NCBI RefSeq assembly: GCF_011769985.2 | Contig: NZ_CP039734.2 | Coordinates: 620,001 to 684,000, forward strand | DNA: 64,000 nt | Source: Sulfurospirillum diekertiae | GTDB taxonomy: Bacteria; Campylobacterota; Campylobacteria; Campylobacterales; Sulfurospirillaceae | Direction: 5' to 3' | In this document: positions 1 to 64,000 of the stretch, one piece after another | How the letters are laid out: each line of letters begins with the position of its first letter | How positions within the stretch are numbered: position 1 is the stretch's first letter | Notes under the pieces: generated by a model | The model's input: only the letters and a program-made list of their open reading frames with translations | Database searches by the model: none | What the model was told of the DNA's origin: nothing | Made by a program: the position numbers and the translations under genes

Positions 1-1
1 T

Positions 2-682
2 CCTATGATGGTTGCTAACTTATTGAAAGTCGCTAATTCTCCTTTATATAACTTTAGGCGAGAGATTAAAAGTGTACTACAAGCCGTGAGCCTTTTTGGA
101 ATGTCTACTACACGTTCTTTAGTGACGGATATGTCGATTAAAAAATTGTTACAAGTCGATATGGCACCATATGGTGTTACGCCTGAAGAGTTTGCTGCTA
201 TCTCAGGATTGCAAAGCGCCTTGATGGTTCAGTGGTACAGCAAGATTGATGCAACGAAAGCAGATTTTCTTTTTCTGGCGGCACTTTTGCAAGAGACCGG
301 TAAAATTCTGATTGCCGATGAAATTGTCAAAAATGATGAAATGTATCAATTCCGTTCTGAAATTGAAAATAGTAACAATATCGCTGATGTTGAAAAAATG
401 TTTGTCAGAATGACGAGCAGTGAAGTGGCGGGGCTTATTTTTAAACATTGGAAATTTGAAGATAAAATGGTACACGCGATTGAATACGTTGATGCTCTTG
501 GGGTTGCTCCTTTAGACATTCGCCCTTATGCGGTTGCGCTAAAAGTGGTTAAAACGGCTATCCCTATTAATGCACCACTCAGTGAGCGAAGTATCAACCT
601 TGCTTTGAATATTCTTGAAAAAGAAAAACTTGATAAACAAGCATTTCTTGAGGTTGTGACAAAACTCAAAGAATACTACTAA
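2..682 (+). CDS. HDOD-domain signalling protein, 5' end missing
   Basis: The reading frame is already open at the left edge, so the true start lies outside the window; about 226 C-terminal residues are visible. The visible N-terminus (residues such as ANSPLY followed by an amphipathic helix and the SLFGMSTTRSLV stretch) matches the core of the HDOD domain, a non-catalytic relative of HD phosphohydrolases used in bacterial signalling and regulation. Many HDOD proteins carry an N-terminal EAL or receiver domain, but nothing upstream can be seen here. polA starts 25 bases after the stop, with one TTACATGTAA palindrome in the gap. The family call is fairly safe; the specific role is unknown. Confidence 0.7.
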   Translation, partial: PMMVANLLKVANSPLYNFRREIKSVLQAVSLFGMSTTRSLVTDMSIKKLLQVDMAPYGVTPEEFAAISGLQSALMVQWYSKIDATKADFLFLAALLQETGKILIADEIVKNDEMYQFRSEIENSNNIADVEKMFVRMTSSEVAGLIFKHWKFEDKMVHAIEYVDALGVAPLDIRPYAVALKVVKTAIPINAPLSERSINLALNILEKEKLDKQAFLEVVTKLKEYY

Positions 683-707
683 CTTCTTACATGTAAAAGG
701 TATTTCC

Positions 708-3365
708 GTGAAAATTCTTACAATTATTGATACATTTGGTTTCTTTTTTAGGAACTACTATGCGCTTCCACAACTGCGCAATACTCAAGGTTTTCCTACA
801 GGACTTCTCACAGGATTTGCCAATTTTATTTATGCGATTAAGAATGAGCACGATACCGATTATCTACTGTTTGCGCTCGATAGTAAAGGCAAAAATTTTC
901 GTCATACACTAGACCCTAACTACAAAGCAAACCGTCCCGAAGTCCCCGAAGATTTAAGGCGTCAACTTCCTGTAGCTATCTCTTGGATTGAGAAAATGGG
1001 CTTTAAATGCTATGCGCAAGAGGGGTATGAGGCGGATGATGTCATCGCATCTGCAGTACGTTTTGCGAAAAGCCATGATATTAAAGTGCGTATTGTCACC
1101 CACGATAAAGATTTGTATCAACTCATTGATGATGGCATGGTAGTGATTTATGATCCGATGAAAAAGATGGAGATTGATACGGAAAAATGTTTTGAAAAAT
1201 TTGGTGTTTATCCTAATAAAATTAATGAATATTTAGCGCTCGTGGGTGATGTTGCCGATAATATTCCCGGTGTAAAAGGCATTGGCCCAAAGGGAGCTAA
1301 AAAACTTTTGGATGATTATGGAACAATCGAAAATGTGTATGAAAACCTTGAACGTATAGGGAACCCTCGTGTTCAAGCGATGCTCGAAGAAGGACGTGAA
1401 AAAGCCTTTTTAAGCAAACAACTGGTTCGTCTGGATGATTCGCTTAACATCGCTGATAAGTTCGATGCATTTCATTTTCCTTGCGATAATCCCCTCATCA
1501 ATATAACCGATGAACTTGAAAAGTATGAGCTACGTCATATGCTCTCTCGTGTAAGAAATGAGTCTTTACATGTAAAGTCAAAAGAGGCGCCAAGTAACAG
1601 TTTTAATGCAATTTTATTGGATGATACCAAGATGTTGTTTAACATCATAGAAGGCATTGAAGAAGACGCTATAGTCGCGTTTGATACAGAGACAAATGCA
1701 TTGGATGCATACAATGCAAAGATCGTTGGATTCTCTTTTGCAACTAATACGCATGAGGCATATTATGTGCCTATCGGACATCACTATTTGGGAGTAGGCG
1801 ATCAAATTGCATTAGCCGATGCGAAGAAAGCACTGGAAGCACTTTTTACTCACAAAATTGTTGGACAAAATCTCAAATTTGATTTGGCTGTCATTGAAAA
1901 TAATTTTGGCATTAAAGATGTTGCTATTTATGCGGACACGATGCTTCTTGCATGGCTTCTTAATCCTGAAACCAATGTCGGTCTTGATACGCTCTCCCTT
2001 AGATTTTTTAATCATGCGATGGTTAAGTTCAAAGATGTTGTCCCTAAAGGAGAAAATTTTAGTGCTGTGCCGTTAGAAAAGGCGTGTGAATATGCCAGCG
2101 AAGATGCGTGGATGACCCTTAGGCTTTTTGAGAAACTTCATGAAGTGCTTGACCCAGAATTGTTTGATCTTGCCAAAGAGGTTGAGTTCCCCTTTATTAA
2201 GACACTGATGAAAATGGAAAAAGAGGGCATAAAAATTGATGGTCGTTATTTTGAAGTCCTCTTAAAACGAACAGACCATGCGATCGAAGAACTAAAAGCG
2301 GAAATTTTTAGTTTATGCGATGCGACGTTTAATCTTAATTCAACTCAACAACTCGGAGCCGTTCTGTTTGAACAGTTAGGACTTCCAACGGTTAAAAAGA
2401 CCAAAACAGGTTATAGCACCGATGAAAATGTTTTGAATGAGCTTTTAGACCAACACCCTAGCATTGCCAAAATTTTGGAGTATCGTGAACTTTATAAACT
2501 GCGTTCCACGTACATCGAACCACTGCTTAAACTTTCCAAAGAGTCTCCATTGGGACGTGTGCATACTTCGTTTATACAAACAGGCACCGCAACAGGAAGA
2601 CTCAGCTCTAAAGACCCTAACTTGCAAAATATTCCGGTTAAAACGGAACTTGGGCGCGAAGTACGCGGTGGTTTTGTGGCAAAAGAGGGCTGTAAACTCA
2701 TCGGCATTGATTACTCCCAAATTGAGTTAAGACTTTTGGCACATTTTAGCGGTGATGAAGCGATGATTCATGCCTTTCAATCGGGTAAAGATATTCATAA
2801 AGAGACAGCTTTAAAACTTTTTGGCGAAGCAGAGGCTGTAGCAAAACGGGGTGTGGCTAAAAGTATTAACTTTGGATTGTTGTATGGAATGGGGCCTAAA
2901 CGCCTTTCGGAAACGATTGGTATCTCGACCAAAGAGGCAAAAAGTTATATTGAAAGTTATTTTGCAACCTTTCCAACGATTAAAAATTATCTTTCAGATA
3001 TTGCAGAAGGTGCTAAAAAAGAGGGATACGTGCAGACACTTTTAGGTCGAAAACGTTTTTTTGACTTTGAACATGCTAACGGTATGCAATACGCGGGTTA
3101 CCTTCGTGAAGCGGTCAATACCGTTTTTCAAGGAAGTGCCGCTGATCTCATCAAGCTTTCAATGAATAAAATTATGGCTACACTTGTGGACGATGAGGCA
3201 AAGTTACTGCTTCAAATTCACGATGAATTGATTTTCGAAGTAAAAGAAGAACGGGCAGAAGCGTTTGCCTTGCAGGCTCAAAAAGTTATGGAAGAGGTTT
3301 ATCCTCTTCGTGTTCCACTGAAAGTTTCCATTGCCATAGGTAATAATTGGGGAGAACTCAAATGA
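708..3365 (+). CDS. polA: DNA polymerase I
   Basis: An 885-residue protein with the full three-domain PolA layout. Residues about 1-290 are the 5'-3' flap exonuclease (IDTFGFFFR start, then the helix-hairpin-helix region with GVKGIGPKGAKKLL). Residues about 310-490 are a 3'-5' exonuclease with the DTET metal-binding motif (D326, E328), so proofreading looks intact. Residues about 500-885 are the family A polymerase with DYSQIELR (D668), the O-helix region KSINFGLLYGMG and QIHDELIFEV (about 836-845). It acts in Okazaki fragment maturation and repair synthesis. The start is GTG; no strong ribosome binding site was seen, though AAAAGG lies about 8 bases upstream. The stop overlaps the mntP start as ATGA. 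One palindrome copy is embedded at 1566. Confidence 0.97.
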   Translation: MKILTIIDTFGFFFRNYYALPQLRNTQGFPTGLLTGFANFIYAIKNEHDTDYLLFALDSKGKNFRHTLDPNYKANRPEVPEDLRRQLPVAISWIEKMGFKCYAQEGYEADDVIASAVRFAKSHDIKVRIVTHDKDLYQLIDDGMVVIYDPMKKMEIDTEKCFEKFGVYPNKINEYLALVGDVADNIPGVKGIGPKGAKKLLDDYGTIENVYENLERIGNPRVQAMLEEGREKAFLSKQLVRLDDSLNIADKFDAFHFPCDNPLINITDELEKYELRHMLSRVRNESLHVKSKEAPSNSFNAILLDDTKMLFNIIEGIEEDAIVAFDTETNALDAYNAKIVGFSFATNTHEAYYVPIGHHYLGVGDQIALADAKKALEALFTHKIVGQNLKFDLAVIENNFGIKDVAIYADTMLLAWLLNPETNVGLDTLSLRFFNHAMVKFKDVVPKGENFSAVPLEKACEYASEDAWMTLRLFEKLHEVLDPELFDLAKEVEFPFIKTLMKMEKEGIKIDGRYFEVLLKRTDHAIEELKAEIFSLCDATFNLNSTQQLGAVLFEQLGLPTVKKTKTGYSTDENVLNELLDQHPSIAKILEYRELYKLRSTYIEPLLKLSKESPLGRVHTSFIQTGTATGRLSSKDPNLQNIPVKTELGREVRGGFVAKEGCKLIGIDYSQIELRLLAHFSGDEAMIHAFQSGKDIHKETALKLFGEAEAVAKRGVAKSINFGLLYGMGPKRLSETIGISTKEAKSYIESYFATFPTIKNYLSDIAEGAKKEGYVQTLLGRKRFFDFEHANGMQYAGYLREAVNTVFQGSAADLIKLSMNKIMATLVDDEAKLLLQIHDELIFEVKEERAEAFALQAQKVMEEVYPLRVPLKVSIAIGNNWGELK

Positions 3366-3904
3366 TAGAAGTATTGTTGTTAGCATTTGCTCTTAGCATG
3401 GATGCTTTTGCTGTTTCCATTGGCCTTGGAGCTAAACAAAATGGTCATACCACCAAAGCACTTGCCCTTAAAGCGGGGCTCTTCTTTGGTGTTTTTCAAG
3501 CATTAATGCCTTTGCTTGGGTATCTTGGCGGTAAAGGAGTCTTGGGCTTTGTGAGCCAGTATGCTGCCTATATTGCTTTTGGTCTGTTGCTACTTATAGG
3601 GGCAAAGATGATTTATGAAGGTGTTAATGAAGGCGTTGGTGAAGAGCTCACAAAAATAACCAATAAAATCATGTTAACCTTAGCCATTGCGACGAGTATT
3701 GATGCTATGGCTGCAGGCTTTAGCTTAATGCTTTTAGATCTCAATCCTCTGCTTTCATGTGCTATCATTGGTTTAACAACGTTTGTAGTTAGTTTTCTAG
3801 GCGTTTATGTAGGAAAGCTCAGTGGTACGTGGTTGGAAAGCAAAGCGGAGATTTTTGGAGGGGTTGTTCTGGTTGCAATTGGGTTTAGAATTTTATTTTT
3901 TTAA
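3362..3904 (+). CDS. mntP: Manganese efflux pump MntP
   Basis: A 180-residue polytopic membrane protein of the MntP (DUF204) family, which exports Mn2+ from the cytoplasm. It shows the duplicated half-motifs with membrane-embedded aspartates, ALSMDAFAVSIGLG near the N-terminus and ATSIDAMAAGFSLMLLD in the second half, and about six hydrophobic segments. The ATG at 3362 was chosen because it overlaps the polA stop as ATGA and gives the usual MIEVLLLAFALSMDA start; a longer reading would begin at a non-ATG codon inside polA. The E. coli gene is controlled by MntR and a riboswitch, but here it seems simply coupled to polA. A 10-bp hairpin follows the stop. Confidence 0.92.
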   Translation: MIEVLLLAFALSMDAFAVSIGLGAKQNGHTTKALALKAGLFFGVFQALMPLLGYLGGKGVLGFVSQYAAYIAFGLLLLIGAKMIYEGVNEGVGEELTKITNKIMLTLAIATSIDAMAAGFSLMLLDLNPLLSCAIIGLTTFVVSFLGVYVGKLSGTWLESKAEIFGGVVLVAIGFRILFF

Positions 3905-3907
3905 GAG

Positions 3908-3930
3908 AGAGGCTCATGTAATGAGCCTCT
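3908..3930. terminator. Hairpin between convergent mntP and the outer-membrane protein gene
   Basis: AGAGGCTCAT and ATGAGCCTCT form a perfect 10-bp stem with a GTA loop, just after the mntP stop and before the stop of the converging gene. The T-tract is weak on both sides, so it may terminate or simply protect both transcripts. Confidence 0.55.
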
Positions 3931-3937
3931 GTATGGA

Positions 3938-4561
3938 TTAGAATTTGTAGTTTAATCCGACATAGTATTGAATAATTTTTTCTGCTTCAAGTTTGATATC
4001 AGCCCTATTGATACCATCATTGGCTGAGAAGGTATCTTTAACATCACTAATCATATATCGAACGCCTATCTCTAGCTCTGTATTTTTTGTAACAGAGTAA
4101 AGTAGACCGACTTCTGGGCCATAGTTAAAGCCCTTTGGTTTGTCAAGTGAAAGTTCTTTGGCTCCGTCAACATCCCATTTAGCTTGACTGTAAGAAGCAT
4201 TGACACCAATAAAAGGTGTGAAATCAGATTTATTTTTAAATAAATAGTCATACCCAAGACCAAATGTATATGAGGTTAAATCATCTTTCTTATTTTGATA
4301 TGCCAAGCTGCCATAAATTCTACCAAACTCAAAATATTTTCCCATTTTAAGTGCTTCATAGGTACTATTGATCGTCTCTTTATAAGTACCTTCAGTATTA
4401 AGACCTTGGCTTGGAATATAGGCTGAACCAGAAGTTTTAGTATGCATACTCATACCACCAAACTCACCACCTACAAACCATTCATTACCCATTTCACCTG
4501 CAACTAATGTTGATGAAGTACCAATCATTAATAATGTTGCTACGATCAAACTTTTTTTCAT
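3938..4561 (-). CDS. Small outer-membrane beta-barrel protein
   Basis: A 207-residue protein with a clear Sec signal peptide (MKKSLIVATLLMIGTSSTLVAG, cleavage near residue 22) followed by alternating amphipathic strands (for example YGSLAYQNKKDDLTSYTFGLGYDYLF and FTPFIGVNASYSQAKW) and a C-terminal strand ending in an aromatic residue (YYVGLNYKF). This is the pattern of an OmpA/OmpW-like eight-stranded porin-family barrel. It stands alone with its own promoter region and no partner genes. The substrate or function cannot be read from sequence; in related bacteria such proteins are annotated only as outer membrane beta-barrel proteins. Confidence 0.75.
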   Translation of the reverse strand: MKKSLIVATLLMIGTSSTLVAGEMGNEWFVGGEFGGMSMHTKTSGSAYIPSQGLNTEGTYKETINSTYEALKMGKYFEFGRIYGSLAYQNKKDDLTSYTFGLGYDYLFKNKSDFTPFIGVNASYSQAKWDVDGAKELSLDKPKGFNYGPEVGLLYSVTKNTELEIGVRYMISDVKDTFSANDGINRADIKLEAEKIIQYYVGLNYKF

Positions 4562-4690
4562 AAGAAAACTCCTTTTGTTTTAAATATGCAATTAAAGCAT
4601 ATTGATTAATTAAATTCAAATAGTTATTACTATGTATGATGTAAAATAGTCATATTGAAATGAAAATAAATACATACAAGAGAAATTTTT

Positions 4691-4714
4691 CATTCTGTGA
4701 CGCATTCTGTGACG
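4691..4714. repeat. Perfect tandem duplication of a 12-mer upstream of the XRE gene
   Basis: CATTCTGTGACG occurs twice back to back in the 240-bp divergent spacer between the outer-membrane protein gene and the small XRE regulator. It may be an operator for the adjacent regulator or a simple slippage duplication. Confidence 0.6.
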
Positions 4715-4801
4715 CGAAAGCGATAAAATGAATATAAAGAAATTCAAGTTGCAGGGTATTAAGAAGCTTGAGTTGCTTAAAATATAAAGTATGGTATTAA
4801 A

Positions 4802-5059
4802 ATGACTAAAATTCTAGATCATTATTGTATTGAAAAGTTTCATTACAAAATTGGGAAAAATGTTAAAAGACTACGTGAACGTAAAGGTTATTCGCAGTTA
4901 GCTCTCTCACAAGCGTTAGGGTATAAATCGGTTGGGCTTATTTCACAAGCTGAGATTTATCATAAACAACAACACTTTAATCTAGAACACCTTTTGAAGA
5001 TTGCACATATTTTAGAGTGTCACATTGAAGATTTTTTTCAAGAGAGTGTTGGCGAATAG
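4802..5059 (+). CDS. Small XRE-family helix-turn-helix regulator
   Basis: An 85-residue protein made almost entirely of a Cro/C1-type HTH domain: KNVKRLRERKGYSQLALSQALG contains helices 1-3, with the recognition region following (YKSVGLISQAEIYHK) and LLKIAHILECHIEDFF as the closing helices. It has no sensor or multimerisation domain. The divergent spacer upstream holds a tandem 12-bp repeat that could be its binding site (inference). Its last 22 bases overlap the 3' end of the converging metallopeptidase gene. It could be a solitary remnant of a mobile element, but no other phage or plasmid genes are nearby. Confidence 0.75.
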   Translation: MTKILDHYCIEKFHYKIGKNVKRLRERKGYSQLALSQALGYKSVGLISQAEIYHKQQHFNLEHLLKIAHILECHIEDFFQESVGE

Positions 5060-5652
5060 TTTTTAAGAATTTTCTCGCATGTTTTATACTCAGGCATATG
5101 TTCGGCTACGCATTGCCAGAAGCTTTTTTGATGGTGTTTGTGCTCAATGTGTGAGAGTTCGTGAATGACGATGTAGGTAATGCACTCTAGAGGCAGTTGA
5201 GCGAGGCTGAGGTTAAAGCTTAGTTCATTCGTGTATGAGCAACTTCCCCAACGTTTTTTGGCTTTTCGAAAGCTGATTTTCGTGGGTTTAACGCCCATTA
5301 AAAAACTCCACTCTTCGACGAGTCTTGTCACCAAAGGGATGGTTTTTTCTTTGTAAAATGCATCAGGTGTCTGCTTTACATGTAAAAGAATAGGCTCGCC
5401 CAAATAGAGCACTTTTCCCTCTTCAGTAAAAAGTGATTGTATGGTTGTTCGCTTTTTTGCCGCTTTAACTTTTGTAAAAATCCATGCCGCTTTTTGACTT
5501 ACTAATTCGTGAATATATTCTTTGGATGTGTAGGGTGTTTTGACAATGACCCCTTTGATTGGGTCTATCATAATGTAAAGATGTTTCAGACGGCGATTAA
5601 TGATGATAGAGTAGCAAAGCGTTTCGCCTTGGTACTCTATGAGAGGTTGCAT
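5038..5652 (-). CDS. YgjP-like (DUF45) metal-dependent hydrolase
   Basis: A 204-residue protein of the YgjP/DUF45 family. The zinc-binding gluzincin-type motif HELSHIEHKHHQKSFWQ lies near residue 165, with the family signature RKAKKRWGSCSYTNELSFNLSLAQLP just before it. Members resemble SprT/WSS1-type proteases; the natural substrate is not established. The start lies 3 bases after the dnaJ stop, so the two genes are very probably cotranscribed. One TTACATGTAA copy lies within it at 5376. Its 3' end overlaps the converging XRE gene by 22 bases. Confidence 0.85.
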   Translation of the reverse strand: MQPLIEYQGETLCYSIIINRRLKHLYIMIDPIKGVIVKTPYTSKEYIHELVSQKAAWIFTKVKAAKKRTTIQSLFTEEGKVLYLGEPILLHVKQTPDAFYKEKTIPLVTRLVEEWSFLMGVKPTKISFRKAKKRWGSCSYTNELSFNLSLAQLPLECITYIVIHELSHIEHKHHQKSFWQCVAEHMPEYKTCEKILKNYSPTLS

Positions 5653-5655
5653 CGT

Positions 5656-6792
5656 TTAATTAAACCAGCTTTTTATTTTATCGAAGACACTTTCAAATTT
5701 GTCGTCTTTTGATTTTTTTTCAACGCCAAATTCTTCTTGCAATTGAATGAGTAGCTCTTTTTGCTCTTTAGTAAGCTTTTTAGGGTAGCGAATAGAAATT
5801 TGCGTAATCATGCTTCCTAATTGATGCGTATGGACATTTTTAACACCTTCATGTTTGAAGATAAACTGTTGTTTGTCTTTCGCTCCAAGAGGTAATTCAA
5901 GCTCTGCTTCGCCTCGAATCGTTGGGATTTTGATGGTTTCACCAAGAGCAACTTGCGTAAAAAATACAGGGACTTCGATGTAAATATCATCGTTATGGCG
6001 TACAAAATGCTCATCTTCTTTGACATGCACTAAGATGTAAAGATCGCCTCTTCCTCCGCGCTCATCAATATTACCTTTGCCCGCCACGCGGATTCGGTTG
6101 TTATTGTCAATACCCTCAGGAATGTCAATCGTCACTTTGTCTTCGATTTGCGTAAAGCCTTTGGCATTACAACTTGGGCATGGATTGGTAACAACGCTCC
6201 CTTTTCCATTACAATTTGGGCAGGTTTGTGAAAAGGTCATAAAGCCTTGTCGGTAGAAAACCTGACCTTTGCCTTTACACTCTTTACATGTAGCCTTAGA
6301 CTTATCTTTGCTTCCCGTTCCATCACACGTGTCACAAGGCTTCTTATAGGAGAAAGTCACCTCTTTTTTAGTACCAAAAATGGCTTCATTAAAGGCAAGT
6401 GTTACTTCTGCTTCAAGGTCGAGGTTGTATTTGCGATTTTGCTTTGATCCACCACCGCCAAAACCACCACTGCTTCCAAAGCCTCCACCAAAGACAGATT
6501 CAAAGATGGAGCCAAGATCACCCATAATGTCTTCATAACGCATATCGGAGAAATGGCTAAAGCCTTGAGAATCAAGTCCTGATTTACCGTAGCGATCGTA
6601 CGTAGCACGTTTTTGCTCATCACTTAAGACTTGGTAAGCTTCATTAATCGCTTTAAATTTCTCTTCAGCCTCTTTATCACCCTGATTGCGATCGGGATGG
6701 TATTGCAATGCTAATTTGCGATAGGCTTTTTTAATCTCAGTAGCGTCTGCTGTTTTGGTAATTTCCAATATTTCATAATATTCTAGATCCAC
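5656..6792 (-). CDS. dnaJ: Chaperone DnaJ (Hsp40)
   Basis: A 378-residue type I DnaJ that stimulates the DnaK ATPase in protein folding. The J domain covers residues 1-70 with HPD at 32-34, the Gly/Phe-rich linker covers about 85-118, and the zinc-finger domain has four CxxC repeats at about 153, 169, 191 and 205. The fourth is CPSCNAKG rather than the usual CxxCxGxG. The C-terminal substrate-binding domains complete the protein. It sits divergently from the Spy-like/racRS genes, as dnaJ and racRS do in Campylobacter jejuni. A palindrome copy (6803) lies 10 bases upstream of the start codon, inside the leader. Confidence 0.97.
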
Positions 6793-6855
6793 TATTATCT
6801 CTTTACATGTAAGTTTTTGAAGATCAAGATTTTAGCAAAAAGTAGTTTAAAATTT

Positions 6856-6913
6856 GGTTGTTAAGGTTGATTAACAAACCATTAAAGGCTCATTAATAGC
6901 ACTCCTGTAAGAT
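6856..6913 (+). promoter_or_regulatory. Probable response-regulator-controlled promoter of the Spy-like gene
   Basis: CATTAA occurs at 6880-6885 and 6891-6896, a direct repeat with an 11-bp period, the geometry bound by tandem OmpR-family regulators. It sits where the -35 region would be relative to TGTAAGAT (-10 at 6908-6913). Just upstream are GGTTG repeats (6856 and 6865) and the inverted repeat GTTAA-N6-TTAAC (6860-6875). The regulator encoded downstream (RacR-like) is the obvious candidate; this is inference. Confidence 0.5.
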
Positions 6914-6942
6914 TTCATCATAAAACTTTTAAGGAGTACACA

Positions 6943-7437
6943 ATGAAAAAGACAATCTTAACACTTGCAACTTTAGTTGCACTAGGAACGACCAGCGCTT
7001 TCGCCTTTGGTGGCGGTAACTGTCAAGGGATGCAATCTGGTATGGGTATGATGCAAGGTGGCGGAATGGGTGGTCAAGGAATGATGATGCAAGGTGGAAG
7101 AGGGGGTATGGCAATGATGGAACAACTTAACCTTACCGATGATCAACGCCATAAATTACATGTTTTGCAAAGTGAAATGAAGTTAGAAATGACTAAATTG
7201 CAAGATCCGAAAATGAGAACAAAAATGCAAGATCTTATGAGCGGTGATAGCTTCAATAAAAAAGAGTTTATCAAACTTCATACCGAAATGTACGAAAAAA
7301 TGTTAGCGCTTCAAGCGGATCATATGGAAAAAGTGTTCAATCTTCTCACAAAAGAACAACGTGCAGAGCTTAAAACGTTGATGGCTCAAAAACCACAAAG
7401 ACCAACCCCAGCACAAACACCCGCTACCAGTAAATAA
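6943..7437 (+). CDS. Met/Gly-rich Spy/CpxP-like periplasmic protein
   Basis: A 164-residue protein with a signal peptide (MKKTILTLATLVALGTTSAFA) and then a striking Gly/Met-rich segment at about residues 22-58 (repeats such as GMGMMQGGGMGGQGMMMQGG). A helical region follows with LNLTDDQRHKLHVLQSEM and a second LTKEQRAELKTLM motif; paired LT-x-EQR motifs are the hallmark of the Spy/CpxP/LTXXQ family of periplasmic chaperones and stress sensors. The Met-rich stretch could bind copper or another soft metal (inference). It lies directly upstream of a two-component system, as cpxP and spy-type genes often do. RBS AAGGAG lies 8 bases before the ATG. Confidence 0.8.
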   Translation: MKKTILTLATLVALGTTSAFAFGGGNCQGMQSGMGMMQGGGMGGQGMMMQGGRGGMAMMEQLNLTDDQRHKLHVLQSEMKLEMTKLQDPKMRTKMQDLMSGDSFNKKEFIKLHTEMYEKMLALQADHMEKVFNLLTKEQRAELKTLMAQKPQRPTPAQTPATSK

Positions 7438-7459
7438 AAGTTCAAATTTTACCTCTATA

Positions 7460-7485
7460 AGACCTCTTCGGAGGTCTTTCTTTTT
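7460..7485 (+). terminator. Rho-independent terminator after the Spy-like gene
   Basis: AGACCTC-TTCG-GAGGTCT forms a 7-bp stem closed by a stable TTCG tetraloop and is followed by TTCTTTTT. It separates the Spy-like gene from the racRS-recR operon. Confidence 0.85.
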
Positions 7486-7504
7486 AAATATCACTCAAAT
7501 TCAG

Positions 7505-7510
7505 TATAAT
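7505..7510 (+). promoter_or_regulatory. -10 box of the racR-racS-recR operon
   Basis: A consensus TATAAT lies 25 bases before the response regulator start codon, downstream of the preceding terminator. No clear -35 hexamer is visible, as is usual for sigma-70 promoters of Campylobacterota. Confidence 0.6.
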
Positions 7511-7534
7511 TATAAAAAACTACAAGGCCATAGA

Positions 7535-8206
7535 ATGATTAATGTCTTGATGATAGAAGATGATACCGAATTCGCCGAAATTTTAAGTGAATATCTTGCG
7601 AAATACAATATTAAAATTACCAATTTTGAAGATCCTTATTTGGGGTTAAGTGCTGGAGTCAAAAAGTATGATTTACTCATTTTGGATTTGACATTGCCTG
7701 GGATGGATGGACTTGAAGTTTGCAAAGAGATTGTTGCGCAATATGACATTCCTATCATTATCTCATCAGCACGCAGCGATATCAGTGATAAAGTCATCGG
7801 CCTTCAAATCGGTGCGGATGATTATTTACCAAAACCGTATGATCCTAAAGAGATGTATGCACGCATTCAAAGCTTGATTCGTCGTTATAAAAAAAGCTCA
7901 ACGTTGGAAGAACAGCAAAGTCATAGTGTTTTCTTGGTCGATGAAAAACGCCATGAAATCTCTTTTAAAGGAGAGGTTCTTAATCTTACTCCCGCAGAAT
8001 ATGAGATACTCTCGTATATGATTCGTCAAAACGGTTTTTCGATCTCGCGTGAACAGTTAGTATATAACTGTAAATCGCTGAAAGATAAAGGCTCTAAAAG
8101 TTTAGATGTCATTATCGGTCGTTTGCGTACTAAAATTGGTGATGATTCTAAAAGCCCTGAGTACATCCACTCCGTACGAGGTATTGGGTACAAGCTTGTC
8201 GGATGA
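7535..8206 (+). CDS. racR: OmpR-family response regulator, RacR-like
   Basis: A 223-residue two-domain regulator. The receiver domain (residues 1-118) has the acidic pair at E8/D9/D10, phosphoacceptor D51 in LILDLTLPGMDG and the conserved lysine in YLPKPYDP. Residues about 128-223 are the winged-helix DNA-binding domain (LTPAEYEILSYM, ending SVRGIGYKL). It overlaps the kinase gene as ATGA. Its position between dnaJ and recR matches racR of Campylobacter jejuni, a regulator of temperature- and respiration-linked genes. The symbol rests on that gene order, recalled rather than aligned. It may control the Spy-like gene just upstream. Confidence 0.85.
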   Translation: MINVLMIEDDTEFAEILSEYLAKYNIKITNFEDPYLGLSAGVKKYDLLILDLTLPGMDGLEVCKEIVAQYDIPIIISSARSDISDKVIGLQIGADDYLPKPYDPKEMYARIQSLIRRYKKSSTLEEQQSHSVFLVDEKRHEISFKGEVLNLTPAEYEILSYMIRQNGFSISREQLVYNCKSLKDKGSKSLDVIIGRLRTKIGDDSKSPEYIHSVRGIGYKLVG

Positions 8207-9450
8207 TTAAAAACTCAATTCTCAACAAGATCAGTGCGATCTTTTTTCTCTCACTTTTTTTACTGGCGATGTTCTTTGCTCTTTTGTTGGAGCATCAAAG
8301 CGATAAAAATCTAGAGAATATGAAACAGCGCCAAATTCAATCGGTCAATTATTTGTTAGTCATGTATCGTAACAACGTTCAGCCAAAAGATATTGAAGAG
8401 TATTTCAATAATTTTGGACTCAAAAAAGTTGCCAGTAAACATCTGCGTGATTCTGTTCTTGCCAATGGGGTGGTTATTTTCCAAAAACTTTCTCCCATTA
8501 GCCGTTTTTCTTCCATTGTGTACAATGACCGTTATTATCTTTTTATTGATAATTTTGAATCCAGTGTTCTTTTAGAGAGCCAAGACTACAAAAATTTTAA
8601 CGAAAGTTTATGGGTTGTTTTTGTCATTGCGTTGTTGATTTTGCTTTACATGTACGTCTCTATTTTTAAAAGTATTGCACCGCTTAAGACACTCAGTTCG
8701 CAAATACGCAAGTTTGCCAGTGGGGATTTAAGCATTGAGTGTCAGAGTGAATCGAATGATGAAATCGGTGAAGTTGCCAATGAGTTTGATCGTGCTGTTA
8801 AAAAAATACGCGATCTTATCAATTCCAGGCAGCTTTTTTTACGGACGATTATGCATGAGCTCAAAACGCCGATTGGCAAAGGGCGTATTGTTGCTGAAAT
8901 GCTTGAGGATGCTATTGCTAAAAAACGATTAGTCGGAGTGTTTGGTAGGCTTGATCTTTTGATTGCCGAATTTTCCAAGATTGAGCAGCTTACATCACAG
9001 CGGTATGAACTCAATCTCAAAGAGTATTCGCTTTTACATGTAATCGATCAAGCGATTGATCTTTTGATGCTTGATGACCAAAAAAGAGAAGATCAGGTCC
9101 ATGTTGAAGGCGATTTTGATTTTAAAGTGACCGTTGACTTTGAGCTTATGGCGTTAGCGATTAAAAACTTGATGGATAACGCGATGAAGCATAGCCTCAA
9201 TCATCGTGTCTTTGTAAAAAATAGTGGGCAGAGGCTGATTATTGCGAATGAAGGAGAACCTCTTAAAATGGCGATTGAAGAGTATTTTCAACCGTTTGTC
9301 TCTGGCTCTAAAGCGTGTGGTAGTGGATTGGGGCTTGGATTGTATATTGTCAAAAATATTGTGGAACAACATGGATTGGAAATAGCATACGCCTATGAAG
9401 CAGGCTATCATCACTTTAGCATTGATTTTTCAAAAGGATTTATCGCATGA
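8203..9450 (+). CDS. racS: Sensor histidine kinase, RacS/ArsS-like
   Basis: A 415-residue membrane kinase. TM1 is at about residues 10-28, a short periplasmic sensor loop (about 30-140) follows, TM2 is at about 142-165, then a HAMP linker (SIAPLKTLSSQIRKFASGDLS). The dimerisation/phosphoacceptor motif is IMHELKTPIGKGR with H218, and the ATP-binding part shows the N box (KNLMDNAMKHS) and the glycine-rich GSGLGLGLYIVKNI. The compact ATPase domain and the form of the H box resemble the epsilonproteobacterial ArsS/RacS kinases. It is translationally coupled to the regulator (ATGA) and overlaps recR at its own stop. Two palindrome motifs lie inside (8647 partial, 9034). Confidence 0.85.
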   Translation: MIKNSILNKISAIFFLSLFLLAMFFALLLEHQSDKNLENMKQRQIQSVNYLLVMYRNNVQPKDIEEYFNNFGLKKVASKHLRDSVLANGVVIFQKLSPISRFSSIVYNDRYYLFIDNFESSVLLESQDYKNFNESLWVVFVIALLILLYMYVSIFKSIAPLKTLSSQIRKFASGDLSIECQSESNDEIGEVANEFDRAVKKIRDLINSRQLFLRTIMHELKTPIGKGRIVAEMLEDAIAKKRLVGVFGRLDLLIAEFSKIEQLTSQRYELNLKEYSLLHVIDQAIDLLMLDDQKREDQVHVEGDFDFKVTVDFELMALAIKNLMDNAMKHSLNHRVFVKNSGQRLIIANEGEPLKMAIEEYFQPFVSGSKACGSGLGLGLYIVKNIVEQHGLEIAYAYEAGYHHFSIDFSKGFIA

Positions 9451-10016
9451 TGAGAGGGTTAGAGAAGTTTAATAAACTGGTCGATGCCTTTGAAAAACTC
9501 CCAACAGTTGGTCGGAAGTCGGCTATTAGATTTGCGTATCATTTAGTTTTAAACGATACCTTTTCTGCGATGAAACTTGCCAATGCCATTGAGAGTGCGA
9601 TTCAGAGTATTCGAAAATGCGAACAGTGTGGAGCCCTCAGTGAGCATGAAATCTGTGATATTTGCCTTGATGAAAGACGTGATAGTCAAAAGCTCTGCAT
9701 TGTTGAAAGTGCCAAAGATATTTTTGTGTTAGAGGAGCATAAACTGTTTGATGGGCACTATTTTGTTCTGTGTGATTTGGAAGAAGAAACGCTCAGTAAA
9801 CTTGAAGCGATGGTCAATGAAGATGTGAAAGAGATGATTTTTGCGCTGACGCCTTCGTTAGCAAGTGACGCGCTTATTTTATTTATCGAAGATAAACTTA
9901 AAGCGTATGATCTTCATTTTACAAAAATTGCTCAAGGTGTACCAACAGGTGTGCACCTTGAAAATGTTGATATGCTCTCATTATCGAAAGCTTTGGAATC
10001 ACGTACTAAAATTTAG
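9447..10016 (+). CDS. recR: Recombination mediator RecR
   Basis: A 189-residue RecR. The N-terminal helix-hairpin-helix contains LPTVGRKSAIRFAYHL, the C4 zinc finger uses C58, C61, C70 and C73, and the Toprim domain follows, ending with GVPTGVHLENVD. RecR acts with RecO (and RecF where present) to load RecA on gapped DNA. The start codon overlaps the kinase stop, so it belongs to the racRS operon, as in Campylobacter. It is shorter than the roughly 200 residues of enterobacterial RecR. Its stop is separated from the converging GGDEF gene by only 2 bases and no terminator hairpin was seen there. Confidence 0.95.
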   Translation: MMRGLEKFNKLVDAFEKLPTVGRKSAIRFAYHLVLNDTFSAMKLANAIESAIQSIRKCEQCGALSEHEICDICLDERRDSQKLCIVESAKDIFVLEEHKLFDGHYFVLCDLEEETLSKLEAMVNEDVKEMIFALTPSLASDALILFIEDKLKAYDLHFTKIAQGVPTGVHLENVDMLSLSKALESRTKI

Positions 10017-10018
10017 GC

Positions 10019-12217
10019 TCAATCTGTCTTTGTTTCATTAAAAAATTTATAATTATTTTTTCCTAATTGTTTGGCACTATACATAGCCTTGTCTGCTTGC
10101 AAGATGAGTTCATCTGCCTCAAGCGTATCGCAAGGGTAGAAACTAACACCTAGGCTTGCCGAAATATAAAGATCAATCCCATTAACGACGATCACCTCTT
10201 GTATGGTTTCTAAAATTCTGACAAGAATGGCTTCGCACTCTTTTGGCTCTTTAAGATGGGTCAGTAGTGCTACGAATTCGTCGCCACCTAAGCGAGCGAT
10301 GGTCTCATTCTGACGAATCAGTTTGGTAATGCGCTCAGCCACAATAATGAGTAACTCATCTCCAATGCTATGACCATAGGTATCGTTGACTCCTTTAAAG
10401 CCATCAAGATCAATATAGACAACAGCAAAATAAGTATGATAGCGCTGTGCTTCGGCAATAGCTTGATGAAGCCTATCCCAGAATAGAATACGATTGGGAA
10501 GAGAAGTTAAGACATCATGCTGAGCAAGATGTTCTAATGCTTTTTCATGTTCTTTGATGGTGGATATATCAGTAAAGAGTGCAACAAAATGTTGAACTTC
10601 CCCTTCGCTGTCTTTAACGGCACTAATGTTTAACATTTCGGCAGTTAAACTACCATCTTTGCGACGGTTCCATATTTCCCCTTGCCAATTGCCTTTTGTA
10701 AAAATACTGTGCCACATTTGTGTATAAAAACTGTTTTCATGTCTTCCTGATTTTAAGATGCGAGGGTTATGTCCAATGATCTCGGATGCTTCAAAACCAG
10801 AGTTGCGAATGAACGCCTCATTTGCTTCAAGAATGATGCCTTGTGGATCGGTAATAATAATTCCCTCTTTTGCATGGGTAAAAACGTTAGCAGCAAGTTG
10901 CACTTTGGAATCGCTGGTACTTTTATCAATTGCAAGGGCAATAAATTGAACTTCATCTTCCACAAGTTTGATTTCTCTAGGCGTAAGATTTTGCTGTTGC
11001 AAAGAACAAATGATTAAAAGTCCAAGAGGTTTTTTAAGTGCTGAAAAAATAGGATTGATCCAACATGTTTGTGTTTCATCGGATAAAAAACATTGAAACT
11101 CTTCATCAGCACACCATTGTTGATCTTTCATGTCACAGAGCAAGATAGGTTCGGATTTAAGGTGCATGAGATGATTCAAAAATGGAGTGTTGCTTTGTGA
11201 CATCTTTATCAGTGACATACTAAGGTTTTGAAGCTCTTTGGATGTCGCACCAAGTGTTAGTTTTGTGATGGTTTCATCAAAAAGTAAAATACTGCATCCA
11301 ATACGGCGGTGGTGTATGGATTCAATGCCTCCAATCATTACATGTAAAATGGTTGAGAGGGGTGAAGTGTTTACCATCATCTGCAAAATTTGTTTATGGT
11401 GTTGTTCACATTCTTGGATATACTTGCGTTCGTCAATGTCTGCGAGTACACCAACAAGCCCTAGTTCTTTACCTTTATCATCGTAAAAACGTTTGCCCGT
11501 GAGATTTCCCCAAAAGCTTGTACCATCATTGCGACAATAGATTCGTTCTAAATCTACGGATGATATGCTACTTCCAAGGAGAGATAGCATCTTAGTCCGG
11601 CCGATCTCTTTTTCGCTGGGATGGATGAGTTCAACATACTCTTTGCCAATGAGTTCCTCAAGAGGGTATAAAAACATTTCAGCCATGCGTCGATTGGCAT
11701 GAATGATATAGCCTTCAAGGTTGACTAAGAAGATCGCAACACTAGAGGTATCCATGATTTGTTTGAAGAGGATTTCTTGTTTAGCAAGATTTTCATTGAC
11801 TGCATCTAACTGCTTTTCTGTTTCTTTTCGCATAGTGATATCATGTATGATTGAAAAAAGAACTCTTTTCTTACCTAACGTAATAGGTGTTGAATAAACT
11901 TCAACATCTTTTATTTCATTGTTGGCAAGCTTGTGTTGAAAGGTAAAGTAGTTACGCTCTTCCACCAGAGCACGTTGTCGTTCTTGGTGTACTTCATTGG
12001 GTGGAAGTGTGTTAAATGAAGCAACAGACATTCCCACAAGACGGTCGAGTGGATACCCATAGAACTGTGCTGCAGCTTTATTGGCGTTAATAATCTCTCC
12101 GCTGTGAGGATCAATGAGAAGCATAACGGAACTACTATCATCAAAAAATCGGTAGAGGGCATTATATGTGTTGTCTGATAAAAATAAAGTATCAAAAAAT
12201 GTGCTAAACAGACTCAT
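10019..12217 (-). CDS. Multi-sensor diguanylate cyclase (PAS-PAS-GAF-PAS-GGDEF)
   Basis: A 732-residue cytoplasmic protein without transmembrane segments. It has a PAS domain at about 15-125 (SVMLLIDPHSGEIINANKAAAQFYGYP), a second PAS at about 145-270 (FWGNLTGKRFYDDKGKELG), a GAF-like region at about 285-430, a third PAS/PAC at about 440-560 and a GGDEF domain with intact ARLGGDEFVALL at the C-terminus. It is predicted to make cyclic di-GMP in response to an unknown signal. No EAL domain follows. The ATG at 12217 was chosen because AGAGGG lies 5 bases upstream; an ATG 27 bases further out lacks a binding site. It stands alone, and one palindrome copy lies inside at 11338. Confidence 0.9.
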   Translation of the reverse strand: MSLFSTFFDTLFLSDNTYNALYRFFDDSSSVMLLIDPHSGEIINANKAAAQFYGYPLDRLVGMSVASFNTLPPNEVHQERQRALVEERNYFTFQHKLANNEIKDVEVYSTPITLGKKRVLFSIIHDITMRKETEKQLDAVNENLAKQEILFKQIMDTSSVAIFLVNLEGYIIHANRRMAEMFLYPLEELIGKEYVELIHPSEKEIGRTKMLSLLGSSISSVDLERIYCRNDGTSFWGNLTGKRFYDDKGKELGLVGVLADIDERKYIQECEQHHKQILQMMVNTSPLSTILHVMIGGIESIHHRRIGCSILLFDETITKLTLGATSKELQNLSMSLIKMSQSNTPFLNHLMHLKSEPILLCDMKDQQWCADEEFQCFLSDETQTCWINPIFSALKKPLGLLIICSLQQQNLTPREIKLVEDEVQFIALAIDKSTSDSKVQLAANVFTHAKEGIIITDPQGIILEANEAFIRNSGFEASEIIGHNPRILKSGRHENSFYTQMWHSIFTKGNWQGEIWNRRKDGSLTAEMLNISAVKDSEGEVQHFVALFTDISTIKEHEKALEHLAQHDVLTSLPNRILFWDRLHQAIAEAQRYHTYFAVVYIDLDGFKGVNDTYGHSIGDELLIIVAERITKLIRQNETIARLGGDEFVALLTHLKEPKECEAILVRILETIQEVIVVNGIDLYISASLGVSFYPCDTLEADELILQADKAMYSAKQLGKNNYKFFNETKTD

Positions 12218-12351
12218 TGTACCCTCTGTTGAGAAATATAACATCTAAAATAATATTAGTGTAACATAAAATTTGTAATGTTTGGTTGTAGAATCGACAG
12301 CAGCTCAATAGATATATTTTAATAAAAATAGAAAATTAAAAAGAGAGGAGT

Positions 12352-14166
12352 TTAGCCCCTCTTTGCTTCCTCTACCATATGATCTAAAATTGTGAAGAGC
12401 TCTTTACTTTTTGTCTCGACAATTTTAAAATTATTTAGAATTTCCTCAGATTTTTCCACACAATTATTGTTTTTAATACAGGCTAATGAGGCATATATTT
12501 TATCATGAACATTTTGATGCGGTGATGCAAGGAGCGCATAACTTGGGACATTTTCAAAGGCTTTTTTGCCATCTCCATGTTCATACCATTTTCCTAACCT
12601 GCACTGGTGATGATCCCTAAATGTTGTTTTTTCTTCATTATGGAAGATGGCGTTGTATGCGTTAAGTTTGAAAATAATATGATCAAGCTTAGCAAGTTCA
12701 ATGAAAATATCATAAGAGATAAGAAGATTTTCTTGGCGAATGGCATCGGCATTGTCTGTAAGTTCACTTAAAGCCTGCCTGAAGAGATCAACTTGTAAAA
12801 CAGAGTCTTTGACATAAACTTCCGTGCTTTCACTACTTTCTACCATTGTTTCGGCATTTTGCTTCAAAATATTGATCGTGGCTTCCACTTCTGCCGTTGC
12901 TTTTTGAGTACGTTCTGCAAGCTTTCGAACTTCATCTGCAACAACCGCAAAGCCACGACCATGTTCCCCTGCACGCGCTGCCTCAATCGCAGCATTCAGT
13001 GCAAGAAGATTGGTTTGATCTGAAATATCTTTAATCAGGGCAATGACCTGTGCAATTTCGTCGGTACTATGAGTCACACTATCGGCATTTTTTCGCGTAT
13101 CATCAATTCTCTCAACGATATGTTCCATTGCGCCTATAATTTGATCGGTATTTTGGTGCACATTTTTAACGACTAAAGAGGTTTTATCATTGAGTTGCAA
13201 AATATTTTGTAATGTTTCTATCGTTGTTTGCATCGTTTGTTGAATATCCGTACTTCCGTGAATGGCTCCCTCACTCATTAAATCGGTTAATGAAATCATT
13301 AATTGTGAATGAGCCATATGTTGGTTAATTTCAGTGTGAGCCTCTTTGATCTTACACTCTTCTAATTGAGCAAGATGAACAATTTGTTCAAATTTATCAA
13401 AAAGGCGATTAAAATTTTGGGACGTTTGAGCAATCTCATCTTGTGACTCTATAGGTAAACGGCTAGAGAGATCGCCTTGTTCCGATGCCAATGAGGCAGC
13501 AATAGTCTTAAGGCGGTTGATATTTTTAAGAATAATGGTGTTGGTAAACCCTAAAGCTGCGAGCAAAATAATAATACCAATTAAAGCAGTCAAGGCCATT
13601 GTCGCAAAGCCTTTTTGAAGGGCATCATTTGATATATTTTCATCGGCTTCAGCTTGTTGATTTGCCATAATCACAAGTTGATCAATATATTGACGATGTA
13701 TGTCATAGTATTTTTGTAGATCGCCTTCTAACAATGCTCGTGCTTCTTGTATATTGCCTTTTTCAATGGCAGGAATGAATTTTTTTTCAGTAAGGTCAAA
13801 ATAACTCAATGCTGAGTTTTTAATCTCCTTTAAAACCAAATTTTTCATACGTGATTCAAGATTACTCTGATCCCAATAGCTTTGGCGATCGGTAAAATCT
13901 TTTTTAAGGGCATCCAGTTTGGCTTTAAGAGTAGAAATCTGTTCGGGTGTGCTATTCAGGAGCTCATAAGTAACAAGGCGAGTTTCAAGGATGTACTCTG
14001 GAGGCGGGAGAATATCGGCTAAAAGGTCTTTTGAAAGAATAATTTTTTCGTAGAGGTTACCTTTGATTTGTACCGTTTGAATCGTCATAAAAGAGACACC
14101 AATAACAAGTATCACCACCAAGGAGCTAATGAACGCAGAAATAATTAATCGTAGTTTAATCGTCAT
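12352..14166 (-). CDS. Methyl-accepting chemotaxis protein with CZB zinc-binding domain
   Basis: A 604-residue chemoreceptor. TM1 is at about residues 6-28, a helical periplasmic ligand domain covers about 30-190, TM2 is at about 195-218, and HAMP follows ([27 protein letters not shown]). The signalling hairpin tip [46 protein letters not shown] is intact. The C-terminal about 130 residues form a CZB domain ([18 protein letters not shown], then [11 protein letters not shown]), which binds zinc and in Helicobacter TlpD senses oxidants such as hypochlorous acid. The signal sensed by the periplasmic domain is unknown. The ATG at 14166 is preferred because AAAAGG precedes it; a TTG start 45 bases upstream is possible. 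Confidence 0.92.
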
Positions 14167-14301
14167 AAAGAAGCCTTTTGTAAAAAAATTCATCGAGAAC
14201 AAAGAAGGCAATAAAAATAATATGCATAAATTATTCCTTAAAAAATTAAATTAGAATTTTATTGATCAATAGTGATTCTTAAGAATGTTAAAAGTGAAGG
14301 A

Positions 14302-14327
14302 TAGGACGTTTACATGTAAACGTCCTA
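14302..14327. repeat. 26-bp perfect palindrome built around TTTACATGTAAA
   Basis: The dyad is TAGGACGTTTACA joined to TGTAAACGTCCTA, every base paired. It lies between the acyl-CoA ligase stop and the chemoreceptor gene, is followed on the + strand by GAAGTTTTTT, and contains the iterated motif at 14310. It could be an intrinsic terminator (weak T-tract in the minus direction) or a protein-binding dyad. Confidence 0.7.
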
Positions 14328-14335
14328 GAAGTTTT

Positions 14336-15976
14336 TTAATGCGCGTATTTTTTACGGAGTTCTTTTTTATCGACTTTTCCAATGCTCGTTTTATCGATGC
14401 TTTCTACAAATTTTATTTTTAAAAGCATACTCTCACGCGCCATAATACCTTTTTTAATAAACTCTTTGGCATGAAGAAGGAGTTCTTTTTCGCTAATGGC
14501 TTTACTTGAGTCGATCACCACAAGAGCAAGAGGTCTCTCTCCCCATTTTTCATCGTCAATCCCAATAACCGCAACTTCTTTCACAAAAGCATGTTGGTTA
14601 ATAATATCTTCAAGTTCTAAAGAGGAAACCCATTCGCCTCCTACTTTGATAATGTCTTTGACGCGATCAGTGATTTTAATATAGCCTTTTTCATCAACAT
14701 TGGCCATATCGCCTGTGTGTAAATAACCACCACTCCAAAGAATTTCAGAGTTTTTTTGATCTTTAAAATAGCCTTGACTCAGCCAAGGAGAACGCACAAC
14801 AATTTCACCGGTGCTCATTCCATCGCGAGGAAGTGGTTGCATCTGTTCATTCACAATTTGCATTTCCACAAAACCCATGGGGCGACCCGTTTTGATGCGA
14901 ATATCGCTTTGGGCATCATCATCCAGCGCTAACATCTCTGGGGTGAGTTGTGCCACACTTAAAATAGGGCAGGTCTCGCTCATACCATAGCCTGTGAACA
15001 TGTCAATGCCTCTTGAGAGTGCCTCTTTGCACATTGACTTAGGAAGCGATGCTCCACCGATCATCACTTTCCATCCTTTGAGATTCACCTCATTAATTTT
15101 AGGCGAGTTAAAAAGCATGTGCATGATGGTTGGAACACAATGAGAGAAGGTAACGCCTTCTTTGTCAATGAGGTCTAAAAGCACGTCTGGCATATAACGT
15201 CCCGGATAGACTTGTTTGACACCCAACATGGTTGCGACATAAGGCAATCCCCACGCATGGACGTGAAACATCGGGGTAATGGGCATATACACATCGCCTT
15301 GGTGAAAACTACCTTGTTTTGGGGCACTTCCAAGTGTGGAAAGCGCGCCTAGCGTATGCAAAACAAGTTGGCGATGGGTAAAGTAAACACCTTTGGGAAG
15401 TCCCGTTGTTCCTGTGGTATAAAAGGTTGTTGCACGAGTATTTTCATCGAAGTCTGGAAAATCAAATGTATCGGCACTTTGCGCAAGCAGTTGTTCGTAT
15501 TCACCTTTTACATGTAAAGAGGTTGGGGGGATTTTACCATCATCTGAGAGAATAATAAAAGCATCAATATCCAGCCTTCCTTTAATCTGCTCTAAGGTGG
15601 GAAGAAGATCCGTGTGTGCCAAGATGACATCATCTTCAGCGTGATCAATCGTATAGAGAATCTGCTCAGGAGCGAGTCTAATATTGATGGTATGAAGGAT
15701 AGCGCCTAACATGGGAATAGCAAAATAGCATTCCAAATAACGATGGGAGTCATAGTCCATAACAGCAACGGTATCACCTGCTTTGACTCCTATAGAGGTT
15801 AACATATTGGCTAGTTGATGAACGCGTTTTTTAAAGGTCGCATAGGTAAAGCGCTTATCGCTACGATAGACAATCTCTTGGTTCGGATCAAAATAGATAG
15901 GAGCATTTAGAATATTTTTTATCAGTAGCTGATAATCATGTGCGTAAGGGTTATTGAGTGTTTTTTCGAGCTGCAC
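14336..15976 (-). CDS. Fatty-acyl-CoA ligase / AMP-dependent synthetase
   Basis: A 546-residue ANL-superfamily enzyme that activates a carboxylic acid, probably a medium- or long-chain fatty acid, to its CoA thioester through an acyl-AMP. The P-loop-like TTFYTTGTTGLPKG lies at about residue 180. The A5-type motif GYGMSETCP is present, as are the A7/A8 motifs (YLHTGDMANVDEKGYIKITDRVKDIIKVGGEWVSS) and a C-terminal lysine in KTSIGKVDKKELRKKY. The acyl-CoA ligase subgroup is inferred from overall similarity; short-branched or aromatic acids cannot be excluded. It is the last gene downstream of aroE on this strand but 20 bases apart, so it may share the transcript. One palindrome copy is embedded (15508). 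Confidence 0.85.
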   Translation of the reverse strand: MQLEKTLNNPYAHDYQLLIKNILNAPIYFDPNQEIVYRSDKRFTYATFKKRVHQLANMLTSIGVKAGDTVAVMDYDSHRYLECYFAIPMLGAILHTINIRLAPEQILYTIDHAEDDVILAHTDLLPTLEQIKGRLDIDAFIILSDDGKIPPTSLHVKGEYEQLLAQSADTFDFPDFDENTRATTFYTTGTTGLPKGVYFTHRQLVLHTLGALSTLGSAPKQGSFHQGDVYMPITPMFHVHAWGLPYVATMLGVKQVYPGRYMPDVLLDLIDKEGVTFSHCVPTIMHMLFNSPKINEVNLKGWKVMIGGASLPKSMCKEALSRGIDMFTGYGMSETCPILSVAQLTPEMLALDDDAQSDIRIKTGRPMGFVEMQIVNEQMQPLPRDGMSTGEIVVRSPWLSQGYFKDQKNSEILWSGGYLHTGDMANVDEKGYIKITDRVKDIIKVGGEWVSSLELEDIINQHAFVKEVAVIGIDDEKWGERPLALVVIDSSKAISEKELLLHAKEFIKKGIMARESMLLKIKFVESIDKTSIGKVDKKELRKKYAH

Positions 15977-15996
15977 GAGCTCTCCTTTAGTAAGAT

Positions 15997-16788
15997 TTAG
16001 ATATCAAATGCGGGGCGCATCAATGATTCGATCATTTTAACGTCGTAGTGTTGAGAGAAGAAAAGGTTAAAGGCAAATACGCCTTGGTAAAGAAGCATCT
16101 CTTTACCGTCTTTACATGTAAGACCATAATTTTTTGCAAGTTCTAAAAAGGGCGTTGGTTTATTATAAATAACGTCAAATACATATTTTGAATGTGCAAA
16201 AATATTTTTTAAGAGTTCTGGTTCGCAAGGGTACTCTTCATCTTTAAGACCTGCAGAAGTGGTATTGATGATGAGATCATAAGGCAGAGGAGTGAATGTC
16301 TGCCATGTTTTACATGTAAAGCCTTTCGCTTCAAAAAAGGAAAGCCTAGAAGCTGAGCGGTTGAGGATTGTTGTCTCAATCTGATGTGCTTTTAAAATAA
16401 TAGCAATGGCTTTAGCCGTTCCACCTGCGCCTAAAATCAGGGCATTGCGAATATAGCCAAAGGGCTTAATTGCCTCGTAAAATCCTTCTGCATCGGTGTT
16501 GTATCCAATGACACGTGTGCCTTCTCGAACGAGTGTATTGACTGCACCAATCTCTTTTGCAATGCCTCTCACTTCATCACATTGGGCAAAGGCGGTCTCT
16601 TTATGGGGAACGGTGACATTGGCACCTTCTAATTTCATTGCATGAAACATTGCCATGAGTTTTTCGGGGTCGGTAATGGCTTTGCGAATATAACAGCCAT
16701 CAAGTTTTAAAGCTTGCAATACGGTGTTATGCAACCTTGGGGAAATAGAGTGTGCAACAGGATAACCAAAAATACTAAAGAGTAACAT
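15997..16788 (-). CDS. aroE: Shikimate dehydrogenase
   Basis: A 263-residue NADP-dependent shikimate dehydrogenase, step four of the shikimate pathway. The substrate-binding motif GYPVAHSISPRLHN is at residues 8-21, the catalytic lysine is in NVTVPHKE, the dinucleotide-binding GAGGTAKAI lies mid-protein, and NTTSAGL and YQGVFAFNLF occur near the end. The gene follows trpE by 8 bases and ends the long minus-strand housekeeping run. Two TTACATGTAA copies lie inside (16112 and 16310), only 198 bases apart, the closest complete pair apart from those in uvrC and hemD. Confidence 0.96.
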   Translation of the reverse strand: MLLFSIFGYPVAHSISPRLHNTVLQALKLDGCYIRKAITDPEKLMAMFHAMKLEGANVTVPHKETAFAQCDEVRGIAKEIGAVNTLVREGTRVIGYNTDAEGFYEAIKPFGYIRNALILGAGGTAKAIAIILKAHQIETTILNRSASRLSFFEAKGFTCKTWQTFTPLPYDLIINTTSAGLKDEEYPCEPELLKNIFAHSKYVFDVIYNKPTPFLELAKNYGLTCKDGKEMLLYQGVFAFNLFFSQHYDVKMIESLMRPAFDI

Positions 16789-16796
16789 GTGAAGCG

Positions 16797-18209
16797 TTAC
16801 TCCCTAAGATCGTCAAGAGAGCTTGTCATTGCGCCTAGTTTATTGGTCACTTCGAGGTATTCAAGCTCAGGCTTGCTATCCGCTACAATGCCACCACCCG
16901 CTTGGAAAATAATCTTTTCATCATCCAAATACGCGGTGCGAATCATAATACAGCTGTCCATATTGCCATCAAACCCAAAATAACCTGCTGCACCGCTGTA
17001 AAAGCTACGTTTTAAGCCTTCAAAATCGCTAATGAGTTCCATAGCACGAATTTTAGGTGTTCCTGTCATCGTGCCTGCAGTAAAGGTTGCGGCAAAAAGA
17101 TCGAACATGTCATATTTGACATCGAGGATTGCTTCAATATCTGTAACCATATGCATGACATGAGAATAGCGTTCTACACGCATCATCTCTTTGACTTTGA
17201 CGCTGCCGACTTTGGCAACACGACCAAGATCATTACGACCTAAGTCAATGAGCATCAAATGCTCCGCTCTCTCTTTTTCATCACTGAGCATCTCTTTTTC
17301 ATAGGCGATATCTTTTTCATACGTAGATCCACGTTTACGTGTTCCCGCAATAGGGCGCAATGTAATGCGTCCATCTTTTAGTCCAACCATAACTTCAGGA
17401 GAACTACCGATAATAGCAAAGTTGGGATACGAGAGATAAAACATATAAGGAGATGGATTCTTTTGACGTAAAATTCGGTAGAAGCTAAGACGATCAATAT
17501 GCGCGTATTGTGTAAAGCGATTGGACATCAAAATCTGAAAAACATCGCCACTGCGTATCATCTCTTTGGCTTGTGCAACCATATCAAAAAAGCGCTCTTT
17601 GGAGAGTGCAAATGAGCTTTTGCTTTTATCGACAAGCGCTGTTTGAATAGGAATATGAATGTGCGGCTCTTTCAGTGTCGCTTCAATCAAATCCAGTTGC
17701 TCTGCAATACTTGGTACAAAGGTTGTTAAGATAAGCGTGTTGGTTTTATGCGAAAAGGTACAAACGAGTTTTGGACGCATTAAGTCAACTTCTGGGATAT
17801 GAAGCTCGTCTTTAAGCCCATCCATGTGAGATCTCAATCGTGGCTCAAAAATTTTTACTGCATCGTACCCAATGTAGCCGATAAAGCCATCAACAAAACC
17901 TACTCCTAGCTCTTTAGTATAGGTTTGATAGAGCGTTTTATCGAGCTCTGCATAGCGCTTTTTCAAAAAAGTAAAAGGATTGGATCCTAAATTATATGAA
18001 ACACCTTCTTCATCAATATGGATGCTAACATCGTCTTGGTGAATCACACGTTCACGTGCGCCAATAAAAAGAAAGCTAAAGTTGCCATCGTTGTTGTTGA
18101 TAGCACTTTCAAACAAAAAACAGAGCTCACCTTCAAAATATCGTTGCAATTTTGCAAAGATTGTGATGGGGGTGAGCTGATCAAAAAGAATTTTACGAGA
18201 GCTTAGCAC
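16797..18209 (-). CDS. trpE: Anthranilate synthase component I
   Basis: A 470-residue chorismate-utilising enzyme. The C-terminal catalytic domain shows IIGSSPEVMVGL, LRPIAGTRKRG, IDLGRNDLGRV and TFTAGTMTGTPKIRAMELI. The alanine in PIAGT favours TrpE over PabB, which usually has lysine there (PIKGT). The N-terminus carries FLFESA, like the LLES tryptophan feedback element. It makes anthranilate from chorismate with a glutamine amidotransferase partner (TrpG), which is not in this window. It lies between the SPOR gene (1-base gap) and aroE, away from any trp operon, which differs from the Campylobacter order I recall. Confidence 0.88.
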   Translation of the reverse strand: MLSSRKILFDQLTPITIFAKLQRYFEGELCFLFESAINNNDGNFSFLFIGARERVIHQDDVSIHIDEEGVSYNLGSNPFTFLKKRYAELDKTLYQTYTKELGVGFVDGFIGYIGYDAVKIFEPRLRSHMDGLKDELHIPEVDLMRPKLVCTFSHKTNTLILTTFVPSIAEQLDLIEATLKEPHIHIPIQTALVDKSKSSFALSKERFFDMVAQAKEMIRSGDVFQILMSNRFTQYAHIDRLSFYRILRQKNPSPYMFYLSYPNFAIIGSSPEVMVGLKDGRITLRPIAGTRKRGSTYEKDIAYEKEMLSDEKERAEHLMLIDLGRNDLGRVAKVGSVKVKEMMRVERYSHVMHMVTDIEAILDVKYDMFDLFAATFTAGTMTGTPKIRAMELISDFEGLKRSFYSGAAGYFGFDGNMDSCIMIRTAYLDDEKIIFQAGGGIVADSKPELEYLEVTNKLGAMTSSLDDLRE

Positions 18210-18210
18210 C

Positions 18211-18957
18211 TTATTTTACCCTATAAATAAATGCGTTTTTATTGACACTAGAACGAATGAGGCTAAGAGCATTTTCGGCTTCAGCAGACGTTGCATAAGG
18301 TCCAATAAGGAGTTTAACCACTTTATTACCATTGACGACAGTTGCATATGTCTTGCAATCAAATCCTTTTGATTTGATGTCACTGAGTTGCTTTGCATCA
18401 GGAGCTGTCGCAACGGCACCGACTTGAACATAAATACCAGGAGAAACCGTACTACCGCTTGTTGCAGAAGGCGTACTTGGCGCTACTTCGGTACTACGGA
18501 GCATTTGCTGAGGTTTAGCCGCTTCTTTTTTAGGCTCTTCTTTCACTTTTGCAGGAGCAGGTTCTTTGACAGGTGTCGAAGCAGTAGGCGTTGTCGTTGT
18601 TGTCTCTTTAGGTTTAACGTCACTCCCTTTGGCATCTTCTTGTTTTTGTGCTTCTTTATCTTTAAGGGTTTTGATCATATCTTCAAAACTCTCTTTTTTA
18701 GGGTTTTCCTCAATAATTGGCACTTGTTTAAAGAGCTGGTCATCTTTAGGAATTTGCGTCTCTTGCGTTGGCTCAGGTGGTAAAATTAGTTTAGAAGTGT
18801 CTTTCCCTTGATCTTTGTTTGCTACTTTCATACTTGCAAGTGCGACAAGAAATACAAGAATCAAAAAAGCAACCAAAATAAGGATACGTTTCATCTTAAC
18901 GGTTTTATTGTCTCCTTTTTCTAAGACAATATCACTTAATTCATTTCTATTTTCCAT
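18211..18957 (-). CDS. SPOR-domain membrane protein
   Basis: A 248-residue bitopic protein: a cytoplasmic N-terminus, one membrane segment at about residues 26-43 (ILILVAFLILVFLVALASM), a long Lys/Glu/Pro/Thr-rich linker (about 50-170) and a C-terminal SPOR domain (about 172-248, starting GIYVQVGAVATAPDAKQL). SPOR domains bind denuded peptidoglycan at division sites, so a role in cell division or wall remodelling is likely. It corresponds in position to the membrane gene between the DUF1882 gene and aroE of Campylobacter jejuni. The low-complexity linker is typical of the family. Confidence 0.85.
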   Translation of the reverse strand: MENRNELSDIVLEKGDNKTVKMKRILILVAFLILVFLVALASMKVANKDQGKDTSKLILPPEPTQETQIPKDDQLFKQVPIIEENPKKESFEDMIKTLKDKEAQKQEDAKGSDVKPKETTTTTPTASTPVKEPAPAKVKEEPKKEAAKPQQMLRSTEVAPSTPSATSGSTVSPGIYVQVGAVATAPDAKQLSDIKSKGFDCKTYATVVNGNKVVKLLIGPYATSAEAENALSLIRSSVNKNAFIYRVK

Positions 18958-18981
18958 CGGTTCTCCTTAGAATGATGTTGA

Positions 18982-19524
18982 CTACATATGCTTCGACCAA
19001 GAAGCGCCTCGCTCTTTTTGGTACAAGTCATAAGGCAGTGCCAAAATATTAAACTCTTTTGGAAGCTCTTGCGTTGGGAACATTCTCCATTCGCGCGGAA
19101 GCTTTTGAGAGAGCTTTGCTGAAAGCATTTTAGCGATCTGATACCCCTCTTGCAAGGTAGTATGACCTTTATGAACATACAGATGTAGATGACCCTCTGT
19201 TTTACTTTTATACGCAGTAAAATTGATGAATCCCTCTTCTCTAAGCAAAAGTTGTGCCCTATGCCAAAATCGCTCGGTATTTCTTCCATTATAGTCAAAA
19301 ACAATATTTTCGACTTTGTCAAAGTTATTAATCAGTGAATGAGCAACTGTAATTTTTCCATCAAGATGATCTTTGATGATACTGTTGTTCAAAGGCTGAT
19401 CAATTCGCTCATATTTATCAAAAAAGACTCTCCCTCCAAAATCGATCTTTTGGACAATAGCGTCACGCTTGATCCAATAGTGGTCGGTAATCATTTTGAT
19501 GAGAGAGACGTCAATGTTATACAT
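18982..19524 (-). CDS. DUF1882 family protein
   Basis: A 180-residue soluble protein with no signal peptide or membrane segment, recognised as the Campylobacterota-specific DUF1882 family from its start ([20 protein letters not shown]), the central [21 protein letters not shown] region and its place directly after glyA, as in Campylobacter. The function is unknown. Conservation in the lysS-glyA operon of a whole class suggests a basic cellular role, but nothing in the sequence points to a reaction. Confidence 0.75.
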
Positions 19525-19532
19525 AATTTCCC

Positions 19533-20780
19533 TTAATAGGTTGGTCTGTCATAAATAATAAAGTTACTTGCTAACGTTTTCATTTCAGCTTTGATCTTTA
19601 CATGTAAAGCTTCATCGTTGATATTATCGAGTACATCAGCAATTTTGTTGGCAATAATTTCAAACTCTTTTTCTTTCATACCACGTGCTGTAAGCGCAGG
19701 GGATCCAATACGAACACCACTGGTCACAAATGGGCTTCGTGTCTCGCCTGGTACGGTATTTTTATTAACGGTAATGCCTGCACGCCCAAGTGCTAAGTCA
19801 GCCTCTTTACCACTAAACTCTTTGTTTAAAAACGAAACGAGTACGAGATGGTTATCGGTACCACCACTGACGATGTCATAGCCTCTTTTAATCAGCACAT
19901 CGGCTAAAACTTTTGCATTGGCACGTACTTGTTTTGCGTATGTTTTCCATTCTGGTTTCAGGTTTTCAGCAAAACCAACGGCTTTGGCTGCAATCACATG
20001 CACCAATGGACCACCTTGAATTCCTGGGAAGATCGCGCTATTGATTTTCTTAGCGATCTCTTCATCGTTGGTAAGAATGATACCGCCACGAGGTCCACGA
20101 AGCGTTTTATGCGTTGTTGATGTGACGACATGACAGTGAGGGAATGGACTTGGATGTTCACCGCCTGCGACTAAACCAGCAACGTGTGCGATATCGGCAA
20201 AAAGATACGCACCCACTTCATCTGCAATTTCCCTAAATTTTGCAAAATCAAGTTCTCTTGGGTAGGCACTTGCGCCACACACGATTATTTTAGGTTTAAC
20301 GATATGGGCAATTTCTCTTACTTTATCATAGTTGATGCGACCATCAAGCTCAACGCCATAAAAGAAGCTAGAATAGGTTTTGCCTGAACTACTCACTTTA
20401 GCACCGTGTGTTAAGTGTCCGCCGTGGCTTAAATCCATACCTAAAATTTTATCAAATGGATTCAAAAGCGCTTGGTAAACACCTTGATTGGCTTGGCTAC
20501 CTGAGTTTGGCTGAACGTTTGCATAGGTACAACCAAAAAGTTTACAGACTCTATCAATGGCAAGTTGCTCAACAGCATCAGCAAATTCGCAACCACCGTA
20601 ATAGCGTTTACCAGGATAACCTTCAGCGTATTTGTTTGTAAAAACACTGCCCATCGCTTCCATAACAGCAGGATAGGTGAAATTTTCACTGGCAATCATT
20701 TCTAAATGATCACATTGGCGATTTAACTCTTTTACCGTTAGGTCGTAAATAACAGGGTCAACAGTTTTTAAAATACTCAT
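19533..20780 (-). CDS. glyA: Serine hydroxymethyltransferase
   Basis: A 415-residue PLP enzyme converting serine and tetrahydrofolate to glycine and 5,10-methylene-THF. Landmarks are [19 protein letters not shown] and [15 protein letters not shown] near the N-terminus, the PLP lysine in [16 protein letters not shown], and the C-terminal [19 protein letters not shown]. It starts 2 bases after the lysS stop and lies upstream of the DUF1882 gene. A full 14-bp CTTTACATGTAAAG copy lies near the 3' end at 19596, where it encodes LHVK. Confidence 0.97.
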
Positions 20781-20782
20781 TT

Positions 20783-22303
20783 TTATTCCTCGTCTTTTTG
20801 TGTTTGTTCATCGGTATCACCAAGGGGTTTCATTGCTGGGAACAGAATAACATCTTTAATCGACAACTCATTGGTGAGTAACATCGTTAAACGATCAATT
20901 CCTAGCCCTTGACCCGCAGTTGGTGGTAAACCGTAGCCTAGAGCATAGACATAATCTTCATCCATTTCATGGGCTTCATCGTCACCTGCATTTTTAGCCT
21001 GCAACTGTTTTGAAAATCGTTCATATTGATCGATAGGATCATTAAGTTCGTTAAATCCATTGGCAATCTCACGCCCGGCAATGAAGAGCTCAAAACGCTC
21101 TGCAATGTTTGGATTGATTTCGCTTCGACGTGCAAGTGGGCTGATTTCAATTGGATAATCAATGATAAAGGTTGGATTGATGAGTTTTTCTTCAACAAAC
21201 AGATCAAAAAGTTCTTCATAGAGTTTGCCAAGGTTTAAATTTGCGTCAACACTCAAACCTTTGTCTATAATATATTTCGTAATTTGGGCACAATCATCAA
21301 GAATTTCATCTGGAACGCCACCGATTTCACTCAGAGCAGTTCTAAAAGCAATTTTTTGGAATGGTTTTGAAAAATCAATTTCCAAATCTCCATAAGGGAG
21401 TTTGCGTGGAAGTTTAAGTTTCTTTAACAACACATCAAACATTTCTTCGGTGAGGCGCATTAAATCATGGTAATTATGGTATGCCCAGTAAAATTCGATC
21501 ATGGTAAATTCAGGGTTGTGTGTTTGATCCATGCCTTCATTTCTGAAGTTACGGTTGATTTCAAAGACGGATTCAAAACCACCGACGACAAGGCGTTTGA
21601 GGTAAAGTTCTGGCGCAATTCTTAGGTAGCGATCAACTCCTAAGGCATTATGGCGCGTAATGAACGGTTTTGCATTTGCTCCACCTGCGATGGGGTGCAT
21701 CATAGGAGTTTCAACTTCTAGAAAGTCACGTTCTTCAAAGAAATGACGAATTTCACTGACAATTTTACTTCTAATTTTAAAAGTTTTACGTACATCAGGG
21801 TTCATAATCATGTCAAGGTAGCGTTTGCGATAACGTAACTCTTTATCTTGGAGACCATGGAACTTTTCAGGAAGAGGTACTATTGACTTGGTTGCGACTT
21901 CCAATGACTTTACATGTAAAGAAAGTTCACCTGTTTTTGTGACAAAAGGAAAACCTGTGACACTGATAATATCACCGACTTCAACCAGTTTTTTAGCTTC
22001 ATCAAACCATGCATCACCAATAGACTCGCGACTGAAATAGATTTGAAGCACACCTTGCTCATCTTCAATTTTTGCAAAAGCGGCTTTCCCCATATGGCGT
22101 AAAAATTTGATACGTCCCACAACTGTATTGTTCTTGTTCTCATCGCGTTTGAGTTCACTCTCTGCAACATATTCATAGCACTCTAAAAACTCTTTGGTGC
22201 TGGTGTCTTTGATAATATTATGCCTATAAGGGTTATGTCCAAGGGCATGTAGCGCCTTTCCCTTTTCGATGCGTTGTTGTTGGTATTGGTCTTGAAATAT
22301 CAA
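20783..22303 (-). CDS. lysS: Lysyl-tRNA synthetase (class II)
   Basis: A 506-residue class II synthetase: an OB-fold anticodon-binding domain (about 50-170, [21 protein letters not shown]) and the catalytic core with motif 1 ([22 protein letters not shown]), motif 2 ([20 protein letters not shown]) and motif 3 ([17 protein letters not shown]). A TTG start at 22303 is proposed ([15 protein letters not shown]): AGAGGACG lies just upstream and the length then matches the family. The ATG at 22360 would run 41 bases into fur and add an unrelated N-terminus. One 14-bp palindrome copy is at 21908. Confidence 0.95.
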
Positions 22304-22319
22304 AATATCGTCCTCTTTT

Positions 22320-22790
22320 CTAATGTTTGCTTTTTTGTGCACACTCTTTGCAAAGACCACGCAGTTGCATTAAATGGCTGGTAATGATGAAATGGTTTGC
22401 TTGCGCAATTTCAAGTTGTAGTTGTTCGATTTTATCATTTTGAAATTCGATAATCAGCCCGCAGTTTTTGCAGATCATATGATCATGGTGGGGTTTATTG
22501 GCAAGTTCAAATTTTTTACCGGCAACACCAAATGAGATCGATGTGACCATGTGAGACTCTTCAAGCAGATTCAGTGTACGATAGACTGTAGCAATCCCAA
22601 TATTAAGCTCTGGATACGTACTTCGAAGAAAAATATAGAGATCTTCGGGTGTAAAGTGCTCATCTTTTTCATAGAGTGTTTTTAAGACGACTTCACGTTG
22701 CTTGGTAAATTTTAAACTATTGTTTTTCAATAACTCTTTAAAGTTTGAGAGTAAGGAGTTATATTCAAGATTTTCAAACGTACTCATCAT
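22320..22790 (-). CDS. fur: Ferric uptake regulator Fur
   Basis: A 156-residue Fur protein, the iron-responsive repressor. The winged helix contains [15 protein letters not shown] and [15 protein letters not shown], and metal-binding residues lie in [18 protein letters not shown] and the C-terminal CKECAQ (two CxxC motifs, a structural zinc site as in Campylobacter and Helicobacter Fur). The start is the first of two adjacent ATGs; either could be used. It lies between cvpA (8-base gap) and lysS (16-base gap). FurR-type autoregulation cannot be judged from the short upstream gap. Confidence 0.93.
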
Positions 22791-22798
22791 GACCTCTT

Positions 22799-23332
22799 TT
22801 AAGGGTTAGTTTTCTCTTTAGGTTGCAAATTCTCAAACATGGTGTTGGTATCAAGTTTGACAATATATTTGCCAGTTTCTAAAAAGAGTGGAAACATCAT
22901 GCTGTTAGCAACGTAGGGTTCAATTCTTGATTTAATGAATTCAATATTGGTTAATGTGACTGCCAAAACAGAAAAAACTAAGAATATTTTCATGCTGCCT
23001 ATGACAAAACCAGCCAATTTATCAAACATACTAAGTCCACTCAGACTTAAGGCTTGCGCAATAAGATAGCCTAAAAAGATACACGTAATCCAAAAAACAA
23101 TCAAAACCGCAATAAATCCAAAAAGGTATAAAGATGCTTGATTGTTAAATGCAAAAATATGATCACTAATCATTTTACCTGCTTCATGCGCATAACGCGA
23201 AGCAAAGTAGATACCACCAATAATGCCTAAGAGACCAAAAACCTCTTTTACAAATCCATTAATAATGCCCTTAATTCCCAATATCAGCACTAAGGCAAGA
23301 GATATAAGGTCAAACATCGAAAAATTTGCCAT
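22799..23332 (-). CDS. CvpA family membrane protein
   Basis: A 177-residue protein with about four hydrophobic segments ([66 protein letters not shown]) and the conserved GxxNGFxxE and DKLAGFVIG features of CvpA (colicin V production) proteins. The molecular function is unsettled; family members are linked to envelope stress and bile resistance. It directly abuts the GGDEF gene and precedes fur, matching the Campylobacter order cvpA-fur-lysS-glyA. Confidence 0.85.
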
Positions 23333-24286
23333 TTAATGTGCGCTCCTAAAACAGTTTTTACCACTTTTTTTGGCTTCGTAGAGCGCTTTGTCCGCTGTAT
23401 CCAAAAGCTCGTCGGCACTCATCGTGCGTTTATGAGAACAAATGCCTGCACTCAGTGTTAGATGGATATCATGATTTTTATACAGTAATTTACTATCGCT
23501 TGTTTCTTTGATAATGCGATCAACGATTTTCGTGGCTTCATCAAAAGAGGTTCGGTTCAAAATAACGACAAATTCTTCACCACCATATCGATAGATACGT
23601 GTTCCCCGTCTAAGTGAATTTTGAATCAGCTTGGATAGAAAGATTAAGGTTTTATCGCCGGCAATATGACCAAACGAGTCATTGATTTGTTTAAAATCAT
23701 CGGCATCGAACATGACAAGATGCATATCCATATCTCTATCTCTACCAACACTTAGTAGTTCTTCTAAGTCTTTAACAAGAACTCTTCTGTTGTGGGCTTT
23801 CGTTAGAGGGTCAATGTTGGATTCACGTTCTAAGCGTTCTACTTCTAGTTTGAGTTTAGCAATTGTTTCATCGGCAGCTTGAAGTTCATGTAATATTTTA
23901 CCTTGAAAGTTATCAAAAGCCTGTAGAACTTGATGTGTATCGACACTCTCATAATCTTTTTTGATATTGTCAATATTGATAGATGTTTCATCTGAAATAA
24001 ATTTAAGGTTATCATTCGTTTTTACAAACTCTTCTAACCCTTTTTTCATTAAACCAAAGCAAGTTTCACTCACCATTTCTTCTTGTTGTGCATTGGAAAA
24101 AAGGTAACTATGTTTTTTTGTAAGGTCCATCAACTCTGTATCACCGCTTTTTTGCAGTGTCTCAACAAACGTATCGTGATAATATTTTGGATAAGGAGGG
24201 ATGTTTAAACTTTTAAGCTTTGCAAATGTCTCTTCTGCAAGCTGAAAAACCATTTCTGCGATATGATTATTGTTGTTCATTTCCAT
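23333..24286 (-). CDS. Diguanylate cyclase with N-terminal helical domain
   Basis: A 317-residue soluble protein: residues about 1-145 form an alpha-helical region with coiled-coil character near its end, and residues about 155-317 a GGDEF domain with IYRYGGEEFVVIL and the substrate motif FDADDFKQINDSFGHIAGDK, so it is probably an active cyclic di-GMP synthase. The ATG at 24286 is preferred because AAGG lies 6 bases upstream; an ATG 18 bases further out lacks one. It starts the fur-containing run and has a possible own promoter at 24330-24335. Its insertion next to cvpA is not part of the Campylobacter order I recall. Confidence 0.88.
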   Translation of the reverse strand: MEMNNNNHIAEMVFQLAEETFAKLKSLNIPPYPKYYHDTFVETLQKSGDTELMDLTKKHSYLFSNAQQEEMVSETCFGLMKKGLEEFVKTNDNLKFISDETSINIDNIKKDYESVDTHQVLQAFDNFQGKILHELQAADETIAKLKLEVERLERESNIDPLTKAHNRRVLVKDLEELLSVGRDRDMDMHLVMFDADDFKQINDSFGHIAGDKTLIFLSKLIQNSLRRGTRIYRYGGEEFVVILNRTSFDEATKIVDRIIKETSDSKLLYKNHDIHLTLSAGICSHKRTMSADELLDTADKALYEAKKSGKNCFRSAH

Positions 24287-24329
24287 AGGTGCCTTTTTAC
24301 CCATTTTATTTTAGAGTTTTTAATGCTTT

Positions 24330-24335
24330 AGTATA
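24330..24335 (-). promoter_or_regulatory. -10 box before the GGDEF-cvpA-fur run
   Basis: TATACT on the minus strand, 44 bases before the GGDEF gene start. Immediately upstream of it is a small dyad, AGCTT-GAAT-AAGCT (24335-24348), in the place of a -35 element. Confidence 0.4.
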
Positions 24336-24370
24336 GCTTGAATAAGCTGTAATATTAGTAAAATTGCTTA

Positions 24371-25438
24371 TTACATCCCCATATTGTTGAGAAGTTCTTG
24401 TGGCTGGGTAGAGTAACGTATGGCATCATCTTTCGTAATAAGATTGGCTCTAAGGCTTTTCATCATTGCTTGTGTTTGAGTAATCATGCCTGTTTTTTGT
24501 TGGTTAAGCTGCATTTGCGAATAAATCTGATGAATTTTATTTTCACGAATTAAGTTGGCAATAGCTGAATTATTAATCATAACTTCATGGATCGCAACCC
24601 TTCCTCCTCCGACTTTTGGAAGCAAACTTTGCGAAATGACAGCATACAAAGATGTTGCAAGCATATTACGTACTTGTACCTGCTCAGCTCCTTCAAAACT
24701 ATCAACAATTCTATTGATGGTTTGAACTGCTGAATTAGTATGAAGTGTTCCTAAAACCAAGTGTCCCGTTTCTGCAGCCGTAATGGCCGTACTGATGGTT
24801 TCTTGGTCACGCATCTCACCCACGAGGATAATATCGGGATCTTCACGAAGTGAAAATTTGAGCGCTCTGGCAAAACTTTTAGTGTCTTCACCTACATTTC
24901 GATGTGAAAACAGACATTTTTTATTGGTATGAATAAATTCAACAGGATCTTCAATGGTAATGACATGGCGGTGCTCAAAGAGGTTTACTTCATTTAAAAG
25001 TGCTGCTAGTGTTGTTGATTTACCACTTCCTGTAGGTCCAGTGACCAGAATGAGCCCTTTTTCTCTCTGAATAAGTTCTTTAAAAACAATAGGAGTATTG
25101 AGATCATCTAAGGAAGGGATATCAATAGGGATAATTCTAAAGGCTGCTGCAAGTTCGCTGTTGATTGTGTAATAGTAGTTGGCACGAAAACGACCAATAT
25201 CTGGGAACATGATTGCAAAATCAAGCTCTTTTTCTTCTTCAAGTTTTTTCTTTTGCTTATCGGTAATAAGCGTATAACAGAGCTCTTCAATCGTTGTACC
25301 ATTCAGCTTTTCCATATCAAGTGGCACAAGTTTCCCATCAATTCTAATTTGTGGTTCGCTACGCCCAACAAGATGTAGATCTGACGCTTTATAGGCTACC
25401 ACGTTTTTTAATAATGCTTTGATATTGAGTGAGCTCAT
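24371..25438 (-). CDS. pilT: Twitching-motility retraction ATPase PilT
   Basis: A 355-residue hexameric secretion-type ATPase that retracts type IV pili. The Walker A box is VTGPTGSGKSTTL (about residue 130), followed by the Asp box (VITIEDPVEF), Walker B (DIILVGEMRDQET) and the His box (GHLVLGTLHTNSA). The PilT-specific C-terminal AIRxLIRE-like motif appears here as NSAIANLIRENKIHQI. No pilin or other pilus gene is in the window, so it is a detached pil gene inserted between gatC and the GGDEF gene. PilT and PilU are hard to separate by eye; the short length fits PilT. Confidence 0.9.
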   Translation of the reverse strand: MSSLNIKALLKNVVAYKASDLHLVGRSEPQIRIDGKLVPLDMEKLNGTTIEELCYTLITDKQKKKLEEEKELDFAIMFPDIGRFRANYYYTINSELAAAFRIIPIDIPSLDDLNTPIVFKELIQREKGLILVTGPTGSGKSTTLAALLNEVNLFEHRHVITIEDPVEFIHTNKKCLFSHRNVGEDTKSFARALKFSLREDPDIILVGEMRDQETISTAITAAETGHLVLGTLHTNSAVQTINRIVDSFEGAEQVQVRNMLATSLYAVISQSLLPKVGGGRVAIHEVMINNSAIANLIRENKIHQIYSQMQLNQQKTGMITQTQAMMKSLRANLITKDDAIRYSTQPQELLNNMGM

Positions 25439-25463
25439 CTTTTAATTCCCCTTCAAATAAACG

Positions 25464-25754
25464 TTATTCAATGATTTTTGGAACGACAAAAAAGCCACTT
25501 TCACTTTGTGGTGCATGTTGTAAAATAGTTTTAATAATTTCATGATTGACATGAGGGATATCTTCACGAAATGGTGTACCACCTGCAAGTGTTGTAAAGG
25601 TTGCTTCTTCACTATCAAGCGTAAGTTCATTAAGATTTTCAACAAAAGAGACAATTTCACTCAGTTGATTAATGACACCTTCTCTCTTTTCATCGCTAAT
25701 TTTTAAAGAGGAGAGTTTTTCCAATTTTTGAAGTAGTTCATTATCAATTTTCAT
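25464..25754 (-). CDS. gatC: Asp-tRNA(Asn)/Glu-tRNA(Gln) amidotransferase subunit C
   Basis: A 96-residue GatC: LLQKLEKLSSLKISDEKREGVINQLSEIVSFVENLNEL is the typical N-terminal helix pair and FREDIPHVN matches the conserved LRxD motif region. The GatCAB complex amidates mischarged Glu-tRNA(Gln) and Asp-tRNA(Asn); GatA and GatB are not in this window, as is usual in Campylobacterota, where the three genes are scattered. It has its own -10 box at 25786-25791 and leads the minus-strand run. Confidence 0.93.
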   Translation of the reverse strand: MKIDNELLQKLEKLSSLKISDEKREGVINQLSEIVSFVENLNELTLDSEEATFTTLAGGTPFREDIPHVNHEIIKTILQHAPQSESGFFVVPKIIE

Positions 25755-25785
25755 GGTTTAAAATCCTTAAATCTTTTAAAAGGTA

Positions 25786-25791
25786 ATTATA
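25786..25791 (-). promoter_or_regulatory. -10 box of gatC
   Basis: TATAAT in the context GCTATAATTACC on the minus strand, 32 bases before the gatC start, within the 151-bp divergent spacer. Confidence 0.55.
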
Positions 25792-25905
25792 GCAAATTCT
25801 CTTTTGGTGGATACTGAAACGATAGTAGACTTCTATTAGTCCCTTTTTATATTTCTTGTGATAAACTTTGCCATGTTTTTAAAAATCGCTTATTAAGGAT
25901 AGTGT

Positions 25906-26487
25906 TTGGGACTTAAAGAGAATATTCAAGCGGTCAAAGAAGAAATTAGCACTGAAGAGCAATTCCTTGAGGGAATGATCAAAGGAGAGCGTTTTTTTAA
26001 TCGCAATAAAAAATATATTATCTCGGCATTAGTGCTTGTAGCTTTGGGTGCTGGATGGTATGCTATCAATGACATCATGTCGCAACAGCGTTTAAAAGTT
26101 TCAAATGAAGCGTATCAAGTTTTATTAAAAGATGCTAACAATACGGCAGCACTTGAAACACTTAAAGCGAAAAATCCAAAGTTGTATACGATGTTTATTT
26201 TTGAAACAGCACTGGTGAAAGGTGACACTGAAGCACTTAAAACAGTCTCTCTTTCTAAAGAAAATCCTATTTTAGCGGATTTGGCAACCTATCAGCTTTC
26301 TCAACTTGATCTTAATGCAACACCAAAAGGGGAATTATTGGCAGGCATGGTGCTTCTTCAAGAGGGATATGATTTACTCAAAGATAAGAAAATAGAAGAG
26401 GCGAGGTTGAAATTTGCTCAGATTGATGCAAATTCACCACTTAAACAGATTGCAAAAAATCTAGAACACTATCAAGGTTTGAAATAA
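25906..26487 (+). CDS. YfgM-like membrane-anchored TPR-type protein
   Basis: A 193-residue bitopic protein: a charged cytoplasmic N-terminus, one membrane segment at about residues 38-54 (YIISALVLVALGAGWYAI), then a helical periplasmic domain with tetratricopeptide-like spacing. The layout and the adjacent BamB-like lipoprotein gene recall the E. coli yfgM-bamB pair; YfgM is an ancillary SecYEG partner. The assignment is by architecture and context, not by clear motif. The TTG start has AAGGAT 5 bases upstream. Its TAA stop overlaps the next ATG (TAATG). Confidence 0.55.
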   Translation: MGLKENIQAVKEEISTEEQFLEGMIKGERFFNRNKKYIISALVLVALGAGWYAINDIMSQQRLKVSNEAYQVLLKDANNTAALETLKAKNPKLYTMFIFETALVKGDTEALKTVSLSKENPILADLATYQLSQLDLNATPKGELLAGMVLLQEGYDLLKDKKIEEARLKFAQIDANSPLKQIAKNLEHYQGLK

Positions 26488-27497
26488 TGAGATACGCAAA
26501 AATTGCCTTTTCACTTTTGGCTTTATTAATGGTTGTAAGCGGCTGTGGTACAAAACGACAATACTTTGAACCAGAATCACTTGCTGGAAAAGTTAGTTAT
26601 GATGATTCATTACCAGGAACAATTATAGATGCAGTGAGAGATGGTGCGACATTGTCTAATGGGCAAGTTATAAATAAAAGTGGTCTAACAAATATCATTT
26701 TACCAGAAGGTTTTGTTTACCTTTCTGAAGATAAAGGTCGTTATGTTGCGGCTTCTAAGTGTGGTGCCGTACAAATTGTTGATGCCAGTAAAAAAGTTCT
26801 TTTTTCTAAAGAATGTAGTGTAGCTGTAGCTTCTGCAGCGCTCAAAGGAAATCTTTTAGCACTTGTTTTAGGTTCTAATGAGCTTGTCATCATTGATATT
26901 AATGATGGCAAAGAGATGATGCATTTAAGACAAGATAATGTGTATGTTTTAGATTCTCGTATTGCTTCTCCGTATTTTTTGGGCGATTTGATTGTTTTCC
27001 CAACACTTGATGGTAAATTGTTAATTGTTGATCAACAAACTAAAAAACCAATCCGTGATGTTGTTGTAAGTAATGAAAAGTTTTTTGGGAATATTATTTA
27101 TCTTCAAGTTTTAGGGGATCGTTTGGTCGCTGCAACAAAAAGTAAAGTTGTCTCCATTAGTCCAAAAGCTATCAGCTTTTTAGAGACGGATGTCAAAGAT
27201 GTGATTGTTCTTGAAAATCGTATCTTTGTTTTCACTAAAGATGGACGTGTCATTCTTACCGATGCAGATCTTAAAACACTTAAAGAGCGCAAATTTCCAT
27301 TTGCAACATTTGCTGGAACTATTTACGGTGATTTTATTTACATGATTGAAAAAGGTGGCTATGTCATTGCAACAGACTTAGATCTCATCTCAACAAATGT
27401 TTATAAACTTCCTGACAGTATAGAAAGTCATGTGTTTACAACAGGTGATGCGCTTTATTATAAAAATCACTTTTTCAAGCTAAATCGTAAGAAATAA
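26487..27497 (+). CDS. Putative BamB-like beta-propeller lipoprotein
   Basis: A 336-residue protein with a lipoprotein signal (LLALLMVVSGCG, lipidated Cys about residue 20). The rest is rich in short beta-strand repeats with alternating hydrophobics (for example LIVFPTLDGKLLIVDQQTKKPIRDVVV and FAGTIYGDFIYMIEKGGYVIATDLDL), as in PQQ/WD-type propellers. BamB is the outer-membrane assembly lipoprotein of that fold; the coupling to a YfgM-like gene supports the idea, but no diagnostic motif is visible. It could be another envelope lipoprotein conserved in Campylobacterota. Confidence 0.55.
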   Translation: MRYAKIAFSLLALLMVVSGCGTKRQYFEPESLAGKVSYDDSLPGTIIDAVRDGATLSNGQVINKSGLTNIILPEGFVYLSEDKGRYVAASKCGAVQIVDASKKVLFSKECSVAVASAALKGNLLALVLGSNELVIIDINDGKEMMHLRQDNVYVLDSRIASPYFLGDLIVFPTLDGKLLIVDQQTKKPIRDVVVSNEKFFGNIIYLQVLGDRLVAATKSKVVSISPKAISFLETDVKDVIVLENRIFVFTKDGRVILTDADLKTLKERKFPFATFAGTIYGDFIYMIEKGGYVIATDLDLISTNVYKLPDSIESHVFTTGDALYYKNHFFKLNRKK

Positions 27498-27517
27498 GAG
27501 TTGGATTTAATACCACT

Positions 27518-27844
27518 ATGAAGGAGATGTTAGAACGTATTTGTAACAAACAAGTCGTTTTTACATCTCTAGAAATGGTGGATCCCAAAATAGTGCTCCA
27601 TACTCGTAAAAAACTTGCTATCTTTTGTGGTACTGATCGCAAATCTTTTTATCACTTAATTTTTCATTCCCAACAAAAGAGTCGTTTTCTTATGAAACAC
27701 GTACAAGAAATTATTGAATTTACGTGTGCATTAGAATCACATTTCCAGCATGCCTATAAGTATAAGCACTTATTAGTACAAGCACCCGTATGTTCAAAGG
27801 CAGCACTCTTACTTCATGAAAATGGTTGGAAGGTTTATGAATGA
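27518..27844 (+). CDS. Conserved hypothetical protein upstream of coaX
   Basis: A 108-residue soluble, basic protein with several His and Cys residues and no signal peptide, membrane segment or motif that I recognise. Its stop overlaps the coaX start as ATGA, so the two are translationally coupled, and it stands between the lipoprotein and coaX genes. A small unknown gene beside coaX is also found in Campylobacter, as I recall. The function is unknown. Confidence 0.55.
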   Translation: MKEMLERICNKQVVFTSLEMVDPKIVLHTRKKLAIFCGTDRKSFYHLIFHSQQKSRFLMKHVQEIIEFTCALESHFQHAYKYKHLLVQAPVCSKAALLLHENGWKVYE

Positions 27845-28464
27845 TTTTATGTGATATTGGTAACTCAAATGCAGATTTTTATCAAGATGGTAAAGTATGG
27901 ACAATACCGCATAAACAATTTAAAGAGTTTGTAGCTACAGAAAAAGTCTATTATATTAGTGTTAGTGAAGCTCTCAAAACTACACTTCAGTCGAAAAATA
28001 ATTTTATTGATTTGGAACCTTTCTTCGAGTTTGATACAATTTATCAAGGCATGGGAATTGATCGTATTGCTGCATGTTCAACAATAAGGGATGGTATGAT
28101 TGTCGATGCAGGAAGCGCAATAACAGTTGATATCATGTCAGGAGGAATGCACTTAGGAGGCTTTATTTTGCCAGGGCTTAGTGCCTATGAGAAGTGTTAT
28201 GCTTCCATTTCACCTCGTCTTATGCTCCCCATTAATCCAAGTATATCACTTGATGCACTACCGCAGAAGACGAATGATGCTATTTCATATGGGGTTATTA
28301 AATCAATTATCATGCTTTTAGAAATTACATGTAAAGATAAAAGAATTTTTTTTACAGGCGGTGATGGAAAATTTTTCTCTAAATTTTTCAGTAATGCGAT
28401 TTTTGATCGTACGCTGATTTTTAGGGGAATGCTCAAAACTATCAAAGATGCACATTTGGAATAG
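27841..28464 (+). CDS. coaX: Type III pantothenate kinase
   Basis: A 207-residue CoaX, the first step of coenzyme A synthesis (pantothenate to 4'-phosphopantothenate). The ASKHA-fold motifs are DIGNSNADFY at the N-terminus (phosphate 1), GMGIDRIAAC (the family GxDR signature) and DAGSAITVDIM (phosphate 2), with GGFILPGL after it. Type III kinases do not use feedback by CoA and are the usual kind in Campylobacterota. One palindrome copy lies inside at 28325. Confidence 0.93.
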   Translation: MILCDIGNSNADFYQDGKVWTIPHKQFKEFVATEKVYYISVSEALKTTLQSKNNFIDLEPFFEFDTIYQGMGIDRIAACSTIRDGMIVDAGSAITVDIMSGGMHLGGFILPGLSAYEKCYASISPRLMLPINPSISLDALPQKTNDAISYGVIKSIIMLLEITCKDKRIFFTGGDGKFFSKFFSNAIFDRTLIFRGMLKTIKDAHLE

Positions 28465-28474
28465 TAGAAATTTC

Positions 28475-28543
28475 TGCCTCGTTAGAGGCAAGCTTTAGCG
28501 CCACAGCAGCAGAGCGTAGGTTTTTTGGCTTTGCCTAAAAACC
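28475..28543. other. Structured intergenic element between coaX and hisG
   Basis: The 106-bp gap holds two hairpins: TGCCTC-GTTA-GAGGCA (28475-28490), and GGTTTTTTGGC-TTT-GCCTAAAAACC (28519-28543, one mismatch), separated by a GC-richer stretch (CCACAGCAGCAGAGCG). It may be a terminator plus leader structure or a dispersed intergenic repeat. Confidence 0.4.
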
Positions 28544-28570
28544 GTAATTAAAAATAGAAAAGGGAAAAGA

Positions 28571-29194
28571 ATGTTAACAGTGGCATTGCCAAAAGGCAGA
28601 ATTGCAGAAGAGACTTTAGAAATTTTTGAGAAAATTTTTGGAACAGCATTTCGTTTTGATGATCGTAAATTGATTTTAGAAGCAGATGGTTTCCGATTTT
28701 TATTGGTTCGAAATCAGGATGTTCCAGCTTATGTTTTGCATCAATCTGCAGATATTGGAGTGGTTGGCTTGGATGTGTTAGAAGAAAAAGATGAGGATCT
28801 TTTACGTTTGCTTGATCTTGGTATTGGAAAATGTAAAGTATGTGTTGGCATTCAAGAGGGTAAATCAATTGATTATAGTGCTCCAGAACTAAAAGTTGCT
28901 ACAAAAATGACTAATATTACACAAAAATATTTTTCTAAAAAAGCAATGGCTGTTGATATTATTAAACTGTATGGCTCTATCGAATTAGCCCCTCTTGTAG
29001 GGCTATCAGATGTGATCGTTGATATTGTAGAAACAGGTAGTACAATGAAGCAAAATGGACTTAAGGTTGTTGAAACAATTTTAGATTCTTCAGCGTATTT
29101 AATTGCAAATAAAAATAGTTTTATTGAAAAGAAAGAGGAAATTACTTCATTGTATTATAAGATAAATGAAGTGATACAAAAACGTAGTTGCTGA
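28571..29194 (+). CDS. hisG: ATP phosphoribosyltransferase, short form
   Basis: A 207-residue HisG of the short type (HisG_S), which condenses ATP and PRPP in the first step of histidine synthesis. It starts LTVALPKGRIAEETLEIF and carries the PRPP-binding motif DIVETGSTMKQNGL near residue 155. The C-terminal regulatory domain of long HisG is absent, so the enzyme is expected to need HisZ, which is not in this window. RBS AGGGAAAAG precedes the ATG. The stop codon directly abuts the stop of the converging response regulator gene and lies in a shared terminator stem. Confidence 0.94.
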   Translation: MLTVALPKGRIAEETLEIFEKIFGTAFRFDDRKLILEADGFRFLLVRNQDVPAYVLHQSADIGVVGLDVLEEKDEDLLRLLDLGIGKCKVCVGIQEGKSIDYSAPELKVATKMTNITQKYFSKKAMAVDIIKLYGSIELAPLVGLSDVIVDIVETGSTMKQNGLKVVETILDSSAYLIANKNSFIEKKEEITSLYYKINEVIQKRSC

Positions 29195-29213
29195 TCAAAA
29201 TAGATCAGCAACT
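29186..29213. terminator. Bidirectional terminator formed by the abutting 3' ends of hisG and the response regulator gene
   Basis: AGTTGCTGATC pairs with GATCAGCAACT (11 bp, loop AAAATA). Both stop codons (TGA on each strand, forming TGATCA) lie inside it. T-runs follow on both sides: TTTT on the + strand and ACGTTTTT on the minus strand. Confidence 0.8.
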
Positions 29214-29578
29214 TTTGCTATTTTACTGCTAAGTTCATGCTCTCTAATAGGTTTGACTAAAAAATCAAAAGCTCCATGATCAAAGGCTTCATGTTTACGA
29301 GTTTCATCGGTAGTTAAAACAATGACAGGAAGTTTTTTAAATTCTATCATAGATTGAATATTCGTTAAAAATTCAATACCATCCATAACAGGCATTTTGA
29401 TATCAAGTAATACGAGATCAATATCTCCTTGCATCTTTAAGAGATTGATAGCATCTAATCCATTGGTAGCTTCGATAATAACACCAACATGTGCATTCTT
29501 GCGCAGCATTGAACTAATGAGCTTGAGATTAATAAAATCATCATCAACTGCTAAAATCTTTAATTGTTTTCCCATCAT
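29195..29578 (-). CDS. Single-domain CheY-like response regulator
   Basis: A 127-residue lone receiver domain: acidic pair in AVDDD near residue 12, phosphoacceptor D in LVLLDIKMPVMDG (about residue 59), the Thr switch in VLTTDE and the lysine in FLVKPI. It has no output domain. It starts 8 bases after the stop of the hybrid kinase gene, so it is the probable phosphoryl acceptor or shuttle of that kinase. Tail-to-tail with hisG with no base between the stop codons. Confidence 0.88.
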   Translation of the reverse strand: MMGKQLKILAVDDDFINLKLISSMLRKNAHVGVIIEATNGLDAINLLKMQGDIDLVLLDIKMPVMDGIEFLTNIQSMIEFKKLPVIVLTTDETRKHEAFDHGAFDFLVKPIREHELSSKIAKVADLF

Positions 29579-29586
29579 ATGGCCTT

Positions 29587-32500
29587 TTAAATAAACTTAT
29601 GGATAAGTGTCTCAAGGTCTTTTTTGCTAATTTGATTTGGTAAAATAGCATCAAAGGCAACGGTGGTATCTTGATTTTTATCTTTTGGATCAATAAACAT
29701 AATCGTATTGATTTTACCTGCATTGTGCTCTTTTTCAGTTGACTGAATCCATGTTGAAAATATTTCTACATCATCCAGAAGCATCTCTTTATCAAAAAGA
29801 ATAACTTTGTAGTGTTTTGATCCAATTTTTTGTTTAAAATCATTGTAGGAAGTAGCTGATTCAACGTATTCACACATTTTACTTAACACGCTTGTAAATA
29901 TTTTCGTTTCAATAGGGCTTTTCTTCAAAACAAGCACATCTTTGATCTCGATCGTTGGAACGATTGATTCATTACTCTTCTCTTCAATAAGAGGATTTTG
30001 AATCTCTTCAATGCTTGTAGATAAGTTTGGTTCAACATGTAGCATTTCTTCCGATTGAAGAGGCACATGTATCTCCTCAGGCTGTTGTTTTACTGTCGAT
30101 TGTTTAACGTCTACCGAAGGAGCTTCCTCTTGCGCCGTAAAATCTATTTTATCTTGAATAAAGAGGTTAAGAATACTAATAATACTGTCTTTTTTGATTG
30201 GTTTTGTTATATACTCGTCCAATCCTTCTTTCATAAAACGCTCACGATCACCTTTGAGCGCATTAGCCGTAATAGCAACAATAGGAATATGGGGGAGATG
30301 GTTTTGCTCTTCATACTCGAGAATTTTATGCGTTGCTTCAATGCCATCCATAACGGGCATCGCAATATCCATGAAGATCATATCAAAGTTATCATTACGG
30401 CGACGTTCTACTGCTTGAAGACCATTAGGTACAATCGTAATATTAAGGCCTAAATCTTCTAATGTTCTTCGAATTAATTTTTGATTGATCTCATTATCTT
30501 CGGCAACAAGCACATTCGCTTTAAATTTCTTGCCAAAAGTAACTTTTGGCAATGGTTGTGGTTCAATACGATCTTCTTTTACCGGTAAAAATTCGCGTTT
30601 GGATTCCAGTGCTCTAACAAGTTTTGATACGTTGATTGGCTCATAAATAGGTGTAATGTATTTCGTATTAAACTCATTGTACTTGACTTGTTGAGAAGAT
30701 TTGAAGATCAGGATAATAGGTAACTTGATCTTTTTATACTCTTCAAGTTCTTCCTTGGTAAGATTGTTATAATCAGCGACGATGATATTGCTTCCTGCTT
30801 TAAAAATAAGGTTTTTAAGTGCAGGAAAATCTGTATAGTATTTTGCATGTGCTCCAAAATAAGTAAAGTAATCGTACATAAACTCAGTATGTGCTTTATT
30901 ACTATTGAGAGGTGAATAGATGGCGCAATTAAAGTCATTGAAATGATCTTTATAGTCGGTACCACTTGAGCTGGATTCTACAAGGTCTAATACAAAGAAG
31001 AAGCGGCTACCTTTACCTTCATCACTTTCCACTTCTAAACGACCACCCATCAGAGCAATATATTTTGATGAGATGGTTAGACCCAGTCCTGTACCTCCAA
31101 ATTTACGTGTAATCGTAGAATCAGCCTGGTTAAAGGCGTCAAAAATACCTTCAATTTTATCTTTGTTAATACCAATACCTGAATCTTGTACACTGAAGAG
31201 TACGCGAGCTTTATCAAGGGGTGCATTATCGACACGTTTGATTTCTACAGTGATTTGACCATTGTTTGGAGTAAATTTAACAGCATTACTCATAAGATTG
31301 ATGAGAACTTCTTTGATCTTAACGGCATCACTTTTAAGGTAGTTGTGTAAGCTAGGGTCAATATACAATGAAAGTTGAATATTCTTTTCAGCAGCCTTCG
31401 GTCCATACACTTCAACTGCATTCTCAAATTCGTCAATAGGGGAGAAGAGAATTTCGTCGATTTCGATTTTATTGCTTTCTACTTTAGAAAGATCAAGAAT
31501 ATTATTAATAATGGCTAAAAGGTTTTCAGAACTTTTTTCAATAACATCTACAAATTCACGTTTTTCTTCATCGAGATCAGAATTTTTCAAAAGTTCTGTA
31601 AATCCAATAATACCATTAAGAGGTGTTCTAATTTCATGAGACATATTGGCTAAGAAGATACTTTTTGCGGCACTGGCTTCTTCCGCATTTTTCTTCTCTT
31701 TGGCAATGTTTTCAATCGCTCGATCGATAATACCATAAGCGACGTTCATACCTTCCGCCGTGTTAAAGTCAACTTTTTCTTTTGTTTCGGCAAGTTCTTC
31801 AACACGTGTAAAGATATTTTCAAGGCCTTGAACATTCTTTCTAAATTGTCCTGAAAGTCCAAGTCCTAGGAACATCAAAACGATGGAGATAATCCATGTA
31901 AGCCCTGCACCAATCAATTGACCCATGTTTTGAGTATCATAGTTTTTTTCTTCTACGTTAAGAGAAGCTTTAATAATTTGAGCAGATTTGTCAAGAATAT
32001 CAATTTTCTTTGTTAAGAGACCAAACCAGAGCGTAGGGTCGATTAAGTACTCGCCACTTTGCGCAGCTGTAATAAGTTCAGCCTTGACTTGAGTGATTTC
32101 CTCGTCAAGTTTAATATTCTCTGGGAGTTTATAAAGTGTTTCAATCTGTGTACGTGTTGCTTGGTCATTAATAGTAGTATGGTCAAAAATATTTGAAACA
32201 CCAAAAATACTAATCCAAATTTCAAGGTCCTTAGGGCTAAAAGGGACATATTGACTGAGGATTTTAGAAACGAAACCTCTCTCTTGTCCTAAATATTCGA
32301 TGTTTTTGTAGGCAGAAACCAAAGAATACGTAAGGTTTGAAATATTAGAGTTTGAATTGATAGCTCCCAGTGTTTCAAGCTCTTTTAAGAGAAATGTATT
32401 AATCTGACTATAGTAATCAAAGAACATTTTATTAAAGTCAATCGAGAATTTATCGACTGCTTGACGCATATCACCAATCTTGTTAATGTAAAGAATAGTG

Positions 32501-32826
32501 TTTTTAATATTTGGCGTTACTTCATGGGTTTGATAAAAGTTATGAAATTCCGTAATGGCTTTTGTAACCGCTACGCGTTGTTCTTGAAGAGATTCTTTTG
32601 CAATACTTCCTTGACTTGAAATATAAGAAGCGCTCAGTCCCCTCTCTTTTGCAAGCTCAATAGAGAGTGTGCTTAAAACCCGGGTACTTTCTATTTTGTT
32701 TTTCAGTGTTAACGTTGTATCAAATTGCTTATATGATAAGAAGAGAAAGTAACTGGAAAAAATAAAAAGAATAATCAGAGGATATTGACTGATAAGCTTT
32801 AAAGTATGCTGAGTCGTTAATTTCAT
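29587..32826 (-). CDS. NIT-domain hybrid histidine kinase with three receiver-like modules
   Basis: A 1079-residue sensor kinase. TM1 is at about 14-31. The periplasmic domain (about 40-295) has the ELAKERGLSASYISSQG and QEQR features of the NIT (nitrate/nitrite-sensing type) domain. TM2 is at about 303-325, followed by a linker, HisKA with FLANMSHEIRTPLNG (H397) and HATPase (N box LMSNAVKF, G box FGGTGLGLTIS, about 500-615). A degenerate receiver follows at about 630-745 without the acidic pair. An intact receiver (about 770-892) has phosphoacceptor D820 in MDIAMPVMDG. After an acidic linker, a second degenerate receiver (about 962-1079) lacks the acidic pair and the KP motif. The ligand is unproven. 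The neighbours suggest a phosphorelay. Confidence 0.88.
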   Translation of the reverse strand: MKLTTQHTLKLISQYPLIILFIFSSYFLFLSYKQFDTTLTLKNKIESTRVLSTLSIELAKERGLSASYISSQGSIAKESLQEQRVAVTKAITEFHNFYQTHEVTPNIKNTILYINKIGDMRQAVDKFSIDFNKMFFDYYSQINTFLLKELETLGAINSNSNISNLTYSLVSAYKNIEYLGQERGFVSKILSQYVPFSPKDLEIWISIFGVSNIFDHTTINDQATRTQIETLYKLPENIKLDEEITQVKAELITAAQSGEYLIDPTLWFGLLTKKIDILDKSAQIIKASLNVEEKNYDTQNMGQLIGAGLTWIISIVLMFLGLGLSGQFRKNVQGLENIFTRVEELAETKEKVDFNTAEGMNVAYGIIDRAIENIAKEKKNAEEASAAKSIFLANMSHEIRTPLNGIIGFTELLKNSDLDEEKREFVDVIEKSSENLLAIINNILDLSKVESNKIEIDEILFSPIDEFENAVEVYGPKAAEKNIQLSLYIDPSLHNYLKSDAVKIKEVLINLMSNAVKFTPNNGQITVEIKRVDNAPLDKARVLFSVQDSGIGINKDKIEGIFDAFNQADSTITRKFGGTGLGLTISSKYIALMGGRLEVESDEGKGSRFFFVLDLVESSSSGTDYKDHFNDFNCAIYSPLNSNKAHTEFMYDYFTYFGAHAKYYTDFPALKNLIFKAGSNIIVADYNNLTKEELEEYKKIKLPIILIFKSSQQVKYNEFNTKYITPIYEPINVSKLVRALESKREFLPVKEDRIEPQPLPKVTFGKKFKANVLVAEDNEINQKLIRRTLEDLGLNITIVPNGLQAVERRRNDNFDMIFMDIAMPVMDGIEATHKILEYEEQNHLPHIPIVAITANALKGDRERFMKEGLDEYITKPIKKDSIISILNLFIQDKIDFTAQEEAPSVDVKQSTVKQQPEEIHVPLQSEEMLHVEPNLSTSIEEIQNPLIEEKSNESIVPTIEIKDVLVLKKSPIETKIFTSVLSKMCEYVESATSYNDFKQKIGSKHYKVILFDKEMLLDDVEIFSTWIQSTEKEHNAGKINTIMFIDPKDKNQDTTVAFDAILPNQISKKDLETLIHKFI

Positions 32827-32841
32827 GGTCGGAGTCCTTTA

Positions 32842-33240
32842 TTAACTGTTTAGTAGTATATTGTAAGTAGAAGCAATGTCTTTACATGTAACGCTATCTT
32901 TTGCCCCTTGGTTGAGGAGAGAAACAGCCTCATCATGTTTGACTTTATTTTTAAGATAGGCTTCCGCAAGGTAACATTTTGCTTTAATATTGCCTTTCAT
33001 CACCGCTTGTTCTAAGTAGGGAATAGCAAGTGCTGGGTTGGCTTCAACGCCTTCTCCGTAAAGATACATTTTCCCAAGGTAAAAGTATCCTTGCACTGAA
33101 TTCTCTTTTTTAATAGAGAGTTCAAACAGCTCTTTAGCATGTACAAAATTACCATTTTTATATTCCATCATTGCATCTCGAAAGCTATCTGCCCATGCGA
33201 AAGATAGAAGTAAAAAAAGGCTCAAAATCAGTTTATTCAT
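32842..33240 (-). CDS. Small periplasmic Sel1/TPR-repeat protein
   Basis: A 132-residue protein with a signal peptide (MNKLILSLFLLLSFAWA) and about three Sel1-like helical repeats (AKELFELSIKKENSVQGYFYLGKMYLYGEGVEANPALAIPYLEQAV, then KAKCYLAEAYLKNKVKHDEAVSLLNQGA). Such proteins are protein-protein adaptors. It lies 15 bases before the NIT-kinase gene and overlaps the preceding gene as ATGA, so it may be a periplasmic partner of the sensor domain (inference). A palindrome copy is at 32882. Confidence 0.75.
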   Translation of the reverse strand: MNKLILSLFLLLSFAWADSFRDAMMEYKNGNFVHAKELFELSIKKENSVQGYFYLGKMYLYGEGVEANPALAIPYLEQAVMKGNIKAKCYLAEAYLKNKVKHDEAVSLLNQGAKDSVTCKDIASTYNILLNS

Positions 33241-34409
33241 AAAACATTCTCCTTAAAACGAGCAACCGAATCTTGAAGGTTTTTTAATGTCTGGAGAATT
33301 TCCTCTTTGGTATCAAACTCTAAACTGGTCTCTAGATGCTCAAATTGATTGGAAAGTGAGGCTATTTGTAAATGAAGTGCAATGCTCTTGAGTTTTGTAA
33401 TCTCTTCTTTTGCATTGTTGCGGTTATTGTCATTAATGGCTTGCAACAAAAGGGGCATTGCAATATTTAAGGCATTGATATACTCTTCAAGGATTTGTGC
33501 TAACGTGCTAATATCAAGTCCTAGTTCTTCCGCACACTGTGCAAGATCAAACTCTTCATCTTCTACGAGTAGCGGTGCTGGTGCTTTTCTGAGCTCTTCA
33601 ACAAAGAGTGTTGTATCTTCACGGAGATTTTCTTCTTTGTCATCGGGATAATTTTCAATGGGTGCTACAAAATCAAGATCATTGATTTTAATTTGGTCGA
33701 TCGAGTGATATTCAAAAGATGTGTCTTCGTTTTGTTTCTCATCACTTTTGGGTTCTTCTAAAATATGATCGTCAAATTTAAGTTTAAAATCAAATGAATC
33801 TTCTGGGAAAGGAAGCGATGAACCAATTTTCAAATCACTCTCTTCTTTAGGTTCATCAAACGTCTCTTCTAAAGGTTTGAGGGTAGGTGCTATAAAATCA
33901 TCTTCTCGTTCTGTAGTAGATAAAGATAACGGGGTATCAAAGTTAATATCAGATGACAAGGATGGTGGGGCATCTTCAACAAAAGTTTCTTCATGCGGAA
34001 TGAAGCTAGGAGTTAATTCTTGTTCGACCATAGGTGCAGAAGCTGGAGATTTGTTTGTTGAAAGAGGTAGATCATGTTTAAATGGGGCGTTGTTCAGTTC
34101 CACACTGTAGAAAAGAAATGAGCCGTTAATCTCTTTTTGGAGGTATATTTCATTAATAGTTAGTGATGTTTCAATTTCTTTACCATTTTTGGTTTTGATC
34201 AAAACGCGTTTATTGGGTGTACCGCTATGCTGAGCATAATCAATCCATGAGAAGTTTTTGAACTTAAAGATAAAGCCAGGTTTGTTCACAAAGAGGTCGG
34301 CAAAATCATTGTGATAATTACGAAACTCTTCCATGTCTTCGTATCCTAACAGATACAACTCTTGGGTTCCCATTCCTAGAAATAGACCACTTTTATCGTA
34401 AAGTATCAA
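33237..34409 (-). CDS. PAS-like / acidic linker / Hpt-like signalling protein
   Basis: A 390-residue soluble protein. The first about 110 residues look PAS-like (YDKSGLFLGMGTQELYLLGYEDMEEF, with a PAC-like RVLIKTKNGKEIETSLTI). Residues about 120-280 are a highly acidic, low-complexity linker rich in Glu, Asp, Ser and Pro. The last about 105 residues form a helical bundle resembling an Hpt domain. The usual phosphoacceptor motif (HxLKG) reads TKLKS, so the histidine is missing. The TTG start has AAGGAT 7 bases upstream. It is the first gene of the kinase cassette, 61 bases after uvrC. The role is inferred: a non-phosphorylatable docking partner, or an unrelated helical bundle. Confidence 0.6.
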   Translation of the reverse strand: MILYDKSGLFLGMGTQELYLLGYEDMEEFRNYHNDFADLFVNKPGFIFKFKNFSWIDYAQHSGTPNKRVLIKTKNGKEIETSLTINEIYLQKEINGSFLFYSVELNNAPFKHDLPLSTNKSPASAPMVEQELTPSFIPHEETFVEDAPPSLSSDINFDTPLSLSTTEREDDFIAPTLKPLEETFDEPKEESDLKIGSSLPFPEDSFDFKLKFDDHILEEPKSDEKQNEDTSFEYHSIDQIKINDLDFVAPIENYPDDKEENLREDTTLFVEELRKAPAPLLVEDEEFDLAQCAEELGLDISTLAQILEEYINALNIAMPLLLQAINDNNRNNAKEEITKLKSIALHLQIASLSNQFEHLETSLEFDTKEEILQTLKNLQDSVARFKENVL

Positions 34410-34470
34410 ATGACGATCCTTGAGTGAACGTTGAAAATTCCATTTTAACTCACTTATACTTAAAACTAAC

Positions 34471-36270
34471 CTACTTTTTTAAGCCCTGAAATAGATTAGC
34501 GCCAAGCTTCTTACCTACGGTGACCTCTAGTTCTTCTTGACTCGCATTATAGATGGCTTCAAAGGTTCCAAAGTAGAGGAGTAATTTCTTAATCGTTGCG
34601 GCACCTACGCCTTCAATGGTTTGAAGTTCTAAACTCATATCACGCCCTCGTTTTTTCTTTTGATGATAAGTGATAGCAAAGCGGTGTGCTTCATCTCGAA
34701 GACGTTGGATAAACTGTAAGCGCTTATCGCTAGGAGGCAGTTCAAATGACTGGTTTTGGTTGTAAAGAAGATCGTGCGCACTTCCTTTGGCACGGTTTGC
34801 TTTGGCATCGCGTTTTTCTTTGGCGATCGCAAGTAAATCGACCTGTACCCCTTTTTGCAAGAGCAGACTTTTCGCCAGTTTTAAAATGGTTTCACCTCCA
34901 TCGAGTACCCAAAGATCGGGAGCAGATTCTTTGGAAAAATCATTAATACGACGCTCTAACATTTCTCGCATTTGTGCATACTCATCGCTGTGGTGAAGTT
35001 CGTAACGGCGGTAACTAGCCTTGTCAAACCCTTCATCCCAAACGACCATGCCTCCGACGGGGGATTTGCCTCCAAGATGGGAGTTGTCAAAAATTTCAAT
35101 GCGTTTGGGAAGGGCTGTAAAATCAAATAGCACTTGCATCTGTTCTGTGAGAGAATTATTGTTTTTGGTGCTGTGTTGAATTAAAATTGTTTTGGCATTC
35201 TCTTGCGCCATAGAGATTAAATGCAGTTTTTCACCGCGTTGTGGGACGCTAATGGTGATCTTTCGCCCAAATTTTTCACTTAAAAATTGACTCATATCTT
35301 CGTGTTCGTTAAAGGATTCTGCGATGAGAATTTGCTTGGCAAAGGTTTGATTCATCGGGTTATAAAACTCAAAGAGTGCGCGTTGATACAGCTCCTCTTT
35401 TTCAAAACCGTACGCATTGTGCATGAGTGTGTGCGATGTCGAGACGATTTTGCCACCACGAATAAACAGACGCATAATGACTGCTGTTTTTTCCATGATC
35501 TCAACGGCAAAAACATCGTAATCTTCCAGTTTTGAGAGTTCTACATGCGTTACATGTAAAGCGTCTTTAATGGAATTGATGATGTCACGAAGCTTCGCCG
35601 CCTCTTCAAAATTGAGCTTCATCGAAGCCTCTTCCATCTTTACATGTAAAAGGGTAACGAGCTTTTTTTGATCGCTTAAAGCTTCCAAGGCTTCTTGGAC
35701 AATTTTGGTGTACACTTTGGTGTCTATCTTTTGTTCACACGGTGCTAAACAGCGGTGAATCTGGTGAAACAAACAGGCTTTTTTGCCTTTCAAACAGCCC
35801 TTCTTTTGCACCAGTGGAAAAGCTAAATAAAGCGCATCTAAAAGTGCCTTGGCTGAACCTGAAAGGGGACCAAAATACTTCATATGCTTATCGTTGACAA
35901 TTTTACGTGTGATCTCAAAACGGGGGAACGGCTCAGCAAGATTGATGGCGATGTACGGGTAGGTTTTATCGTCGCGCAATAAAATGTTGTACTTGGGTTT
36001 GAGCTGTTTGATCAGCGAGTTTTCCAAAATGAGTGCGTCGTGTTCGCTTTGCACGACGATGTATTCGACATTTTCGACTTCACTAATCATCTTGGCGATG
36101 CGCGGTGAGAGATTAGGCGCAGCACTCAGTTCACCCGAAAAGCGAAAATAGCTCTTCACACGATTTTTAATGCTTTTGGCCTTGCCCACATATAATAGCA
36201 TGCCTTGCGCGTTAAAATATTGGTAAATTCCCGCATTGTGCGGAGCGTTTTTAAGTTTTTGGGCTAGCAT
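34471..36270 (-). CDS. uvrC: Excinuclease ABC subunit C
   Basis: A 599-residue UvrC, which makes both incisions in nucleotide excision repair. The N-terminal GIY-YIG nuclease is present (AGIYQYFNAQGMLLYVGKAKSIKNRVKSYF, about 14-43), then a cysteine pair region (KKGCLKGKKACLFHQIHRCLAPC), a UVR/UvrB-binding motif (EEASMKLNFEEAAKLRD), the RNase H-like C-terminal nuclease (EIFDNSHLGG and LWVLDGG) and a final helix-hairpin-helix (LQTIEGVGAATIKKLL). Its start overlaps the upstream DUF721 gene end. Two palindrome copies (35550, 35640) lie 90 bases apart, the closest complete pair in the window. Confidence 0.96.
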   Translation of the reverse strand: MLAQKLKNAPHNAGIYQYFNAQGMLLYVGKAKSIKNRVKSYFRFSGELSAAPNLSPRIAKMISEVENVEYIVVQSEHDALILENSLIKQLKPKYNILLRDDKTYPYIAINLAEPFPRFEITRKIVNDKHMKYFGPLSGSAKALLDALYLAFPLVQKKGCLKGKKACLFHQIHRCLAPCEQKIDTKVYTKIVQEALEALSDQKKLVTLLHVKMEEASMKLNFEEAAKLRDIINSIKDALHVTHVELSKLEDYDVFAVEIMEKTAVIMRLFIRGGKIVSTSHTLMHNAYGFEKEELYQRALFEFYNPMNQTFAKQILIAESFNEHEDMSQFLSEKFGRKITISVPQRGEKLHLISMAQENAKTILIQHSTKNNNSLTEQMQVLFDFTALPKRIEIFDNSHLGGKSPVGGMVVWDEGFDKASYRRYELHHSDEYAQMREMLERRINDFSKESAPDLWVLDGGETILKLAKSLLLQKGVQVDLLAIAKEKRDAKANRAKGSAHDLLYNQNQSFELPPSDKRLQFIQRLRDEAHRFAITYHQKKKRGRDMSLELQTIEGVGAATIKKLLLYFGTFEAIYNASQEELEVTVGKKLGANLFQGLKK

Positions 36271-36719
36271 GATCGATTTTTTGTAATGGTCTCTTTAATC
36301 GCTTCAAAAAGTGCGCGCAGTTTTTCATCCTCACACAGCGTTTCAAAGGCTCCCGTGGCTTGTTCCGCATAGAAAATTTCTGAATTAGCAGAGGCAATCA
36401 ACGCCTCTTCTTCGTTTTTTTGATTCGTGACAAAGGCTTGAACCTCGTTTACATGTAAACAAGCACACTCTGGAAAATGTGCATGAACCTCTTTTAATAG
36501 ACTCTTTATTAAATTACGTTTATAATTAAATTCCATTTTGGCACAAGGATGATTGAGTACAAAAAAGAGCGTATCGTTTTTGGTGTACACAAAGCGTATC
36601 ATGCTTGTGAAGCTTTTGGGTAATAAACTGAGCAATCTGTCATAACAACGCACCTGCTCATATTTCTTCATAGAAGGTTGTTGTACGAGATGAGAAATTA
36701 TACTTTTAGAATCTTTCAT
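36264..36719 (-). CDS. DUF721 (DciA-like) protein
   Basis: A 151-residue protein with a basic N-terminal half. The segment LSLLPKSFTSMIRFVYTKNDTLFFVLNHPCAKMEFNYKRNLIKSLL resembles the DUF721 fold, whose best known member is DciA, the replicative helicase operator of many bacteria. The match is by pattern only, and the C-terminal half (about 100-151) is unlike DciA. The gene overlaps uvrC by 7 bases. On the other strand its first 30 bases overlap the start of the small lipoprotein gene. A TATAAT sits 4 bases before the ATG. A 14-bp palindrome copy lies at 36447. Confidence 0.5.
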   Translation of the reverse strand: MKDSKSIISHLVQQPSMKKYEQVRCYDRLLSLLPKSFTSMIRFVYTKNDTLFFVLNHPCAKMEFNYKRNLIKSLLKEVHAHFPECACLHVNEVQAFVTNQKNEEEALIASANSEIFYAEQATGAFETLCEDEKLRALFEAIKETITKNRSC

Positions 36720-36839
36720 GTTCTCATTATAGCATGTTTGGGCTTTGCTCTTTTTGGTTGTGGTTTCAAGGGTCCTCCTATTTACAAAGACAGTAACACA
36801 ACGACCTATCCTAAAAATATACGCACAACCGTCAAATGA
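36690..36839 (+). CDS. LptM-like 49-residue lipoprotein
   Basis: A short reading frame from ATG 36690 to TGA 36839. It encodes a basic N-terminus (MRNYTFRIF), a hydrophobic segment (VLIIACLGFALFG) and a lipobox with Cys24 (LFGC), followed by GFKGPPIYKD and a 26-residue mature tail. The CGxKGPP-type start of the mature protein matches LptM (YifL), the small lipoprotein that helps LptD-LptE assembly in the outer membrane. The stop overlaps the nadB start as ATGA, which supports translation. The first 30 bases overlap the DUF721 gene on the other strand. No strong ribosome binding site was found. The family call rests on the lipobox motif; the reading frame itself is convincing. Confidence 0.7.
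   Translation: MRNYTFRIFHVLIIACLGFALFGCGFKGPPIYKDSNTTTYPKNIRTTVK
36724..36729 (-). promoter_or_regulatory. -10 box placed for a leaderless DUF721 transcript
   Basis: TATAAT on the minus strand ends 4 bases before the ATG at 36719, so transcription would start at or inside the start codon. There is no Shine-Dalgarno sequence. The box lies inside the coding sequence of the opposing small lipoprotein gene. Confidence 0.4.
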
Positions 36840-38305
36840 AAACGTCGTATGATGTTTTAATTATTGGTACAGGCATTGCGGGTTTAAGTACGGCACTTGC
36901 ACTACCACGCTCACTGAGTGTGCTTATTGTCTCTAAAGATTACGCATGGGAATGCAATACCTTTTACGCACAAGGTGGTGTCGCCGTTGCCAAAGATACG
37001 GCTGACATACCTTTACATGTAAAAGATACACTCGGCGCTGGGGCAGGACATTGTGACCCAGAGGCGGTTAATGTGCTCTGTTCTGAAGGGCCGATTGCGA
37101 TCAAACGTTTAATCAATATGGGATTTCATTTTGACAAAGATGAAGATGGAAATCTTCTCTACACCAAAGAAGCAGCACACAGCACCAACCGCATTTTACA
37201 CGCAGGTGGTGACGCCACAGGGCGCTACATTCACCTTTTTTTAATGCAACAACTTCCTTTTCCTATTCTTTATAACACGCAAGTCACTGACCTATTGATT
37301 GATGAGGGTGTCTGTTATGGTGCACGTGTTTTTCATGCCGATAAAATTTTTAATCTTTATGCTAAAAAAGTCATTATTGCCAGTGGTGGAGTAGGGTCTC
37401 TTTACGAGTATCACACCAATGCGCGAACGATTAGTGCCGATATGCAAGGCATTTGTTTGAGTCATGGCATTGCACTTGCAGATATGGAAATGATGCAGTT
37501 TCACCCTACCGCTTTTGTGCTTGGCAACAGCGTTCGTAAACAGCTTTTAAGCGAGTCGCTCAGAGGCGAGGGCGCCATGGTGGTGGATGAAGATGGGAGA
37601 CGGTTTGTGTTTGATTATGATCCACGAGGCGAACTTGCACCCCGCGATGTGGTGAGTCGTGCCATTTTTCGCTATAAACAAAAAACGGGTAAAGAGGTCT
37701 ATTTAGACTTAAGTGCCTTTACCAAAGAGCATTTTGCACAGCGTTTTCCGAGTATCTATTTTAATATGACCAATATTGGCTACAACGTACCTGAACAGCG
37801 AATTCCTATCTCTCCAGCCTTTCACTACTCCATGGGTGGCATTAAAACGGATTTGCGAGGAAACGTTTTACATGTAAAAGATCTTTATGCCGTTGGCGAG
37901 TGCGCAAATACCGGTGTGCATGGAGCAAACAGACTTGCAAGTAACTCATTGCTTGAAGGATTAGTGTTCTCCGCTCGTGTGGCAGAGGAGATCAAACAGA
38001 GTATCTTCGAACCAAAGGTACAGCGTACGTTTAGCGAAGTTGAAGAAGTGCTGATACACGAAAATGACAAGGTGCTTAAAAATGAGTTACGCCATTTGAT
38101 GTGGTATTATGCAGGCATCCTGCGAGAACCAAAAAATTTGGAAAAAGCAAAAAAGAGAGTGGAAGAGATGTTAGCATTATCCATTGGAAAACTGCTGAGA
38201 CTTCGACTTTTAGTGTCACTTGAAATTATTACCAGTGCGCTTAATCGAAAAGAATCACTGGGTGCACACTATTTACAACAAGGGAATGACCTATGCGAAT
38301 CTTAG
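36836..38305 (+). CDS. nadB: L-aspartate oxidase
   Basis: A 489-residue FAD enzyme that oxidises aspartate to iminoaspartate for NAD synthesis. The N-terminal dinucleotide fold is VLIIGTGIAGLSTALAL, followed by FYAQGGVAVA, HSTNRILHAGGDATGR, the active-site region MMQFHPTAFV and RGEGAMVVDEDGRRFV, and then VGECANTGVHGANRLASNSLLEGLVF. The C-terminal helical domain is shortened compared with the roughly 540-residue E. coli protein. NadA is not adjacent. It is coupled to the LptM-like gene upstream (ATGA) and overlaps nhaD by 13 bases. Two palindrome copies lie inside (37013, 37868). Confidence 0.95.
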   Translation: MKTSYDVLIIGTGIAGLSTALALPRSLSVLIVSKDYAWECNTFYAQGGVAVAKDTADIPLHVKDTLGAGAGHCDPEAVNVLCSEGPIAIKRLINMGFHFDKDEDGNLLYTKEAAHSTNRILHAGGDATGRYIHLFLMQQLPFPILYNTQVTDLLIDEGVCYGARVFHADKIFNLYAKKVIIASGGVGSLYEYHTNARTISADMQGICLSHGIALADMEMMQFHPTAFVLGNSVRKQLLSESLRGEGAMVVDEDGRRFVFDYDPRGELAPRDVVSRAIFRYKQKTGKEVYLDLSAFTKEHFAQRFPSIYFNMTNIGYNVPEQRIPISPAFHYSMGGIKTDLRGNVLHVKDLYAVGECANTGVHGANRLASNSLLEGLVFSARVAEEIKQSIFEPKVQRTFSEVEEVLIHENDKVLKNELRHLMWYYAGILREPKNLEKAKKRVEEMLALSIGKLLRLRLLVSLEIITSALNRKESLGAHYLQQGNDLCES

Positions 38306-39642
38306 TAGCGCTATTTGTTTTAGTTAATACCATTTGGGCGTCAAGTGGTCAAAATCTTACTAATACTTGGGTTGGAATCGTCTCATTAATCCTCTTCGTT
38401 GTGGGGTATTATGTCGTAGCCGCTGAGGAAAAATTTCATATCAATAAATCAAAACCTGCTTTGTTTATGGGAACATTCATTTTTATTCTCATTGGTATTT
38501 ATTTTGCCGTAAATGGGATGGATAATACACCTTTAACGCATGAACTTGATGCTCTTATTTTAGAGATCGCAGAGATCTTTTTCTTCTTAATGGTAGCAAT
38601 GACCTACATTGAAACGATGATTGAACGACGTGTTTTTGATGCGCTGAAATATAATTTAGTTTCAAAAGGCTATTCGTATAAAAAACTATTTTGGTTAACA
38701 GGAAGCTTAGCGTTTTTTATTAGTCCTGTTGCAGATAACCTCACTACGGCCTTAATTCTCTCCACAGTTCTGATCACAATCGAAAAAGAGGATAAACTCT
38801 TTTTAGTCCCAGGTGCGATTAACATTGTTGTAGGTGCCAATGCTGGTGGCGCTTGGAGCCCTTTTGGTGACATCACTACGTTAATGACATGGATGGCAGG
38901 TAAAGCTACGTTTGTTGAATTTTTTGGACTTTTCCTTGCCGCCTTTTTAGGGTGGTTGCTCACGGGTTGGTTACTCTCCTTATCTGTTCCCAAGACAAAG
39001 CCCCATTTTGACGCCAGTGTTGAACAAAGGGTTGTGATCTTAAAAGGTGGAAAAGTGGTGATTGCTTTAGGTGTTATTACCATTATCTGTGCCGTTTTAT
39101 GTCAACAACTTTTCCATATACCACCGATGTGGGGTATGGTTTTTGGACTCTCTTTACTTAAGCTCTACACCTATCAGCTTAAACGTAGAAGCAATGAATT
39201 TATCAGTATTTTTCAATCCATCAGTAAAATTGAATACGATACACTGTTCTTTTTCTTTGGTATTTTAGCTGCGGTTGGAGGGCTTCATTTTTTAGGTTTC
39301 TTAGATTTAGCTGCAAAATTGTATGATAGTGCAGGTGCAACCACGGTTAACATTGGCGTAGGCTTTTTATCGGCTATCGTCGATAATGTCCCGGTGATGA
39401 GTGCCGTGTTAAAAGCCAATCCTACGATGAACGACGATCAATGGTTATTGGTAACAATGACCGCAGGTATTGGTGGGAGTTTGATTAGCTTTGGTTCTGC
39501 TGCAGGCGTGGGTGTTATGGGAAAACTTAGAGGTATTTATACCTTTGGAACGCATATGAAATACGCATGGACCGTGTTTGCTGGCTATGTTCTCTCGCTG
39601 GTGATTTGGTATATTCAGTTTGAAATTATTGGCATATTTTAA
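38293..39642 (+). CDS. nhaD: NhaD-type sodium/proton antiporter
   Basis: A 449-residue polytopic membrane protein with about 12 segments. Family features include SPVADNLTTALILSTVLITI, NIVVGANAGGAWSPFGDITTLMTWMAGK and the later VGFLSAIVDNVPVMSAVL with GIGGSLISFGSAAGVGVMGKLRGIYTFGTHMKYAW. NhaD antiporters export Na+ (and Li+) in exchange for protons. The first about 17 residues could be a signal-like segment (MRILVALFVLVNTIWA). It overlaps the nadB 3' end by 13 bases and is followed after 13 bases by guaA, so it belongs to the same transcript. Confidence 0.92.
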   Translation: MRILVALFVLVNTIWASSGQNLTNTWVGIVSLILFVVGYYVVAAEEKFHINKSKPALFMGTFIFILIGIYFAVNGMDNTPLTHELDALILEIAEIFFFLMVAMTYIETMIERRVFDALKYNLVSKGYSYKKLFWLTGSLAFFISPVADNLTTALILSTVLITIEKEDKLFLVPGAINIVVGANAGGAWSPFGDITTLMTWMAGKATFVEFFGLFLAAFLGWLLTGWLLSLSVPKTKPHFDASVEQRVVILKGGKVVIALGVITIICAVLCQQLFHIPPMWGMVFGLSLLKLYTYQLKRRSNEFISIFQSISKIEYDTLFFFFGILAAVGGLHFLGFLDLAAKLYDSAGATTVNIGVGFLSAIVDNVPVMSAVLKANPTMNDDQWLLVTMTAGIGGSLISFGSAAGVGVMGKLRGIYTFGTHMKYAWTVFAGYVLSLVIWYIQFEIIGIF

Positions 39643-39655
39643 TAGAAGGAAATAA

Positions 39656-41191
39656 ATGAAAGAAGTCCCCATCTTAGTCTTAGATTTTGGTTCACAATAC
39701 ACTCAGTTGATTGCACGTAAGCTCCGTGAGAGCGGTGTTTACTGTGAGATCGTGCCTTACAATGAGAAGATTGAAGATATTCAAAAACGTAACCCAAAAG
39801 GTATTATTTTAAGTGGTGGTCCTGCGTCTGTATATGCGAAAGACTCGTATCATCCTGATCCTGCTGTTTACGCACTTGGTTTGCCTCTTCTTGGTATTTG
39901 TTATGGAATGCAACTTTTAACGCAACATTTTGGTGGAAGTGTTATTCCTGCGACGCATCAAGAGTATGGTAAGGCAAAACTGCAATTTGAGAGTGACCAT
40001 AAAATTTTTAAAGACACACCATGTGGACAAATTGTTTGGATGAGCCATGGCGATAAAGTGGAAGCATTACCAGTGGGATTTGAGAAAATTGGGTACAGCG
40101 AAAACTCACCGTATGCGGCTATTGCCGATGAAAAACGCAATATGTATGCCTTTCAATTTCACCCAGAAGTTTTTCATTCAGAACAAGGTAGTAAGCTTTT
40201 AAAGAACTTTGCAAAATACATTTGTGGCTGCGAAAGTACTTGGAATATGGGCTCATTTGCGAAAGAGCAAATTGCGAAGATTCGTGAAAAGGTTGGTTCT
40301 AAAAAAGTCTTATGCGGTGTCAGTGGTGGCGTTGATAGCTCTGTGGTGGCAACCCTTTTAGCTGAAGCGATTGGCGATCAACTTGTTTCCGTGTTCGTGG
40401 ACAATGGACTGCTGCGAGCACACGAACGTGAACAAGTTGAAACGATGTTTAAAAGTCGCAATGTTCCCCTCATTACGATTGATGCAAGTGAGAAATTTTT
40501 AAGCAGACTTGCGGGTGTGAGTGATCCTGAAAAAAAACGTAAAATCATCGGCGAAACCTTTATCGAAGTGTTTGATGAAGAGGCGAAAAAACATGATGGA
40601 ATTCATTTTTTAGCTCAAGGTACGCTTTATACCGATGTGATTGAATCTGTATCGGTCAAAGGCCCTTCCAAAACGATCAAATCACATCATAATGTTGGTG
40701 GTTTGCCTGATTGGATGACGTTTGAACTGATTGAGCCTCTTCGTGAAATCTTTAAAGATGAGGTACGTATTTTAGGAGCAGAATTAGGGCTTCCAAAAGA
40801 TATGCTTTCTCGCCATCCTTTCCCAGGACCGGGTTTAGCTATTCGCATCATGGGGGAAGTTACGAAAGAGGATTTAAAGCTTTTACGCGCAGCCGATGTC
40901 ATTATGCTTCAAGAGCTTCGTTCATCTGGATACTATGACAAAACGTGGCAAGCCTTTACGGTTCTTTTAAATGTGAAAAGTGTTGGCGTCATGGGTGATA
41001 ATCGAACGTATGATAATACCATCTGTGTCCGAATTGTGGATGCAACAGACGGTATGACCGCAACCTTCGCACACATCCCACATACGATTTTGGAAAATAT
41101 CAGCCGACGTATTATCAATGAAGTGGCTGGCATTAACCGCGTGGTGTATGACATCTCCTCAAAACCACCTGCAACGATTGAATGGGAATAA
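39656..41191 (+). CDS. guaA: GMP synthase (glutamine-hydrolysing)
   Basis: A 511-residue bifunctional enzyme making GMP from XMP. The class I glutamine amidotransferase has its nucleophile in [10 protein letters not shown] (Cys about residue 81) and its His/Glu pair in [10 protein letters not shown]. The ATP-pyrophosphatase domain has the P-loop [12 protein letters not shown] (about 222-233). The dimerisation domain contains [17 protein letters not shown] and ends with KPPATIEWE, as expected. RBS AAGGAAATAA sits just before the ATG. It is followed closely by hemD. Confidence 0.97.
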
Positions 41192-41197
41192 CAGACG

Positions 41198-41824
41198 ATG
41201 ATCTACCTCTTCAGCGATAAAGCGTATGAAGGGGTAGTGCATCTCCCACTTTTTGAGATTGTGTTTGATCCAACGCCTCTTGATTTGGAAGGATTTGATG
41301 CCATCATTTTTACCTCAAAAAATAGTGTTAAAGCGCTCGATCGAAATGGCAGAGCATGGAAAGATAAAAAAGCCTATGCCATCGGCGAAGGAACAGCTTC
41401 GTTTATAAAGAAGTGTGGCGGCAATTTAGTCTTTACATGTAAAGAGTCGTATGGCGACGCATTTGCCCAAATACTCACTCCTCTTTTAACCAATCAAAAG
41501 GTCTTCTTTCCCCGCGCGAAAGAGGTTTCCTCTTCACTGTTTGAAATTTTACATGTAAACCATATTGACATAGAACAACGCATTGTGTATGAGACAAAAT
41601 GTAAGTATTATCCTTCTTCTTTTACCCCTTTAAAAGAATCTAAACTTATTTTTACTTCACCCTCTACGGTACACTGCTTTATGAAAAATTTTGACTGGGA
41701 TGAGAGTTATACCGCCATTGCTATTGGTGAAAAAACAGCTTCCGCTCTGCCTTCACATGTTAAAAAGATTGTCTCTTCCTCTCAAAGTATTGAGGCGTGC
41801 GTCGCCTTGGCAAAAGCTCTTTAG
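41198..41824 (+). CDS. hemD: Uroporphyrinogen-III synthase
   Basis: A 208-residue HemD, which cyclises hydroxymethylbilane with inversion of ring D. The family is divergent; visible support comes from FDAIIFTSKNSVKAL near the N-terminus, YAIGEGTASFIKKCGG, ESKLIFTSPSTVHCFMKNF and YTAIAIGEKTASAL, which follow the usual HemD pattern of two Rossmann-like lobes. It is shorter than the roughly 245-residue E. coli enzyme, as is typical for Campylobacterota. It starts 6 bases after guaA. It holds two palindrome copies 116 bases apart; the first (41430-41445) is a 16-bp perfect dyad. Confidence 0.82.
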   Translation: MIYLFSDKAYEGVVHLPLFEIVFDPTPLDLEGFDAIIFTSKNSVKALDRNGRAWKDKKAYAIGEGTASFIKKCGGNLVFTCKESYGDAFAQILTPLLTNQKVFFPRAKEVSSSLFEILHVNHIDIEQRIVYETKCKYYPSSFTPLKESKLIFTSPSTVHCFMKNFDWDESYTAIAIGEKTASALPSHVKKIVSSSQSIEACVALAKAL

Positions 41825-41838
41825 AAGCTAAATTCCTT

Positions 41839-41844
41839 TATAAT
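41839..41844 (+). promoter_or_regulatory. -10 box of the 6S RNA gene
   Basis: TATAAT in the context CCTTTATAATTAAAG, directly after the hemD stop and 7 bases before the proposed RNA 5' end. The same TTTATAATTAAAG context recurs before pheS. Confidence 0.6.
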
Positions 41845-41850
41845 TAAAGA

Positions 41851-42060
41851 AGTTTAGTAGTTTGCCTCGCCTGGGTGAAGCGACAACCGTTTTCATGAGG
41901 GTCCAACAATTAGTATACGGGAATACGTACATTTTTGGTGTGCCTGTGGTTTCGTTTGAGCTTTGTAAAAAGTGAGAGATTGCAGCCTAAAGAAAAGGTC
42001 GACTCCCAGAAGTTGGCTTATTAGGGCCGCTTCAATCACGGAACGCTCACTTGGGTTTTT
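41851..42060 (+). ncRNA. ssrS: Probable 6S RNA
   Basis: This 270-bp gap between hemD and purD has no credible protein gene, yet a good promoter and a long self-complementary RNA. The 5' segment CCTGGGTGAAGCG (41870-41882) pairs with CGCTCACTTGGG (about 42043-42055), with some G-U pairs and one bulge. Next inward, CCGT pairs with ACGG, then GAGG with CTTC. The inner part is a less paired bubble before an apical hairpin, the rod-like shape of 6S RNA, which binds the sigma-70 holoenzyme. I recall that Helicobacter 6S RNA is encoded beside purD, which fits. The 3' end is placed at the TTTTT run. An SRP or RNase P RNA is excluded by the absence of their signature motifs. Confidence 0.72.
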
Positions 42061-42097
42061 ACATGTAAACGAAATAGATTTTTTTGGAGAAATATTA

Positions 42098-43372
42098 ATG
42101 AAGGTAATGGTTGTTGGTAGTGGTGGCAGAGAATATTCTATAGGTTTAGCACTGAAACGTGATCCAAACGTAACTGAACTTTTTTTCGCACCGGGCAATG
42201 GTGCAACGCCACAACTTGGAAGCAATGTTACCTGTAAAGATTATGAAGCATTAGCCAATTTTGCTAAAGAAAATGGCATCGATCTGACCGTTGTCGGACC
42301 AGAAACCGCTTTGGTGGATGGTATTGTCGATATTTTCAAAGCCAAAGGTTTAGTCATTTTTGGTGCATCCAAAGCAGCAGCTCGTTTAGAGGGCTCGAAA
42401 ATCTTTATGAAAAACTTCCTTTCTCGCTATAACATTCCAACCGCAAAATTTATCGAAACGAGTGATGCTAAAAAAGCCAATGATTTTATCGAAACCCTTG
42501 ATCTCCCTATCGTTGTAAAAGCCGATGGTTTGTGTGCCGGTAAAGGTGTCATCATCGCGCAAAGCAAAGACGAAGCGAAAGAGGCTGTGAGTGATATGCT
42601 CAGCGGTAAAAGTTTTGGTGATGCAGGGCTTGGCGTCGTTGTCGAAGAATTTTTGGATGGGTATGAGCTCTCCTTATTTGTTATTTGTGATGGTGTGGAT
42701 TATAAAATTCTTCCCGCAGCACAAGATCACAAACGTTTGAAAGATAATGATATTGGACCTAATACGGGTGGAATGGGTGCATATGCACCAACCCCATTAA
42801 TTGATGAAGTGCTATATAAAAAAGTCGAAGAGCGTGTGGTTAAGCCGACGCTTGCAGGTATGCAAAAAGAGAATGCTCCCTTTGAGGGTGTGTTGTTTAT
42901 TGGCTTGATGATCGTCAAAAATGAGCCGATTGTTTTGGAATACAACGTTCGTTTTGGCGATCCAGAGTGCGAGATTTTAATGCCACTGTTAAAAACACCT
43001 GCGAGCGAGCTTTTTTATAAAGCGGCAACAGGCAACCTTAAAAATTTAAACATAGAATTTTTTAATAAATATGCTATTGCAGTCGTGATGGCAAGTGAAA
43101 ATTATCCTTATGGCAATTCAAAGCCAGCAGAAATTATTATTGATAAAAATGTTCATAAAGATCTCGAAAATACGCACATCTCTTACGCAGGCGTCAGCCT
43201 TGAAGATGGTAAGCTTTATGCAACAGGCGGACGTGTCCTTTTATGCGTGGGTGTAGGTGATAGCATCAAAACGGCACGTGATAGTGCCTACCTGCTTTGT
43301 GGACAAGTCCATTTTGCTGGAAAACAATTTAGAAGCGATATTGCATATCAGGCACTCAAGCATGACAAATGA
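42098..43372 (+). CDS. purD: Phosphoribosylamine-glycine ligase
   Basis: A 424-residue ATP-grasp enzyme, the second step of purine synthesis. It starts [19 protein letters not shown] and contains [17 protein letters not shown], the ATP-binding loop [27 protein letters not shown] and the metal-binding [13 protein letters not shown]. The ATG at 42098 was chosen for GGAG 11 bases upstream and the family start; a longer frame upstream only reads through the 6S RNA. A palindrome copy sits in the leader at 42059. Its stop overlaps the RDD gene by 11 bases. Confidence 0.97.
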
Positions 43373-43817
43373 AGAGTTGATTGAAAAGTTTGAAAGCGAA
43401 AATATTACATTAGCGCCACTACAAAAGCGTGGACTAGCGTATTTGATTGACGAAATCTTAATTTCCGTTCTTTTTTCATTGATTTATCTTGATCAAATGC
43501 CTGAAAATGTGACGACAGAAGAGCTTCTAAATACTATTAACAGTCTGTTTATCTATGTTGTCGTATTAAAAGTGATTTATCAAACTTTTTTTGTATGGAT
43601 GTATGGAGCAACGTTAGGAAAGATTGCGATGAAAATCAGAGTGATTTCAACAGCTGATTTAGAAAATCCATCTTTAGTCCTTTCGTTAAGTCGAGCAGTG
43701 TTTAGAATTATTAGTGAGTCCATATTTTATTTAGGCTTTATATGGGCGTATTTAAATCCAAAAAGAGAGACATGGCATGATAGAGTCGCCAACACGTTGG
43801 TTATCAATGCGAATTAG
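43362..43817 (+). CDS. RDD family membrane protein
   Basis: A 151-residue integral membrane protein with [20 protein letters not shown] (the RDD-type Arg-Asp signature with D at LIDEI), a second segment [19 protein letters not shown] with [14 protein letters not shown], and a third ([35 protein letters not shown]) ending with the conserved WHDRVA. The function of the family is mixed; some members act as ion exchangers. ATG 43362 overlaps the purD stop by 11 bases. The neighbouring position between purD and lptD is also seen in Helicobacter, as I recall. Confidence 0.85.
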
Positions 43818-45922
43818 ATTTTTTTTCCTATTGTTGCTTTCTTTGGGAAGCTTATGGGCAGCACCAACACAAAAAACACCTCAAGATGTAGAAGTTTTAG
43901 CAAACAATGTGAGTAAAGAAGGGACATTAGTCCATGCTGTTGGCAATGTGGTTCTTTATAGTCCAAAGTATCTTATTACTGCAGATGAGGCCTTCTATGA
44001 TCAAGCCAATGGTGATTTAGAGCTCTTTGGTAATATTACGCTACTTGAGGGCGTGAATTATGCTTCCAGAAGTGGGCATACCAAGATTAATCTTAATACC
44101 GACAAAGGCGTTTCAGACCCTCTCTTCTTTTTTTGATGAGAGTTCCGATGTATGGATAAAATGTGAAAATGCCATTTTAAATCCTGATACCTACATTACT
44201 CAAAAATCCATTGTTTCGAGCTGCAATACTCAAGACCCTGATTGGAAAATAGCATTTACGTCAGGAGAATTCGATAAAGAAAACAAATGGTTACATCTTT
44301 ATAATCCTGTCTTTTATGCAGGTGATATTCCCGTTTTGTACCTCCCTTATTTTTCATTTACGACGGACAAAACTAGGCGTACAGGACTTTTAAAGCCTGA
44401 ATTTGGGATGAGTAGCCAAGAGGGTTTTTATTACATGCAGCCTATCTATTTTGCTCCTGATGTGAACTACGATGTAGAGCTTCGCCCGCAGGTACGAACA
44501 AATAGAGGTGAAGGAATGCACGGAACCTACCGTTTTGTAGACTCTGCCTATTCTAATGGTTCTATTACAACAGGGTACTTTAAGGAACACAGTAGCTATG
44601 CCAAGGATGAAAACCTAAAAAATGATAGCCATTATGGTTTACAAATGACATATGATCGTAGTCAGCTTTTAAGTGAAAAATATAATACTATTGAAGATGG
44701 CTTATGGTTTGATATCAATTATCTTAACGATATAGATTATTTTAATACGATGAGAAATGATACGTTGAGCTATGATAAATTAGCAACTTCGCGTTTCAAT
44801 TATTATATTAAGCACAATGAGGACTATTTTGGGTTTTATGCTAAATATTATATTGATACTTCACTAGTAACCAATGATACAACATTGCAAGAATTACCAA
44901 CATTACATTATCACCATTTTTCAAATCCACTTTTATTTGATAATTTACTCTATTCTGTTGATTATCAAGCCCACAACTATACACGTTCAGAGGGCATAAC
45001 GGCATTTCAAAATGAGTTTAATGCTCCATTTACCTTATATTTTTCATTTTTAGAAGATTATTTACATGCAAGCGTTTCAGAAAATATTTATGCAACGCAT
45101 ATTGCTTATGGAAACGATGATACACAAGAAAATGAGGGAAAATATTGGAGAAATTATCATAAATTTTCACTCTATACAGAACTTTCAAAACCGTACGATA
45201 ATTTTTATCATACAATGTATCTTAATCTTGATCAAATTCTTCCTAGTAAAGAGGATGAAAATGGTTATGTAGCTAATTTTATTGCTTTAAATACATTGAC
45301 TAAAAGTACCTCTTTAACACTCAAAGAATTTTTTTATAATGAAGATGGTGAAAAGAAAGTAAGTCACTCATTAAAACAGATTTACTACAGTGACTACGAT
45401 TATAAGTATGGTGATTTGGAAAATGATCTCAAATACTATGTAACCGATAAAATTTATTTAGGGCATAATTTACATTATTCCCATGAATTTAGTAAAGTGT
45501 CTCGTAATCAAGTTTCTATTAATTATGCCGATGATATTTATTCGACATCATTACGCTATACCTACCAAGATAAAACATATCGAGAAAATACAATTTATAA
45601 AGTGAGCCAAGATATTTCATCTAATAAAGATTATAGCTTTGTGACTCTATATGCTGACAGTAAATATTTCACACATTATAATATTTTCTCAAGTGTTGAT
45701 TATGATGTACAAGATGATCAATTTAGATCATGGAATATTGGGTTTAAAAAGAGTTTGAAGTGCTGGGATTATTCTATACAATATAGAGATAAAATAACGC
45801 CTAAATTAACGAGTGCAAGTGTTGACTCAGTGAATAGAGAAGGTATTATGTTTATGTTTAATATCTATCCACTTGGTAGCGTAGGATATGATCTTTCGAG
45901 AGAGTCCGAACAAAAATTTTAA
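43807..45922 (+). CDS. lptD: LPS-assembly protein LptD, interrupted by a +1 frameshift
   Basis: Two reading frames together make one LptD of about 704 residues. The first (to a TGA at 44134-44136) has a signal peptide ([19 protein letters not shown]) and the LptA-like jellyroll (NNVSKEGTLVHAVGNVVLYSPKYLITADEAFYD). The second, in the +1 frame from GAT 44135, continues DESSDVWIKCENAIL, then the LptD hallmark PVLYLPYFSF and the barrel strands to the stop. Joining gives PLFFFDESSDVW with nothing lost. The break is in a run of seven T (44128-44134); six would restore the frame. LptD is the outer-membrane LPS translocon, normally essential, so a sequencing error or recoding is likelier than loss. 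An ATG at 43777 is an alternative start. Confidence 0.88.
44128..44134 (+). other. T7 tract at the lptD frameshift
   Basis: Seven T followed by GATGAG. In the first frame the reading is TTC TTT TTT TGA; in the second TTT GAT GAG. A +1 slip at TTT would re-pair perfectly on TTT, with a UGA stop in the A site. Confidence 0.9.
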
Positions 45923-45954
45923 AGAAATGTAGTTAATAAACGAAGGAGAAAAGA

Positions 45955-48198
45955 GTGGAATATAAAATTACCGTTAATAATCAAGAAGAGATTTACGATA
46001 TTGGTAAAGTTGCAAAACAAGCAGCAGGTGCTGCATTATTGAAAATTAAAAACACTGTTATTTTAGCAACAGTTGCAAGAGACGACAGTCAAGTTTCAGA
46101 AAATTTTGTACCATTGACCGTACAATATGTTGAAAAAACCTATGCTGTTGGGAAGATTCCCGGTGGTTATTTTAAACGAGAAACAAAGCCTGGTGATTTT
46201 GAAACACTTACTTCACGCATTATTGATCGAAGTCTTCGCCCTCTTTTTCCTAAAGGATATGCTTATCCAACCCAAATTGTTGTTTTTGTCTTAAGCTGTG
46301 ATCCTGAAGTTGATCTTCAAGTAGCTGCACTTAATGCTGCTAGTGCGGCACTCTATCTCTCTGATATTCCTGTGAATAAAGCAGTTGCTGGTGTACGCAT
46401 AGGATATATTGATGGAAAATATGTTGTTAATCCTTCTAATTCAGCTTTAAAAACAAGCACTTTGGATCTTTACGTCGCAGGTACAAAAGAAGAACTTTTA
46501 ATGATTGAAATGCGCTCTATTGCATCAATGGAAAGTATGAATCTTCCAATCATGGCCATTGATCCAATGCTTGATCCTACATTAGCAGAAAGTGTTATTA
46601 CAAAGCAATCGATTAATGAATTTAATGAAGATGCCATTATAGAAGCAATTGACAAAGCTCAAAGTGCCATTACTGAGGCAACAAGTGCGTATGAACAAAC
46701 GTTTACACCTTTGAAAAAAGAAGACGCGGAGCTTGATTATAAAGAAGATTTAGAAAATGATTCTATCTTTGCCTATATTGATGAATTTTATAAGCAAGAC
46801 GTGCATAATGCCATCAATCAAATGGCAAAAAGTGAGCGAGCTAATGAGCTTAGTAAAATTGTAACTAAAATTTTAAGTGATGAAGTTGCCATTTTAGAGG
46901 GCTGGAGTAAAGAGCTTGTCAATAGTGTGATCAACGCGTATAAAAAGAAAATTGTAAGAGAAATGATTATTGAAAAACGTGTTCGTGCTGATGGTAGAAA
47001 GCTGAATGAGATTCGACCGATAAGTATTGAGACCAATATTTTACCATTGGCGCATGGATCATGTCTGTTTACCCGTGGACAAACGCAAGCCTTAGCTGTC
47101 GTGACATTGGGTAACGATAAAGATGCACAAATGTATGATCTTTTGACTGAAAAAAATACAATTAATGACACCTTTATGGTGAATTATAATTTCCCTGGAT
47201 TTTCTGTAGGCGAAGCTTCTCCTCTTCGTTCACCAGGTCGTAGAGAGTTAGGTCATGGTAATCTCGCACGTCGTGCATTAGAGCCAGTTCTTGATATAAA
47301 TCGACTACAAACGATTCGACTTGTGTCTGAAATTTTGGAGTCAAATGGTTCGTCTTCAATGGCAACCATTTGTGGTGGAGTATTAGCACTTAAAGCGGCA
47401 GGGATTAATATTGAAAAACTCGTTGCAGGTATTGCAATGGGACTTATTTTTGAAGGCGATAAACATGCAGTTTTAAGTGATATCATGGGCTTAGAAGACC
47501 ATGATGGTGATATGGACTTTAAAGTTGCAGGAACAAGAGACGGTATAACTGCGCTACAAATGGATATTAAACTAGGCGGTATTTCACGTGATGTTCTTAA
47601 AGAGGCATTATACCAAGCGAAAGAAGGAAGAGCCCATATTTTAGGATTAATGGAAGCGGCAAGTCAAGAGATTATTGTTAACAATTCTATTTTGCCAAAA
47701 CTTGAACTTTTTAGTGTTGATCCATCAAAAATTGTGGATATTATTGGACAAGCTGGAAAAACTATTCGAGAAATTATTGAGAAGTTTGAAGTCTCTATTG
47801 ATCTTGATCGAGAAAAAGGTGAAGTTAAAATCGCAGGTGAGAACAAAGAAAAAGTTGAAGCTGCCAAAGAGCATATCATTCAAATTACCAATAAGCCTTC
47901 CTTTGGTGGACGTGGTGGCGGAAGAGATAGAGGAGGGGACAGACACAGTGCCCCTAGAGAAGAGAAGCCAGTTCCTACATTTGTGCAAGATGAAGTGGTA
48001 GATGGTGTTGTCAAACGTATTGTTGATTTTGGTGCATTTATTGAACTCCCTGGTGGCATTGATGGTCTCCTTCATGTCTCTAAAATTGCCGATCACCGTG
48101 TTGATAAAGTCAGTGATTATCTCGCTTTGGAGCAAAAAGTACGTGTCAAAATCTTGAAGCAAACGGGGAATAAGATCGAGTTAGGGCTAGAGCGCTAA
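45955..48198 (+). CDS. pnp: Polyribonucleotide nucleotidyltransferase (PNPase)
   Basis: A 747-residue PNPase, the phosphorolytic 3'-5' exoribonuclease. It has the first RNase PH domain ([30 protein letters not shown]), a helical linker, and a second catalytic RNase PH domain ([67 protein letters not shown]). KH ([20 protein letters not shown]) and S1 ([30 protein letters not shown]) follow. Between KH and S1 is a Gly/Arg-rich insert of about 20 residues ([15 protein letters not shown]). The GTG start has AAGGAGA 7 bases upstream. It lies between lptD and atpE, as in Helicobacter. Confidence 0.97.
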
Positions 48199-48227
48199 CT
48201 TTAAAGGGTTTTTAACAATTAGATGGC

Positions 48228-48233
48228 TATAAT
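48228..48233 (+). promoter_or_regulatory. -10 box of atpE
   Basis: TATAAT in the context GGCTATAATCTCG, 30 bases after the pnp stop, giving an atpE leader of about 60 bases. No clear -35 is visible. Confidence 0.55.
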
Positions 48234-48299
48234 CTCGCTCACAAAGTGGTAAGTAGGGGTTTATCCGAACAGACTTTGAAAAACAAATAGGAGCAATCT

Positions 48300-48602
48300 T
48301 TGAAAAAGATTCTTTTTTTAATGGTAGCATTTGCAACGTTAGCGTTTGCAGGTGAGGGCGAAACAGTTAAAGCTTACTCAGCACTTGCTGTAGGTATCGT
48401 ACTTGGTCTTGCTGCACTTGGTGGCGCAATCGGTATGGGTAACACTGCTTCTTCAGCAATTTCTGGAACAGCAAGAAATCCTGGTCTTGGTGGTAAACTT
48501 GTAACAACAATGTTTATTGCACTTGCGATGATCGAAGCACAAGTTATTTATGCACTTGTTATCTCTTTGATCCTTCTTTACAAAAACCCATTTCTTGGTT
48601 AA
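48300..48602 (+). CDS. atpE: ATP synthase F0 subunit c
   Basis: A 100-residue membrane rotor subunit. After a cleavable-looking N-terminal segment (MKKILFLMVAFATLAFAGEGE) come the two helices of subunit c, joined by the polar loop SGTARNPGLGGK. The ion-binding glutamate is in helix 2 (IALAMIEAQVIYALVISLILL, E about residue 80). There is no clear sodium-type ligand set (the residue before the Glu is Ile and the first helix lacks the Gln), so proton coupling is likely. The start is TTG with AGGAG 7 bases upstream. It stands apart from the rest of the atp operon, as in other Campylobacterota. Confidence 0.95.
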   Translation: MKKILFLMVAFATLAFAGEGETVKAYSALAVGIVLGLAALGGAIGMGNTASSAISGTARNPGLGGKLVTTMFIALAMIEAQVIYALVISLILLYKNPFLG

Positions 48603-48619
48603 TTAACAAACAAAACAGT

Positions 48620-48648
48620 GAGACCTTATCATAAGGTCTCTTCTTCTT
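48620..48648 (+). terminator. Terminator after atpE
   Basis: GAGACCTTA-TCA-TAAGGTCTC is a 9-bp perfect stem followed by TTCTTCTT, directly before the tRNA gene. Confidence 0.8.
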
Positions 48649-48650
48649 AT

Positions 48651-48735
48651 GCGGTCGTGGTGGAACGGTAGACACGCTACCTTGAGGTGGTAGTGCCTTA
48701 CGGGTGTGGGGGTTCAAATCCCCCCGACCGCACCA
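48651..48735 (+). tRNA. tRNA-Leu (anticodon GAG)
   Basis: An 85-base tRNA including an encoded CCA. The acceptor stem is GCGGTCG/CGACCGC and the anticodon stem-loop is CTACC-TTGAGGT-GGTAG with anticodon GAG (Leu, CUC/CUU). A short variable-arm stem (TGCCTTACGGGTG) marks it as a class II tRNA, and the T arm is GGGGG-TTCAAAT-CCCCC. D-loop residues are present (GTGGAACGGTAGAC). Confidence 0.95.
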
Positions 48736-48828
48736 TTTTATCTCCCTTTTTTCCTTCACTATTTTATTAAATTCGATGTTAAATTATGTTACTATTTCTA
48801 AGACTATACAAATCTCGAAAGGTATCTG

Positions 48829-49089
48829 ATGCGGGACTTAGAGCTCAAAAATGTTATTAAGCTAAATGGCAGAGAATTTCTTATCTCAACAATAAGTATG
48901 CATGTTCGTCACTCTTTTTTTGAAGGCGATGCTAAGAAAGTTGTCTACGAGACGATGGTTTTTGAAATTATTAACGATGAAGTACAATTTCATCATCCAA
49001 TTTTTAATGAACGTTATAATATGCCAGATGAAGCTATATCCGAGCATGGTGCTATTATTAAACATCCTGAAAACTTCTTTATTCTTTAA
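48829..49089 (+). CDS. Small hypothetical protein
   Basis: An 86-residue soluble protein with no recognisable domain, signal or membrane segment. It has a mix of charged residues and histidines and begins MRDLELKNVIKLNGREF. AAAGG lies 6 bases before the ATG and a promoter-like AT-rich region separates it from the tRNA. It is probably a real gene because of the ribosome binding site and balanced composition. The function is unknown, and the 423 bases after it hold no convincing gene. Confidence 0.55.
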   Translation: MRDLELKNVIKLNGREFLISTISMHVRHSFFEGDAKKVVYETMVFEIINDEVQFHHPIFNERYNMPDEAISEHGAIIKHPENFFIL

Positions 49090-49512
49090 GCTCAAATTTT
49101 TAAAAAACAATCAGCCTGCAAATAATTTGAATGAACCTATGATGGTAGGTGAGCAGGTAAGTTCAAAAATAAAGTATGCAAGAAAATTGTATATAGGCAC
49201 ATATCGACTGAAGTATTCAGATGTGATTTTTAAATTTTCTATGCTATTTTGATTAGTATTCGTCTCATACCATCATCAATATCTTCTTAATAAACTCCTA
49301 AAATTCATGGTCTAGAGTCACTTCTTTTAAAGATAAACTCCATGTTTTATCTTTTAGAATAGATATTTTGTTGCAAATATCTTTACATGTAAAGCAGTAA
49401 ATTTATCCCTACTTCAGCACTTTTCTATAGGTTTGATTTAATAAATAAAATGATAAAATACTAAAATTTTGACTATTGTTTTTAGTTAAATTTAAACAAA
49501 AGGGTTGTATTT
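49090..49512. other. 423-bp AT-rich stretch without a convincing gene
   Basis: No intact reading frame with a start and ribosome binding site is seen. One full CTTTACATGTAAAG copy lies at 49381-49394. On the minus strand, short stretches between stops look protein-like (for example ISILKDKTWSLSLKEVTLD and EFIKKILMMV), which may be decayed coding sequence, but no family could be named. The 3' end holds the oadG upstream region. Confidence 0.5.
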
Positions 49513-49742
49513 ATGGAAGTTAATCTGTATGTGGAGAGCTTAAGATTCTTGGTTCTTAACCAATCTACATGCTTTGTGCTTTTAGCCACATTGATCGTTA
49601 TGTTCAACGTTCAGGTTAAATCATTATGAAATACTTCCCAATGAAAAACGAGAGTATTCATATGAGTAATTCTACTGAAGAATTATTGCAAAAAGATAAC
49701 TTCACAGTTGTCGCAGCAATTGCTGCTTCTATTCAGTCTTAA
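49513..49742 (+). pseudogene. oadG: Split or degenerate oadG (oxaloacetate decarboxylase gamma subunit)
   Basis: Two 38-codon frames overlap as ATGA at 49626-49629. The first encodes the N-terminal membrane helix (MEVNLYVESLRFLVL..FVLLATLIVMFNVQVKSL), the second the tail (MKYFPMKNESIHMSNSTEE..VVAAIAASIQS). Placed together they follow the OadG pattern: an N-terminal NLxxESLRFLVLG helix, then KYFP, a polar linker, then a VAAIAAxI end. A -1 shift would join them. The normally conserved Gly-Met after the first helix reads NQ, so point changes accompany the frameshift. It lies 33 bases upstream of oadA. Two separate tiny proteins are possible, but decay is the simpler reading. Confidence 0.6.
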
Positions 49743-49775
49743 AACAAAAGCAAATACTAAAAGGGCAAAAAGAAA

Positions 49776-51581
49776 ATGGCGAAAAAATACATCGATGTGA
49801 TGGATACGACGTTTAGAGATGGGTTCCAGTCAGTTTTTGGTGGACGTGTACTTATGGATGACTTTCTACCTGCAGTAGCAGCAGCAAGAGATGCAGGTAT
49901 TAACCATTTTGAATTTGGTGGCGGGGCACGTTTCCAAAGTCTTTATTTCTATTTAAATGAAGATGCCTTTGAAATGATGGATAGATTCCGTGCTATTGCA
50001 GGCCCTGATGCGAACCTTCAAACACTCGCTCGAGGTGTTAATACTGTTATGCTTGACACCGGTAATCGTGAACTGATTGATTTACATGCTAAAATGTTTC
50101 GAAAACACAGTACAACAACGATTCGCAACTTTGATGCACTGAACGATGTCGAAAACCTCAAATACAGTGGTGAGCGTATTGTACATCATGGTCTTAAACA
50201 TGAAATCGTTGTCACTATGATGGATCTTCCTCCCAAATGTGTTGGTGCTCATGATGTTGCTTTTTATGAAAAAACACTGAGAACAATTTTGGATTCTGGC
50301 ATCCCATACCACAGCGTTTGTTTCAAAGATGCCAGTGGTACGTCAAGTCCTCAAAAAGTTTATGAGACCATAAAAATGGCCAAAAAACTCTTACCTGAAG
50401 GCATGCATGTAAGACTTCATACACATGAAACAGCAGGTGTCAGTGTTGCGTGTTATTTAGCTGCTCTTGAAGCGGGCGTGGATGGTATTGATCTTGCCGC
50501 TGCTCCTGTGAGTGGAGGTACAAGCCAGCCAGATATTCTAACGATGCTTCATGCGGTCAAAGGTAAAAATTATGATCTTGGTGGATTAGAGCTTGAAAAA
50601 ATTCTTACCTACGAGGATGTTTTGCAAGATTGTTTAAAAGATTATTTTATGCCACCAGAAGCGGTGCAAGTCTCTCCTTTAATTCCTTTCTCTCCAATGC
50701 CAGGCGGTGCGTTAACTGCTAATACTCAAATGCTTCGTGATAATAATATTCTTCATAAATTTCCAGAAGTGATTAAAGCCATGCGTGAGGTTGTTGAAAA
50801 AGGTGGATATGGTACAAGCGTTACGCCTGTATCACAATTTTATTTCCAACAAGCATTTAATAATGTCATGTTTGGACCATGGACAAAAATTGCTGAAGGC
50901 TATGGCAAAATGGTTCTTGGTTATTTTGGAAAAACTCCAGTTGCACCTAATGCAAAAGTTGTTGCGCTTGCTAGTAAACAATTAAAACTTGAACCAACGA
51001 AGAAAAATGCGCTTGATCTTGCGGATGAAGATGAGAGTAAATCGTTAACAACGGTTAAGCAACTTTTGGAAAAAGAAGGATTAAAAGCGACGGAAGAAAA
51101 TATCTTTATTGCTGCTTCATGTAAAGATAAAGGTATTGCTTTCTTAAAAGGCGAAGCAAAAGTCAATGTTCGTAAAATTGGCAAAGCTGATAAAGAAAAA
51201 GTCCTTTGCAATGCTTCTGAGGATTATACCGTTATTGTTAATGGTCAAAAATACAATGTTAAGCCATCTGATAAACAAGATGCATTTGTTATTAACGGAC
51301 AAGAATATTTCATTGAAATTGAAGAAGGATGTAGTGCAGAGTCTGGTAACGCCGCACTTATCCCTTCTAATAATGCTGAAGTGAGAGCTGGAATACCTGG
51401 TTCTATTTTTAAAGTTTTGGTTAATGTCGGGGATAAAGTGACTAAAGGACAACCCGTCATCGTTATAGAAGCGATGAAAATGGAAATTGAAGTTCCCGCA
51501 ACCATTGATGGTATTGTGAGTAGTGTTCGTGTTAATCAAGGTGATGTTATTGTTAATAATCAGCTCCTTGTTACGCTATAA
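49776..51581 (+). CDS. Oxaloacetate decarboxylase alpha / pyruvate carboxylase subunit B
   Basis: A 601-residue biotin protein with a carboxyltransferase domain. It begins DVMDTTFRDGFQSVFGGRV, contains the metal-binding HVRLHTHETAGVS and VSGGTSQPD segments, and has PMPGGALTANTQMLRDN and a conserved C-terminal carboxyltransferase region to about residue 460. The C-terminal biotinyl domain has the EAMKMEIEVPA lysine (about residue 568). It is homologous both to OadA and to PycB of the two-subunit pyruvate carboxylase. The next gene is pckA, as for pycB in Campylobacter jejuni, while the upstream oadG remnant points to OadA ancestry. Neither oadB nor pycA is in the window, so the reaction direction is open. 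Confidence 0.88.
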   Translation: MAKKYIDVMDTTFRDGFQSVFGGRVLMDDFLPAVAAARDAGINHFEFGGGARFQSLYFYLNEDAFEMMDRFRAIAGPDANLQTLARGVNTVMLDTGNRELIDLHAKMFRKHSTTTIRNFDALNDVENLKYSGERIVHHGLKHEIVVTMMDLPPKCVGAHDVAFYEKTLRTILDSGIPYHSVCFKDASGTSSPQKVYETIKMAKKLLPEGMHVRLHTHETAGVSVACYLAALEAGVDGIDLAAAPVSGGTSQPDILTMLHAVKGKNYDLGGLELEKILTYEDVLQDCLKDYFMPPEAVQVSPLIPFSPMPGGALTANTQMLRDNNILHKFPEVIKAMREVVEKGGYGTSVTPVSQFYFQQAFNNVMFGPWTKIAEGYGKMVLGYFGKTPVAPNAKVVALASKQLKLEPTKKNALDLADEDESKSLTTVKQLLEKEGLKATEENIFIAASCKDKGIAFLKGEAKVNVRKIGKADKEKVLCNASEDYTVIVNGQKYNVKPSDKQDAFVINGQEYFIEIEEGCSAESGNAALIPSNNAEVRAGIPGSIFKVLVNVGDKVTKGQPVIVIEAMKMEIEVPATIDGIVSSVRVNQGDVIVNNQLLVTL

Positions 51582-51596
51582 GCTATAAAAATAGAC

Positions 51597-51628
51597 AGAG
51601 CCAAATGTGGCAGGTGTCACTTGGCTCT
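51597..51628. other. Hairpin between oadA/pycB and pckA
   Basis: AGAGCCAA pairs with TTGGCTCT (8 bp) and a shorter inner GTG/CAC pair closes the loop. There is no T-run after it, so it is not a typical terminator; it could stabilise the upstream mRNA or act in a pckA leader. Confidence 0.5.
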
Positions 51629-51689
51629 TCGCTGTTGCAGAGATTTTCTGCTATGAATGATAATTAAATGTATTGAGGATATCAATAAT

Positions 51690-53267
51690 ATGTCGAAGAT
51701 TAATGAAATTGAAAAATTAGGGTTAACCAATATTGGAAAGGTTCACTACAATCTAAGTTACGAAGAACTCTTGAAACATGAAATCGCTAATAATGAAGGA
51801 CATGTTACAAGTAATGGTACATTTAGTGTTGATACAGGAATCTTTACAGGACGAAGCCCAAAAGATAAATATTTTGTAGATCAAGAGCCTTCTAATAAAT
51901 ATATCTCATGGGGTAAAATGAACCATAAAGTGAGTAAAGAGATATATGAAGAACTTTTTGAAAAAGTTAAAAAAGAACTCTCCGGTAAAGATATTTATAT
52001 TCAAGATGCTTTTAGTGGTGGAAGTTTAGCCAGTCGCAAGAGTATTCGTGTTGTCACAGAAATTGCATGGCAGGCACATTTTGTAAAAAATATGTTTATT
52101 AGACCTTCAGAAGAAGAATTAGCCCATTTTAAACCAGATTTCGTTCTTTATAATGCATGTAAAATAGTCAATGAAGACTATAAAAAGCACAATTTACACT
52201 CTGATGTATTTGTTGTTTTTAATGTAGAAGACAATATTGCTATTATTGGTGGTACGTGGTATGGTGGAGAGATCAAGAAGGGAATCTTTTCTATGATGAA
52301 CTACTGGTTGCCTTTAGAGGGGAAACTTTCTATGCACTGCTCAGCCAATGTGGGTGAAAAAGGTGATACTGCTCTTTTCTTCGGTCTTTCAGGTACTGGA
52401 AAAACAACTCTTTCAACAGATCCAAAGCGTAAGCTCATTGGAGATGATGAACACGGCTGGGATGATAATGGTATTTTCAATTTTGAGGGCGGCTGTTACG
52501 CTAAATGTATCAATCTTGATCCAAGCAGTGAGCCTGAAATTTTTGGGGCAATTCGTCAAGATGCACTGCTTGAAAATGTTGTTATGAATGATAAATGTGT
52601 AGTTGATTATGCAGATGCCTCTAAAACAGAAAATACCCGCGTGTCTTATCCTATTTATCATATTGACAATCATGAAACAAGCCTACAAGCAGGACATCCT
52701 AAAAAAATTATCTTTTTAAGCGCCGATGCATTTGGTGTTTTGCCTCCTGTATCTAAACTTAATAATGAGCAAGCAATGTACTATTTCCTCAGTGGTTATA
52801 CCGCTAAAGTTGCTGGAACAGAGCGTGGTATTACGGAACCTGTTGCAACGTTTAGTGCCTGTTTTGGTGAGGCATTTTTACCACTGCATCCAACCGTTTA
52901 TGCAAAACTCTTAGGTGAGAAAATCGCAAAGCATAACGTTGATGTTTATTTGGTCAATACAGGTTGGACTGGCGGAAGTTACGGTGTTGGAAAGCGCATG
53001 AGCATTAAAGCAACACGTGCATGTATTAATGCAATTTTAGATGGTAGTATTAATGATTGCGAATTTGAATCTATCCCTGTTTTCAACATCCAAGTACCAA
53101 AAGCACTTGATGGTGTTCCAACAGAAATTTTAAATCCTAAAAATACATGGGAAAATAAAAGTTTTTACGATGCAACCAGAGATGAACTTGCTGGTATGTT
53201 TATTGACAACTTTAAAAAATACATTACAGCGGATTCTGATTTCTCAAATGCAGGTCCAAAACTCTAA
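51690..53267 (+). CDS. pckA: Phosphoenolpyruvate carboxykinase (ATP)
   Basis: A 525-residue ATP-dependent enzyme converting oxaloacetate to phosphoenolpyruvate. Landmarks are [14 protein letters not shown] (substrate), [19 protein letters not shown], kinase-1a [14 protein letters not shown], kinase-2 [23 protein letters not shown], and [16 protein letters not shown]. The ATG at 51690 ([12 protein letters not shown]) is preferred, with GAGG 12 bases upstream; an ATG 33 bases earlier is an alternative. With the preceding carboxyltransferase gene it could close a pyruvate-oxaloacetate-PEP path for gluconeogenesis. A terminator that shares bases with a palindrome copy follows. Confidence 0.97.
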
Positions 53268-53281
53268 TTTTAACTTTACAT

Positions 53282-53312
53282 GTAAAGGAGTTTTTGAGCT
53301 CCTTTACCTTTT
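53282..53312 (+). terminator. pckA terminator overlapping a palindrome copy
   Basis: GTAAAGGAG pairs with CTCCTTTAC (9 bp, 8-base loop) and is followed by CTTTT. The left arm begins inside CTTTACATGTAAAG (53274-53287), so the two dyads share GTAAAG. Confidence 0.75.
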
Positions 53313-53353
53313 AATATCACAAAATCTAACGCAATTTTATAGGAGATATTTGA

Positions 53354-54739
53354 ATGTCAAAGCTATGGTCTGGCAGATTTGCCGCAAGCGGAGCACAATT
53401 ACTCGACGAATTTAACGCTTCATTACCTTTCGATAAAAAACTATACGAAGAGGATATCAAAGGCTCAATTGCGCATGCAACAATGCTTGCAAAACAAGGT
53501 ATTCTCACCCAAGATGAAGCCGATCAAATCGCGACAGGTTTACTGCAAATCAAACAAGAGATTGAATCAGAAACATTTGTTTTTGATATTGCCCACGAAG
53601 ATATTCACATGTCGGTCGAAACAAGGCTTATTGATCTTATTGGAGAAGCAGGAAAACGCCTTCATACAGCGCGCAGTCGTAACGATCAAGTTGCCGTTGA
53701 TTTTAGACTGTACGTTCAAAAACAAAATTTAGTGATAGTGCATGTATTAGAAGAGGTCATTGATGTTTTAATGAGTATTGCTAAAGAACACACCAACACA
53801 CTTCTTCCAGGCATGACACATCTTCAACATGCCCAACCCATCAACCTTGCCTTTCACCTCTTAGCGTATGTTTCGATGTTTAAACGAGACATTGAACGCC
53901 TTGAAAGTTCTTACCAACGCAATAATATTTTACCTCTTGGCTGTGCCGCCCTTGCGGGGACACCTCATAATATTGATAGAGAGTATGTGGCCAAGCTTTT
54001 AGGATTTGATAGTGTGAGCGTGAACTGCCTTGATACGGTCAGTGATCGTGACTTTGCACTTGAAATTCTCTTCAATATTTCGACGATTATGATGCATATT
54101 TCACGATTTGCGGAAGAGCTTATTTTGTGGTCAAGCTATGAGTTTAAATTTATCACGCTTAGCGATGAATACTCTACAGGTAGTTCCATTATGCCCCAAA
54201 AGAAAAATCCCGATGTCCCTGAACTTTTACGTGGTAAAACAGGGCGTGTGAATGGCAATCTGATTGGATTATTAACCGTGCTTAAAGGACTTCCTCTAGC
54301 GTACAATAAAGATATGCAAGAGGATAAAGAGGGCGTGTTTGATAGTGTTGAAACCGTTTACATGTCTCTTAACATCCTCAAAGAAGCGGTTCGTACGATG
54401 ACTATTAATGTTGGACGCATGAAACAAGCCTGCGAAGTTGGACATTTAAGTGCAACGGATTTGGCTGACTATTTGGTTCAAAAGTGCAATATCCCTTTTC
54501 GTGAAGCTCATTTTATCACAGGGCGTGCCGTAGCACATGCTGAAGGATTAGGAATTGATCTTAGTGTTATGAGTGTAGATGAGCTTCAAAAAGTTGACGC
54601 TCGCATCGGTGAAGATGTCAGCGAATATCTCTCTTTAGTTCATTCGATGAATGCACGAACTTCTCAAGGAGGAACGGCAGTCTCTTCTACATGTAAACAG
54701 ATTGAAATTTTTGAAACATGGATAAAATCGCGTCATTAA
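53354..54739 (+). CDS. argH: Argininosuccinate lyase
   Basis: A 461-residue member of the fumarase/aspartase superfamily that splits argininosuccinate to arginine and fumarate. Visible signatures are [24 protein letters not shown], the catalytic-region [17 protein letters not shown] and [11 protein letters not shown], and [24 protein letters not shown] with its mobile-loop serine. AGGAGA lies 7 bases before the ATG. It follows pckA, the same order (reversed) as in Campylobacter jejuni. It ends with a 9-bp hairpin. One partial palindrome is at 54688. Confidence 0.96.
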
Positions 54740-54746
54740 GTAAATC

Positions 54747-54769
54747 ATGAAGAGGTTCTTCCTCTTCAT
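54747..54769. terminator. Hairpin between convergent argH and the HIT gene
   Basis: ATGAAGAGG-TTCTT-CCTCTTCAT forms a 9-bp perfect stem in the 40-bp gap between converging genes. It can serve either direction, though no long T-run follows on either strand. Confidence 0.65.
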
Positions 54770-54779
54770 CTATAGTGTT

Positions 54780-55172
54780 TTAAAGAAATTTGTGAGTATC
54801 ACTATCTACTTTGTGTGCATCATTATTTGATTTTTTATCACTCGAAAGAGTGTCCCATGAAAGTGGCGCTCCCCCTAAAAGGTGAAAATGCAGATGCAAG
54901 ACTTCCTGCCCACCATCACTGCCATTATTGGTAATTAAACGGTATCCACGCTTGTCCAATTCTAAAAGTTTAGCCACTTGCTGAATAAATTCTGTCATTG
55001 TAACCATGATTTTTGGATCAACTTCTTGAAAACATTTATACTCTTTTTTGGGAATAATCAAAATGTGTATAGGCGCTTTTGGATTAATATCGTGGAATGC
55101 TAAAAAATCCTCATTTTCTAGTACTTTGTTGCAAGGAATTTCACCACTTACAATTTTACTAAAGATCGTCAT
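54780..55172 (-). CDS. HIT-family (histidine triad) nucleotide hydrolase
   Basis: A 130-residue HINT-branch protein: MTIFSKIVSGEIPCNKVLENEDFLAFHDINPKAPIHILIIPKK is the typical start and the catalytic triad HLHFHLLGG lies at about 95-103. HINT enzymes hydrolyse purine nucleoside phosphoramidates; the physiological substrate here is unknown. The C-terminal 20 residues after the triad are polar and variable. It is divergent from pheS, as is the corresponding pair in Campylobacter. Confidence 0.93.
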   Translation of the reverse strand: MTIFSKIVSGEIPCNKVLENEDFLAFHDINPKAPIHILIIPKKEYKCFQEVDPKIMVTMTEFIQQVAKLLELDKRGYRLITNNGSDGGQEVLHLHFHLLGGAPLSWDTLSSDKKSNNDAHKVDSDTHKFL

Positions 55173-55208
55173 CGCCTTCTCCTCTTTTTTAGGATGATTT
55201 TAACCTTT

Positions 55209-55214
55209 TATAAT
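55209..55214 (+). promoter_or_regulatory. -10 box of the pheST-aroA-ispH operon
   Basis: TATAAT in the context CCTTTTATAATTAAAG within the 115-bp divergent spacer, similar to the box before the 6S RNA. Confidence 0.6.
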
Positions 55215-55287
55215 TAAAGTTTGACTAAAATGGACATTCGAATAGATTGAAGAGCATTATTGATGCTTGTGAATGAAAGGCAACCCT

Positions 55288-56280
55288 TTGAAAGATATAG
55301 AAAATGCGATAGGTTCGTGTACATCGCTTGTTGAATTAGAAAAGATGCGAGTCTCTCTTTTTGGTAAGAAAGGGTATTTTGCTGCACAATTTGAAGAGCT
55401 CAAAAAGCTTGAGGGTGAAGCAAAAAAAGAGTTTGCTCAAAATCTCAATATCAACAAAGAGAATTTTTTAGAACGACTCAATCAAAAAAAGAGTGCACTT
55501 GAAAGTGTTATGATTGAAGAGCAAATGCGTAAAAGCAGTGTTGATGTCACACTTTTTAATCAAGAAAGCGCAGCAGGGGCATTGCATCCTGTGATGGATA
55601 CTATGGATAAAATTATCGAATATTTTGTAAGTATGAACTTTTCGATTGAGGAAGGACCTCTTGTTGAAGATGACTTCCATAATTTTGAAGCCTTAAACCT
55701 TCCAAAGTATCATCCAGCACGTGATATGCAAGATACCTTTTATTTTAAAGATTCGATGTTGCTTCGTACGCACACCTCTCCTGTTCAAATTAGAACCATG
55801 CTCAAACAAAGTGCACCGATTCGTATGATCTGCCCAGGTGCTGTTTTTAGACGTGATTTTGACATTACGCATACTCCGATGTTTCACCAAGTCGAAGGAC
55901 TCGTGGTCGATAAAACAGGAAAAGTCTCTTTTGCTAATTTAAAATTTATTCTCGAAGACTTTTTAAAATATATGTTTGGCGATGTTAAAGTACGTTTCCG
56001 TCCAAGCTTCTTCCCCTTTACCGAACCTAGTGCAGAAGCGGATATTAGTTGTATTTTTTGTCATGGTGAAGGCTGTCGTGTCTGTTCTCATACCGGCTGG
56101 TTGGAAGTATTAGGCTGTGGCGTTGTCGATCCGAATGTCTTTAAAGCCGTTGGGTATAAAGATGTCAGTGGTTATGCCTTTGGACTTGGTGTTGAGCGCT
56201 TTGCGATGCTACTGCATCAAATTCCAGATTTAAGGTCTTTATTTGAGGGTGATTTGAGATTATTGGAGCAATTTAGATGA
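55288..56280 (+). CDS. pheS: Phenylalanyl-tRNA synthetase alpha subunit
   Basis: A 330-residue alpha subunit: N-terminal coiled coil ([22 protein letters not shown]), then the class II catalytic core with motif 2 ([30 protein letters not shown]) and motif 3 ([14 protein letters not shown]), plus the [11 protein letters not shown] substrate loop. A C-x2-C-x6-C-x2-C cluster in [19 protein letters not shown] is a common feature of epsilonproteobacterial PheS. The TTG at 55288 was chosen because AAAGG lies 8 bases upstream; the ATG at 55273 has no visible ribosome binding site but cannot be excluded. It overlaps pheT as ATGA. Confidence 0.94.
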
Positions 56281-58616
56281 TAGTAACGAAACAGTGGTTA
56301 AATGAATGGATTGATATCAGTGCGATTGATACGGACAAAATTTCTATAGCACTCAATGCCATTGGTTTAGAAGTCGATGGACTCACAAAAATCAGAATTC
56401 CTCAGAATGTTCTTATTGGTCATGTTGTCTCATGTGAGAAGCACCCCAATGCGGATAAACTCAATGTCTGTCACGTTGATGTAGGTGCAACTGTTCAGCA
56501 AATTGTGTGTGGGGCTAAAAATGTTGCAGCGGGACAGATGGTAGCTGTTGCACTGATTGGAGCAGAACTTCCTGGCGGCATTAAAATCAAAAAAGCGAAA
56601 CTCAGAGATGTGGAATCCTGCGGTATGATCTGCTCTTCCACGGAGCTTGGACTTCCGAAAATCAATGATGGCATTATGATTTTGGATGAGAGTATTGGAA
56701 AGCTAGAGCTTGGAAAACCTCTGTGTGAGTACCCTTTAATCAACGACGATGTGATTGAAATTGGACTAACACCTAACCGAGGTGATTGCCAAAGTGTCTA
56801 TGGTGTAGCTCGAGATTTGAGTGTCTATTTTGATTTGGAAGTAAAAACATTAGGACAAAAAGAGGAAGAAGAAAACCAACCAGGGGTAGGACGAGTGTTA
56901 CATCTACACGGTAGTGAAGCACTTTCAGGCTCTTATATGTACAAAGTATTTGACAATAAAGAAATTGGTGTTCCTCTTTTAGTTGAGCTTCGATTAGGTT
57001 TTGCTGAGGTTGAATCTTCGTGCTTACTGGGTAAATTGATTGACTACGCAACTTATGTGACAGGTGTACTTCTTCGTGCTTATAATCAAACCTGTTTTGG
57101 TGCTAAAGATGATAAAGCAAAAATTACCATTGCTAAAGATGAAAATGGATTAGATGCTATTTATGGTCTGAATGGACAAAAAATAGCGATTGCTGGAGTT
57201 GCTCAAATGACTGAGTGCAAAGCCTCAGCAAGTGATGAACGCATTATTATCGAAGCAAATTACACGCATCCTGAAATTATCGCGTCACGGAGTGCCAATA
57301 AAAAACTAGGAGCAGATAAACATCTGTATCGCTCTTCACGAGGTAGTGAACCACAGCTTGCTTTTGGGTTAAACTATTTTTTTAAAATGCTTAACAAGCG
57401 TTCAAAAATTATGGCTTACGCAGATTCTCAACAAATTACACAAGATTTTGAAGCCAAGATTATCAATATTCACCAAAGTGACTTGACTGAAATGATTGGC
57501 GAAGAGATTCCTAAAAATAAGATTATCAAGATTTTGAAACAGTTGGGATTTGGTGTTAACTTTGCTTTTGAGCAAGATGTGATTAATGTGAAAATTCCAC
57601 AATTTAGATCAGATGTGATCAATACGCAAGATATCTGTGAAGAGATTGTTCGAATTGTCGGTATTGATAATATTCATTCCAAGCCTTACTCTTTTGCCGA
57701 AAAACTTAAAATTAATCAACCTTATCTTAATTTTAAAAAACGACAGATGTATCGTTATAGAGCCGTAGCTGCAGGATTTTTTGAGACATTGCATTTCGTA
57801 TTTGGTGACAGTGAAAATGCTAAGAAATTTCATTTACCGCTTTTAAATGAAGCACTTGAAGTTGCAAATCCTATTACAAGTGAACTTAATACGCTTCGAA
57901 GCTCTTTATTGCCAAATATCTTAAATGCGGTTTCAAATAACCTCAAATTTGGTAAAAAACGCGTAGCCCTTTTTGAAGTAGGAAGTGTTTTTGATAGTGA
58001 GAGAACGGAATCTAAAAAAATAGCGTTTGTTTTTAGTGGCGAAAATGGCATTCCTGAGATTTCCAACCATGGAAAACCAAGTAAAATTGATTTTTTTGCC
58101 TTTGCAGAAAAAATTCAAAGCGTTCTGAGTAACTTTACACTTCTTCCACTTGAAGAAGTTAATGGTCTTTGCAGTCCGTATGAAGCAGCTCGCGTTATCA
58201 TTGATGGTGTTGAAGCGGGTTATATGGCACGTGTCAATGTCCAAGTGGAAAAAGAGCTTGATTTAGATCGTACGTATATTTGTGAGCTTGATTTTGAAGC
58301 GCTTTCATATAAACGTAAAGTTGCAAAAGAGTATTCCAAATTACCCTCTTCATCACGTGATCTAAGCCTACTTGTAGATGCAAAAATGCAATACTCGGAG
58401 TTAGAGAGTTTTATTACGTCCATTGCTCCTAAAGCTTTAACAAAATTTGCCGTGATTGATCGTTATGTCCATGAAAGTTTGGGAGATAAAGTCAGTCTTA
58501 CACTTACGTTACAATTTCAATCTTTAGACAAAACATTTGAAGAAGAAGAAATCGCCTCAATGGTAGAAGCGCTACTTTCAAAAATTCAAGAGAAATTTGG
58601 AATTACCATCCGATGA
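56277..58616 (+). CDS. pheT: Phenylalanyl-tRNA synthetase beta subunit
   Basis: A 779-residue beta subunit. It has an N-terminal domain ([11 protein letters not shown]), a tRNA-binding EMAP/OB domain ([22 protein letters not shown]), the B3/B4 editing region (about 205-380), the B5 domain, the catalytic-like core and a C-terminal ferredoxin-like anticodon-binding domain ([15 protein letters not shown] to the end). It forms the alpha2beta2 enzyme with PheS. It overlaps pheS and aroA by 4 bases each (ATGA), so the operon is tightly coupled. Confidence 0.95.
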
Positions 58617-59896
58617 AAACGTTACATGTAAACCCCAAAGTCTCTTTTGAGTTTACAACCGATCAAATTGCCAGCGATAAGTCTATTTCGCATCGCTGTG
58701 CGATTTTTTCACTTCTAAGTGATCAACCTTCTATGATCAAAAATTATTTGCCCGCAGAAGATACACTGTGCACACTTAGCATTGTTCAGTCTTTGGGTGC
58801 TCAGATCGAAAGAGCAGAAGATGGAACACTGACGATTACGCCACCTCTTAGTATTGTTGAGCCTCCACTTATTTTAGACTGTGGTAATTCGGGTACGGCA
58901 ATACGCCTTTTAATGGGATTTCTCTCTTCGTGTAAAGGTTTTTTTGTCTTGTATGGAGATCAGTACCTTTGTTCTCGTCCCATGCGTCGTGTTGCAGACC
59001 CACTACGCAGTATTGGTGCACAGATTGATGGAAGAAGCGAAGGTAACTATGCCCCTCTTGGCATTCGAGGAGAAACGCTTAAAGCATTTTGCTACGAGAG
59101 TAAAATTGCTTCGGCTCAAGTGAAGAGTGCGCTTATTTTAGCAGCTCTTCAAGCAGATGGAATTTCAACATTTAGTGAGCCAGAACTGAGTCGTGATCAT
59201 AGTGAGCGAATGCTTCGTGGCATGGGTGCTAAAGTGATTTCTGAGGGTTTACATGTAACGATTCATCCTCAAAGTACACCTTTGAAACCTTTAAAAATGA
59301 CCGTTCCGAATGATCCATCCAGTGGATTTTTCTTTGCTGTTGCCGCTGCAATTAATGCGGGGAGTTCTGTGACACTCCACAATATGCTTTTAAATCCCAC
59401 ACGCATTGAAGCCTATAAAGTACTTGCACGTATGGGAGCCGAGGTTCAGTTTATCGAACAAGAGAGTATGTATGAAAGTGTCGGTGATATTGTCATCACA
59501 GGTAAAGAGCTCCATGGTGTTGACGTCACTGATAATATTTCATGGCTGATTGATGAATTGCCTGCTCTTTCGATTGCTTTTGCCTATGCTAAAGGCAAAA
59601 GCCTTGTCAAAAATGCACAAGAATTGCGTGTAAAAGAGAGTGATCGCATCTCCAGTGTAGTGAAAAATCTTCGCTTGTGTGGTATGGAAGTTGAAGAGTT
59701 TGACGATGGTTATGCCGTACACGGTGGAGAACTAAAAAGCGCTACAATTAACAGCTTTGGAGACCATAGAATTGCAATGAGTTTTGCTATCGCAGGAACG
59801 CGTGTGAGCATGGTAATTGAGGATATTGACTGCATTAACACTTCTTTCCCTAACTTCATTGAGTTACTTTCTCAAATAGGCAAGGTGAACACATGA
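58613..59896 (+). CDS. aroA: 3-phosphoshikimate 1-carboxyvinyltransferase (EPSP synthase)
   Basis: A 427-residue EPSP synthase joining PEP to shikimate-3-phosphate. It starts with the [16 protein letters not shown] motif, has [40 protein letters not shown] and [12 protein letters not shown], and ends with [15 protein letters not shown]. The LxxGNSGTAxR form with alanine after threonine is the class usually sensitive to glyphosate, which I cannot judge further. It overlaps pheT and ispH by 4 bases. Two palindrome copies lie inside, one of them (58622) within the first codons. Confidence 0.96.
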
Positions 59897-60726
59897 AAAT
59901 TAAACTTGCTACCAGCTATGGTTTTTGTTTTGGCGTGAAGCGTGCCATCAAAATCGCAGAAAATACTAAAAATGCTTCAACCATTGGACCGCTTATTCAC
60001 AACAATGAAGAGATTAACCGTTTGAGTGAAAATTTTAATGTCAAAACATTGCATGATATTAAAGAGGCGGATGGTGTTGGTAAAGCGATTATTCGGACGC
60101 ATGGTATTCCTAAAAAAGATTTGGAGATGCTTCTTAAAAGTAATGTTCAAGTCATAAATGCTACTTGCCCTTATGTGACAAAACCCCAAGAAATTTGTGA
60201 AAAAATGAGTATGGAAGGGTATGAGATTGTCATTTTTGGCGATGCCGATCATCCCGAAGTAAAGGGCGTTGAAAGCTATGCAATTCATGGTGCTCATGTG
60301 GTACAAAGTGTGGAAGAACTCGAAAAAGTAAACTTTAAAGGCAATAAAATCGCGGTGGTTTCACAAACGACGCGGAAGATCAGTGAATTTTTAGAGATTA
60401 CCAATTATTTAGAGACACGTTACAAAGAGGTGAGAGTTTTTAATACCATCTGTAACGCCACTTTTGAGAACCAAGATGCAGCAAGAGAACTTGCAAAAGA
60501 AGCTGATGTGGTGGTTGTTATTGGTGGAAAAAACTCTTCAAATACCAAGCAATTACATAGTATTTGCAAAGAATATTGTGTGGATAGTTTTTTAGTGGAA
60601 AGCGAAAAAGATTTAGATCCAAGTTGGTTTAGCGGAAAAACGCTTTGTGGCGTGACTGCGGGCGCTTCAACGCCGGATTGGATAATCGAAAAAATAGTTG
60701 GAAAAATCAGCGAAATTAAAGTATAA
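59893..60726 (+). CDS. ispH: 4-hydroxy-3-methylbut-2-enyl diphosphate reductase
   Basis: A 277-residue IspH (LytB), the last step of the MEP isoprenoid path. The iron-sulfur cluster ligands are in the N-terminal [12 protein letters not shown] (Cys about 12), NATCPYVTK (Cys about 96) and [11 protein letters not shown] (Cys about 193), and the active-site Glu lies in [13 protein letters not shown] onwards. It overlaps the aroA stop by 4 bases. The stop codon lies inside the TATAAT proposed for rpsA. Confidence 0.96.
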
Positions 60727-60727
60727 T
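60722..60727 (+). promoter_or_regulatory. -10 box of rpsA, overlapping the ispH stop
   Basis: TATAAT lies across the last codon and stop of ispH. The leader after it contains two overlapping copies of the palindrome half (TTTACATGTTTACATGTAG, 60736-60754) before the AAAGGG ribosome binding site. Confidence 0.5.
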
Positions 60728-60790
60728 AGGCAACTTTTACATGTTTACATGTAGCTAAATGTGTCAAAAATCAATCAAAAAGGGTATAAA

Positions 60791-62467
60791 ATGGTAAATG
60801 AGGCGAACAAAGCTGTTCATACTGACGCCGTAGACGAGCATGAGGAGATGGATTTTGCGGCTATGTTGGAAGAGTCTTTCAAAGATTCTGAGAGAGATGC
60901 ACTCATCAATGGTGTTGTTGTAGCGATCAAAGAAGATGTTATCTTAGTGGATGTGGGTAAGAAGTCTGAGGGACGTCTGAACGCATCTGAGGTTACAGAT
61001 GAAAATGGCAACATAACATGCAAAGTGGGAGATGTAATCCCTGTAGTTATTACAGGATTCAGAAACGAAAGACCAGCGGTTTCGCACAAAAAGGCCCTTC
61101 GTAAAGGTCATATTAAATCATTTATCGCTGAATATAAAGAAGAAGACGATATTGCTCTTGATGTTAAAATCACCGGTAAAAACAAAGGTGGATTTATTGC
61201 TGAGAATGCTGAGGGTATCGAGTTTTTCCTCCCACGTTCTCAAGCTGCGGTCAAAGATATGAACGCACTTATGGGTAAATCACTCAAAGTTAAAATTATT
61301 AAAATTGACACCGACACAGAATCTATCATCATTTCTCGCAAAAAATTCTTGGATGACGAACGCAAAAAACGCAAAGAGATCGTTCAAGAGTTGATTGACC
61401 GTGATGAAGTGGTTGAAGGAACCATTAAAAAAATCACTACCTACGGTATGTTTGTAGACGTTGGTGGTATTGATGGCTTAGTTCATTACAGCGAAATCAG
61501 TTACAAAGGTCCAGTAAACCCTGGTACACTTTATAAAGAGGGTGAAGTCATTCCTGTTAAAGCGATCAAATATGACAAAGATAAACGTCATCTTTCTCTT
61601 TCTGTAAAAGCGGCTATGCCAGATCCTTGGGATGAGATTAAAGATGAATTAGAGACAGGTGATTCGATTCAAGTTACCATCAGCAATATTGAGCCTTATG
61701 GTGCGTTTGTTGATCTTGGTAATGACATCGAAGGTTTCCTTCACATATCTGAAATTTCATGGGATAAAAATATCAAACACCCACGCGATTACATCGAAGA
61801 GGGACAAGTGGTTGATGTTGAAGTAATTGAGATTGATGCTAAAGAGCGAAGACTCAGAGTATCTTTGAAAAACGTACTTCCAAAACCATTTGATGATTTT
61901 ATGAAAAAATTCAAAGTAGGTGATGTTGTTAAAGGTGAGATCACTACCATCACAAACTTTGGTGCTTTTGTTAAAATCGGTGGTATTGAAGGTCTTTTAC
62001 ACAATGAAGATGCTTCATGGGATCGCAATAATAAATGCAAAGAGCTTTTCACTGTTGGCGCTGAAGTTGAAGTCAAAATCGTTAAAATTGATGAAGAGAC
62101 TGAAAAAGTATCTCTCAGTAAAAAAGAGCTTGAAGACAGCCCAATTCAAAAATATGCAAAATCTCATGAAAATGGTGACATTGTTCACGGTAAAATCAGA
62201 GATATTAAAGAATTTGGTATTTTCGTTGAGCTTGAGGACAATGTTGACGCATTGATTCGTAAAGAAGATTTGGGTCAGGTTAATGAAGCAGATTTGAAAA
62301 TTGGTGATGAAATTGAAGCAGCCATTACCTTTATTGATGACAAAAAAAATCGTATCCGCCTTTCTGTAAGACGTCTTTCAAAATTGAAAGAAAGAGAAGC
62401 ACTTAAAGAGATCAATAAAGAAGAGAAAATGACGCTCGGAGATATTTTAAAAGATCAACTGAAATAA
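60791..62467 (+). CDS. rpsA: 30S ribosomal protein S1
   Basis: A 558-residue S1 protein with six S1 (OB-fold) repeats. They begin at about residues 35 (ALINGVVVAIKEDVILVDVG), 115, 205 (EVVEGTIKKITTYGMFVDVG), 290 (DSIQVTISNIEPYGAFVDLG), 378 (DVVKGEITTITNFGAFVKIG) and 463 (DIVHGKIRDIKEFGIFVEL). S1 binds mRNA leaders to help initiation. The ATG at 60791 (MVNEANKAVHTD) was chosen because AAAAAGGG lies 7 bases upstream; a GTG 30 bases earlier is weaker. In Campylobacter rpsA also follows ispH (lytB). Confidence 0.96.
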   Translation: MVNEANKAVHTDAVDEHEEMDFAAMLEESFKDSERDALINGVVVAIKEDVILVDVGKKSEGRLNASEVTDENGNITCKVGDVIPVVITGFRNERPAVSHKKALRKGHIKSFIAEYKEEDDIALDVKITGKNKGGFIAENAEGIEFFLPRSQAAVKDMNALMGKSLKVKIIKIDTDTESIIISRKKFLDDERKKRKEIVQELIDRDEVVEGTIKKITTYGMFVDVGGIDGLVHYSEISYKGPVNPGTLYKEGEVIPVKAIKYDKDKRHLSLSVKAAMPDPWDEIKDELETGDSIQVTISNIEPYGAFVDLGNDIEGFLHISEISWDKNIKHPRDYIEEGQVVDVEVIEIDAKERRLRVSLKNVLPKPFDDFMKKFKVGDVVKGEITTITNFGAFVKIGGIEGLLHNEDASWDRNNKCKELFTVGAEVEVKIVKIDEETEKVSLSKKELEDSPIQKYAKSHENGDIVHGKIRDIKEFGIFVELEDNVDALIRKEDLGQVNEADLKIGDEIEAAITFIDDKKNRIRLSVRRLSKLKEREALKEINKEEKMTLGDILKDQLK

Positions 62468-62470
62468 TCG

Positions 62471-62959
62471 ATGCAAAAAAAAGTACTTGGCGCAGTTTTT
62501 TTACTCCTCTTTGCAGGGGTAGGATTTTTCCTCTATAAACTTCTTCATCAAAATGTAGATGTTACTGTTGAGGTCGCCAAGTATGAATCTCCGAAAAAGC
62601 AAGAAATCAAACAAGAAACATCGGAAACAGTTTGGATCAAAGAGATGGCACATAAAGATGCGAGGGAGTTTGTATTTCCTGTGAATGAGCTCTTTATGCA
62701 AATTGATTCGTTTGGGCAAAAAAGTGGTAGTGGCGGTAAGTTAAAGTCATTTCGCTTGGTGATTGATCGAGTGGATCGTTACTCTCTTTTTTGTATTATC
62801 CAGACACTCACCTCTTTGCACCTGCCCTATATGGTGATAAAGGAAGATAAAGTTCCACTCATTTATATAGAAGAAAAAAGTGAGAAACAGCTAAACCAAG
62901 TTGTTCTTGAACTTGAAAAATACGATATAAAATCAAAAATTGTCGAGGTTTGGTTATGA
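62471..62959 (+). CDS. Conserved membrane-anchored periplasmic protein between rpsA and serA
   Basis: A 162-residue protein with one N-terminal membrane segment (GAVFLLLFAGVGFFLYKLL, about 7-25), then a Lys/Glu-rich linker and a soluble domain of about 90 residues (SFRLVIDRVDRYSLFCIIQTLTSLHLPYMVIKEDKVPLIYIEE). The orientation is probably with the domain in the periplasm. I do not recognise the family; a gene of this size sits between rpsA and serA in Campylobacter too. It starts 3 bases after rpsA and overlaps serA as ATGA, so it is part of the operon. The function is unknown. Confidence 0.65.
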   Translation: MQKKVLGAVFLLLFAGVGFFLYKLLHQNVDVTVEVAKYESPKKQEIKQETSETVWIKEMAHKDAREFVFPVNELFMQIDSFGQKSGSGGKLKSFRLVIDRVDRYSLFCIIQTLTSLHLPYMVIKEDKVPLIYIEEKSEKQLNQVVLELEKYDIKSKIVEVWL

Positions 62960-64000
62960 AACAGAAGAAAATCATTGTATGCGATGCAATCCACGAAAAA
63001 GGTTTTCAAATCTTACGTGCTGAGAAGGATATAGAAGTTATTGACGCTGTGCGTTTACCCAAAGATGAACTTTTAAAAATAATCGGTGATTGTGATGTTG
63101 CTATTACACGTAGTTCTACCGATGTTGATGAAAAATTTCTCAATGCGGCTACCAATTTAAAAGCAATTGTCAGAGCAGGCGTGGGTGTTGACAACGTAGA
63201 TCAAGATGGTTGTAGTAGACGTGGTATCATTGCTATGAACGTACCAACAGCCAATACAATCGCTGCTGTAGAACTTACTATGGCACATCTGTTAGGAACA
63301 GCACGTAGCTTTGTGAATGCCAATAATCACCTCAAAATCGAGCGAGTATGGAATCGTGAAAAATGGTATGGTGTTGAGCTTTGTGAAAAACGTCTTGGTG
63401 TGATCGGTTTCGGTAATATTGGTAGTCGTGTTGCCATCCGTGCGAAAGCCTTTGGCATGGAAGTAATTGCCTATGATCCGTATATCTCTGCTTCAAAAGT
63501 AACTGACCTTGGAATGACCTATACTGAAAATTTTGATGACATCTTAGCTTGTGATTTTATTACGATTCATACTCCTAAAAATAAAGAGACTATTAACATC
63601 ATCTCACATGATGAAATTGCAAAGATGAAAGATGGTGTGCGTCTTATTAACTGTGCACGTGGTGGTTTGTACAATGAAGAAGCCTTATTTGAAGGTATCA
63701 AAAGTGGAAAAATAGCCTTTGCAGGTATTGATGTTTTCTCAAAAGAGCCCGCAACGAGTCATCCACTCTTAGACCTTGAGCATATCTGTGTTACCCCACA
63801 TTTGGGTGCAAATACCCTTGAATCTCAAGAGAAAATTGCAATCCAAGCGGCTGAAAATGCAATTAGTGCCGCACGTGGTATTAGTTACCCCAATGCGCTT
63901 AACTTACCAATTAAAGCTGAAGATATTCCTGCCTTTATTGAACCGTATTTAGAGCTTGTTCAAAAAATGGGTTTCTTGGCAGCTCAGCTTAATCGTTCTG
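62956..64000 (+). CDS. serA: D-3-phosphoglycerate dehydrogenase, 3' end cut by the window
   Basis: The first 348 residues of a long-type SerA, the first step of serine synthesis. It has the substrate domain start (IIVCDAIHEKGFQILRAEKDIEV), RSSTDVDEKFL and AIVRAGVGVDNVD, the NAD-binding GVIGFGNIGSRVAIRAKAFGM, the catalytic Arg in INCARGGLYNE, Glu in the KIAFAGIDVFSKEP segment and His in VTPHLGANTLESQE. The reading runs off the right edge after the nucleotide-binding domain into the intervening (ASB) domain region, so a C-terminal ACT domain is expected outside. The start overlaps the preceding stop as ATGA. Confidence 0.96.
   Translation, partial: MKQKKIIVCDAIHEKGFQILRAEKDIEVIDAVRLPKDELLKIIGDCDVAITRSSTDVDEKFLNAATNLKAIVRAGVGVDNVDQDGCSRRGIIAMNVPTANTIAAVELTMAHLLGTARSFVNANNHLKIERVWNREKWYGVELCEKRLGVIGFGNIGSRVAIRAKAFGMEVIAYDPYISASKVTDLGMTYTENFDDILACDFITIHTPKNKETINIISHDEIAKMKDGVRLINCARGGLYNEEALFEGIKSGKIAFAGIDVFSKEPATSHPLLDLEHICVTPHLGANTLESQEKIAIQAAENAISAARGISYPNALNLPIKAEDIPAFIEPYLELVQKMGFLAAQLNRS

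Follow-up and report, generated by a model that had tools for sequence, protein, structure and literature searches.

A uvrC-linked hybrid kinase operon of Sulfurospirillum with two pseudo-receivers and a histidine-less Hpt domain that may serve in docking

Results

Gene content and layout of the operon

The window (the whole 64,000-nucleotide stretch of DNA analysed, from a genome of 2.78 Mb) contains, on the minus strand and downstream of uvrC, which has the same direction, four closely packed genes at positions 29195-34409, for a PAS/acidic/Hpt-like protein (HptL), a Sel1 protein, a NIT hybrid histidine kinase and a lone receiver (Table 1). The open reading frames bear out the gene content given in an initial annotation of this DNA: 8 bases separate the lone receiver gene from the kinase gene and 15 bases the kinase gene from Sel1, and Sel1 overlaps HptL by 4 bases. 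The TTG start of HptL is matched in its homologues by an ATG at, or adjoining, the same codon. The closest named match to the locus is Sulfurospirillum diekertiae (98% identity in REC3, the third receiver module of the kinase). uvrC lies at 34471-36270 and the BarA-like kinase gene belongs to its operon; in gammaproteobacteria UvrY, the partner regulator of BarA, also adjoins uvrC. No Rfam family was found in 26000-38500, no candidate for an output target of the lone receiver was found among the adjoining genes, and the lone receiver gave no match when used as a query against E. coli genomes.

Table 1. Coordinates of the genes, domains and other features of the operon within the window
Feature	Position	Strand	Basis
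HptL: PAS-like domain, acidic disordered linker and His-less Hpt bundle, 390 aa, TTG start	33237..34409	-	ORF, AlphaFold model
PAS-like domain of HptL, aa 1-108	34086..34409	-	model fold, Foldseek PAS matches, dN/dS 0.025-0.086
Acidic disordered linker of HptL, aa 109-283	33561..34085	-	pLDDT mostly <50; dN/dS 0.14-0.25 where dS finite
Pseudo-Hpt bundle of HptL, aa 284-390, motif T338-K-L-K341-S342	33240..33560	-	alignments, model, Foldseek, tree, dN/dS
Thr338 codon, position of the catalytic histidine	33396..33398	-	alignments
Sel1/TPR-like protein, 132 aa, apparent signal peptide	32842..33240	-	ORF, Pfam
Hybrid histidine kinase TM-NIT-TM-HisKA-HATPase-REC1-REC2-REC3, 1079 aa	29587..32826	-	ORF, Pfam, model
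NIT sensor domain, aa 56-280, flanked by TM 11-30 and TM 301-328	31987..32661	-	Pfam 86 bits
HisKA, phospho-acceptor His397	31474..31668	-	Pfam
HATPase_c, N and G boxes intact	30982..31329	-	Pfam, alignment
REC1 pseudo-receiver, without acidic pair, YEP for K-P	30592..30936	-	alignment, model; dN/dS 0-0.04
REC2 intact receiver, E776/D777, D820, T853, K875	30169..30513	-	Pfam, alignment
REC3 pseudo-receiver, pocket K968-K969-S970, D1012, N1064	29590..29955	-	alignment, model; dN/dS 0.05-0.16
Lone receiver, 127 aa, intact active site, without output domain	29195..29578	-	Pfam, alignment
Terminator-like hairpin between the convergent lone receiver gene and hisG, end of operon	29186..29213		consensus match only

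Sensor, kinase and receiver domains

Pfam recognized the core of the kinase with high scores (HisKA 83 bits, HATPase_c 97 bits, one receiver 90 bits), the lone gene as a receiver (89 bits), and the sensor as a NIT domain (PF08376, 86 bits against a cut-off of 24.9); the Sel1 score of 28.9 bits is slightly below the cut-off of 30.7. Two transmembrane segments bracket the NIT domain, which is taken to be periplasmic and whose E-R motifs are mostly conserved in the window's family. Nitrate or nitrite is a candidate ligand, an idea taken only from the name of the Pfam family. The genome encodes one other NIT protein, a 669-aa methyl-accepting chemotaxis-type protein (L069:2815-4824) with a stronger NIT match (188 bits).

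The AlphaFold model of the kinase C-terminus contains three alternating alpha/beta modules, of which REC1 has a complete receiver fold, REC2 is receiver-type and REC3, with weak profile matches to solved receivers, has no clear fourth helix. Alignments confirmed that one intact receiver is flanked by two without an acidic pocket: D820 occupies the exact phospho-acceptor position of REC2, REC1 (about 631-745) reads CAIYSPLNS at the pocket and YEP at the expected K-P, and REC3 (958-1079) reads VLVLKKSPIE at the pocket and N1064 at the expected lysine. Both flanking modules retain the central aspartate (D685 and D1012) and both lack the phosphotransfer residues whose absence defines pseudo-receivers, namely the acidic pair and the K-site lysine. 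In REC3, K14, K15, S16, E19, K21, D58, E60 and N110 (domain numbering) were invariant in all 21 diverse rows compared. The Lys-Lys-Ser pocket occurs in nearly all relatives, the second lysine being lost in some that carry HptL (one f17 genus, L127 and L158). REC1 and REC3 are degenerate wherever the kinase occurs, including relatives with a catalytic Hpt domain, which indicates that this state is ancestral to the comparison and rejects loss of the Hpt histidine as its cause. At the sequence level, the catalytic sites are intact in HisKA, HATPase, REC2 and the lone receiver, and REC1, REC3 and the Hpt-like domain of HptL are incapable of normal phosphotransfer.

The Hpt-like domain and its lost histidine

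In HptL the motif TKLKS stands in place of HxLKG, with T338 at the position of the histidine, as the initial annotation had read it. The Hpt profile of Pfam (PF01627) scored 13.7 bits, and 17.1 bits in the genome search, without reaching its cut-off of 24.6. In the AlphaFold model a disordered linker connects a PAS-like domain (1-108) to a helical bundle at the C-terminus (289-389, pLDDT about 85-92), and Foldseek matched HptL to PAS domains and to the solved HPt domain 3myf (probability 1.00, TM 0.65 on the target, E about 0.015-0.034), none of the matches being at E<=0.001. Structure prediction therefore agrees with the initial annotation on the receiver-type modules in the kinase and on the Hpt-like bundle. 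The bundle has the fold of a catalytic Hpt domain without the histidine of the HxxK[GS] motif, which was found in none of the 30 members counted in the window's family.

In other families, many relatives have a protein with two or three Hpt domains in tandem, of which one shows a clean HKLKGVAANLRI motif (HKLKG) and one lacks the histidine. In a tree of 110 Hpt domains, one branch separated the 37 histidine-bearing copies from the 73 histidine-less copies, among them that of the window; its SH-aLRT support of 91.7 is under the strict mark and, with 98 columns, a rate artefact is possible. The simplest view of this split is that the window's Hpt domain is the long-silent member of such a pair, the catalytic copy being absent from its family. 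Few positions of the histidine-less copies vary as much as the histidine site (2.8-3.0 bits). The lysine three residues further on (H+3) is kept in 29 of 30 copies both in the tandem group and in the window's family, with Arg in the remaining copy of each. This lysine belongs to the docking face of Hpt-receiver complexes. A substitute histidine elsewhere in the bundle was considered and rejected: the candidate at motif position +8 occurs in only 14 of the 30 family members.

Distribution and selection

The order uvrC-HptL-(Sel1)-kinase-receiver is also seen elsewhere in the window's family and in several others across the Campylobacteria, and the REC3 profile matched 204 of 397 genomes of the class, although the weaker matches may include other receivers. 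Most members of the window's family have the Sel1 gene, which otherwise occurs sporadically; the protein is dispensable to the set. The initial annotation had presented a four-gene cassette of unknown kind; this view was not upheld, because the operon, located behind uvrC, occurs widely in the class, can do without Sel1, and in relatives has a catalytic Hpt domain within HptL. A search for co-occurrence, which the same annotation had proposed, revealed an arrangement common to the class and not a unique cassette. One complete genome of the same genus (G014) lacks both HptL and REC3; the operon has apparently been lost there. In some genomes (L074/L043, L094/L048, L095/L055) two or more frames make up the kinase gene, through assembly error or real breakage, and in S. 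cavolei the lone receiver (L077 10366-10746, same genome as L039) has Asn for the phospho-acceptor Asp (LLNIKMP), the sister species having Asp. The PAS-like domain of HptL also gave weak matches inside long frames of 600-1280 aa (e.g., G048:C42:9342-9611 and G037:C3:3262-3456), which are probably other signalling proteins.

Selection was estimated as dN/dS (Nei-Gojobori) between close relatives where dS was not saturated. The values were 0.03-0.14 for the pseudo-Hpt domain, 0-0.04 for REC1, 0.05-0.16 for REC3, 0.01-0.05 for the intact REC2 and 0.14-0.37 for the linkers. Every silent domain is far below 1, i.e., under purifying selection: these domains are functional.

Natural deletions of parts of the system

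Loci that have lost parts of the system were compared among 83 loci. The lone receiver was present in all 72 with a live HisKA and REC2 and in one of the 11 without, and HptL was retained in seven of these 11. Where the kinase or the intact receiver is dead, the lone receiver has almost always been lost, and the histidine-less Hpt domain and REC3 have usually been kept. At L063, NIT and two transmembrane segments are joined directly to REC3, with no kinase, REC1, REC2 or lone receiver, and HptL and Sel1 are kept. L057 has NIT, REC2 and REC3 without a kinase, the lone receiver is gone and HptL is kept; at L101, REC2 and the lone receiver were lost together, the kinase and HptL remaining. In one Campylobacter-type genus (L147, L148, L151, L153) the HisKA histidine and the N/G boxes are absent, REC2 is dead, the lone receiver is gone and the histidine-less HptL is kept; the kinase homologues are open frames of 950-972 aa, and similar lengths occur in many more genomes of the genus. 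The UvrC tree places about five independent kinase-death events, and these are too few for pairwise phylogenetic sign tests on the losses to reach significance.

In a jejuni-type genus (L154, L155, L156, L165), HptL is gone, and the membrane protein of 345-411 aa that lies behind uvrC, with one or two receiver-like modules, appears to be all that is left of the kinase. The uvrC gene of C. jejuni is Cj1246c, and Cj1245c ("hypothetical protein") is, by gene order only, the likely counterpart of this remnant. Cj0247c was rejected as the relic of the jejuni group, since Cj0246c is an MCP-type protein and uvrC is Cj1246c. A survey of signalling in Campylobacterota found that Campylobacter has shed much of its signalling and that one subgroup has no hybrid kinases (PMC9239204), which fits the decay at this locus.

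A candidate docking partner

Correlations between domain distances were calculated after removing the signals of UvrC and of the kinase core. The receiver that the pseudo-Hpt domain tracked most closely was REC3, with a median of 0.27 in 61 genomes and of 0.29 in the 29 with tandem Hpt domains. REC3 exceeded REC1 and REC2 in 95-99% of subsamples, but only modestly exceeded the lone receiver (median 0.23), in 73-82% of them. The catalytic Hpt domain instead tracked REC1 and REC2 (0.40/0.27). The window's family taken alone does not discriminate, as REC2 (0.68) exceeds REC3 (0.57) there after removal of the UvrC signal. Overall the test is weak, and the correlations favour a pairing of the pseudo-Hpt domain with REC3 without showing it.

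Discussion

A docking role for the silent domains

Since REC1, REC3 and the Hpt-like domain have lost relay chemistry and are nevertheless kept by selection, we suggest, from these sequence comparisons, that they are probably docking parts and not relay steps. The initial annotation had favoured docking or gating modules over a standard relay; for these three domains, which are ancient, selected and kept after loss of the core, that idea is well supported, and for the docking partner we can only infer one. We tentatively propose, with a little less than even confidence, that the operon is the Sulfurospirillum form of a signalling system of the whole class, in which the pseudo-Hpt domain would dock on REC3 and so tether the PAS protein to the sensor. 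Having kept its docking face (the lysine at H+3 and LK[GS]), the pseudo-Hpt domain could bind a receiver-like partner, most likely REC3, without taking phosphate, and such docking would hold a cytosolic PAS protein at a membrane sensor. In relatives with a catalytic Hpt domain in the same protein, the tether might keep that domain beside REC2, ready to pass phosphate on to the lone receiver; for the window's family, the tethered PAS module might be a second input that gates the kinase. As the catalytic Hpt domain is absent from this family, the lone receiver would take its phosphate from another Hpt domain or straight from the kinase. By analogy with the pseudo-receiver of ShkA, REC1 is probably a gate on autophosphorylation.

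Some lineages might have gone further, to a device free of phosphate in which the NIT sensor signals through a pseudo-receiver to the pseudo-Hpt/PAS protein by binding alone. We regard this as rather unlikely, although the sensor of L063 is joined straight to REC3, and one Campylobacter-type genus has a kinase, all three receivers and an Hpt domain that are all dead yet full-length.

Other readings of the operon were weighed against docking of the pseudo-Hpt domain on REC3. The domain might be a competitive inhibitor like AHP6 of plants, which would occupy REC2 or the lone receiver and block transfer from a real Hpt domain. It retains the docking residues of Hpt domains without the histidine, plant pseudo-HPts of this kind do compete with HPts (PMC5975490), and its distances also track the lone receiver and, within the window's family, REC2. 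However, it is kept in L063, L101, L147, L148, L151 and L153, where REC2 and the lone receiver are lost or dead, so that nothing in the operon is left for it to inhibit, and we consider inhibition unlikely as its role.

Equally unlikely, in our judgement, is an ordinary relay with the Hpt step in trans, running from the kinase and REC2 through a stand-alone Hpt protein to the lone receiver, with the silent domains as minor spacers. HisKA, REC2 and the lone receiver are intact, and the genome does encode a stand-alone Hpt with an intact histidine (FHNMKS; G000:C1:463829-464236 = L068:2872-3279), adjoining trpA; these facts are compatible with the docking model too. That protein, however, occurs in 94 of 150 genomes of the class at E<=1e-5 (some weaker rows being CheA-like), including some in which HptL has a catalytic Hpt domain, and because it is widespread regardless of the type of HptL, it was not supported as a dedicated replacement. 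Moreover, spacers would not be expected to show a dN/dS as low as that of REC2, as REC1 does, or to outlive the kinase.

Much less probable is that the silent domains are decaying relics that drift has stripped of the histidine and the acidic pockets: the system is plainly being reduced in the Campylobacter-type genomes, but the frames stay long and open over saturated divergence, KKS/D/E/N are invariant in REC3, the pseudo-Hpt lysine is nearly so, and drift is rejected by the dN/dS values of these domains, which are far below 1. Least credible of all is that Thr338, or a Ser close to it, accepts phosphate in the way proposed for the Ser/Thr phosphotransfer domains of ChpA; the window has Thr exactly at the histidine position, but close relatives have S, L, Y, A, I, T, V, M or N there, and the His-less Hpt domains of ChpA were not phosphorylated in vitro (PMC10542144), so Thr338 was rejected for want of conservation.

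Significance

Hpt domains without the histidine are rare and unexplained in bacteria: a survey counted 90 among 10,312 bacterial Hpt domains, and the same 2025 review calls the switching of pseudo-receivers a mystery (PMC12632262). The system described here sets a pseudo-receiver and a pseudo-Hpt domain side by side, conserved in a class, with natural deletions that remove the kinase, the intact receiver and the lone receiver singly. A docking role for phosphorelay parts can thereby be tested on a specific candidate pair, and genome surveys should not count such genes as working relays. A literature search found no description of this operon, an absence that is not proof of absence elsewhere.

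Comparison with known systems

The kinase core resembles that of BarA/GacS/LetS, with the order HisKA-HATPase-pseudo REC1-REC2, and BarA is the NCBIfam model that matches it best (407 bits, residues 377-903). This score is well short of the PRK11107 cut-off of 890, the sensor here is a NIT domain, and the place of the C-terminal Hpt domain of BarA is taken by the KKS pseudo-receiver, the Hpt domain being on a separate PAS protein. In ShkA of Caulobacter, too, a pseudo-receiver lies between the catalytic domain and REC2, and its structure (6qrj) was the top Foldseek match of the kinase C-terminus. Binding of c-di-GMP to REC1 of ShkA releases autoinhibition (PMC7010744). By inspection, the DDR motif of its REC1-REC2 linker is not kept here (EDR in the window; ENK, EKA etc. 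in other members), and ShkA is without the third, basic-pocket receiver and the pseudo-Hpt protein found in this operon.

ChpA of Pseudomonas aeruginosa combines histidine-bearing and histidine-less Hpt domains in one protein, as do relatives of HptL (PMC10542144). ChpA, however, is a CheA, whereas here the histidine-less copy belongs to a PAS protein encoded next to a NIT hybrid kinase, and in several lineages it survives on its own. AHP6 and the other plant pseudo-HPts likewise have the Hpt fold without the catalytic histidine and are kept by selection (PMC5975490). AHP6 is a soluble competitor, unlike the pseudo-Hpt domain described here, which forms part of a PAS protein and is retained even with no active relay partner in the operon. 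REC1 and REC3 fit the definition of pseudo-receivers given in a recent review (PMC12632262); what sets them apart from the pseudo-receivers reviewed there is a two-lysine pocket kept almost family-wide and paired within the operon with a conserved pseudo-Hpt domain.
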